A model generated the notes under the pieces. It saw only the letters and a list, made by a program, of their open reading frames with translations, did not search any database and had not been told where the DNA came from. Positions 1-37,165 of a stretch of DNA of 37,165 bases are shown here, one piece after another. The number at the start of each line of letters is the position of its first letter. Position 1 is the stretch's first letter. A program made the position numbers and the translations under genes. The stretch is from Pseudomonadota bacterium (lineage in GTDB: Bacteria > Pseudomonadota > Gammaproteobacteria > Burkholderiales > Burkholderiaceae_C): contig JAIUOW010000025.1 of the NCBI GenBank assembly GCA_020161775.1, positions 1 through 37,165 of the forward strand, given 5' to 3'.

Positions 1-420
1 TTCGAGCGGGACCAGACGCTCTACGACTGGATGCACTACATCGCGCTGATCGAGCGCAAGCCCGGCGCGCTGCGCAACGGCGCACCCTTCAAGACCATGC
101 CCGAGCCGCTGCAGGAGTTGCAGCGCCATCTGCTGCGCCACAGCGGTGGCGACAGGGTGATGGCGCAGGTGCTCATGGGGGTGAGCCTACACGGGTTGGA
201 ACCTGTGCTGGTGGCGGTGGAGCTGGCACTGCAGTCGGGGCGGGTGAGTGCCGAGCACGTGCTCAACGTGCTCTCGCGCTTGCAGGAGCAGCGCATCCCT
301 GAGCCACCGGTGGCCACCATGCTCACGCTCAACACGCCGCCACTGGCCAACCTGCAGCGCTACGACGCGCTGCGCAACGCTCAGCCTCAAGAGGCCTCAC
401 CGGAGTCCGACCATGCATGA
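1..420 (+). CDS. istA: IS21-family transposase IstA, C-terminal fragment (cut by window edge)
   Basis: The frame is open from base 1 and stops at 418-420. It reads as the C-terminal region of the IS21 DDE transposase, after the catalytic core, with the typical helical segment around [15 protein letters not shown] and the HVLNVLSRL stretch. IstA carries out the strand cutting and joining of the element. Its stop codon overlaps the istB start by 8 bases, so the two are translationally coupled. The DDE residues are outside the window, so activity cannot be judged. Confidence 0.85.
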
Positions 421-1228
421 CCTCATGGATGCCTTCAAGACGCTGGGCTTGCACGGCATGGCCAGTGCATGGCCGGAGGTGCTGGGCACCGCCCGCATGA
501 AGTCGCTGGATCACGAGGCCGTGCTGCACCAGCTCATCAAGGCCGAGACCGCGCAGCGCGAGGTGCGCTCCATGGCCTACCAGATGCGCGTGGCGCGGTT
601 CCCGTCGCATCGCGATCTCGCCGGCTTTGACTTCGCCCACACGCCCATCGACGAGGCGCTGGTGCGCCAACTGCACACCCTTGGCTTCGTGGACTCGGCC
701 CACAACGTGGTGCTGGTGGGTGGCCCCGGCACAGGCAAGACCCACCTGGCCACCAGCCTGGGGATCGAGGCCATCCGCCTGCATGGCAAGCGGGTGCGCT
801 TCTTCTCTACGGTGGAGCTGGTCAACGCCCTGGAGCTGGAGAAGGCGCAGAACAAGGCCGGGCAGTTGGCACACCGGTTGATGTACGTCGATCTGGTGAT
901 CCTGGACGAACTGGGCTACCTGCCGTTCACGCAGTCGGGCGGCGCCATGCTGTTCCACCTGCTCTGCAAGCTCTACGAGAGAACGAGCGTGGTGATCACA
1001 ACAAACCTGACCTTCTCGGAATGGAGCAGCGTCTTCGGCGACGCCAAGATGACCACGGCTTTGCTTGACCGCCTCACGCACCACTGCCACATCGTGGAGA
1101 CGGGCAATGAGAGCTGGCGATTCAAGCATTCCAGTGCCGCTGGCGCGGCACCACCAAAGCCACGCAGCAAAGCTCAGAAAGGAGACCGAAAAACAGCAGA
1201 CCCGATAGACTTATCCACAACCGAGTAG
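413..1228 (+). CDS. istB: IS21-family helper ATPase IstB
   Basis: A 271-residue AAA+ ATPase of the IstB/DnaC type, the usual length for the family. It assists IstA in target selection and transpososome assembly. A Walker A motif [11 protein letters not shown] lies near residues 104-114 and a Walker B motif [14 protein letters not shown] near 160-173. The frame is open further upstream to 248, but the ATG at 413 is chosen because the protein then begins like other IstB proteins ([17 protein letters not shown]) and overlaps the istA stop in the way expected for this family. No frameshift is seen. Confidence 0.92.
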
Positions 1229-1300
1229 CCAGAACATCCATCAACCCAGTGGCTCAGTATTCGACGTGATCACTGGCTCAGTTGTGCTGATGAATCAACA

Positions 1301-1914
1301 CCTCCGGCAAGCGTAGTGCTAGCGCATCCACTTGCTTGCGCAGTAGCCAGGTACGGCTGAATAGCCGTCCATTTGGCCGCCGGCGCCTCGCCTACGATGG
1401 AAAACTGATCCACCATCAAGTGCAGCGACTTCTTTGGAAGTGACGCCCCCACGCACAACTTCACAATATCGGTTACTGCATCCGCATTGTGAAAGGGGGA
1501 GACGATCCGCACCACGAATTCGTCGAAGACCTTCAAGGCCTGAACTTCTGCAAGCGCATCTGATAGCGTAGCCTGCGTAATGACCGGAATTACCCGCCGG
1601 TCGGTCTGCTTGCGCAGATACTCGCACACGGTCTTCAAAAGTCGGGCCTGATGTGCGTAGGCAGGGGCCAGGTAGCGGATGTCGATCACCAGCGGCACCT
1701 TCTCGTGGATGGCCGCCTTCAACTCCTTGCTGACTTTTGCAAGGTAAGGCCCCAGCGCGGCACGAAGACCAGCCGCATCCGGCGTTGCAATGATAGGCAG
1801 CAGTTCGAGCAATGGCGTCATGTCATTCCATTGCAACGTCGTCAAGTTCCTGAGCGCAATTCGCTCGCCCTGCTTCCATTTCAGGATGGGCATGTACTTC
1901 CATGTTGTCGCCAT
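1301..1914 (-). pseudogene. Beta-family (T4 beta-like) protein, 3' end removed by IS21 insertion
   Basis: From the ATG at 1914, preceded by a good ribosome site (GGAGGAAG), the protein begins MATTWKYMPILKWKQGERIAL, the characteristic opening of the Beta_protein family (Pfam PF14350 as I recall it). These are usually about 350-400 residues. Here only about 204 native residues remain before the reading frame runs into the IS end at 1300 and stops artificially at 1270 with the IS-derived tail DSSAQLSQ. Family function is unknown; members are common in phages and mobile islands. It is cargo of the surrounding transposon. The longer open frame to 2097 has no support as a start. Confidence 0.6.
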
Positions 1915-2185
1915 ATCTACTTCCTCCATGGTTTCCGATTCTTCTACCCCCCGGCTATTTCCGCCTCCTCCATGTAGAGGATGCGCCGAAAATTGTCCAT
2001 GCCGAGGCATCCGTATGCGCTGATCGCTGATGCATAGATCTGCGCCATAGGCGCTTAGCCGTGCCAGCGCACCCTTAAGGACTGCTACAGATGCCAAGCT
2101 CGACCTGCCGGGTGGCTCACTCCTCGCCGAGAAAGATCCCCTCGAAATCCGGGGCGGTTCAGGACGATTGCCGAGGCGTCAGTTA

Positions 2186-2899
2186 TTAGCGAACGCTGGC
2201 AGTCTCATGCAGTACAAATTCCTTGACGCTACGGATCGCTGCTTCAGCAGGTCCGCTGGCTGTACCGTCAACCTCGGTTTCTAGCCGCGTTTCCTTGACG
2301 CGCAGCAGTTGCGGGCCAACGGTCCGTCCACGCTCGACGATCAACTCTGCGCGGCTGATGCGGGCTCCCTCAAGCATGGCGAGAAATGCAAGCGGCCACA
2401 GGCCACACGCAGCAATCGCAAGCTGCAAACCCTCACGCCTTGGCACGACTTGAGCCGCGCCAAGAACGAACAGCCAAACCGGGGTCACGGCCGCAACAAA
2501 GTAAATCGTCAGAAAAACCATCTTGCGCCAGAAGCGCCGACGATCCCCGGCATGGGCGATTCGGAAAGCTGGCATCAGCCCCTCGCCTGAGTTGATCACG
2601 TGCAACAAGGGCCGGGCAAAGACGTAATCGGACAGGGTGATTGCCGGCTCGAGACCGATGATGTAGCGCGCTTCGTCAGCAGTGATGCTGCGCGTTCCTG
2701 CAACGGCTTGGAAGCCACTCTCCACCAAGTAAGGATGCATGTTCGGATTGGATTCGAGTTCCTGCAAGAAGTCCCGCGCAAAGTTGTAGTGCTCTCGCAT
2801 CCGCCCGCGCGGCGAGGCGGCCCAGTCGTAAATCAGCTTCAAAGTGCCGACAACGCCAAGGGCGCTGGCTAGAAGCTTTAACGCCAGTTCAATATCCAT
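2186..2899 (-). CDS. Unknown protein with three predicted membrane helices
   Basis: A 237-residue protein not recognised as any named family. A hydrophobic segment at about residues 5-25 may anchor the N-terminus. A soluble stretch follows (about 30-125), then two further hydrophobic helices at about 127-150 and 158-182 separated by a short Arg-containing loop. The last ~55 residues are charged and probably cytoplasmic. The start at 2899 is the first ATG and has only a weak ribosome site (AGGCAGA). The gene is co-directional with the truncated beta-like gene downstream (about 270 bp away) and divergent from the 629-codon gene. Codon use is less GC-extreme than the chromosomal genes to the right, as expected for transposon cargo. 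Function is not inferred. Confidence 0.65.
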   Translation of the reverse strand: MDIELALKLLASALGVVGTLKLIYDWAASPRGRMREHYNFARDFLQELESNPNMHPYLVESGFQAVAGTRSITADEARYIIGLEPAITLSDYVFARPLLHVINSGEGLMPAFRIAHAGDRRRFWRKMVFLTIYFVAAVTPVWLFVLGAAQVVPRREGLQLAIAACGLWPLAFLAMLEGARISRAELIVERGRTVGPQLLRVKETRLETEVDGTASGPAEAAIRSVKEFVLHETASVR

Positions 2900-3060
2900 G
2901 AGTCTGCCTTTTTTTGCCTAGTTGCAGCCTAGCGCGGCTGCAGCGCGGCGTCATCCTGCGATCTGAGGAGAGAGGCCAGTTGAACTTAGCCAGACCAAGG
3001 GGGTTCGGCTGCAGAGGGGTACTTTAAGGTGGGGCGCTGGTTCTCAGCCTCTGAACCTGG

Positions 3061-4950
3061 ATGCGGCACTGGGGAGCTCCCACGCTCCCGAGAGGCCCAG
3101 TTCATGGATGTCTAGGACGGGCTGTAGACTGCAGACTTTCGGCTCCACAAGTCGTCAAGCGCTCGCCATCTCACCCTCGATGTCTAAAGACTCAATGGCC
3201 TTTGACTGAACCCATATTCGAACGATTTCCTTTAGACGGGGCGCTATATCGCCTCGTCTGGATCGGCAAGGTAGCGGCAGCCCTACCCAGCATGACCACC
3301 GCCCGGGTCCGGCTCTGGTTGGTTAAGGTCGATGAGTCGGACCCCCATCATCTGAAGTGGGCCTGTCGGCCCAGTGGGCGGCCCAGCACGCTCGTGCTGG
3401 AGGAAGCCGCAGGCTCACTACCCAAGCTGGTGCTGGGATCATTCTGGCGGGACCGGACCCTGCAAGTTGATCACTCGATGCCGCAGGACATCAAGGTAAA
3501 GAATGCAGCCATCGCTCCCCAGCGCTGGCAGATCGTTTACGCGAACGACCGTATGGCCGGCGGTGCGGGAGGCATGCTCATACCACCCACTGACTACCCG
3601 CTTAGCGGCGAGGACGCACGCGGCAGTCCGCTGCATTTCCAGGACGCGCCGCTGCTTCGTTGCTTCTCCGAGAGCGGCCTTGAGTTGCTCATCCCGTGTT
3701 ACGAGATTTTCCGGCGCTTTTATGGCTTGACCTCAGAGTTGGCCAACGCAATGCTGGCGGGCCACTGGAGACGGGAACTGGCGGCGCTGGTGGATCTGGA
3801 ACAGACGGGTGTATCCGAAGACGGGCGGTCTTTCGAAGTGGCGCCTTTGGTAGAGCTGCGCGACATCGGGTGCGTGGGTATTGCTCTTTTCATGGCCGTG
3901 GCAACAGCACGAAGCTGCGCGGCCGACATATTTCTTGCTCTTGAGAACGCGCGCCGCAGCGGCGTGCGGGAGCCATGGATCCTCGCGCGTCCGCCTTGGG
4001 GCGACCAAACCATGTCGATCAGCTTCCTTGGCCATCAGCTGAGCAGCGGCGCTGTGCTGGTGCACTGGATCTACGGGTCAAGCTTTCCGCACTTACCGTA
4101 CAACGTGGTGCGCATCGACCAGCAGATACGCATTCCCGTCCAAAGTGAAGATGTGCCCACGCGAGCGGCTCGCGCCTCGCTGAATGACCGCATGGAAGAA
4201 CTTGCCCAGGCCACAATTGCGCCTGCCGTGGACGCCCGGGTATCCCGCTCGGCCATTCATTTTGGGCTGGGTGAATACTGGGACCGGCTGATCAGGGTCA
4301 AGCGGCAAGCACGTTCACGCACCTACGTCCCGGTCAATCCGCAATCCGAGGGCGATCCCCCTGCGATACGCCGCCGCCGTCTCACGACCGGCCGCCGCTC
4401 CCGCATCGGCCGCTCGCCCACGGCATCCCTGAGCAGCGACAGCCAGAACGTGATCATGAACCGCTTCAATGCGCTGGCTGAGTGCTTCTCGGAGCTGCTG
4501 GAGTCCGGCGACATCCGGGCCCGCGAAGATTACGCGCTGGTCAATCCGGTGCAAATTGGTGCTCATGCTTACTGTGCATTTCCCACCACCATCGGCGGCA
4601 CGCCCCGGCCTTGGACCCTGGTGAACCCGCAAGACCCGCGAGCACGGCTTTGCTGGGTGAGCGAGATCATCGCGCAGGACGGTTCGCTTTACTACTGGGT
4701 CGAAGTTGAGGCTTTGCCGCGGGAGGCGTTCAAGGCACTGGTGATCAAACCGAATGCGCGTGGCAGCCGATTGAGTGCCGTCACCCTTGAGGCCATCCTC
4801 AAGATCGGAGCCATCGGTAAAGGCCAGTGGAAGAAAGCTGCTCTTTTCACGGTGGAGGAGGAGGTTCGCTGGATGTCAGCGCGGCACTCGTTCGCATCCG
4901 GTCGTCTTCGTAGCAGCGTCGTCTTGGGCAAACTGCGTTCTTTGCGCTGA
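3061..4950 (+). CDS. Large transposon-borne protein of unknown function, possible TnsE-like C-terminus
   Basis: A 629-codon frame that ends 23 bp before the convergent tniE. The first ~47 residues look unlike protein sequence, so translation may really begin at the TTG at 3202 (LTEPIFERFPLDG); no strong ribosome site settles this. A central segment near residues 200-240 reads LLIPCYEIFRRFYG followed by LANAMLAGHW. Residues ~430-465 are Arg/Ser-rich and probably a linker. The last ~130 residues have alternating strands (RLCWVSEII, YYWVEVEAL), then GKGQWKK and a late His (SARHSF). That pattern resembles what I remember of the TnsE C-terminal domain of Tn7, the factor directing transposition to replicating plasmids. 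This is recall without alignment; it could equally be unrelated cargo. Confidence 0.6.
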   Translation: MRHWGAPTLPRGPVHGCLGRAVDCRLSAPQVVKRSPSHPRCLKTQWPLTEPIFERFPLDGALYRLVWIGKVAAALPSMTTARVRLWLVKVDESDPHHLKWACRPSGRPSTLVLEEAAGSLPKLVLGSFWRDRTLQVDHSMPQDIKVKNAAIAPQRWQIVYANDRMAGGAGGMLIPPTDYPLSGEDARGSPLHFQDAPLLRCFSESGLELLIPCYEIFRRFYGLTSELANAMLAGHWRRELAALVDLEQTGVSEDGRSFEVAPLVELRDIGCVGIALFMAVATARSCAADIFLALENARRSGVREPWILARPPWGDQTMSISFLGHQLSSGAVLVHWIYGSSFPHLPYNVVRIDQQIRIPVQSEDVPTRAARASLNDRMEELAQATIAPAVDARVSRSAIHFGLGEYWDRLIRVKRQARSRTYVPVNPQSEGDPPAIRRRRLTTGRRSRIGRSPTASLSSDSQNVIMNRFNALAECFSELLESGDIRAREDYALVNPVQIGAHAYCAFPTTIGGTPRPWTLVNPQDPRARLCWVSEIIAQDGSLYYWVEVEALPREAFKALVIKPNARGSRLSAVTLEAILKIGAIGKGQWKKAALFTVEEEVRWMSARHSFASGRLRSSVVLGKLRSLR

Positions 4951-4973
4951 GTATGGGACGCCGTGTTCTGGCC

Positions 4974-6593
4974 TCAGGCTTTCAATCTCGTTCGCACCGC
5001 GCGGTTGACCTGGTAATCCACAGCGGCCGTGGACAGGCTGTCCAGCAGCATGCGGCCCTCAAACACCAATGGGTCCGCATCCGCGCCCGCCTGCCATTTG
5101 GGGGAGGGCAGCGCGGCCAGGATCGGCTGAAGACGCTCCGGCAGTTCAATCCACCGGCCATCCAGCCTGAGCTTGCGCAAGCCCTGAAAATCCAGATCAC
5201 TGTGACGCAGAAGCAGGATCCGCTCCAACGGCGCATTCAACAGTTTGGACAGCAGTTTGGCGGTCAACGCCAAACGGGCCGGCCGACTGGGCGCCGACTC
5301 GATCGCCTCAAGCAAAGCCTTTACATACTTTGCCTGTCGGACCAGCGGCACAGGTTTGGAAGATTTTGACTTCAGCTTGAGCTGCAGCCCATGAAGCGCA
5401 TTCAGATGAGCGATAAAGATGCTCAGCGATGCCTTCATCCCTGGCTTCTTTGCCAGGAGACCGTCCACTGCCTGCTGGCCGACCTGAGCAGCCCGCGCAA
5501 CGCTCGCCTGCGTCAGCAGCGACATCGCGGCGTGGGTGTAGGCTTTGTGTGTTCGAAGTGAGATCGCGGGCGTGCGAGCTAGCAACGCCCGTTCAAACCG
5601 GTCGAAGTCCTCAGCCCATGGCTGCCCGGCAATCGCCTCGCGCCTGGCTGCAAGCAGGCGTTCATCGCTGCGCCGGCGACGCGCGAGGGCGTCGTCCCCG
5701 AGTAAGCCCGTCTCTGCCAGGTGTTGGGACAACAACCCCATGCGCCGGAGTTCTTCGGTCGTAAACACCTGCACCAGCACGGACTCGTCCAGAGGGACCG
5801 CGCGCTGCTGAAGCGCGGCGTCGAGCCTGACGAGGAACTGCAGGTAGCGTGCGGCGCCAAGCGCCAGTTTGTTGGCCCGGCCTGTGTCGTTGCCCCAGCG
5901 GATGAAATCCGCATACAACCGGCGCACACTCTCCTGAGTCAGCAGGTGTTGTGCGCCCAGCTGTTGGGCCACGTTCGAGCGCTTGATGGCGCATTCCAGG
6001 CAGGGGGTGTCGCCCACACCGTTGACCGTGGCGCCGCAGTCCGGACATGGATGACTCGCCGCGGGATGCACGCAGCACACTTTGCACAAGGGCTTGCGTT
6101 CCAGCGTCATCAGGTTGACTGTGCGATGTTTGCCGCAGTGAGAACAGGTCGCCGCAACCGCCGCGCGCAGACATTTGTCACACATCCGACCATTGTGCGG
6201 ATAGGCGCTGCTGCGGCTCAGGCGTGTGCTCAAGGCCGAGCACATATCGCAAGGTTCGGGTGCTCGGTAGTAGCGTGCGCAGGACGCACAGGCCACCCGC
6301 TGCCCTACCCGCAACGCGGCCTTGGGTGTGAGCTTGCCGCAGCGCAGGCAGCTGCGGTCGTCGCGTAGGCAATCGCCGCACGTAGGTTTCTCGTCGTTAC
6401 GATGCGCCCGCGCTGTCTTCCCACAGACATGGCACGGCTGTGGCGGGAAAATGCGCGGATAACAGATAGCGCAGTAACCGGTACCTTGGTGGATACGGTG
6501 AGCCTTGCGCATCTCCTGTCCGCAATTGCCGCAATCCGGGCGGCGGGCTCGGGCGAGGTAGGTGCCCTCCAGTTCCACGAGACGGTTGCTCAA
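4974..6593 (-). CDS. tniE: TniE-like transposition-operon protein: cysteine-rich N-terminus, integrase-like C-terminus
   Basis: A 539-residue protein, last gene of the transposition operon; its start overlaps the tniQ stop by 4 bases. The first ~215 residues hold twelve CxxC pairs (for example CGNC, CAIC, CHVC, CGDC, CLRC, CPDC, CLEC), suggesting about six zinc ribbons or treble clefs in tandem. The rest is helical. The C-terminal ~200 residues (around LLSKLLNAPLERILLLRHSDLDF) resemble the core of a tyrosine recombinase, but the expected Arg and the HxxR/Tyr residues are not visible, so catalysis is unlikely. By position it corresponds to tniE of Tn6022-type elements, whose role is poorly known. 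A DNA-binding target-site factor acting with TniQ is my inference. Confidence 0.7.
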   Translation of the reverse strand: MSNRLVELEGTYLARARRPDCGNCGQEMRKAHRIHQGTGYCAICYPRIFPPQPCHVCGKTARAHRNDEKPTCGDCLRDDRSCLRCGKLTPKAALRVGQRVACASCARYYRAPEPCDMCSALSTRLSRSSAYPHNGRMCDKCLRAAVAATCSHCGKHRTVNLMTLERKPLCKVCCVHPAASHPCPDCGATVNGVGDTPCLECAIKRSNVAQQLGAQHLLTQESVRRLYADFIRWGNDTGRANKLALGAARYLQFLVRLDAALQQRAVPLDESVLVQVFTTEELRRMGLLSQHLAETGLLGDDALARRRRSDERLLAARREAIAGQPWAEDFDRFERALLARTPAISLRTHKAYTHAAMSLLTQASVARAAQVGQQAVDGLLAKKPGMKASLSIFIAHLNALHGLQLKLKSKSSKPVPLVRQAKYVKALLEAIESAPSRPARLALTAKLLSKLLNAPLERILLLRHSDLDFQGLRKLRLDGRWIELPERLQPILAALPSPKWQAGADADPLVFEGRMLLDSLSTAAVDYQVNRAVRTRLKA

Positions 6594-7519
6594 GCGTTCC
6601 TCGCAATCCTGGCCTTCGGACGCCGGGCGAAGCGAACGCGGGCAGCCAGCTGCATCAACTTTGCGGCCCGCGCGGAGGGGTCGGCGGGCAAACCGGTACA
6701 GCGTCGTCGGCCTGGTTTAGAAGTCTTCTTCAAGCCGACACCGCGCATCAGGGATGAATGTGAGGCAGGGCCCGCCAACGTGGCCTGCGCTACGTTGACC
6801 AGAAGCTCACGGCGTTCCGCCACCCGCCAGAAATTCCAAGGCTCCCCGGACAAACGAAACTGCGGATCCCGCCTGACCACTGCGGTCAAAGCTTCGTGGA
6901 ACGAGGCCAGCTGCTGCCCGTCGCCGGCCATCGCTTGGCGCCACAACGATTGGACCCGGATCTGCAGATGGCATTCAGTCTGTGACGCCGGCTCCACCGG
7001 CGTGCGCAATGGCGCCAGACACCGGTCGCACCGAGCCAGCATAAGGGCATCGTGACGCATTGGCGCAAATGGCGTGCCGCACTGCGCACATCCATCGCGC
7101 AGCAAGACGGTGTGTGTGCTGCACACCCAGTTCGACGCCAGTCGCCACGCCAAGCGCAACTGAGCCGGGCCGGTCTGAAGGCAAACAGGGCAGAACAACT
7201 GCCCGTACCGCAGGCGCTGACGGTGGTAAATACCGATCGGCGTCAGCCATCGCTGGAACCCATTGCGCTGCGTCGGTATACCCGCGTCCTGCAAGCGCCT
7301 GGTCAACGTCATGGCCCGCACTTGGTCGCACGGCAAGCCGGTTGCAACGCTGATCAGCTGGACTGCGCGGTCGCCCAAGCTGCGATCCATATCGCGTGTC
7401 CAGATCGACCATCCCAGGCCCATACGCTGCGTCATTGTGGCCGGCGAGTCGCCGCGCTCCCAGGCGAGGTTCACCAGTAGCGAGCCAATCGTTTGGTGGT
7501 CGAACGACATCCCGTGCAT
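6590..7519 (-). CDS. tniD: TniQ-family target-selection protein (TniD)
   Basis: A 309-residue TniQ/TnsD-type protein. The N-terminus reads ESLLSR-like (SFDHQTIGSLLVNLAWERGDSP) and is followed by two zinc-binding regions: FCPVC … WVCSTHTVLL, then CAQCGTPF with ARCDRCLAPL. These are the usual layout of TniQ, in which zinc fingers follow the N-terminal domain. TniQ proteins link the transposase-regulator ATPase to a chosen target, here presumably the comM site. The start is the ATG at 7519, overlapping the tniB stop by one base (TGATG); the ATG at 7510 is an alternative. The protein is shorter than Tn7 TnsD, so extra target recognition may be supplied by TniE. Confidence 0.82.
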   Translation of the reverse strand: MHGMSFDHQTIGSLLVNLAWERGDSPATMTQRMGLGWSIWTRDMDRSLGDRAVQLISVATGLPCDQVRAMTLTRRLQDAGIPTQRNGFQRWLTPIGIYHRQRLRYGQLFCPVCLQTGPAQLRLAWRLASNWVCSTHTVLLRDGCAQCGTPFAPMRHDALMLARCDRCLAPLRTPVEPASQTECHLQIRVQSLWRQAMAGDGQQLASFHEALTAVVRRDPQFRLSGEPWNFWRVAERRELLVNVAQATLAGPASHSSLMRGVGLKKTSKPGRRRCTGLPADPSARAAKLMQLAARVRFARRPKARIARNA

Positions 7520-8415
7520 CAGAGTTCCCTGGGCCGGTTAGGAATGAGCGAGGCTGCGTCACGCCAGTTTCGCGCGCTCTGCAACGCGGCAAACGTAATC
7601 CGGTCCTGTCCGGTCTTGAGTGCGACTTGGGCTGCGCGCAGGATCAGCTTCTTGATGGAGGCGATGGTGCCGTTGCTGCCTTTGAAGATCTCGAACGCCA
7701 TCTCCGGCGCCGCCAGATTTGACGGCTTGGGCAGAGGGATCAAGGACTCAAAAGCGGCGAGCAGGCTGAGAAAGTCTTCATTCGCCGACCACAGCGGCAG
7801 GGACAGCCGCAGGAATCGGCTCACAAACTGAGGGTCAATTGCCAAGGCACGGACCACGTCATGGGTGCCACATGCCACGATGCTCAACTGACGTACGTTG
7901 GACAGCCGCTTGAGCGAGGCCATGAACTGCTTTTGCTGGCGCGCCGGGCTGTTCAGCATCGCATGCAGTTCATCCAGAATCAGAACCGAAGTCTGCTGCA
8001 CCGCCGTCTCGTGGTGAACCAGGGCCTCCAGGCGCTCGGCCGGCGCGTCAGCGCGGTGGTTGACCCCCAGACCCGTGAGGATCGCACTGTACAACCGGCC
8101 CTCGTCTGCGGCCGGCGGCGTCTCGACCCAGAGCACTTTCGCAATCGGGCAATCTGTCTCGTCCAGAACAACCGGATTCAGTCGAAGGAAATGCTTGGTG
8201 AGCGTGGTCTTGCCGTTGTCGCTGTCAGAAATGACGGCACGGCACTCCGGCTTGGTGCTGCGCGGCCGATCCACCAGGTCCTGCAACTCACGCAGGATGT
8301 AGTCGCTGGCGGGGTAGTCAATGTGGTGGTCACGCTGGATGAACTCCAGCTTCTCGGGGACGGAGGCCTCCAGCAAATCCGCTGCTTTGACCGACAGGTG
8401 GGTCCGGGTGTTCAT
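7519..8415 (-). CDS. tniB: TniB transposition regulator ATPase (TnsC homologue)
   Basis: A 298-residue AAA+ ATPase. The Walker A region at about residues 63-70 reads SDSDNGKT, where TniB proteins usually have GDSNNGKT, so the first glycine is replaced by serine while Gly-Lys-Thr is kept. Walker B VLILDELH lies at about 144-151, and a sensor-like stretch LSIVACGTHD follows. TnsC/TniB proteins form ATP-dependent filaments on target DNA and bridge TniQ to the transposase. The gene starts 4 bases inside the end of tniA (ATGA overlap), indicating coupled translation. The family assignment is firm; whether the Walker A change affects ATP use is unknown. Confidence 0.88.
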   Translation of the reverse strand: MNTRTHLSVKAADLLEASVPEKLEFIQRDHHIDYPASDYILRELQDLVDRPRSTKPECRAVISDSDNGKTTLTKHFLRLNPVVLDETDCPIAKVLWVETPPAADEGRLYSAILTGLGVNHRADAPAERLEALVHHETAVQQTSVLILDELHAMLNSPARQQKQFMASLKRLSNVRQLSIVACGTHDVVRALAIDPQFVSRFLRLSLPLWSANEDFLSLLAAFESLIPLPKPSNLAAPEMAFEIFKGSNGTIASIKKLILRAAQVALKTGQDRITFAALQSARNWRDAASLIPNRPREL

Positions 8416-10364
8416 TGGCCGCCGCTCACGTTGAAGGAGCGTATTGTCTTGCCCGCGAAGGCAGAGAAGGGATTGCCAGTGTCCTGGGCCGTCGCTGTTT
8501 GCGGCTCCATCTGGGTTTCGATGCGGGAATGGTCGGCATTTGGGCCGCCGGACGGCGGCACCGGCGCCTTGCCCTTGGTCCGGGCGCGCTTGGTGGCTGC
8601 AACCGCCTGCGCCTGGCGCTCGGCGCTGCGAGCGCGGTAAGCGCGCTTGGCTTGCTTGTCCTCCATGGCATCTCCCTGCGCGTGATCGCGCGCGTCGATC
8701 GCCATCAACTCCTCGACGCTCATGCGGTCCCAGTCCGTGCCATCACCGCCGGCGGTCCTTGGGTCGCAGTCCAGTTTCTGGTACTGCTTGAGCTCGGGAT
8801 CTAGGAACCAGACGTTACGCGGGTAGCGAGGGTGGTACTTGATGATGAATTTGCGTTTTTCGGTGGGGTGGTCCGGGTCGGGTGCGTTCACCCAACGATT
8901 GATCGCCTCATGGTAGTAGTCCTGCTTGCCATTTCGAACGCCGGAGGGCGTGACCACACGTTTCACAAACGGCAGGAAATCGAGCTTGAGTTTCTGGGGA
9001 TCCGCAATCTGGATGGGCAGACCCGCACCCGGCGCGGTGGCGGTCCCCATGATCTCTTTCTCCCAAGCATTGCGCGGGGGCATCTTGAGCTCGCGATGCT
9101 TGTTCACGTGGTAGTGGTTGACGACCCAGTCCGCCACTTCGACCTCGATCTCCCACAAGGTGTACGCCGACTTCTTCCTGGAGTCGTAGGTACCGCGCTG
9201 CTGAGGATTGGAGAACGTGGTACCGGGCTTTTTGCGCAGCATGGCATTGATGTTGCCCACCATGCGCTCGATGTGAGCGCCATAGCGCGGCTTTTTAACG
9301 GGACGCAGCTCCAGGTCGATCCCATGTTCGCGGCACCCAAACCGCAAGGCCTCGCCGCGAAACTCCTTGGCGTTGTCGCAGTGCACCTTGCGGATCTTGC
9401 CTTGCACCGGCCAGCTCCCGGAAACCCCGAGCGATCCTAGGTAGTCCTTCTTGGGCAGCATGCCCATGACCAACGCCATGCCCGCAGCAACTGACGAGGG
9501 TCGCAGCATGCTGAGATAAAAGCCCACAATCATGCGTGTCTTCACGCAGATCAGCAAGGTGAGCCAGGGCCGGCCCCACGGCTGGCGCGTATCCGAGTAC
9601 ACCGCCAGCATGTCCAGCTGCACATGGTCCATCTGCACCGGATTGAGCGGGTTCACAGGAACCGGAAACGTCCCCGGGGTCGGCAGGTTGCGGTCGGCCT
9701 GCTCGGGGTGGCCACGGCGGCGGGACTGGACATCCCGCGGCACGGCCGCGATTCTGTTGCGCACGGTGTTGATGTGCGGGACGGGCTTGTTCTCCAGCTC
9801 ACAACGCTGCTCAACTTCCTCAAAGATGTCCTTGGGTATCAATTGCTGCGAATTGAGGTACAGCGACTCAATGACATCCTGGATGATTTCCTCAACGCGG
9901 GGATCGAGCTGGACTCCGCCCTTGGGCCCTCGGACTTCGTCAATCAGCCCGACCATGCCGCTGGCCTGGTAGTCGCGCAGCCACCCATACAACGTGCCTA
10001 CGCTCTTGCCCGCAGCCTGCGCGGCAGCCCCTACGTCCTTGCGTGTCCTGCGCGCCAGCATCAGCAGCGGCGTGATCAGCTCGAGCCTTTGTTCGGCCTG
10101 CTTGATTTCTTCGTCGGAATAGGCCAGGAGTTCAGGCCGCTTGGCGCCCTCAGCATCGGAATTGCCGGTCGGTAAATCGACTTGGACTTTCGAAGGGTGG
10201 GTCAGCTGGTCAATCAACGCGACCTCAGACTGCTGGTTCGCAGGGTCTTCCAGCAGGATGCGCTCGGGCGTCAACAGCCGCCGCACCTTATACAGACGGC
10301 CCTTGAAGCCGATCAGTACACCAGGACGGACGGCGAAGCCGCCAAGCTCAGCGTTCGCTTCCAT
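8412..10364 (-). CDS. tniA: TniA DDE transposase (TnsB homologue)
   Basis: A 650-residue transposase of the TnsB/MuA/IS481-like rve superfamily. An N-terminal region (about 90-145) has helix-turn-helix character (KSVGTLYGWLRDYQ). The catalytic triad can be placed as Asp246 in QMDHVQLD, Asp330 in HCDNAKEF and Glu366 in AHIERMVGN, with the D-36-E spacing expected. A Mu-transposase-like C-terminal beta-barrel region follows (about 470-560). The last ~90 residues are charged and probably contact TniB. It cuts and joins the 3' ends of the element, with TniC cutting the 5' ends. Its start lies 17 bases inside the end of tniC. All catalytic residues are present. Confidence 0.93.
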   Translation of the reverse strand: MEANAELGGFAVRPGVLIGFKGRLYKVRRLLTPERILLEDPANQQSEVALIDQLTHPSKVQVDLPTGNSDAEGAKRPELLAYSDEEIKQAEQRLELITPLLMLARRTRKDVGAAAQAAGKSVGTLYGWLRDYQASGMVGLIDEVRGPKGGVQLDPRVEEIIQDVIESLYLNSQQLIPKDIFEEVEQRCELENKPVPHINTVRNRIAAVPRDVQSRRRGHPEQADRNLPTPGTFPVPVNPLNPVQMDHVQLDMLAVYSDTRQPWGRPWLTLLICVKTRMIVGFYLSMLRPSSVAAGMALVMGMLPKKDYLGSLGVSGSWPVQGKIRKVHCDNAKEFRGEALRFGCREHGIDLELRPVKKPRYGAHIERMVGNINAMLRKKPGTTFSNPQQRGTYDSRKKSAYTLWEIEVEVADWVVNHYHVNKHRELKMPPRNAWEKEIMGTATAPGAGLPIQIADPQKLKLDFLPFVKRVVTPSGVRNGKQDYYHEAINRWVNAPDPDHPTEKRKFIIKYHPRYPRNVWFLDPELKQYQKLDCDPRTAGGDGTDWDRMSVEELMAIDARDHAQGDAMEDKQAKRAYRARSAERQAQAVAATKRARTKGKAPVPPSGGPNADHSRIETQMEPQTATAQDTGNPFSAFAGKTIRSFNVSGGQ

Positions 10365-11061
10365 ACAGGACGGGCTCCTCGTGCCAGATTTCGGATGACA
10401 TGTTCAGGCTGTTCATGAGGTTGGCGCCGATCGCACGGGTTGTGATAAGGCGCCACAGGACGCCCACTGCTTCCATCCGGTTGGTCATGTCCATGAAAGT
10501 GGCAGCCAGCAACTGTGCCGGCGTGGCCACGCGCAGCTTTTCCATGGTGCGCAGCAGCATCAGGCTTTTGGCGCCGTCGTCGGGGTAGGCACGGTAGTCC
10601 CTCAGGAACTGGACGTTTTGCAGGTAGGTGTTTCGTATGTACCGCTCGGTGACCACTCTGAAGTTCCAGCCGCGGGTCCGGCAGACCTTCTGGGCGGCCT
10701 TGAACCCTGGAAGGAGCTCTTGGCGCCGGTCTTCCAGCTCCTCTCTGTACTTGACCTCAAACAGAGTGGGGCGCCAAGGCTTTGAATCGCCAATGGGCAG
10801 GAACCGCACCAGCACGTCTGGCGTGTAGCTGCGGGCGTTGCCTTCGTCGACCTTGTACTGGATGCGCAGTGGCTGGCCGATGATCTTGCCGACCCTGGCG
10901 TTGAAATCAAGCAAATGGACAAAGTCCCGCTCCAAGGTGCTCTCGTATCCGACCGTGTCACCGCGCAAGGTTTCCACCCGCCCGGTCACGGACCGGTAGT
11001 TGCGTGGAATGGCTCTGACTCCCTCTTCACCCTCAGTCACGCCAATGATTGTAATTTTCAT
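10348..11061 (-). CDS. tniC: TniC, TnsA-like endonuclease subunit of the transposase
   Basis: A 237-residue TnsA-type nuclease. Its N-terminal restriction-endonuclease-like fold shows Glu44 in YESTLERDF, Asp82 in YTPDVLV and Glu102-x-Lys104 in LFEVKYR, the catalytic pattern of TnsA. A winged-helix-like C-terminal domain (about 155-237) would bind TniB. TnsA makes the 5' cuts that turn replicative into cut-and-paste transposition. It is the promoter-proximal gene of the tni operon. The ATG at 11061 has a poor ribosome site and lies 2 bp from a repeat of the transposon end, which suggests control by TniA binding. Confidence 0.87.
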   Translation of the reverse strand: MKITIIGVTEGEEGVRAIPRNYRSVTGRVETLRGDTVGYESTLERDFVHLLDFNARVGKIIGQPLRIQYKVDEGNARSYTPDVLVRFLPIGDSKPWRPTLFEVKYREELEDRRQELLPGFKAAQKVCRTRGWNFRVVTERYIRNTYLQNVQFLRDYRAYPDDGAKSLMLLRTMEKLRVATPAQLLAATFMDMTNRMEAVGVLWRLITTRAIGANLMNSLNMSSEIWHEEPVLYGSER

Positions 11062-11062
11062 A

Positions 11063-11168
11063 CCAATTCAACTAATGCATGTAGCCAGTTTAATAATTTA
11101 AAGTGTATGGTGGATATTTTTCATTGCCAGGCGGCCATGACCAGTTCAATTTATTAATGTAAACGACA
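11063..11168 (-). repeat. Right terminal region of the Tn7-like transposon with three transposase-binding-like repeats
   Basis: Three related segments in the same orientation start at 11063 (CCAATTCAACTAATGCATG…), 11085 (CCAGTTTAATAATTTAAAG…) and 11141 (CCAGTTCAATTTATTAATG…). By eye the first and third agree at about 16 of 21 positions, the second and third at about 15 of 21. Such ~22-bp repeats are where TnsB-type transposases bind. The terminus itself reads TGTCGTTTAC going inward from 11168. The operon promoter must lie in this 107-bp stretch. Confidence 0.7.
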
Positions 11169-11839
11169 GCGGGTCCCCGCCGCGCCCCGGCGAGATATCG
11201 CTGGCGCACCACGGGGTGCTGTTTCTGGATGAGCTGCCCGAATTCCCCCGCGCCGCGCTGGAGGCGCTGCGCGAGCCGCTGGAGACTGGCCACATCACCA
11301 TCTCGCGCGCGGCGCGCCGGTGCGAATTCCCTGCCCGCTTCCAGCTGGTGGCGGCGATGAACCCTTGTCCTTGCGGCTACCTGGGCTCCACGCTCAAGGC
11401 CTGCCGCTGCACGCCCGACCAGGTGGCGCGCTACCAGGGCAAGTTGAGCGGCCCGCTGCTGGACCGCATTGACCTGCATATAGAAGTGACGGCGCTGGCG
11501 CCCGACGCGTTGCTGGGCACGCCACCCGGTGAAGCCACCGAAGCGATCCGCCAGCGCTGCGCCGCCGCGCGCGAACGCGCCATGGCACGGCAGGGCCAGC
11601 CCAACCAGGCTTTGCAGGGTGCGGCCATCGACACCCACGCAGCGCTGCATGAAGACGCGCGCAAGTTCCTGAACACGGCCGCAGCACGGCTGGGCTGGAG
11701 CGCGCGGGCCACGCACAGGGCGTTGAAGGTGGCGCGCACGATTGCCGACCTGGCGGGTTCAGCCGATACGCAGGTGGCGCATGTGGCGGAGGCGGTGCAG
11801 TACCGGCGGGCGTTGGCCGGATCTGCGGCATGCCGCTAG
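11169..11839 (+). pseudogene. comM: comM (YifB-type AAA+ helicase) 3' part, separated by transposon insertion
   Basis: The frame resumes at the transposon border with G-S-P-P-R-P-G-E-I-S-L-A-H-H-G, then VLFLDELPEF (Walker B region), FQLVAAMNPCPCG, LDRIDLHIEV and the C-terminal helical lid LKVARTIADLAG, all typical of ComM/YifB Mg-chelatase-like ATPases. About 223 of the usual ~500 residues remain. The Walker A half would lie beyond the left end of the transposon. ComM is the hexameric helicase that extends branch migration during natural transformation, so its disruption should reduce transformation. An internal GTG at 11216 could start a useless short product. Confidence 0.93.
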
Positions 11840-11843
11840 GGGC

Positions 11844-11999
11844 TCAATCCGGAAACTTCTCCACATGCGTTTCACCCTTGCGGCCGAAGCAGGTCATATG
11901 GCGACCCGCAATCCACACGATGAGCCCACACAACCGCACGCCTGGGTCAGCCGCCTGAACTCCGAATACATCACCCGGCCCTGTTGCGCGCCGCGTATT
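11844..11999 (-). pseudogene. Unidentified gene remnant downstream of comM
   Basis: Reading leftward, a frame ending in IVWIAGRHMTCFGRKGE…VEKFPD stops at 11844-11846. It has protein-like composition but no start codon of its own, and upstream it merges into the decayed MarR gene. I do not recognise the family. It may be the surviving C-terminus of a small conserved protein, joined by deletion to the MarR remnant. Confidence 0.3.
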
Positions 12000-12002
12000 G
12001 CC

Positions 12003-12194
12003 GCCTAGATGGCCCCAGGCTCAGCGCATCGATCAGGCCGGCGAGCGCGGCCGTCAGCGCCTCCTACAACGTGCGTAGCGCCACGCACTCGGTCACAGCC
12101 ACGCCCAGGCGTCCAGCAGTGCATTGAAGCGGGCCAGCACATGGTTAGATACACAGCGCAGCCAGAAGCCGAAGTGGGCTAGAGGTGATTTCAT
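12003..12194 (-). pseudogene. MarR-family regulator pseudogene, frameshifted and truncated
   Basis: The ATG at 12194 has a real ribosome site (GGGAGAAA). The protein starts MKSPLAHFGFWLRCVSNHVL, closely matching the N-terminus of Comamonadaceae-type MarR regulators (FWLRFVSNHV…). After LLDA the frame shifts; in the next frame it continues GVAVTECVALRTL, a stop codon, then EALTAALAGLIDAL, which corresponds to the first half of the winged-helix DNA-binding domain. The rest is missing. At least one frameshift, one nonsense codon and a 3' deletion are therefore present. Whatever it regulated is no longer next to it. Confidence 0.6.
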
Positions 12195-12335
12195 TGTTGT
12201 TTCTCCCGAAACAAAAGAAATGCCTGCACCCACAGAAAGCATCATCAACCGATTAATTTCGTCAGCTAGAAATTCAAATTGACTCGGCGGCTTTCTACGA
12301 TCCTTAGCAGCCGGATCCAATTGAAGAGTCAAGCC

Positions 12336-14057
12336 TTAGACAAGCTGCAAATCAGCAGAGTTGACCCCGATCAGACCAATCGCAACGCTAGTGTCGGTAG
12401 AAGTCACTGCCGCCGCAATCTGCATTCCCTTACTAATAGATTCCTCGGGCGTATTGAAGCTGAGGCCGAAGTCTATTGCAAAGCGCTTTCCCACTACATA
12501 CTTGTTGTCAAGAAGGTCCGCGACCCATCCAAAATCAGGGCGCCCCTTAAATGTATGTGCGCTATCGAGTATCGATTTCACCAGCGTCCCACGCGTCTCG
12601 GAACCGCGCGAAAGCGCTCCGGCCCAGTAAGCCAGCCCTTCTGCGTCGACAGCCGCTCTTCCCAGAACGTTTTTATAGATGACGCCAACAAAGTCTCCGG
12701 TCGTCATGCCTGTCGAGTACCCTGTGAGAGTTGGATACTGGACCGCTGCCCGAAAAAAAGCATCGGCAATTGCGGGAATTGACACTCCAGCAGCAGATTG
12801 GCCCAGCCAGAAGGCTATCCCTTCGCTGTCTGGGACGCGATTGAAGAAGGCGGTGTATAGCTCAACGATCGACTTGACTGTGGCGACCGGGACCGCCTTA
12901 GACGCCGCACTGACTGTGAGATCAACCGTTTTGTCGGTAAAGCGCAGCCGTTCAACACTTGCGAGGGTATCTTGTCCGTCAATACCGCCTTTATCCCGCA
13001 CCGCGCCCGCGCTCACTTGGTATCTCGCTATCGGTCCGTTATAGATTGCAGTATCTGTACCTCCGCCTCCGACCAGCACATCGTCACCCCCGTTTCCCCG
13101 CAAAAAGTTCGCGAATCTGTTGCCTTGTAGCCAGTCTGCTACACGGGAACCTTGCACGTTCTCAAGGTCGCCTGCCAACCAAAAAAGAGTAGTCAATGTC
13201 CCTGAGAGGGGCCGGGCAAATCCGACCATTGTGTCCACTAACTGAGAAGGCGTCGCGTCAGGCAACGCTATTTGCCACCCTTCCGTTTGAGCGGCCACGG
13301 AGACCGTGTCGCTTCCACCCGCATCCCAAAGCGTTGCGTAAAAACCGGATCGATAAAGCTCATAAGTGTCGTTTCCCGCCCCAGTTGTCATGTTCTTTCC
13401 ATAAAGATACTGAAGCGCAATCACGTCCAAAGCCATCGGGGTTGCTGGGTCCCAACTGATAACGTTCCAAGACGCCTCATCTTCATAGGACATCACGGAA
13501 ACCCAATCTACATCGAACTCGTTGAAGCCTAGCGAAGCAAGCGTTGGTCGCCCCGTTCCGCCGTCGTCGTGGGTATGCTTTAGACCGAGTACGTGACCTA
13601 TTTCATGCAGCACAAGTGCGTATACCGAGCTGCCTGGGGTGTAGGGGAGATACGCAGCACTGCTGCCGGTATTAAGAAATACATCCCCCGAATCGCCCGA
13701 ATAAACTCCCCATCCACCCGAAACGGGGAAGAACCCTAGCCCGGCTATGCGTCCGCTCGAAAAAAGCTCACCACCCGCCCAAGCAAAGTTAATTTCTGAA
13801 CCAGCAGTAGCAGCAATAGTCGGCCGGTTGAAATACCCTAAGTAGTTGAATTTGATATTCGTGTAGTAACTTATCGTCGAAAAAATTTGTCCGATCACAG
13901 CAGCAGCATCGCGACCCCACGGCTGTCCGAAGGCTCCGTTTGACAGCGACCAGTCGACGGTACGATCGCTTGACAATTGCCAGTAGTAGCCGTGAGTCAA
14001 TGCATCTATGGCCTGATCGCCAGTCGGATTGAAATAGCCCATTCTTGGTGTCGCCAT
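12336..14057 (-). CDS. Serralysin-like secreted zinc metalloprotease with RTX and DUF4214 regions
   Basis: A 573-residue protein without a Sec signal. The catalytic domain (about 1-230) has the zinc site HEIGHVLGLKH at 151-161 and the Met-turn VMSYED at 188-193, as in M10B serralysins. A single glycine-rich calcium-binding repeat GNGGDDVLVGGGGTD lies at about 321-335. Residues ~395-500 match the DUF4214 pattern (two repeats with FFNRVPDSEGIAFW and VLGRAAVDAEGLAYW). It ends in a hydrophobic tail (NSADLQLV), consistent with type I secretion. No ABC exporter or membrane-fusion gene is adjacent. Its base composition is visibly lower in GC than its neighbours, suggesting acquisition. The annotated start has no clear ribosome site. 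Confidence 0.88.
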   Translation of the reverse strand: MATPRMGYFNPTGDQAIDALTHGYYWQLSSDRTVDWSLSNGAFGQPWGRDAAAVIGQIFSTISYYTNIKFNYLGYFNRPTIAATAGSEINFAWAGGELFSSGRIAGLGFFPVSGGWGVYSGDSGDVFLNTGSSAAYLPYTPGSSVYALVLHEIGHVLGLKHTHDDGGTGRPTLASLGFNEFDVDWVSVMSYEDEASWNVISWDPATPMALDVIALQYLYGKNMTTGAGNDTYELYRSGFYATLWDAGGSDTVSVAAQTEGWQIALPDATPSQLVDTMVGFARPLSGTLTTLFWLAGDLENVQGSRVADWLQGNRFANFLRGNGGDDVLVGGGGTDTAIYNGPIARYQVSAGAVRDKGGIDGQDTLASVERLRFTDKTVDLTVSAASKAVPVATVKSIVELYTAFFNRVPDSEGIAFWLGQSAAGVSIPAIADAFFRAAVQYPTLTGYSTGMTTGDFVGVIYKNVLGRAAVDAEGLAYWAGALSRGSETRGTLVKSILDSAHTFKGRPDFGWVADLLDNKYVVGKRFAIDFGLSFNTPEESISKGMQIAAAVTSTDTSVAIGLIGVNSADLQLV

Positions 14058-14318
14058 GCTTGCCTCATTCGATAACGCAGTTGCTCCGGTCTGACCAGTT
14101 TGCCTGCGGAGAAGGGGCTTGTCATCCTCTCTTTGACGGACGAACGGGAGCCCTAGGAGCGAATCTGACGCGCTCGCTCACCAAATACACTCCGCGCCTT
14201 CGGCAAGCCTCACTAGTGGATGCATGCACTCCGTCATTCACACGATCAGAGCTCGCAACTGGATATCTTCTCAAAAGCAAGCTCGACAGGGTCGCGTCTT
14301 TTCAACCACAATCCCCGC

Positions 14319-15572
14319 ATGCGCGCCGCCGCCTCTCCTACGACCCGCTACGACCAGCGGCGGGTCGGCTGGCTGTCCGTCACCCAGCTCATCACCTGGG
14401 GCAGCGTGTTCTACACCTTTGCGCTGCTCATGGAGCCGGTGGAGCGCGAGCTGGGCCTCACGCGTGCGCAGTCGTCGCTTGCGTTCAGCCTGGCGCTGCT
14501 GGCCGAAGGGCTGCTGGCCTACCCGGTGGGCCGCTGGATTGACCGTGGGCATGAACGCGCCGTGATGACCGGCGGCTCGCTGGTGGTGGCGCTGTGTCTG
14601 CTGGCGCACAGCTTCGTCACCAGCATCACGCAGTTCTATGCAGTTTGGCTGGTGCTGGGCGCAGCGCTGTCGGCCACGCTGTACAGCCCGGTGTTCGCGG
14701 TGGTCACGCGCCGCTACCCGCATGACTTTCGCCGCGCGATCATCACGCTGACCTTCCTGGGCGGGCTGGCCAGTACGGTGTTCATCCCGCTGTCGGCCTG
14801 GCTGATCCATGCCCTGGGCTGGCGCCATGCGCTGTGGGCGCTGGCGGCCATCCACCTGCTGGTGTGCGTGCCGGTGCATGCGCGCTGGCTGCGCGGTGCG
14901 CCCGCGCGGGCCCTGCCGGCCGCCGCGCACGGCAGCGGCGCGGCACCGGCCGGCCTGGCCCACCACCTGCGCAGCGCGCCCTTCCTGCTGTTGGGGGTGT
15001 TCGTCATCATCATGATGGCCATCACCGCCGCGCTGCCAGCCCACATGGTGAGCCTGCTGCGCGAAAACGGCCTGTCCGAGCTGTGGGTGGTGGCCATACC
15101 GGCCAGCATCGGCATCATCCAGGTGCTGGGGCGGTTGCTGCTGTATGTGTTTGAGAGCCGCTACGACGTTCACCTGGCCAACCGGCTCATTCCCTGCCTG
15201 ATCCCGCTGGGCCTGGCCGCCCTGCTGGCCGGCGGCGGCCATGGCATGGCGGCGCTGGTGTTTGTGGTGCTGTACGGCCTGGGCAACGGCATGCTGACCA
15301 TCGTCAAGGGCACGGCCATTGCCCTGTATGTGAGCCGTGAGCATGTGGCGTCGCTCAATGGCGCCCTGGGCCTGCCGCAGGCGGCGGCACGCGCGGCGGC
15401 GCCGCTGGCGCTGGGGCTGCTGTGGAGCCCCGCGGCCGGCTACACCGTGGGGCTGTGGTGGCTGCTGGGCGCCAGCGTGGTGGCGGTGGCGGCCTTGCTG
15501 CTGGCGCAGCGTTCTTCTTCCAGGGCACGCGCGCAGCCAGCCGACAGCAGCAGCACGCCGGACGAAAAATAG
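14319..15572 (+). CDS. Major facilitator superfamily transporter
   Basis: A 417-residue protein with about twelve hydrophobic helices, in the size range of MFS carriers. The loop between helices 2 and 3 contains GRWIDRGHERAVM, close to the conserved GxxxDRxGRR motif. The start at 14319 (MRAAASPTTRYDQ) puts the first helix (WLSVTQLITWGSVFYTF) near residue 18. The upstream frame to 14220 gives unlikely leader sequence. The N-terminal WG-x-x-FYTF and the overall pattern are like MFS proteins often annotated as monocarboxylate or unknown-substrate transporters; substrate is not inferable. Its 3' end overlaps the convergent YihY gene by 133 bp. Confidence 0.85.
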   Translation: MRAAASPTTRYDQRRVGWLSVTQLITWGSVFYTFALLMEPVERELGLTRAQSSLAFSLALLAEGLLAYPVGRWIDRGHERAVMTGGSLVVALCLLAHSFVTSITQFYAVWLVLGAALSATLYSPVFAVVTRRYPHDFRRAIITLTFLGGLASTVFIPLSAWLIHALGWRHALWALAAIHLLVCVPVHARWLRGAPARALPAAAHGSGAAPAGLAHHLRSAPFLLLGVFVIIMMAITAALPAHMVSLLRENGLSELWVVAIPASIGIIQVLGRLLLYVFESRYDVHLANRLIPCLIPLGLAALLAGGGHGMAALVFVVLYGLGNGMLTIVKGTAIALYVSREHVASLNGALGLPQAAARAAAPLALGLLWSPAAGYTVGLWWLLGASVVAVAALLLAQRSSSRARAQPADSSSTPDEK

Positions 15573-16354
15573 ATCCACATCAGCAGCACCACCAGCGAGC
15601 CGGCCGCGCCATAGGCCGACACCACCGCGGCAGTGGACAGGTAGGCCGCCAGCACGTGGCGGCCCACGGTGAACAGGGTGGCGCCAATGCAGGCGCCCAT
15701 CACCAGAAAACGCAGCCGCGGCTTGGGGCCCGCGCTCATGCGCATGAGCGCCACAAACAGCGCGGCGCAGATGGCAAAGGCCAGCGTTTCATTGAGCACC
15801 AGCAGCACCTGCTCCAATGCCAGCCAGCTGCCAGCCCAGCCGGCGGCCAGGTTCAGCAGGGTGGAGATCGCCAGCGACACCAGCAGCAAGAAGCCGAACG
15901 CCAGCACATAGGCCACGCCGCGCAGCCGAAGCGACGCGCTGTACCACCAGCGCGCGGGCACGGCCTGTGCGCGGCCGTGCCGCCACAGGCGCTCCAGCGC
16001 CGATTGCAGCTCGCCAAACACACCGGTGGCGCCAAACAGCAGCACACCAAAGCCCACCAGCGATGCGAGCAGCCCCTGCGCCGGTTCACGCGCGCTGTCC
16101 AGCGCCTGGCGGATGACGGCCGCGCCCTGCTCGCCCACGATGGTGCCGATCTGCGTGACCAGGCCTCGCTCCAGCAGTTCACGGTCCACCCACCAGCCCA
16201 GCAGCGCGACCAGCAGCACCAAAAGCGGCGCCAGACTCAGGATGCCGTAAAACGACATGGCCGCGGCCATGCGCATGCCGTCGGCGTCGTCCCACAGCTG
16301 CGCCGCGCGCAGCAGCGGGCGCAGCGGTTTGAAGCGGTCAGGCAATGCGGGCAT
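15440..16354 (-). CDS. YihY/BrkB-family inner-membrane protein
   Basis: A 304-residue protein with about six membrane helices. The conserved opening AAAMSFYGILSLAPLLVLL and the later segment AYGAAGSLVVLLMWIYFSSGVLLLSA are hallmarks of the YihY (BrkB, formerly misnamed RNase BN) family. The role is unknown; members have been linked to virulence and envelope functions. The last ~40 residues, after the final helix, are antisense to the end of the MFS gene and look like random Ala/Ser/Thr-rich sequence, so the C-terminus may be a recent extension. The gene lies 70 bp downstream of the metH C-terminal gene on the same strand and may be read through from it. Confidence 0.88.
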   Translation of the reverse strand: MPALPDRFKPLRPLLRAAQLWDDADGMRMAAAMSFYGILSLAPLLVLLVALLGWWVDRELLERGLVTQIGTIVGEQGAAVIRQALDSAREPAQGLLASLVGFGVLLFGATGVFGELQSALERLWRHGRAQAVPARWWYSASLRLRGVAYVLAFGFLLLVSLAISTLLNLAAGWAGSWLALEQVLLVLNETLAFAICAALFVALMRMSAGPKPRLRFLVMGACIGATLFTVGRHVLAAYLSTAAVVSAYGAAGSLVVLLMWIYFSSGVLLLSAGCARALEEERCASSKAATATTLAPSSHHSPTV

Positions 16355-16424
16355 GCGCCCAAGGCTAGCGGCCGCGCCGCGCGCCGCCCATCAGCCAGGC
16401 CAGCGCCTGCGCGTAGGAGGGCGG

Positions 16425-19145
<2,721 letters not shown>

Positions 19146-19301
19146 GGCTCACCTTGCAGGGGGTTACACAGGTGAGCGCGGTTGGATTCACTCAAGCCTG
19201 ACCGGGTATGAACAGGCATGTGGCTTGTTCCGGCTGCAGCGCTCCTTGAGTTACCATCATTTTACCGGCAGCCAGGCCCGCGCTGCCCCTGCAACACCAC
19301 C

Positions 19302-19901
19302 ATGTTCAACAAGTTCTTCGGCAAGAAACCCCAGGACCCGCCTGAATCGCGACTGCCGGAAGAGCGGCTGCGTGCCATTGAGGGCTCGTCCAGCGCGGAC
19401 CTGGCCGCCGAGCTGCTCACCGCCCCCAGCGCGCTCATGCAGCTCACCCATGAGGACGCGCGCGTTGTGGTGACCTACATGAAGCCGCACAAGATCGCCG
19501 AGGGCGTGACCTTCATCAAGGAAGGCGACACCGAGGACACCGACTTCATGCTGCTGGTGCTGGACGGCGAGGTCATGATCGAGTCCATCGTGGTCAGCCG
19601 CACCGAGCCCATCACCGTCACGGTGCTGGGCCCGGGCAGCCTGATCGGCGAGATGGGCCTGCTGGACGGCGAGCCGCGTTCAGCTTCCTGCACGGCGGTG
19701 AACACGGTGCGCTGCGCCATCCTGACGCGCGACGCACTGAACCAGTTGCTCAACGACGACCCGCGTACCGCTGCCAAGCTGATGATGGCCATTTCCCTGC
19801 GCATTGCCGAGCGCATGCGCGAAAGCGCCGACAAGCTCAAGCTCTACGCCCAGCTGACCCAGGCGATGCAGGAAGAAATCAACAACCTCATGCCGCTGTG
19901 A
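19302..19901 (+). CDS. Cyclic-nucleotide-binding-domain protein
   Basis: A 199-residue cytoplasmic protein with a central cNMP-binding beta-roll (about residues 60-165). The motif GSLIGEMGLLDGEPRSASCTA is the phosphate-binding cassette region, with the Gly-Glu and the late Arg-Ser-Ala-Ser expected of the fold. No DNA-binding helix-turn-helix is seen, so it is not a CRP/FNR regulator; a stand-alone sensor or adaptor is likely. The C-terminal ~35 residues are helical and possibly coiled. The start at 19302 (MFNKFFGKKPQ) is chosen over upstream in-frame codons because the upstream sequence is not protein-like. It is divergent from metH, and its last 14 bases overlap the PACE gene. Confidence 0.82.
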   Translation: MFNKFFGKKPQDPPESRLPEERLRAIEGSSSADLAAELLTAPSALMQLTHEDARVVVTYMKPHKIAEGVTFIKEGDTEDTDFMLLVLDGEVMIESIVVSRTEPITVTVLGPGSLIGEMGLLDGEPRSASCTAVNTVRCAILTRDALNQLLNDDPRTAAKLMMAISLRIAERMRESADKLKLYAQLTQAMQEEINNLMPL

Positions 19902-20343
19902 CGGGGGTATCACCGGTTGCCGCGGGCTGGGCCGACAGCGGCAGGCCGAACACCCGGTCGAACGTCCAGTTGAAGACGAAGGTGTAGACCAGGAAGAACA
20001 CCAGCAGGCCCAGGTCCATCCACAGCGCCTGCCACAGCGACACATCCAGCCACCAGGCAAACACCGGCACCAGGATGGCCGCCAGACCGCCCTCGAAGCC
20101 AATCGCGTGGGCCACGCGCCGCATCACGCTGCGGCCCTTGGTCAGCTGGCGCGACTCCCACCACTCGAACGCGCTGTTGTAGGCCAGGTTCCAGACCACG
20201 GCGATAGCCGACGCCATGACCGACAACACGCCCGAACGGACCGCACCCTGCCCGCTCATGGCCATCAACCCCACGGTCGCCACCGCGATGGCGATGGCCT
20301 CGTACAGCGTCACGTACACCACTTTTCGCTTGATTCCTTGCAT
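19888..20343 (-). CDS. PACE-family multidrug efflux protein
   Basis: A 151-residue, four-helix membrane protein made of two tandem bacterial-transmembrane-pair units. Recognisable PACE/AceI features are the early VYVTLYEAIAI segment with the membrane Glu, WNLAYNSAFEWWE, RRVAHAIGFEGG and the final VYTFVFNWTFDRVFG. Family members export biocides such as chlorhexidine and acriflavine, and short diamines. The gene is transcribed divergently from a LysR regulator, the arrangement commonly seen for PACE genes, so the regulator at 20426 probably controls it. Confidence 0.9.
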   Translation of the reverse strand: MQGIKRKVVYVTLYEAIAIAVATVGLMAMSGQGAVRSGVLSVMASAIAVVWNLAYNSAFEWWESRQLTKGRSVMRRVAHAIGFEGGLAAILVPVFAWWLDVSLWQALWMDLGLLVFFLVYTFVFNWTFDRVFGLPLSAQPAATGDTPVTAA

Positions 20344-20425
20344 GGGCGAGACTTTATGTCTGTTTCACTGATATAAAAAGTAAGCTCATTTCAGTTTTTC
20401 TGATAGAACAGGCAGAAAATCGGCC
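20344..20425. promoter_or_regulatory. AT-rich intergenic control region between PACE pump and LysR gene
   Basis: This 82-bp gap is far more AT-rich than the genes around it. It contains related elements TTTCACTGATA and TTCAGTTTTTCTGATA. LysR proteins usually bind T-N11-A sites in such divergent spacers. No unambiguous -35/-10 pair is claimed. Confidence 0.4.
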
Positions 20426-21355
20426 ATGGCGTTTACCAGCGACAACGTTCACATCTTCCTGGCGGTGCTGGATGCAGGCTCGTTCTCGGCCGCCGCGCGG
20501 CGGCTCAAGCGGGTACCGTCGGCCGTGAGCATGGCCATGGGCCACCTGGAGGCCGAGCTGGGCCTGGCCTTGTTTGACCGCGCCGGCCGCGAGCCCCAGC
20601 CCACACCGGCCGCCCGCGCGCTGGAGCCCCAGGCGCGCCAGCTGGCCGCGCAGCTGCGCCAGCTTCAGGCCCATGCGCTGAGCCTGACCCAGGGGCTGGA
20701 AAGCCGCCTGGCCCTGGCGATTGCCCCCGAGCTGCTGACCGCGCCCTGGGCCGCGCCGCTGGCGGCGCTGGCGCAGGACTATCCGCTGCTGGAGGTGGAG
20801 GTGCTGGCCGCCCAGCAGGCCGATGCCCTGCGCCTGCTGCACGAGGGCCGTGTACAGCTGGCCCTGGTGTTCGAGCGGCCCAGCCTGGACGGGCGCGAGG
20901 GTTTCCAGGAAGTGGGCAGCGAAACACTGGTGGCGGTGATGGCGCCTGGCCATCCCGTGCTGCAGGCAGCGGGCGACGGCGGCTTGCTGCGCGAAGCGCA
21001 CCTGATCGAGACCCGCCAGATCGTGGTGGCCAGCCGCGACCGCGCCATCACCGACCCGGGGGTCGTCTATGCGCGCCAGGTCTGGCGCACCGACGCGCCC
21101 GAGGCGGCGCTGAGCCTGATCAAGGCCGGGCTGGGCTGGGGCTGGCTGCCGCGCAGCTTTGTGCGGGCGTCATTGCTGGAGGGCACGCTGCGCGAGCTGC
21201 CGTTCGACAACCTGACCAACGCGCTGGAGCTGTGGGTGGACGTGGTGTGGTCCAAGGAACGGCCGCTGGGCCTGGGCGCACGGCGCTTCATTGAGATGAT
21301 GCGGACCGTGCGGCCCGGCACCACACCGTCAGTGGCTCAGGCTGCTTCCTTGTAG
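20426..21355 (+). CDS. LysR-family transcriptional regulator, likely controlling the PACE pump
   Basis: A 309-residue regulator. The winged helix-turn-helix is at about residues 5-62 ([20 protein letters not shown], then [15 protein letters not shown]), followed by a periplasmic-binding-protein-like effector domain (about 88-295). The start ATG at 20426 gives the standard LysR N-terminal length. It is divergent from the PACE gene with an 82-bp spacer. Its last 19 bases overlap the convergent homocysteine methyltransferase gene, so the two messages share complementary 3' ends. The effector is unknown. Confidence 0.9.
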
Positions 21356-22383
21356 AAAAATTCGCGCTGCACGGCGCGCGCCGCGTGGGGTTGCACCGCC
21401 TCGCGGATGGCGCCAATGTGCTCGGGCGTGGTGCCGCAGCAGCCGCCCACGATGTTCACCAGGCCCTCGGCCGCAAATTCACGCAGCAGCCGGCTGGTGA
21501 CTTCGGGGGTCTCGTCAAAGCCCGTCTCGGCCATGGGGTTGGGCAGGCCGGCGTTGGGGTAGCAGCTGATGAAGGTGTCGCCCGCCACGCGGTTGAGCTC
21601 CTGGATGTAGGGGCGCATCAGCGCCGCGCCCAGGGCGCAGTTCAGGCCGATGGCCAGCGGCTGCGCATGGCGCACGCTGTACCAGAAGGCGGTGACGGTC
21701 TGGCCGCTGAGGATGCGCCCGGACGCATCGGTCACCGTGCCGCTGATGATGAGTGGCAGGCGCTGGCCCGAGTTTTCAAAGTATTCGTCCACCGCGAACA
21801 GCGCGGCCTTGGCGTTCAGCGTGTCGAAAATCGTTTCCACCAGCAGCAGGTCGGCGCCGCCTTCCACCAGGGCCTCGGTCTGTTCATAGTAGGCCGCGCG
21901 CAGGGTTTCAAAGTCGACGTTGCGCGCGCCGGGGTCGTTCACATCAGGGCTGATGCTGGCCGTCTTGGGCGTGGGGCCCAGGGCGCCGGCCACGAAGCGG
22001 GGCTTGTCGGGCGTGCTGAACTTGTCGCAGGCCGCGCGCGCGATTTTTGCGGACGCCAGGTTCATCTCGCGCGCCAGGTGCTCCATGCCGTAATCGGCCT
22101 GGGCGATGGTGGTGGCGCCGAAGGTGTTGGTTTCGATGATGTCGGCGCCGGCGGCGAGGTAACCCTCGTGGATGTCGGCGATCACGTCGGGGCGGGTCAG
22201 GCTCAGCAGCTCGTTGTTGCCCTTGACGTCGTGGGCAAAGTCCTTGAACCGCTCGCCACGGTACTGCGCCTCCGTCAGCTTGAAGCGCTGGATCATGGTG
22301 CCCATCGCGCCGTCCAGGATGGCAATGCGTTGCGCCAGGATGCCGGGCAGGGCCTGGCCGCGGGTGTAGGTGATGGGCTTCAT
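21337..22383 (-). CDS. metH: Methionine synthase homocysteine-binding part (MetH N-terminal module)
   Basis: A 348-residue homocysteine S-methyltransferase barrel matching residues 1-353 of single-chain MetH. The start [11 protein letters not shown], the zinc ligands Cys249 (IGLNCALG) and Cys315-Cys316 ([11 protein letters not shown]) are all present. On its own it has no cobalamin or folate domain, so it must act with the 906-residue partner encoded at 16425-19145. The upstream gap to the divergent rhodanese gene is only 48 bp, leaving no room for a cobalamin riboswitch. An independent betaine- or S-methylmethionine-using enzyme is less likely given the MetH-like sequence. Confidence 0.92.
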
Positions 22384-22431
22384 GGTCCCGCCATTTTAGG
22401 GACCCCGCTTTTTCCCTTGACAATAGAGGCC

Positions 22432-22824
22432 ATGAAACACCTGCTCCCCAAGGAGGCCTGGGCCCAGATCCAGCAACAGCCCGACACGCTGTTCGTGGAC
22501 GTCCGCATGGAAATCGAATCCCTGTACGTCGGCCGCCCGCCCGGCGTGGAAAACATCCCCTGGTACGAATACCCCGACCTCACGCCCGACCCGGCGAGCT
22601 TTGCCGCCGCCGTCGAGCGCGAAGCGGGCAGCAAGGCGCGCCCCATCCTGCTGATCTGCCGCAGCGGCAAGCGCACCCTGGCCGCCGGCGAGGCCCTGGA
22701 GGCCGCCGGCTTCAAGGAAGTGGCGCATGTGGTGCACGGCTTTGAGGGCGACCTGGACGAGCAGTTCAAGCGGTCCACGCTGAACGGCTGGCGCTTTGAC
22801 GGCCTGCCCTGGGAGCAGATGTAG
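22432..22824 (+). CDS. Single-domain rhodanese-like sulfurtransferase
   Basis: A 130-residue rhodanese domain. The active-site loop CRSGKRT lies near residues 82-88, after VDVRMEIESLYVG, the aspartate-arginine strand typical of the fold. Such proteins carry persulfide sulfur on the catalytic cysteine; the physiological partner is unknown. The ATG at 22432 is preceded by AGAGG. recQ starts immediately downstream (two bases after the stop if TTG 22826 is used), so the two genes are co-transcribed. Confidence 0.88.
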   Translation: MKHLLPKEAWAQIQQQPDTLFVDVRMEIESLYVGRPPGVENIPWYEYPDLTPDPASFAAAVEREAGSKARPILLICRSGKRTLAAGEALEAAGFKEVAHVVHGFEGDLDEQFKRSTLNGWRFDGLPWEQM

Positions 22825-22825
22825 G

Positions 22826-24679
22826 TTGACGGCTGCTCTTTCGATCCTGCAGGAAGTCTTCGGCTACGAGGCGTTTCGCGGTCCGCAGGCCGGCATCATT
22901 GACCATGTGATCGCCGGCGGTGACGCGCTGGTGCTCATGCCCACCGGCGGCGGCAAGAGCCTGTGCTACCAGATACCGGCCATTGCGCGCCAGCGCGCGG
23001 GCCACGGCATCAGCATTGTGGTGTCGCCGCTGATCGCGCTGATGCACGACCAGGTGGGCGCGCTGCACGAGGCCGGCGTGGAGGCTGCGTTCCTCAACTC
23101 CACATTGACGGGTGAAGAAGCCAACGCGGTGGAAAAGCGCCTGCTGCGCGGCGAAATCACCCTGCTGTATGCCGCGCCTGAACGCGTGACCACACCGCGT
23201 TTTCTGGCACTGCTCGATTCATTGCATGAACGCGGCAAGCTGAGCCTGTTTGCCATTGATGAGGCGCATTGCGTGAGCCAATGGGGCCACGACTTCCGCC
23301 CCGAATACCGCGCACTGACCGTGTTGCATGAGCGCTATGCCGGCGTGCCGCGCATGGCACTGACCGCCACGGCCGACGCGATCACCCGCGCTGACATCGT
23401 GGAGCGGCTGCAGCTGGAAAACGCGCGTCAGTTCGTCAGCAGCTTTGACCGGCCCAACATCCGCTACGCCATTGTCGAGAAAAAGGACCCGACGCTGCAG
23501 CTGCTGCGCTTCATCGAGCGCGAGCACGAGGGCGACGCCGGCATCGTGTACTGCCAGTCGCGCAAGCGCGTGGAGGAAGTCGCCCAGACGCTGACGGACG
23601 CCGGCATCACCGCCTTGCCCTACCACGCCGGGCTGGACGCCGCCGTGCGCCAGGCCCATCAGGACCGCTTCCTGCGCGAGGACGGCATTGTGATGACGGC
23701 CACCATTGCCTTCGGCATGGGCATTGACAAGCCCGACGTGCGCTTCGTGGCCCACCTGGACATGCCCAAGAACATCGAAGGCTACTACCAGGAAACGGGC
23801 CGGGCCGGCCGTGACGGCCAGCCGGCCGACGCCTGGATGGCCTATGGCCTGCAGGACGTGGTGAACCAGCGCCGCATGATCGATGAGAGCCCGGCGGGCG
23901 ACGACTTCAAGCAGGTCATGGTGAGCAAGCTGGATGCGCTGCTGTCGCTGGCCGAGGCGGTGGACTGCCGGCGTGTGAGGCTGTTGAAATACTTTGGCGA
24001 AGACAGCACACCCTGCGGAAATTGCGACAACTGTTTGAATCCGCCGCAGGTGTGGGACGGCACGGACGCCGCGCGCAAGCTGCTGTCCACCATCTACCGC
24101 GTGCAGCAGCAAAGCGGCATCAGCTTTGGCGCGGGCCACATCATGGACATCCTGCGCGGCAAGGTGACCGACAAGGTCACGCAATTCGGCCATGAGCGCA
24201 TCAGCACTTTTGGCCTGGGCGCGGCCTACAGCGAAGCGCAGCTGCGCGGCGTGCTGCGCCAGCTGATCGCCACCGGCGCGCTGCACGTGGACGCGCAGGC
24301 CTACAACACGCTGCAGCTCACCGAAGGTTCGCGCGCCGTGCTCAAGGGCGAGCAGCCCGTGATGCTGCGCGAGTCGGTGTCGGCATCGGGCGGCGGCCGG
24401 TCGAAACGCGACAAGCCGTCACGCGCACCGTCGGCCGTGGCCGCCGCGCTGACCGATGAAGGCCAGGCCCGCTTCGCGGCGCTGAAAGCCTGGCGCGCCG
24501 AAGTGGCACGCGAACACAACCTGCCCGCCTATGTGATCTTTCATGACGCCACGCTGGCGGCGATTGCGGCGCTGGAGCCCCAGTCGCTGGAAGACCTGCA
24601 AGGCGTGAGCGGCATCGGCGCCAAGAAGCTGGAGGCGTATGGCCAGGAGGTTCTGCGGGTGGTGGCCGCGACGGCCTGA
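22826..24679 (+). CDS. recQ: ATP-dependent DNA helicase RecQ
   Basis: About 617 residues. Walker A MPTGGGKS is at 38-45 and the DEAH box with aromatic-rich loop (IDEAHCVSQWGHDFRPEY) at about 144-161. The second RecA domain contains the helicase motif YYQETGRAGRDG. A RecQ zinc site follows (four Cys from CRRVRLLKYF to CGNCDNCL), then the RQC winged helix and a C-terminal HRDC domain (after ~530). It unwinds DNA in the 3'-5' direction in recombination and fork repair. The start is probably the TTG at 22826, with GGAG 12 bases upstream; another in-frame TTG lies at 22796 within the rhodanese gene. Confidence 0.95.
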   Translation: MTAALSILQEVFGYEAFRGPQAGIIDHVIAGGDALVLMPTGGGKSLCYQIPAIARQRAGHGISIVVSPLIALMHDQVGALHEAGVEAAFLNSTLTGEEANAVEKRLLRGEITLLYAAPERVTTPRFLALLDSLHERGKLSLFAIDEAHCVSQWGHDFRPEYRALTVLHERYAGVPRMALTATADAITRADIVERLQLENARQFVSSFDRPNIRYAIVEKKDPTLQLLRFIEREHEGDAGIVYCQSRKRVEEVAQTLTDAGITALPYHAGLDAAVRQAHQDRFLREDGIVMTATIAFGMGIDKPDVRFVAHLDMPKNIEGYYQETGRAGRDGQPADAWMAYGLQDVVNQRRMIDESPAGDDFKQVMVSKLDALLSLAEAVDCRRVRLLKYFGEDSTPCGNCDNCLNPPQVWDGTDAARKLLSTIYRVQQQSGISFGAGHIMDILRGKVTDKVTQFGHERISTFGLGAAYSEAQLRGVLRQLIATGALHVDAQAYNTLQLTEGSRAVLKGEQPVMLRESVSASGGGRSKRDKPSRAPSAVAAALTDEGQARFAALKAWRAEVAREHNLPAYVIFHDATLAAIAALEPQSLEDLQGVSGIGAKKLEAYGQEVLRVVAATA

Positions 24680-24696
24680 AGCAGGCGCCGGCGCGG

Positions 24697-26997
24697 CTAC
24701 TGCATGAAGCCCATGCTGCGGGCCTCGCGCACCTCGGGCTTGATGCGGTGCTCGGCCTCCAGCTGGTCCAGGAACTCGGCGGCGCTGAATTCGGCAGCCA
24801 GGATGTCCACCTGCCGCTTCACGGCGGCAAAGTCGCCGGGGCACAGCTGCTCCAGTTTGGCCAGACGCGTGCGAAGCTCGCCGGTCATCAGCGCGGCATC
24901 GCCGGCCAGCGCCTCGGTCACAAACATGGTCTCGCGCTGCGCCGCCGTCAGCGGCATGAACTTGATCTTGAAGGTGAAGCGGCGCAACGCGGCCTGGTCC
25001 AGCCGGTCCAGCAGGTTGGTGGTGCAGATGAAGATGCCGCCAAAGCGTTCCATGCCCTGCAGCATTTCATTGACTTCCGTCACCTCGTAGGTGCGCTGGG
25101 CACCACGGCGGTCCTGCAGGAAGCTGTCGGCCTCGTCCAGCAGCAGCACGGCCTTTTCCGCCTCGGCCTCGCGGAACATGGCGGCCATGTTCTGCTCGGT
25201 CTCGCCCACGAACTTGCTCATCAGGTCGCTGGCCTGCTTGATGATGAGCGGGCGGTCCAGTGCGCGGGCCACGTGCTCGGCCAGCGCGGTCTTGCCGGTG
25301 CCGGGCGCGCCGTAAAAGCACAGCGTGCCATGCCCGCGCGCCTGCAGCGCGGCCACGATGCGCGGGATCTCGAAGCGCGATTCCACGTTGAGCATGGCCA
25401 GGTCATACGTCGTCACGCTGCGGCGCTCGCCCGCGCCCTGGGTCTTGTTGCCCAGCGCCTGGTCGGCGTTGCGCAGCTGGCGCTCGATCAATGCCTCCGT
25501 CGTGGCCTCGCCCGCCTGGGCCAGCCCGGCAAAACGCACCGCCGTGCGGATCTGCGCGGGCGTCAGGCCCTTGCGCGCCGTCAGCTTGGCGACAAAGGCA
25601 TCCGTCACGGCCACGCCCTCCAGCGTCTTGCGCACCAGGCCTTCTCGGGCGCCGGGCGGCGGTGACTTGAGTTCCAGGTGGTAGGCAAAGCGGCGGCGGA
25701 ATGCCGGGTCGATCTGTTCGATGCGGTTGGTGACCCAGAGGGTGGGCACCGCATTCGATTCGAGAATCTGGTTGACCCAGGCCTTGCCGCTGACCGAGCC
25801 GCTGGCGGGCGCGGCTACCTGCTCGGCACGCGCCAGCAGCTGCGCGGCTTCGCTGGAGATCGGCGGAAAGACGTCTTCCACTTCGTCAAACAGCAAGGCG
25901 GCCTGGGCGCTGCCCTTCAGGAACACCTGCGCGATCTGCAGCGAGCGGTAACGGTCGCGCCCGGACAGCGAGTTGCCGTCGCGGTCGGCGTATTCCACCT
26001 CAAACAGCTCCAGCCCGGCGGCCTGCGCCACCACCTTGGCCAGTTCGGTCTTGCCGGTGCCGGGGGGGCCGTACAGCAGCACATTCACGCCGGGTTCCTT
26101 GCGGTCCACCGCGTTGCGCAGCAGCGCGCGCAAAACACGGGCGTCTTCCTCGACAAAACTGAAGTCGGCCATGCCCAGCGTGCTCTTGGCCGAGGGACGG
26201 GTGAACACCGCCATCAGTTCGTTCTGGTCACGGTATTCGCGCATCAGCACCGGCGGCAGCTTCTCGCTGACCTTCATCAGGTCGGCCAGGTCGGTGATGT
26301 TGTGTTCAGAGATCAGGTTTTCCACCAGGCCGATGCGCTCCAGGCGCGAGCCGGCGCGCAGCGCCTCGCCCACCTCGGTGGCGTTCACGCCCGCGATATC
26401 GGCAATGGCGGCATAAGCCTCGGGCGCGTTGTTGACCTTGAACTCGACCAGGATGCTGCGCAGGTCGCGCTGGTAGCGCGCCAGCGTGCCATACAGCAGC
26501 AGCGCGCGTTCGGCCTTGTTCAGCTGCAGCAGACCCGACAGCGCGTTGATGTTCTTTTCCACCAGCGTGCTCTGCTTCTTGAGCGCGTGGGTCAACCAGT
26601 CGCCGGTGACGGTCAGCACGGCCAGAAGATCCTTGGGGGCGTCCTTGGCGTATTCGTCCAGGTAAAAGAACAGCGTGCCTTCCTCATACGGGCCGCGCCA
26701 CACGCCGTGGCGCTCCAGGAAGTCGCGGGTGGACAGGGCTTCATGGCCACGCCAGAACTCGTTGTCCTTGCAGCGGCGCGTGAGGAATTCACGCAGGCGC
26801 TGCAGCGCGGGGGCGGGCCACACCAGGTGGCGGCCGGCCAGCGACAGCAGGCCATTGAGGTCGCGGCGCACGTTGAACTTGCCGCCCTGCTTGGCCGCCA
26901 GCGTCAGCACGAAATGCGAGCACATCAGATCCAGCACCGGGGCGTCTTTCAGACCCGGCGAGGGAAGTACCTGCAAATCCACCGAACGCTTGACCAT
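24697..26997 (-). CDS. Large protein with two AAA+ ATPase domains
   Basis: A 766-residue protein. The first ~270 residues are helical with no recognised domain. AAA+ domain 1 has Walker A YGPPGTGKTE at about 309-318, Walker B ALLFDEVEDVF at 367-377 and an arginine-rich sensor region FRRRFAYH. Domain 2 has Walker A YGAPGTGKTA at 562-571, Walker B VLLLDEADSF and LRRFTFKIKF. Both appear competent for ATP binding and hydrolysis. The order resembles tandem-AAA unfoldases of the Cdc48/ClpB kind, but the N-domain is different; the substrate is unknown. The ATG at 26997 follows a clear GGAGG. The gene is convergent with recQ (17 bp apart). Confidence 0.85.
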   Translation of the reverse strand: MVKRSVDLQVLPSPGLKDAPVLDLMCSHFVLTLAAKQGGKFNVRRDLNGLLSLAGRHLVWPAPALQRLREFLTRRCKDNEFWRGHEALSTRDFLERHGVWRGPYEEGTLFFYLDEYAKDAPKDLLAVLTVTGDWLTHALKKQSTLVEKNINALSGLLQLNKAERALLLYGTLARYQRDLRSILVEFKVNNAPEAYAAIADIAGVNATEVGEALRAGSRLERIGLVENLISEHNITDLADLMKVSEKLPPVLMREYRDQNELMAVFTRPSAKSTLGMADFSFVEEDARVLRALLRNAVDRKEPGVNVLLYGPPGTGKTELAKVVAQAAGLELFEVEYADRDGNSLSGRDRYRSLQIAQVFLKGSAQAALLFDEVEDVFPPISSEAAQLLARAEQVAAPASGSVSGKAWVNQILESNAVPTLWVTNRIEQIDPAFRRRFAYHLELKSPPPGAREGLVRKTLEGVAVTDAFVAKLTARKGLTPAQIRTAVRFAGLAQAGEATTEALIERQLRNADQALGNKTQGAGERRSVTTYDLAMLNVESRFEIPRIVAALQARGHGTLCFYGAPGTGKTALAEHVARALDRPLIIKQASDLMSKFVGETEQNMAAMFREAEAEKAVLLLDEADSFLQDRRGAQRTYEVTEVNEMLQGMERFGGIFICTTNLLDRLDQAALRRFTFKIKFMPLTAAQRETMFVTEALAGDAALMTGELRTRLAKLEQLCPGDFAAVKRQVDILAAEFSAAEFLDQLEAEHRIKPEVREARSMGFMQ

Positions 26998-27069
26998 CGA
27001 AAAGCCTCCAGCCGCGAAGCATGTGCGATTCCACAATAACGCAGTCTGAACCAACATGGAAGACACTGA

Positions 27070-27086
27070 TGGTGGGAAATCCACCA
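27070..27086. promoter_or_regulatory. Inverted repeat upstream of threonine ammonia-lyase
   Basis: The sequence TGGTGG-GAAAT-CCACCA is a perfect 6-bp inverted repeat in the 123-bp spacer between the divergent AAA+ and threonine ammonia-lyase genes. It lies about 35 bp before the latter's ATG. It could be an operator. No protein is known to bind it. Confidence 0.3.
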
Positions 27087-27120
27087 CTTTCTACGGGTAT
27101 TTCCCCGCACAATCCGGCCC

Positions 27121-28323
27121 ATGATTGACATCACCGACGTGCGGCAAGCTGCCGAGCGCCTGCGCGGGCAGGTGTTTGCAACCCCCTTCGTGGCGTCGCG
27201 CACGCTGTCAGACATCGCGGGCGCGCAGATCTTCCTGAAGTTCGAGAACCTGCAGTTCACCGCATCGTTCAAGGAACGCGGTGCCTGCAACAAGCTCGTG
27301 CAGCTCACCGCCGATGAACGCGCCCGTGGGGTGATCGCCATGAGCGCGGGCAACCATGCGCAGGGCGTGGCCTACCATGCGCAGCGCCTGGGCTTGCGCG
27401 CGGTGATCGTGATGCCGCGCTTCACGCCCGGGGTAAAAGTGGAGCGCACCCGCGGCTTTGGTGCCGAGGTGGTGCTGCATGGCGACACGCTGGACGAGGC
27501 GCGCACCCATGCGCTGGCGCTGGCGCAGCAGCAAGGGCTGGTGTTTGTGCACCCGTACGACGACGAGGCCATCGTCGCGGGCCAGGGCACGGTGGGGCTG
27601 GAGATGCTGGAGGCCGAGCCCGACCTGGATGCGCTGGTCATTGCCGTGGGCGGCGGCGGGCTGATCGCGGGCATCGCCACGGCGGCGCGCGCACTCAAGC
27701 CCGGCATTGACATCGTGGGCGTGCAGACCGTGCGCTTTCCGGGCATGTACAACGCCATCAAGCACACGCAGCACCCCCAGGGCCACAGCACGATCGCCGA
27801 AGGTATTGCGGTGGGCACGCCGGGGCGCATCACGCAGGAGATCATCGCGCAGCAGGTCAACGACCTGGTGCTGGTGGACGAGGGCGACATCGAACACGCC
27901 ATCGTGATGCTGCTGGAGATTGAAAAGACCCTGGTGGAGGGCGCGGGCGCCGCCGGGCTGGCTGCGCTGCTGAAGTACCCGGACCGCTTTCGCGGCAAGA
28001 AGGTGGGCCTGGTGCTGTGCGGCGGCAACATCGACCCGCTGTTGTTGTCGGCCATCATCGAGCGCGGCATGGTGCGCGCCGGCCGGCTGGCGCGCGTGCG
28101 TGTCAGCGCGCGGGACGTGCCCGGATCACTGGCCCGCATCACGGCCATCGTGAGCGAAGCGGGCGCCAACATCGACGAAGTTCACCACCAGCGGGCCTTC
28201 ACCACCCTGTCAGCCCAGAACGTGGAGATCGAGCTGGTGATCCAGACGCGCGGGCGCGAGCACATCGCCGCCGTGCTGCAGGCGCTGCACAATGCCGGCT
28301 TTGAAGCCGAGGAGCAAAAGTAA
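27121..28323 (+). CDS. Threonine ammonia-lyase (threonine dehydratase), short form with ACT domain
   Basis: A 400-residue fold-type II PLP enzyme that converts threonine to 2-oxobutanoate and ammonia. The PLP lysine is Lys51 in TASFKERG, and the glycine-rich phosphate loop is VGGGGLIAGI (about 178-187). A C-terminal ACT-like domain occupies about 325-400 (VRVSARDVPGSLARI). With a single ACT domain it is like the TdcB/short-form enzymes rather than the long IlvA with two, so it may be catabolic or allosterically different from the biosynthetic enzyme. Serine/threonine racemase-type activity cannot be excluded. A thioesterase gene begins just after the stop. Confidence 0.92.
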   Translation: MIDITDVRQAAERLRGQVFATPFVASRTLSDIAGAQIFLKFENLQFTASFKERGACNKLVQLTADERARGVIAMSAGNHAQGVAYHAQRLGLRAVIVMPRFTPGVKVERTRGFGAEVVLHGDTLDEARTHALALAQQQGLVFVHPYDDEAIVAGQGTVGLEMLEAEPDLDALVIAVGGGGLIAGIATAARALKPGIDIVGVQTVRFPGMYNAIKHTQHPQGHSTIAEGIAVGTPGRITQEIIAQQVNDLVLVDEGDIEHAIVMLLEIEKTLVEGAGAAGLAALLKYPDRFRGKKVGLVLCGGNIDPLLLSAIIERGMVRAGRLARVRVSARDVPGSLARITAIVSEAGANIDEVHHQRAFTTLSAQNVEIELVIQTRGREHIAAVLQALHNAGFEAEEQK

Positions 28324-28324
28324 G

Positions 28325-28741
28325 GTGAGCACCAACATCACGCCCCAAACCCTTCAACCCGCCCTGGCGGAATACTTCGCGCCCTGGGTGCAGGCGCTGA
28401 ACCTGCAGGTGGACAGCACCGATGCCGACAGCGTGACGCTGCGGCTGCCGCAAAGCGACCAGCTCTCGCGCGTGGGTGGCATGCTGTGCGGCCAGGCCAT
28501 GATGGCGGCGGCCGACACCGCCATGGTGCTGGCATTGATCCGGCATTTCGGTGAATTCCGCCCCTGCACCACGGTGCAGCTGAACACCAGCTTCCTCAAG
28601 CCGCTGTCGGGCCAGGACGCGCTGGTGCAGGCCCGCGTGATCCGCGCCGGCAAGTCGCTGGCGTTCGGCGAAATCGACATCCGTGGCGCCACCGATGGCA
28701 AAAGCGCCTGCCGCGCCACCACCACTTATGCCCTGCTTTGA
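28325..28741 (+). CDS. PaaI-type hotdog-fold thioesterase
   Basis: About 138 residues with a hotdog fold: the segment RVGGMLCGQAMMAAADTAMVLAL contains the Gly-Gly and Asp of the PaaI active-site helix, followed by TTVQLNTSFLKPL. Such enzymes hydrolyse acyl-CoA thioesters; the acyl group is unknown. The GTG at 28325 begins one base after the threonine ammonia-lyase stop, with GAGGAG upstream, so the two genes form an operon. An in-frame ATG at 28292 would give an 11-residue longer product overlapping the previous gene. Confidence 0.85.
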   Translation: MSTNITPQTLQPALAEYFAPWVQALNLQVDSTDADSVTLRLPQSDQLSRVGGMLCGQAMMAAADTAMVLALIRHFGEFRPCTTVQLNTSFLKPLSGQDALVQARVIRAGKSLAFGEIDIRGATDGKSACRATTTYALL

Positions 28742-28816
28742 GCCCCAGGCTTGGCGTCAGGATGGGCGCCGGGGTTAAAATCGCGGCAAGTTTTTGAATT
28801 CATTGAGGTTTCAGCC

Positions 28817-28966
28817 ATGTCCAGCCACTCCAGCCACAACGCCCAGCCTGCGCAGCAACCCGCCGACGCGGTTGAGGCCATTGTTCATTCCATGCCCATC
28901 GTGCTGCCCGTGATGGGCGGCGTGCTGATGTTCCTGCTGGCCTTCATTGCCATCTACATGGCCTGA
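28817..28966 (+). CDS. Small single-span membrane protein (49 residues)
   Basis: The protein MSSHSSHNAQP… has a hydrophilic His/Ser/Gln-rich N-terminus and one hydrophobic helix (about residues 27-48, IVLPVMGGVLMFLLAFIAIYM) reaching nearly to the C-terminus. Its start has AGGTT upstream and it is followed by a strong terminator, which argues that it is a real gene. No family is recognised; a tail-anchored accessory subunit of a membrane complex is only a guess. Confidence 0.65.
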   Translation: MSSHSSHNAQPAQQPADAVEAIVHSMPIVLPVMGGVLMFLLAFIAIYMA

Positions 28967-28984
28967 GCCCTCCCTGGTCCCCCC

Positions 28985-29019
28985 AAAAGCGCCTGCGTGG
29001 TCACCACGCAGGCGCTTTT
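28985..29019 (+). terminator. Strong intrinsic terminator
   Basis: A perfect 16-bp stem (AAAAGCGCCTGCGTGG paired with CCACGCAGGCGCTTTT) with a three-base loop lies 19 bp after the 49-residue gene. The A and T tracts at its base could stop transcription from either side. Confidence 0.85.
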
Positions 29020-29057
29020 GCTTTGGGGTTTCAACACCTTTGCCCGTCTTGGCCGCA

Positions 29058-29087
29058 ATGCATAACCTCATGCATGGTTTGCATAAC
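29058..29087 (+). promoter_or_regulatory. Repeated TGCAT(AAC) motif upstream of pckG
   Basis: TGCATAAC occurs at 29059-29066 and again at 29080-29087, exactly two helical turns (21 bp) apart. A third TGCAT lies at 29071-29075, making ATGCAT-aacctc-ATGCAT. This spacing suggests a dimeric regulator bound to one face of the DNA. The regulator is unknown. Confidence 0.4.
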
Positions 29088-29224
29088 TATAGCCGTGGTT
29101 GAAAGGCGGAAGGCAGACGGGTTTCATAAAATTGACACCCCAGCCGACCATGCGGACTGTGAACCACCCTTCACGCCCCCAAGCTGCCCACCCCGCAGCG
29201 CCGCCCGCCGACTGAGACGCCAAA

Positions 29225-29296
29225 GCCGTTTTTTCAAAAGGCTGCTCTCAGCGAACACCGCGCCCAGAGCCCTTTTTGAAAAGACGTTTTTCAAAC
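29225..29296 (+). promoter_or_regulatory. Structured pckG leader with mutually exclusive hairpins
   Basis: Segment A (29228-29241, GTTTTTTCAAAAGG) is complementary to segment B (29271-29283, CCTTTTTGAAAAG). B is also complementary to segment C (29286-29296, GTTTTTCAAAC) across a four-base loop. A-B and B-C cannot form together, and B-C sits just before the ribosome site AGGAGC at 29299. The arrangement would allow a translational or attenuation switch. Confidence 0.4.
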
Positions 29297-29311
29297 TTAG
29301 GAGCTATCTGG

Positions 29312-31162
29312 ATGAACTCTCCCGTGATGCAGGGCCTGAACCTCAACACCCCCGCTTTCGTGAAGAACGCGAACCTCATTGCCTGGGTGGCCGACATGGC
29401 CGCGCTGTGCAAGCCCGACAGCATCTACTGGTGTGATGGCAGCGAGGACGAATACAACCGCCTGTGCCAGCAGCTGGTGGACGCCGGTACCTTCAAGAAG
29501 CTGGACCCGATCAAGCGCCCCAATTCCTTCCTGGCCTGCTCCGACCCCTCCGACGTGGCCCGCGTGGAAGACCGCACCTACATCTGCTCTGAAAAGAAGG
29601 AAAACGCCGGCCCCACCAACAACTGGATGGCCCCCGCCGAGATGCGCGCCACGCTGCAGCCGCTGTTTGACGGCTGCATGAAGGGCCGCACCATGTATGT
29701 GGTGCCGTTCAGCATGGGGCCGCTGGGCTCGCACATCTCGCACATCGGCATCGAGCTGACCGACAGCGCCTACGTGGCCGTGAACCAGCGCATCATGACG
29801 CGCATGGGCAAGGCCGTGTACGACGTGCTGGGCGTGGACGGTGAATTCGTGCCCTGCGTGCACACCGTGGGCGCGCCGCTGCAAGCCGGCGAGGCCGACG
29901 TGAAGTGGCCCTGCAACAAGACCAAGTACATCGTGCATTACCCCGAGACGCGCGAGATCTGGTCGTATGGCTCGGGCTATGGCGGCAACGCCCTGCTGGG
30001 CAAGAAGTGCTTTGCGCTGCGCATTGCGTCCACCATGGGGCGCGACGAAGGATGGCTGGCCGAGCACATGCTGATCCTGGGCGTGACCAGCCCCGAAGGC
30101 AAGAAATACCACGTGGCCGCCGCCTTCCCCAGCGCCTGCGGCAAGACCAACTTCGCCATGCTGATCCCGCCCGCGGGCTTTGAAGGCTGGAAGGTCACCA
30201 CCATCGGCGACGACATCGCCTGGATCAAGCCCCATGCCGACGGCAAGATGTACGCCATCAACCCCGAGGCCGGCTACTTTGGCGTGGCACCGGGCACCAA
30301 CACGCTGACCAACCCGAACTGCATGGCCAGCCTGGACAAGAACGTGATCTTCACCAATGTCGCGCTGACCGACGACGGCGACGTGTGGTGGGAAGGCATG
30401 GGCGACGCGCCCGCGCACTGCATCGACTGGCAGGGTAAGGACTGGACGCCGCAGATCGCGCGCGAAACCGGCGCCAAGGCCGCCCACCCGAACGCCCGCT
30501 TCACCGTGGCAGCCATCAACAACCCGGCGCTGGACAGCGCCTGGGACGATCCGGCCGGCGTGCCGATCGACGCCTTCATCTTCGGCGGCCGCCGCTCCAC
30601 CACCGTGCCGCTGGTGACCGAGGCGCGCAACTGGATGGAAGGCGTCTACATGGCCGCCACCATGGGCAGCGAAACCACCGCCGCCGCCGCCGGGCAGCAG
30701 GGTGTGGTGCGCCGTGACCCGTTCGCCATGCTGCCGTTCTGCGGCTACAACATGAGCGACTATTTCCAGCACTGGCTGGACATGGAGCACAAGCTGGAAG
30801 ACACCGGCCATACGCTGCCCAAGATCTTCTGCGTGAACTGGTTCCGCAAGGGCGAGGACGGCAAGTTCGTCTGGCCCGGCTACGGCGAAAACATGCGCGT
30901 GCTCAAGTGGATGATCGACCGCATCGAGGGCCAAGCCCAGGGCACCGAGCACGTGTTCGGCATCAGCCCGACCTATGCCGAGATCAACTGGACAGGCCTG
31001 AACTTCACGGCCGAGCAGTTCAAGACCGTGACCAGCATTGACAAGGCGGCCTGGCAGAAAGAGCTGGAACTGCACAGCGAGCTGTTCCAGCAACTGGCGT
31101 ACCACCTGCCCGCCGAGCTGAACGCAACCAAGACGAAGATCGAGCAGCGTCTGGCGGCTTGA
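29312..31162 (+). CDS. pckG: Phosphoenolpyruvate carboxykinase (GTP)
   Basis: A 616-residue GTP-dependent PEP carboxykinase, the usual length of the family. The P-loop FPSACGKTN is at about 272-280 and includes the reactive cysteine (Cys276). The guanine/metal region includes the FGGRR motif, and the N-terminal RTYICS stretch is present. It interconverts oxaloacetate and PEP at the start of gluconeogenesis. The ATG at 29312 is chosen because AGGAGC stands 7 bases upstream and the protein begins [12 protein letters not shown]; the upstream in-frame codon at 29276 lies inside the structured leader. A terminator follows the gene. Confidence 0.97.
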
Positions 31163-31201
31163 TTCAACAGGATCAGATGGCTCTGGCCGTCTGCCTTATC
31201 T

Positions 31202-31228
31202 ATCCCGGCCATGGCCGGGATTTTTTTT
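31202..31228 (+). terminator. Intrinsic terminator of pckG
   Basis: The hairpin ATCCCGGC-CATG-GCCGGGAT is followed by eight T residues, about 40 bp after the pckG stop. It is a textbook rho-independent terminator and separates pckG from dinD. Confidence 0.9.
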
Positions 31229-31266
31229 GGACTCCTGGATAATTCCCAAAAAAAGGAGGTGAGGTT

Positions 31267-32121
31267 GTGAGCCAGTTTCAAACGTCCAATGGCTTTGAGG
31301 CCATTCGTCACCTGGACGATGATGGTCATGAATTTTGGCTGGCACGCGAACTCGCGTCCACGCTGGACTACGTGCAGTACCGAAATTTTTTGCAGGTCAT
31401 CCAGAAGGCGCGCGAGGCGTGTCGCAATTCAGGCCACCTTGAACAGGACCATTTTGCTGATGTCAGCAATATGGTCGAAATTGGCTCGGGTGCGATACGG
31501 CCGGTCGCAGATGTCCAGCTGTCTCGCTACGCGTGCTACCTGATCGTCCAGAACGCAGACCCGGCCAAGCCCATCATCGCGCTGGGCCAAACCTACTTTG
31601 CCCTGCAGACCCGTCGGCAGGAATTGGGCGATGCGGCCCAATTTGCCAACCTGCCTGAAGACGAGCGCCGCCTGGCTATCCGTAACGAGTTGACCGAACA
31701 CAACAAGTCCCTGTCTGCGGCCGCGAAGTCCGCCGGCGTGGAAACACCGCTGGACTATGCGGTGTTTCAGGACCATGGCTACAAAGGTTTGTACGGTGGC
31801 CTTGGTGCAAAGGACCTTCACAGCCGAAAAGGCCTGAAGAAGAGCGACAAAATCCTGGATCACATGGGTAGCACCGAACTGGCCGCCAATCTGTTCCGCG
31901 CCACGCAAGCAGAGGAAAAATTGCGCCGCGACGGCATTCAAGGCAAAGTCAACGCGAACAAGGCTCACTTTGAGGTCGGCGCCAAGGTGCGCCAGACCAT
32001 CAAGGAACTGGGCAGCACCATGCCGGAGCACCTGCCAACGCCGACCAAAAGCATCAAGCAGATTGAGCGGGAACGGGGCAAACAGTTACCAGCGACAAAG
32101 GCGCGCAATAAGAGCCCTTGA
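31267..32121 (+). CDS. dinD: DinD-like DNA-damage-inducible protein
   Basis: A 284-residue homologue of Escherichia coli DinD, with a BRO/Bro-N-like N-terminal part (GFEAIRHLDDDGHEFWLARELASTLDY) and the middle stretch QDHGYKGLYGG typical of the family. In E. coli DinD antagonises RecA filaments late in the SOS response. The GTG at 31267 has a near-perfect ribosome site (AAAGGAGGT). Only about 38 bp separate it from the pckG terminator, and I see no CTGT-N8-ACAG LexA box there. The base composition is somewhat less GC-rich than its neighbours. Terminators on both sides make it a self-contained unit, consistent with insertion as a cassette. Confidence 0.87.
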   Translation: MSQFQTSNGFEAIRHLDDDGHEFWLARELASTLDYVQYRNFLQVIQKAREACRNSGHLEQDHFADVSNMVEIGSGAIRPVADVQLSRYACYLIVQNADPAKPIIALGQTYFALQTRRQELGDAAQFANLPEDERRLAIRNELTEHNKSLSAAAKSAGVETPLDYAVFQDHGYKGLYGGLGAKDLHSRKGLKKSDKILDHMGSTELAANLFRATQAEEKLRRDGIQGKVNANKAHFEVGAKVRQTIKELGSTMPEHLPTPTKSIKQIERERGKQLPATKARNKSP

Positions 32122-32146
32122 ACAACAAGGCATCCCAAGGTAGCCA

Positions 32147-32176
32147 AAAAAAGCCACCGCATGCGGTGGCTTTTTT
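32147..32176. terminator. Bidirectional intrinsic terminator after dinD
   Basis: AAAAAA-GCCACCGC-AT-GCGGTGGC-TTTTTT is a perfect stem with A and T tracts. It serves dinD on the plus strand and the small gene(s) ending at 32196 on the minus strand. Confidence 0.9.
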
Positions 32177-32195
32177 GTGGCTGCTGGCAGGCGGC

Positions 32196-32393
32196 TCAGT
32201 CGCCCCAGGTGGTAGGCCAGCGCGGCGTGACCGCGGGCGCCGCCGGGGCGGCTGTGGCCGCGCGCGCGGCCTGGGCATCACGGCGGCGGCGCTCGGCGCG
32301 GGAGCGCGCGATCGCATACGACCATGCATTCAATGCAGCCACCAGGTGCCGGCCTAGACTGGCCAGCAGGCTGCGTGGTGCCAGGGTGGTCAT
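32196..32393 (-). CDS. Small basic protein of unknown function (65 residues)
   Basis: The frame begins MTTLAPRSLLASLGRHLVAAL and continues with an Arg/Ala-rich helical tail (ARSRAERRRRDAQAARAA). No membrane helix or known domain is clear. It lies 15 bp downstream of the two-helix membrane protein on the same strand and just before a terminator. Operon position supports it as a gene; the composition alone would not. Confidence 0.5.
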   Translation of the reverse strand: MTTLAPRSLLASLGRHLVAALNAWSYAIARSRAERRRRDAQAARAATAAPAAPAVTPRWPTTWGD

Positions 32394-32408
32394 GGCTGCG
32401 GCCTTTTC

Positions 32409-32849
32409 TCAGTAGTAGCCACGCACGTCGCGCACGGTGTCGCGGGTCATGGCACGGCTGATGTCGGCCATCACGCGGGCGTCGGTCAGGGCCAGTTCCC
32501 ACAGCTGTTCATCAGCGGTGGCCTGCTTGCGGCGCTCGGACCAGGCGCGCATCGTGGTGCGCAGCACGCTGCCAGCGTTACGTGCGGGGGAGGCCAGCAG
32601 GGCCAGCGCCGCAAAGGCAATGGTCCACATCACGATCCAGGCCATGAGCAGGTGGCCTTCGGTCCAGGTTTCCACGACCTGGTTGGCAACGACCAGCAGC
32701 GCGGCCACGACGGCCGACAGCAGCAGGGTGGCGGCGCCACGGGCACCGTTGAAACCGGCGGCCAGGCTCTTGATGGTTTGGGCGGCTTGTTCGGCACGGG
32801 CCACGCCAGGGTGCTGGCTGGGGTACTCGGTGTGGACAAAGGTGGTCAT
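32409..32849 (-). CDS. Small membrane protein with two helices (146 residues)
   Basis: From the ATG at 32849, with GAGGG upstream, the protein begins MTTFVHTEYPSQHPG. It has two hydrophobic helices at about residues 38-56 and 67-87, then a helical, charged C-terminal half ending DVRGYY. No family is recognised. The longer frame to 32963 is not used because it would run through the divergent control region. It is divergent from a LysR gene, which may regulate it, and is followed by the 65-residue gene, probably in one operon. Confidence 0.7.
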   Translation of the reverse strand: MTTFVHTEYPSQHPGVARAEQAAQTIKSLAAGFNGARGAATLLLSAVVAALLVVANQVVETWTEGHLLMAWIVMWTIAFAALALLASPARNAGSVLRTTMRAWSERRKQATADEQLWELALTDARVMADISRAMTRDTVRDVRGYY

Positions 32850-32909
32850 GTGAATTCCCTCTTCAAACAAAAACGCTTGTGGCGGAATTGCCGGGCGCAG
32901 ATGAATACT

Positions 32910-32958
32910 AGGGTTCACCCTGATATTTATCCAATTTAGATTGGTGATGTATATCATT
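32910..32958. promoter_or_regulatory. Divergent control region with palindromes, upstream of LysR gene
   Basis: This AT-rich spacer contains the palindromes AGGGT-TC-ACCCT (32910-32921), CCAAT-TTAG-ATTGG (32931-32944) and TGAT-GTAT-ATCA (32945-32956). The cluster lies between the membrane-protein gene (start 32849) and the LysR gene (start 32969). LysR proteins typically bind such sites to regulate themselves and the divergent gene. Confidence 0.5.
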
Positions 32959-32968
32959 CGCAAAACAT

Positions 32969-33940
32969 ATGATTAATCCCAACTTCCGGACGCTGGACCT
33001 GAACCTGCTGCGCGTGTTCGATCAGGTCATGAGTGAGCGCAACCTTACGCGGGCAGCCAGTAATCTGGCCATGACGCAGCCTGCCGTGAGCAATGCTCTG
33101 CGCCGTCTGCGGGAGGCACTGGGCGACGAACTGGTGCGCCGCAGCGGCTATGGCGTGGAGCCCACGCCCCGGGCGCTGGCGCTGTGGCCGGCCATTGGCG
33201 ACGCCTTGCGCCAGATCGAGGCCTCGCTGGCGCCCGGGGACTTTGTGGCGTCGGAGGCCACCAACACCTTCATCCTGGCCATGGCCGATGCCACGGCGGC
33301 CGAGCTGATGCCGGGGCTGGTGGAGATCATTGAAACCGACGCGCCCGGCGTGTCCATGCGGGTGCTGCCCCTGACCACGCGCGACCCGCGCCGCCTGCTG
33401 GACGAAGGGCATATCGACCTGGCCGTGGGCTTTTTTCCTGCCGTGCTGGCCGACCTGACGGCCCAGGCCCAGGCCGGCGGCAAGGCGGGGTTTGAGCACC
33501 AGCGCCTGTACAACGGTGAGTACGTGTGCGTGATGCGCGGGGGCCACCCGCTGGGCAGCGGCCCGTTCACGCTCAAGCGCTTTTGCACCGCGCACCACCT
33601 GCTGGTGAGTTTCTCGGGCCGGCCCTTCGGCTTCATTGACGAGGCGCTGGCCTCGCTGGGCCAGACGCGCCGCATTGTGCTGACCGTCAACCAGTTCTTC
33701 ACGGCCGGGCGGGTGGTGTCGGGCTCGAACCTGCTCACGGTGCTGCCGCGCCATTTTGTGAATGTGACCGGCATGGCCAGCGAGCTGATGGTGCGCGAGC
33801 TGCCGTTTGACGTGCCACCGGTGCATGTGGATTCGCTGTGGCACATCCGCCAGGGCCAGCGCAAGGAGCACGCCTGGCTGCGCCTGGCGGTGGCGGCGGC
33901 GGCGGCCAAGGCGTTTTCGGCGTCGCGCCCTGGCGCCTGA
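32969..33940 (+). CDS. LysR-family transcriptional regulator (NodD-like subgroup)
   Basis: A 323-residue regulator. The helix-turn-helix is at about residues 9-66 (LDLNLLRVFDQVMSERNLTRAA, then TQPAVSNALRRLREALGDEL), with a long effector-binding domain. The N-terminal pattern DLNLLRVFD is that of the NodD/NahR-like branch, which often responds to aromatic compounds. It is divergent from the small membrane-protein gene across a palindrome-rich spacer. Its 3' end is 7 bp from the convergent second LysR gene. Confidence 0.9.
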   Translation: MINPNFRTLDLNLLRVFDQVMSERNLTRAASNLAMTQPAVSNALRRLREALGDELVRRSGYGVEPTPRALALWPAIGDALRQIEASLAPGDFVASEATNTFILAMADATAAELMPGLVEIIETDAPGVSMRVLPLTTRDPRRLLDEGHIDLAVGFFPAVLADLTAQAQAGGKAGFEHQRLYNGEYVCVMRGGHPLGSGPFTLKRFCTAHHLLVSFSGRPFGFIDEALASLGQTRRIVLTVNQFFTAGRVVSGSNLLTVLPRHFVNVTGMASELMVRELPFDVPPVHVDSLWHIRQGQRKEHAWLRLAVAAAAAKAFSASRPGA

Positions 33941-33947
33941 CGCCTGC

Positions 33948-34913
33948 TCAGCTTCGTACCGCGCGGCGCGCGGGCGTGCGCAGGCCCTGGGTGGCGTCAG
34001 CCGTGCGCGCCACCGCCGACAGCAACGAGCGCAGCCAGGCATGGCCTTGCGAATGGTGGGTGCGGCTGTGCCACAGCTGATAGAAGCGCATCACGGGAAA
34101 ATCAATGGGCGATGGCACCACGGCCAGCGGCAGCAGCCGCGCATAGTGCTCGGCAAAGTGGCGGCTGGTGGTGAACACCAGGTCGGTGCCGGGCAGCAGG
34201 TACGGCGCCATGCCGAAGAACGGCACGGTCACGGTGGCCTCGCGCGTCATGCGCAGCGCCGCCAGGTGCGACTCCACCACACCGCGTTGCGTCACGCTGT
34301 ACATCAGCGGCACCACATGGGCGCCACCCAGGTAATCGGCCACGGTCATGCTGCCACCGGCGGCGGGGTGGTCGCGGCCCACCAGGCAGACCACTTCGTC
34401 CTCCAGCAGGATGGCCATGCGCAGGTGCTCGGGCGGCTGCGGCCAGTTGCCGATCACCACGTCCAGCTCGCCCGCGGCCAGGGCGGCTTCGTAGTCGTAG
34501 TCCGGCCCCAGCGAATGCACCACCAGGCGCGCGCGCGGCGCCGTCAGGCGCAGGTAGCTCACCATGTTGGCCATGAGCGGCGGCGCCAGGTAGTCGGGCG
34601 TGCCGATGCGAAAGGTCTGGCGCGTGGTGGCCGCGTCAAAGGCGGCCGCTGGCGCCAGCAAGCCATCGATTTCGGCCAGCACGATGCGCACCGACGCCTC
34701 CAGCTGCAAGGCGCGCTCGGTGGGCACCATGCGCTGCTTGTCCTTGATCAGCAGCGGGTCGCCCAGGATGTCGCGCAGCTTCTTGAGCGCCGCGCTCACC
34801 GCCGGCTGCGACTGGTTCAGCCGCGCCGCGGCCCGCGACACGCTGCGCTCGGCCATGAGCGTGCTGAACACGCGCAGCAGGTAGGTGTCAAACGGGTCGC
34901 TGGGTCGGCTCAT
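33948..34913 (-). CDS. LysR-family transcriptional regulator, divergent from a Bug binding protein
   Basis: A 321-residue regulator with the winged helix-turn-helix at about residues 8-66 (TYLLRVFSTLMAERSVSRAA, then SQPAVSAALKKLRDILGDPL) and a C-terminal effector domain with LVFTTSRHFAEHYA late in the sequence. It belongs to the same NodD-like branch as its neighbour at 32969 but differs clearly in sequence, so it is not a recent tandem duplicate. The divergent solute-binding protein gene is its likeliest target. Confidence 0.9.
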   Translation of the reverse strand: MSRPSDPFDTYLLRVFSTLMAERSVSRAAARLNQSQPAVSAALKKLRDILGDPLLIKDKQRMVPTERALQLEASVRIVLAEIDGLLAPAAAFDAATTRQTFRIGTPDYLAPPLMANMVSYLRLTAPRARLVVHSLGPDYDYEAALAAGELDVVIGNWPQPPEHLRMAILLEDEVVCLVGRDHPAAGGSMTVADYLGGAHVVPLMYSVTQRGVVESHLAALRMTREATVTVPFFGMAPYLLPGTDLVFTTSRHFAEHYARLLPLAVVPSPIDFPVMRFYQLWHSRTHHSQGHAWLRSLLSAVARTADATQGLRTPARRAVRS

Positions 34914-35001
34914 GGCGGGCTGTGCACAAAGCTGGGGCTCGGGCGCGCGCCGGAACCCCGGTTTCGGCGCTTTTGTTATGCGGCAGATAAGTATGACGCG
35001 A

Positions 35002-35030
35002 TTGGCGTGCCAACCCGCGCTGCCTATAGT
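35002..35030 (+). promoter_or_regulatory. Candidate sigma-70 promoter of the Bug protein gene
   Basis: TTGGCG (35002-35007), a 17-bp spacer and TATAGT (35025-35030) fit a sigma-70 promoter, about 32 bp before the ATG. The upstream sequence GCAGATAAGTATGA could hold the LysR site. Confidence 0.55.
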
Positions 35031-35062
35031 GGGTTCACCTTTTGCCCTTGCCTGGAACCCTC

Positions 35063-36040
35063 ATGACCCATCCCCTCTCGCGCCGTCGCGCGCTCCAGAC
35101 CCTGGCCGCTGGCGCGGCGGCGGCGGTGGCGCTGCCCTCGCTGGCCGCCTGGCCTGACAAGACCCTGCGCATCATCGTGACCTTCCCAGCCGGTGGCGCC
35201 AGCGACATCGTGGCGCGCGTGATGGCCGAGCAGCTGGCCAGGAAGCTGGGCCAGCCGGTGGTGGTGGACAACCGCCCCGGCGCGGGCGGCAGCGTGGGCG
35301 GGCTGGTGGTGTCGCAGGCCGCGGCCGACGGCTACACGCTGATGCTGTCCAACTCCACGCCGGTTTCCATTGGCCCGTTTGCACTGGAAAAGCAGCCCTA
35401 CGACCCGGTGGACGGCTTTACCCACATCGCGCTGATCGGCACCGCGCCCTGCGTGGTCATGGCCAACCCGGCCGCGCCCATCAAGACCATCACCGACGTG
35501 GAAGCCCAGGCACGCAAGACCGGCCGGCTGGACTTCGGCTCGGGCGGCCCGGCGTCCATCGGCCACATCTATGGCGAGCTGATGAAGAAGACCATGGGCG
35601 TGAACATGGTGCATGTGCCCTACCGTGGCGGCGCCCCGATGACGACCGACCTGATCGCGGGCGTGGTGCCGCTGGGCATTGACGTGCTGACGGCGTTCGT
35701 GCCGTATTTCCGCAGCGGGCAGATCGTGCCGCTGGCCGTCACGTCGGCCAACCGCTCACCGCTGGTGCCCGACGTGCCCAGCGTGGTGGAGTTCGGCTAC
35801 CGCCGCCTGGTGCTGGACAACTTCTTTGGCCTGTCGGGCCCGGCCAGGATGCCGGCCGACGTGGTGGCGCGGATCAACACCGCCTGCAATGAAATCCTTG
35901 TGCAGGCGGACGTCAGGAAACGCATGGTGGACCTGGGGATCACGGCCTCGGCGGCCAGCCCGGCGGCGTTTGCCGGGTTCGTGCGCGAACAGGTCGCGCA
36001 GCTTGCACCCACGGTCAAGGGCGCAGGCGTGAAGCTCTGA
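35063..36040 (+). CDS. Tripartite tricarboxylate transporter substrate-binding protein (Bug family)
   Basis: A 325-residue periplasmic binding protein. A signal peptide with Arg-Arg-Arg before the hydrophobic core (RRRALQTLAAGAAAAVALPSLAA, cleavage near residue 28) may use the Tat or Sec route. The mature part begins WPDKTLRIIVTFPAGGASDIVAR, and the segments VVVDNRPGAGGSVGG and HVPYRGGAPM are Bug-family signatures. Bug proteins bind carboxylates, amides or aromatic acids for TctAB-type carriers. No tctA/tctB or catabolic gene is adjacent, so this is an orphan receptor, common in this order. A longer frame from 35042 is less likely. Confidence 0.92.
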   Translation: MTHPLSRRRALQTLAAGAAAAVALPSLAAWPDKTLRIIVTFPAGGASDIVARVMAEQLARKLGQPVVVDNRPGAGGSVGGLVVSQAAADGYTLMLSNSTPVSIGPFALEKQPYDPVDGFTHIALIGTAPCVVMANPAAPIKTITDVEAQARKTGRLDFGSGGPASIGHIYGELMKKTMGVNMVHVPYRGGAPMTTDLIAGVVPLGIDVLTAFVPYFRSGQIVPLAVTSANRSPLVPDVPSVVEFGYRRLVLDNFFGLSGPARMPADVVARINTACNEILVQADVRKRMVDLGITASAASPAAFAGFVREQVAQLAPTVKGAGVKL

Positions 36041-36044
36041 GGCC

Positions 36045-36245
36045 TTAGCGCACGACGCTCAGGTAGGCGCTGGCGGCGCGGCGCAGTTCGCGCGCCTGGC
36101 GCGGGTTCAGGCCGGCACGCGCTTCGGCGCGCTCCATGAGCTGGTGGGCCACGCCGTCGCCTTCGGGCTGGCGGGCCGCGTTCAGCGCGGGCGTCCAGCG
36201 GTTCCAGTTGCGAAGTTGGGTCAATTGGGCAAACAAGGTGAACAT
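36045..36245 (-). CDS. Small protein of unknown function (66 residues)
   Basis: The frame MFTLFAQLTQLRNWNRW… ends ARELRRAASAYLSVVR. It is predicted mostly helical and soluble, with no recognised domain. It ends 4 bp from the Bug gene's stop (convergent). The ribosome site is not obvious. The upstream region holds two G/C-rich palindromes (36292-36317), one of which resembles that upstream of the gene at 32849, which supports real transcription. Confidence 0.5.
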   Translation of the reverse strand: MFTLFAQLTQLRNWNRWTPALNAARQPEGDGVAHQLMERAEARAGLNPRQARELRRAASAYLSVVR

Positions 36246-36291
36246 GGGAGGTCGCCGTCTGGCGGCGCGTAGTGGTATGCAATCAAGAATA

Positions 36292-36317
36292 AGGGTTTTC
36301 CCTAGGGTTGCAACCCC
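36292..36317 (-). promoter_or_regulatory. Tandem palindromes upstream of the 66-residue gene
   Basis: AGGG-TTTT-CCCT (36292-36303) is directly followed by GGGTTGCAACCC (36305-36316, a perfect 12-bp palindrome). The pair lies about 50 bp before the ATG at 36245. The first resembles AGGGT-TC-ACCCT found about 61 bp before the gene starting at 32849. Confidence 0.4.
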
Positions 36318-36753
36318 AATACCCGCCCTTTGTCATGCGCTTTGCGCATAGTTTGGGCACACCCGCCTCATGCGCGGCCCGGCCCCGCCGCAAAAGCCGC
36401 TGGCGCGGCAGGTATGCTTGTTACATGGTGCGACTCGAAGTCGCTTCTGCAGCTGAGCTAATCAGCCCTCATAGGAGTGCGTTTTCCCTCTGGGAGCGCA
36501 ACGGTTTCCACTCCGGAAACCAATCAGAAATGGTCGAATAAATGCCACGCATTTTTCGACCGGAGGGGTCCGCCCTGGGCCTCCTCGCAACAAAATTCGG
36601 CCTCACGGCAGGGATTTCTGTTGCCTGAACGCTACAGTTACAAAATAAAAATACTGTAGCAGCCGCCTCTCCGGGCGGCCAACAAAGCGGCACCGCTCAA
36701 GGTGCCTTGTTTCTATAGACCGAAACCACTCCTGGAACGGAGTGACCTCGTCT
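36318..36753. other. Stretch without a convincing gene; carries hairpins
   Basis: No reading frame here looks protein-like in composition or has a ribosome site. A terminator-like imperfect hairpin lies at 36681-36712 (AACAAAGCGGCACC … GGTGCCTTGTTT) and a smaller one just before it at 36662-36677 (GCCGCC … GGGCGGC). The last ~40 bases would be the 5' exon of the group II intron. Confidence 0.4.
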
Positions 36754-37165
36754 GTGCGTGCATCTTGGGTAACTGAGTTGTGCGGAGCCACGGATAAACG
36801 ACCCGCGCTTATGCGCATAAATCCGGCGCGAGCCGGATGAATTTCACGAGCAAGACGTGGGAGGGTGGTCGAGGTATAGGGCATGGGAAACACAAGTGAA
36901 CGTTTCGACTGAACCGTCGTAAGAAGCAACAGCTAACTCTTGTCTGCTGGGTAACCAGCGAGCTGTGACCAAAACGGTGACGCGTCTGAGGCTGTGGGTC
37001 ATGTACCTCAGCCTGTTCCCTACGAACGCGCGGCGGATAGAACGTCCCTAACCCCATCGTCTGGCCGGCCGGCCGGATGGGCACCTTGGGAAACGAGGTA
37101 AACCCGATGCATCGCCACCGCCAGTACGGGGTGGCAACCGAAGCGCAAGCGACGGCCATGGTGTA
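36754..37165 (+). ncRNA. 5' part of a probable group II intron ribozyme (continues beyond window)
   Basis: From GTGCG at 36754, the standard group II 5' end, the sequence has a stem closed by a GTAA loop (CTTGG-GTAA-CTGAG), then GGAGCCACGGATAAACGACC and many short GC hairpins. Near 37083 comes CCTTGGGAAACGAGG, a stem with a GAAA loop, and then GGTAAACCCGATG. These resemble domain I of the RmInt1-like (class D/E) introns as I remember them. Domain II onward and the intron-encoded reverse transcriptase would lie past 37165. An alternative 5' end is the GTGCG at 36780. Confidence 0.6.

What the first reader, a model, noticed from the sequence alone, without database searches (positions are those of the whole stretch)
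11061..11250. Tn6022/AbaR-type Tn7-like transposon sitting in comM of a betaproteobacterium
The right end of a tniCABDE element joins comM exactly inside its conserved Gly-Gly-Ser-Pro-Pro-Arg-Pro-Gly-Glu codons. The presumed 5-bp duplication GCGGG covers the end of one Gly codon and all of the next. As I recall, AbaR islands in Acinetobacter duplicate ACCGC, whose complement GCGGT would be the same position with a different Gly wobble base. If so, target choice follows conserved coding sequence across classes and tolerates the third base. It also predicts loss of ComM-dependent transformation.
Basis: partly seen in the sequence, partly recalled or inferred. Interest (0 to 1): 0.72.

Follow-up and report, generated by a model that had tools for sequence, protein, structure and literature searches.

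The report
Tn7-like transposon splitting comM gene
A Tn7-like jumping element has cut a bacterial DNA-uptake gene, comM, at the same codons where it is cut in unrelated bacteria, following the protein-coding sequence while ignoring the third base of codons; the mechanism behind this is largely published.

Summary
The window is a whole contig (C25) of a 4.36 Mb draft. The right part of a tnsABC-tniQ-tnsF element ends ...TGTAAACGACA, followed by GCGGG and the 3' part of comM. The 5' part ends contig C8: GCGGG, then TGTGG. Both flanks carry GCGGG, and no second comM was found. Two A. baumannii records with an AbaR-type island carry GCGGT (ACCGC on the other strand) at the same two Gly codons. Among 80 related TnsB loci, 47 have comM 3' starting at this codon; of 47 left/right pairings, 39 show identical 5-bp duplications. 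Three Acinetobacter hosts with identical TnsF and TnsB carry GTGGC, GTGGA and GCGGT, so one machinery tolerates the wobble bases. The selector TnsF and its need for the ComM Walker B stretch were published in 2023 (PMC10293859), as was the transformation defect caused by AbaR in comM (PMC7508600). The window element is a new member of a known kind, from a deep lineage separate from AbaR. In passing: seven elements without a detectable TnsF hit the same codons, five of them shifted by exactly one base.

The parts
11169..11173 (+). right copy of the 5-bp target duplication GCGGG (last two bases of one Gly codon plus the next Gly codon of comM)
   Evidence: left copy at C8:201230-201234 (L001 2312-2316)
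11169..11839 (+). 3' part of comM (222 codons from the duplicated Gly codon, GSPPRPGE..., then stop)
   Evidence: Pfam Mg_chelatase and Mg_chelatase_C; translation; 5' part of 292 codons on contig C8
11213..11245 (+). Walker B codons GVLFLDELPEF, the region reported as needed by TnsF; starts 40 bp from the duplication
   Evidence: read from sequence; role taken from PMC10293859 passages
11062..11168 (-). right end of the element, terminal TGTCGTTTACATTAATAAATTGAACTGG; its last 14 bases recur near the left end
10348..11061 (-). tnsA (tniC), 237 aa
   Evidence: Pfam Tn7_TnsA-like_N, E 5.4e-16
8412..10364 (-). tnsB (tniA), 650 aa transposase
   Evidence: PDB TnsB chains, best E 9.2e-32; Mu-transpos_C
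7519..8415 (-). tnsC (tniB), 298 aa
   Evidence: Pfam TniB, E 1.5e-50
6590..7519 (-). tniQ (tniD), 309 aa
   Evidence: Pfam TniQ, E 6.1e-13
4974..6593 (-). tnsF (tniE), 539 aa: zinc-finger-like N part, tyrosine-recombinase-like C part without the catalytic end
   Evidence: tblastn to A. baumannii protein 25.5%, E 1e-22, and A. carolinensis 43%, E 1e-108; conserved CxxC pairs; model pLDDT 87, the four best Foldseek matches are tyrosine recombinases, prob 0.97-0.99 but E 0.011-0.052; C end
3061..4950 (+). tnsE candidate on the opposite strand (629 aa; true start probably further in)
   Evidence: position and orientation as told for Tn6022 (PMC10293859); homologues in 25 of the other 94-95 loci scanned, by a twice-iterated profile; no Pfam, PDB or fold match
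1..2899 (.). part of the cargo: IS21 istB (in ORF 248-1228 +), Beta_protein-domain ORF (1270-2097 -), unknown ORF (2186-2899 -); the contig begins inside the element

Best explanation
It is a Tn7-like, TnsF-type (Tn6022-like) transposon inserted in comM of a Burkholderiales bacterium. TnsF, bound to TniQ, recognises comM DNA that includes the conserved Walker B stretch; TnsC and TnsA/TnsB then insert the element about 40 bp upstream, duplicating 5 bp over two Gly codons (GCGGG here). Because the site is fixed by DNA that encodes invariant residues, the same codons are hit in hosts of several phyla while the wobble bases differ. Shown here: both junctions, the duplication, the gene set, the position and the wobble tolerance across hosts. 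Inferred from published work on a relative: TnsF as selector and the order of events. Inferred: ComM is inactive (split after residue 292, after Walker A and before Walker B), so transformation, if this host does it, should be reduced.
For: Junctions and duplication. No second comM found. tnsA-B-C-tniQ-tnsF in order. AbaR-type islands at the same codons with GCGGT on both sides in 2 of 2 A. baumannii records that hold comM (L041, L042; the third record read, L043, holds none). Survey: 47 of 80 loci (the best 80 of 301 found) have comM 3' starting at this codon; 39 of 47 left/right pairings give identical 5-mers with TG/CA ends; all four bases occur at each of the two wobble positions once the window is counted. 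Identical TnsF (479/479) and TnsB (633/633) in A. indicus, A. sp. Ver3 and A. beijerinckii with GTGGC, GTGGA, GCGGT and 12-13 of 25 wobble differences in the adjoining 75 nt. Mechanism: PMC10293859 passages and section 11.
Against: The two ends lie on different contigs and the stretch between was not assembled. No transposition assay. TnsF of the window is far from the tested AjTn6022 kind (about 25% identity to the A. baumannii homologue), so its selector role rests on homology. Elements without detectable TnsF reach the same codons, so TnsF is not the only way to this site. The naming of the tnsE candidate is not confirmed.
Confidence: 0.95

Rival explanations
1. The comM halves were separated by something else (a rearrangement or a Tsy-type tyrosine-recombinase island), and the tns genes are only neighbours.
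For: Ends are on separate contigs. In the same host family one genome (G030) has comM cut at another place, in the Walker B codons, by a stretch of about 56 kb, which would suit a Tsy element (its genes were not examined).
Against: Matching 5-bp duplication, TGT...ACA ends, a shared 14-base end motif, tnsA beside the right end, and the same anatomy in dozens of loci.
Confidence: 0.03
2. Site choice is fixed by TniQ, TnsC or local DNA shape rather than by TnsF, so TnsF is not what makes the element hit these codons.
For: Seven elements without TnsF, in loci long enough to show it, use the same codons, five shifted by one base; TnsF found in 0 of 14 genomes of TnsF-negative loci; the only gene families present in all nine such loci compared are tnsA, tnsB, tnsC, tniQ.
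Against: Published removal of TnsF impaired AjTn6022 transposition, and purified TnsF binds comM DNA (PMC10293859). In the TnsB tree the TnsF-less elements lie apart from the TnsF clades (that branch has support 86, not starred), so they may simply have another selector.
Confidence: 0.08

Closest known systems
Tn6022 / AbaR islands of Acinetobacter (AjTn6022 of Faure et al. 2023)
   Same: Gene set and order tnsABC-tniQ-tnsF, comM target, same two Gly codons, 5-bp duplication, right end ...TGTAAAnGACA
   Different: TnsF about 25% and TnsB about 31% identical to the A. baumannii copy; separate deep clades; about 50 more residues of the recombinase-like C part kept; no resistance gene seen in the cargo ORFs scanned
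Elements of Burkholderiales groundwater MAG JACPOK01 (L051), Acidovorax soli (L108) and A. carolinensis plasmid pACNA2.1 (L044)
   Same: Same clade at 100 support; L051 TnsB 73%, TnsF about 70%; same comM codon in L051 (GCGGC)
   Different: L108 is shifted by +1 (GGGTT); L044 lies on a plasmid, with no comM piece in the stretch read
Tsy elements (TnsF with active tyrosine recombinase; L047 Variovorax looks like one)
   Same: TnsF homologue, comM as reported target
   Different: No Tn7 genes by report; TnsF keeps the C-terminal stretch that the window TnsF lacks
Type I-B1 CAST that uses a crRNA against comM
   Same: Tn7-like element with comM as attachment site, by another selector (PMC11406308, passages)
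   Different: RNA-guided; no such genes seen here
Tn7 (glmS, TnsD)
   Same: TnsAB transposase, TnsC, selector protein anchored on DNA that encodes conserved residues, 5-bp duplication (recalled; glmS parallel drawn)
   Different: Tn7 inserts outside its gene (recalled); here the gene is cut

Membership tests
Tn7-like transposon with TnsF (Tn6022-like in the broad sense) | tnsA, tnsB, tnsC, tniQ, tnsF in one run of genes | tested here: met
Tn7-like transposon with TnsF (Tn6022-like in the broad sense) | 5-bp duplication and TGT...ACA ends | tested here: met
Tn7-like transposon with TnsF (Tn6022-like in the broad sense) | insertion in comM at the Gly-Gly codons upstream of Walker B | tested here: met
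Tn7-like transposon with TnsF (Tn6022-like in the broad sense) | TnsF: zinc fingers plus inactive tyrosine-recombinase-like part | tested here: met
   CxxC pairs; four best Foldseek matches are tyrosine recombinases, prob 0.97-0.99 but E 0.011-0.052, so weak by E-value; catalytic end absent by alignment
Tn7-like transposon with TnsF (Tn6022-like in the broad sense) | tnsE on the opposite strand | tested here: inconclusive
   ORF at the right place with homologues in 25 other loci, the A. baumannii locus L041 not among them; no match that names it TnsE
Tn7-like transposon with TnsF (Tn6022-like in the broad sense) | comM targeting depends on TnsF | not testable with these tools
   bench assay; published for AjTn6022
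Tn6022/AbaR of Acinetobacter (narrow sense) | falls in the clade of the Acinetobacter elements | tested here: not met
   TnsB and TnsF trees
Tn6022/AbaR of Acinetobacter (narrow sense) | antibiotic- or metal-resistance cargo (recalled as typical) | tested here: inconclusive
   none among the main ORFs of window 1-4973 by Pfam and NCBIfam; the C8 end was not scanned and the cargo is incomplete

The most novel reading that the evidence does not exclude
These comM codons are a convergent attachment site. Besides TnsF elements, a separate set of Tn7-like elements (tnsA, tnsB, tnsC and a TniQ of about 340-560 aa, no detectable TnsF) in Vogesella, Gallionella, Sideroxydans, Hymenobacter, a Cyclobacteriaceae MAG and a further proteobacterial MAG finds the same codons by its own TniQ/TnsD, usually one base to the left. 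Together with the published Tsy and crRNA-guided cases, unrelated selectors would have settled on one coding stretch.
Probability: 0.5. Interest if true: 0.5.

Novelty: new member of a known kind. Interest (0 to 1): 0.32.

Why it matters
It extends a medically important class of islands (AbaR) to a clean, deep relative in another group of bacteria, and gives a many-host natural experiment: a transposon homing site that is read from DNA yet tracks amino-acid sequence. Three hosts with an identical machinery show directly that wobble bases are ignored. The TnsF-less cases make it testable whether one coding stretch has been chosen by unrelated selectors.

Tried and rejected
Pfam and NCBIfam on TnsF and the tnsE candidate: nothing. 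PDB by sequence for the tnsE candidate: nothing meaningful; Foldseek on its weak model (pLDDT 65): nothing meaningful. PDB by profile for TnsF: only weak zinc-finger and designed-helix matches. A TnsF alignment was too variable for the genome-contig scan, so TnsB was used. TnsF homologues (some may be Tsy) are rare: 7 of 399 genomes of the order, own one included, and 3 of 369 of the class, own one included. A second comM was looked for and not found. One search translated comM 5' in a wrong frame and is not used.

Pairings that failed the duplication test (8 of 47): L066 is identical by eye once an extra codon is allowed (GAGGC); L096 has one mismatch (GCGGC/GCGGT); L090, L111, L116 and one of two for L113 paired with a comM that runs on uninterrupted at the site elsewhere in the same MAG; L071 lies the other way round about 14 bp downstream; L127 has lost the start of comM 3'. 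L110 gave no left junction. L080 and L102 had no comM 5' match. L121, L090, L110, L111, L080 and L096 end too soon to tell whether tnsF lies beside tniQ and were left out of the TnsF-less count. The Fisher p of 4e-5 for offset -1 against TnsF presence treats loci as independent, which they are not. CRISPR as the selector of the TnsF-less elements: no array-like repeats in 7 of 7 loci; in 10 chosen ORFs of L076, L082, L091, L114 and L118 the only Cas-named hits were weak Cas3-helicase matches to one helicase-like ORF (E 8.9e-7), beside defence-type cargo (RmrA, GajB); other ORFs were not scanned. A script pattern for intact sites was wrong twice and was redone.

Full report
Check of the observation. 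The window is the whole of contig C25 of a 4.36 Mb draft in 32 contigs. At 11165 it reads GACA, then GCGGG (11169-11173), then TCCCCGCCG..., which is comM in frame to a stop at 11839 (Pfam Mg_chelatase and Mg_chelatase_C). It lies at the end of contig C8: comM starts at L001 1441, runs for 292 codons to ...GTG GGC GGC GGG, and then continues TGTGGATTCCACGAATTC.... Both flanks therefore carry GCGGG. Aligned to intact relatives the two pieces overlap by one codon, and 28 of 29 relative loci read have an uninterrupted VGGG(S/T/A)PP motif (the 29th, L014, is itself interrupted). No other comM was found in the draft. The stretch between the two ends is not assembled: C8 ends in a sequence shared with the starts of C6 and C26, and C25 begins in an IS21 element.

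The element. [quoted passage not shown] TnsF is 43% identical to a protein on the Acidovorax carolinensis plasmid pACNA2.1 and 25.5% to the A. baumannii one. It has the conserved CxxC pairs, and its model (pLDDT 87) is closest in the PDB to tyrosine recombinases (IntI 2a3v, XerA 5hxy; probability 0.97-0.99, E 0.011-0.052, so weak by E-value). By alignment it keeps one more segment of the recombinase-like part than the Acinetobacter type but stops before a C-terminal stretch that Tsy-type TnsF proteins have (that this stretch holds the catalytic Tyr is my reading by eye). The ORF at 3061-4950 on the other strand stands where Tn6022 is said to carry tnsE, and has homologues in 25 other loci by a twice-iterated profile, the A. 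baumannii locus L041 not among them; nothing names it TnsE.

Comparison with AbaR. Of three A. baumannii records read, two hold comM (both deposited as plasmids but 3.7 and 4.1 Mb, so chromosome-sized; that their islands are AbaR-type is my reading from gene set and site). Each shows GCGGT before TGTCAGTTCC and after TGTAAATGACA.

Survey. The TnsB alignment found 301 relatives in the named genome collection; the best 80 were kept. In 50 of 80 a comM piece lies in the locus, one of them an intact comM some 8 kb away (L101), and in 47 of 80 comM 3' begins at the same codon as in the window. comM 5' was sought in 48 genomes and found in 46. Of 47 left/right pairings examined, 39 have identical 5-mers with TG...CA ends: 32 in the same register as the window, 5 one base to the left, 2 one base to the right. 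The eight others are explained one by one in Tried and rejected. TnsF-positive hosts with the duplication include Pseudomonadota, Thermodesulfobacteriota (Geomonas) and Tectimicrobiota (Entotheonella); the two Bacteroidota cases are TnsF-less. In the 32 in-register cases the second base is C 18, T 10, A 3, G 1 and the fifth is C 24, A 6, T 2; the window adds G. One case, Geomonas, has GCAGC, where the second codon is Ser, not Gly. Across 49 occupied sites (window, L041 and the 47) the first and second codon positions of PGE and of most of GVLFLDE are near invariant while the third positions are not. That conservation is expected of the protein alone and does not by itself show what TnsF reads.

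A cleaner test of wobble tolerance came from three Acinetobacter genomes (A. indicus L086, A. sp. Ver3 L087, A. beijerinckii L088) with identical TnsF (479 of 479) and TnsB (633 of 633). Their duplications are GTGGC, GTGGA and GCGGT, and the next 75 nt of target differ at 12-13 of 25 wobble positions in each pair. So one machinery serves different synonymous spellings.

Mechanism and what is known. Faure et al. 2023 (PMC10293859; passages, sections 8, 10 and 11) showed for AjTn6022 that TnsF is needed, that it binds comM DNA and TniQ, that a 10-bp stretch in the Walker B codons is required, and that the element inserts in E. coli comM. Walker B of the window comM begins 40 bp from the duplication. 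Curing AbaR restored transformation in A. baumannii (PMC7508600, passages). A review lists Tn6022 as targeting comM, and a type I-B1 CAST as targeting it with a crRNA (PMC11406308, passages). In this host ComM is cut after Walker A and before Walker B; comEC- and dprA-family genes are present, so an effect on transformation is possible but untested.

Relationship. In the TnsB tree the window, L051, L108 (Acidovorax soli) and L044 form one clade at 100 support, far from the Acinetobacter elements. In the TnsF tree the window lineage and Tsy-like proteins lie on one side of a 100/100 split and the Acinetobacter type on the other (midpoint root, long branches among the Tsy rows). I therefore file it as a TnsF-type, Tn6022-like element, not as AbaR.

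Off the track but related. Seven elements with tnsABC-tniQ in a locus long enough and no TnsF (L076, L078, L082, L091, L095, L114, L118) have the duplication at these codons, five at offset -1; all 31 TnsF-positive ones with a scored duplication are at 0 or +1. A profile search found TnsF in 0 of 14 genomes of TnsF-negative loci (the same profile found it in three genomes). The only gene families found in all nine loci compared (the seven, L096, and L104, which has no comM) are tnsA, tnsB, tnsC and tniQ, and in the TnsB tree the seven lie apart from the TnsF clades, in a branch of support 86. No CRISPR-like repeats were seen in the seven loci, and a scan of ten of their ORFs gave no convincing Cas protein. 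In the papers searched and the passages and sections read I saw no description of such TnsF-less comM elements without a guide RNA; the library covers only openly licensed PMC papers. A cut comM in a genome of the window's own family (G014) looks like a relic of this second type, with GGCGG on both sides by eye, a TnsB remnant and a tnsE-like remnant, and no TnsF.

Counts were recomputed; the number of tnsE-like loci was corrected to 25, and the claims about cargo and ChlI-domain hits were narrowed.

Noticed in passing
L076, L078, L082, L091, L095, L114, L118: Tn7-like elements without detectable TnsF inserted at the same comM codons, five of seven shifted one base to the left; TniQ of about 340-560 aa; some carry defence-type cargo (RmrA, GajB).
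   Followed up: partly
L071 8326-9400 (Planctobacterium marinum): comM cut about 14 bp downstream of the usual site by an element in the opposite orientation, without detectable TnsF.
   Followed up: partly
G030:C1 (L185, L186), same host family: comM cut inside the Walker B codons by a stretch of about 56 kb, which would suit a Tsy-type island; its genes were not examined.
   Followed up: partly
G014:C34 (L182 3715-6226), same host family: Decayed 2.5-kb relic in comM with GGCGG on both sides, TnsB remnant 32% identical to the window's.
   Followed up: yes
L057 and L059: A Psychrobacter contig and a Halomonas genome carry the same element (TnsF 547 of 547 identical): recent transfer between families, or a stray contig.
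   Followed up: no
window 4974-6593: TnsF of this lineage keeps about 50 more residues of the recombinase-like part than the Acinetobacter type and could be an intermediate between Tsy and Tn6022 TnsF.
   Followed up: partly
window 16425-19145 and 21337-22383: Methionine synthase looks encoded in two genes: the homocysteine methyltransferase part apart from the folate/B12/activation part.
   Followed up: no
window 12336-14057: ORF with metalloprotease-like, RTX calcium-repeat and DUF4214 matches about 500 bp downstream of comM, on the other strand.
   Followed up: no
L044 (pACNA2.1, Acidovorax carolinensis): A relative of the window element sits on a plasmid with heavy-metal efflux genes in the same stretch.
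   Followed up: no
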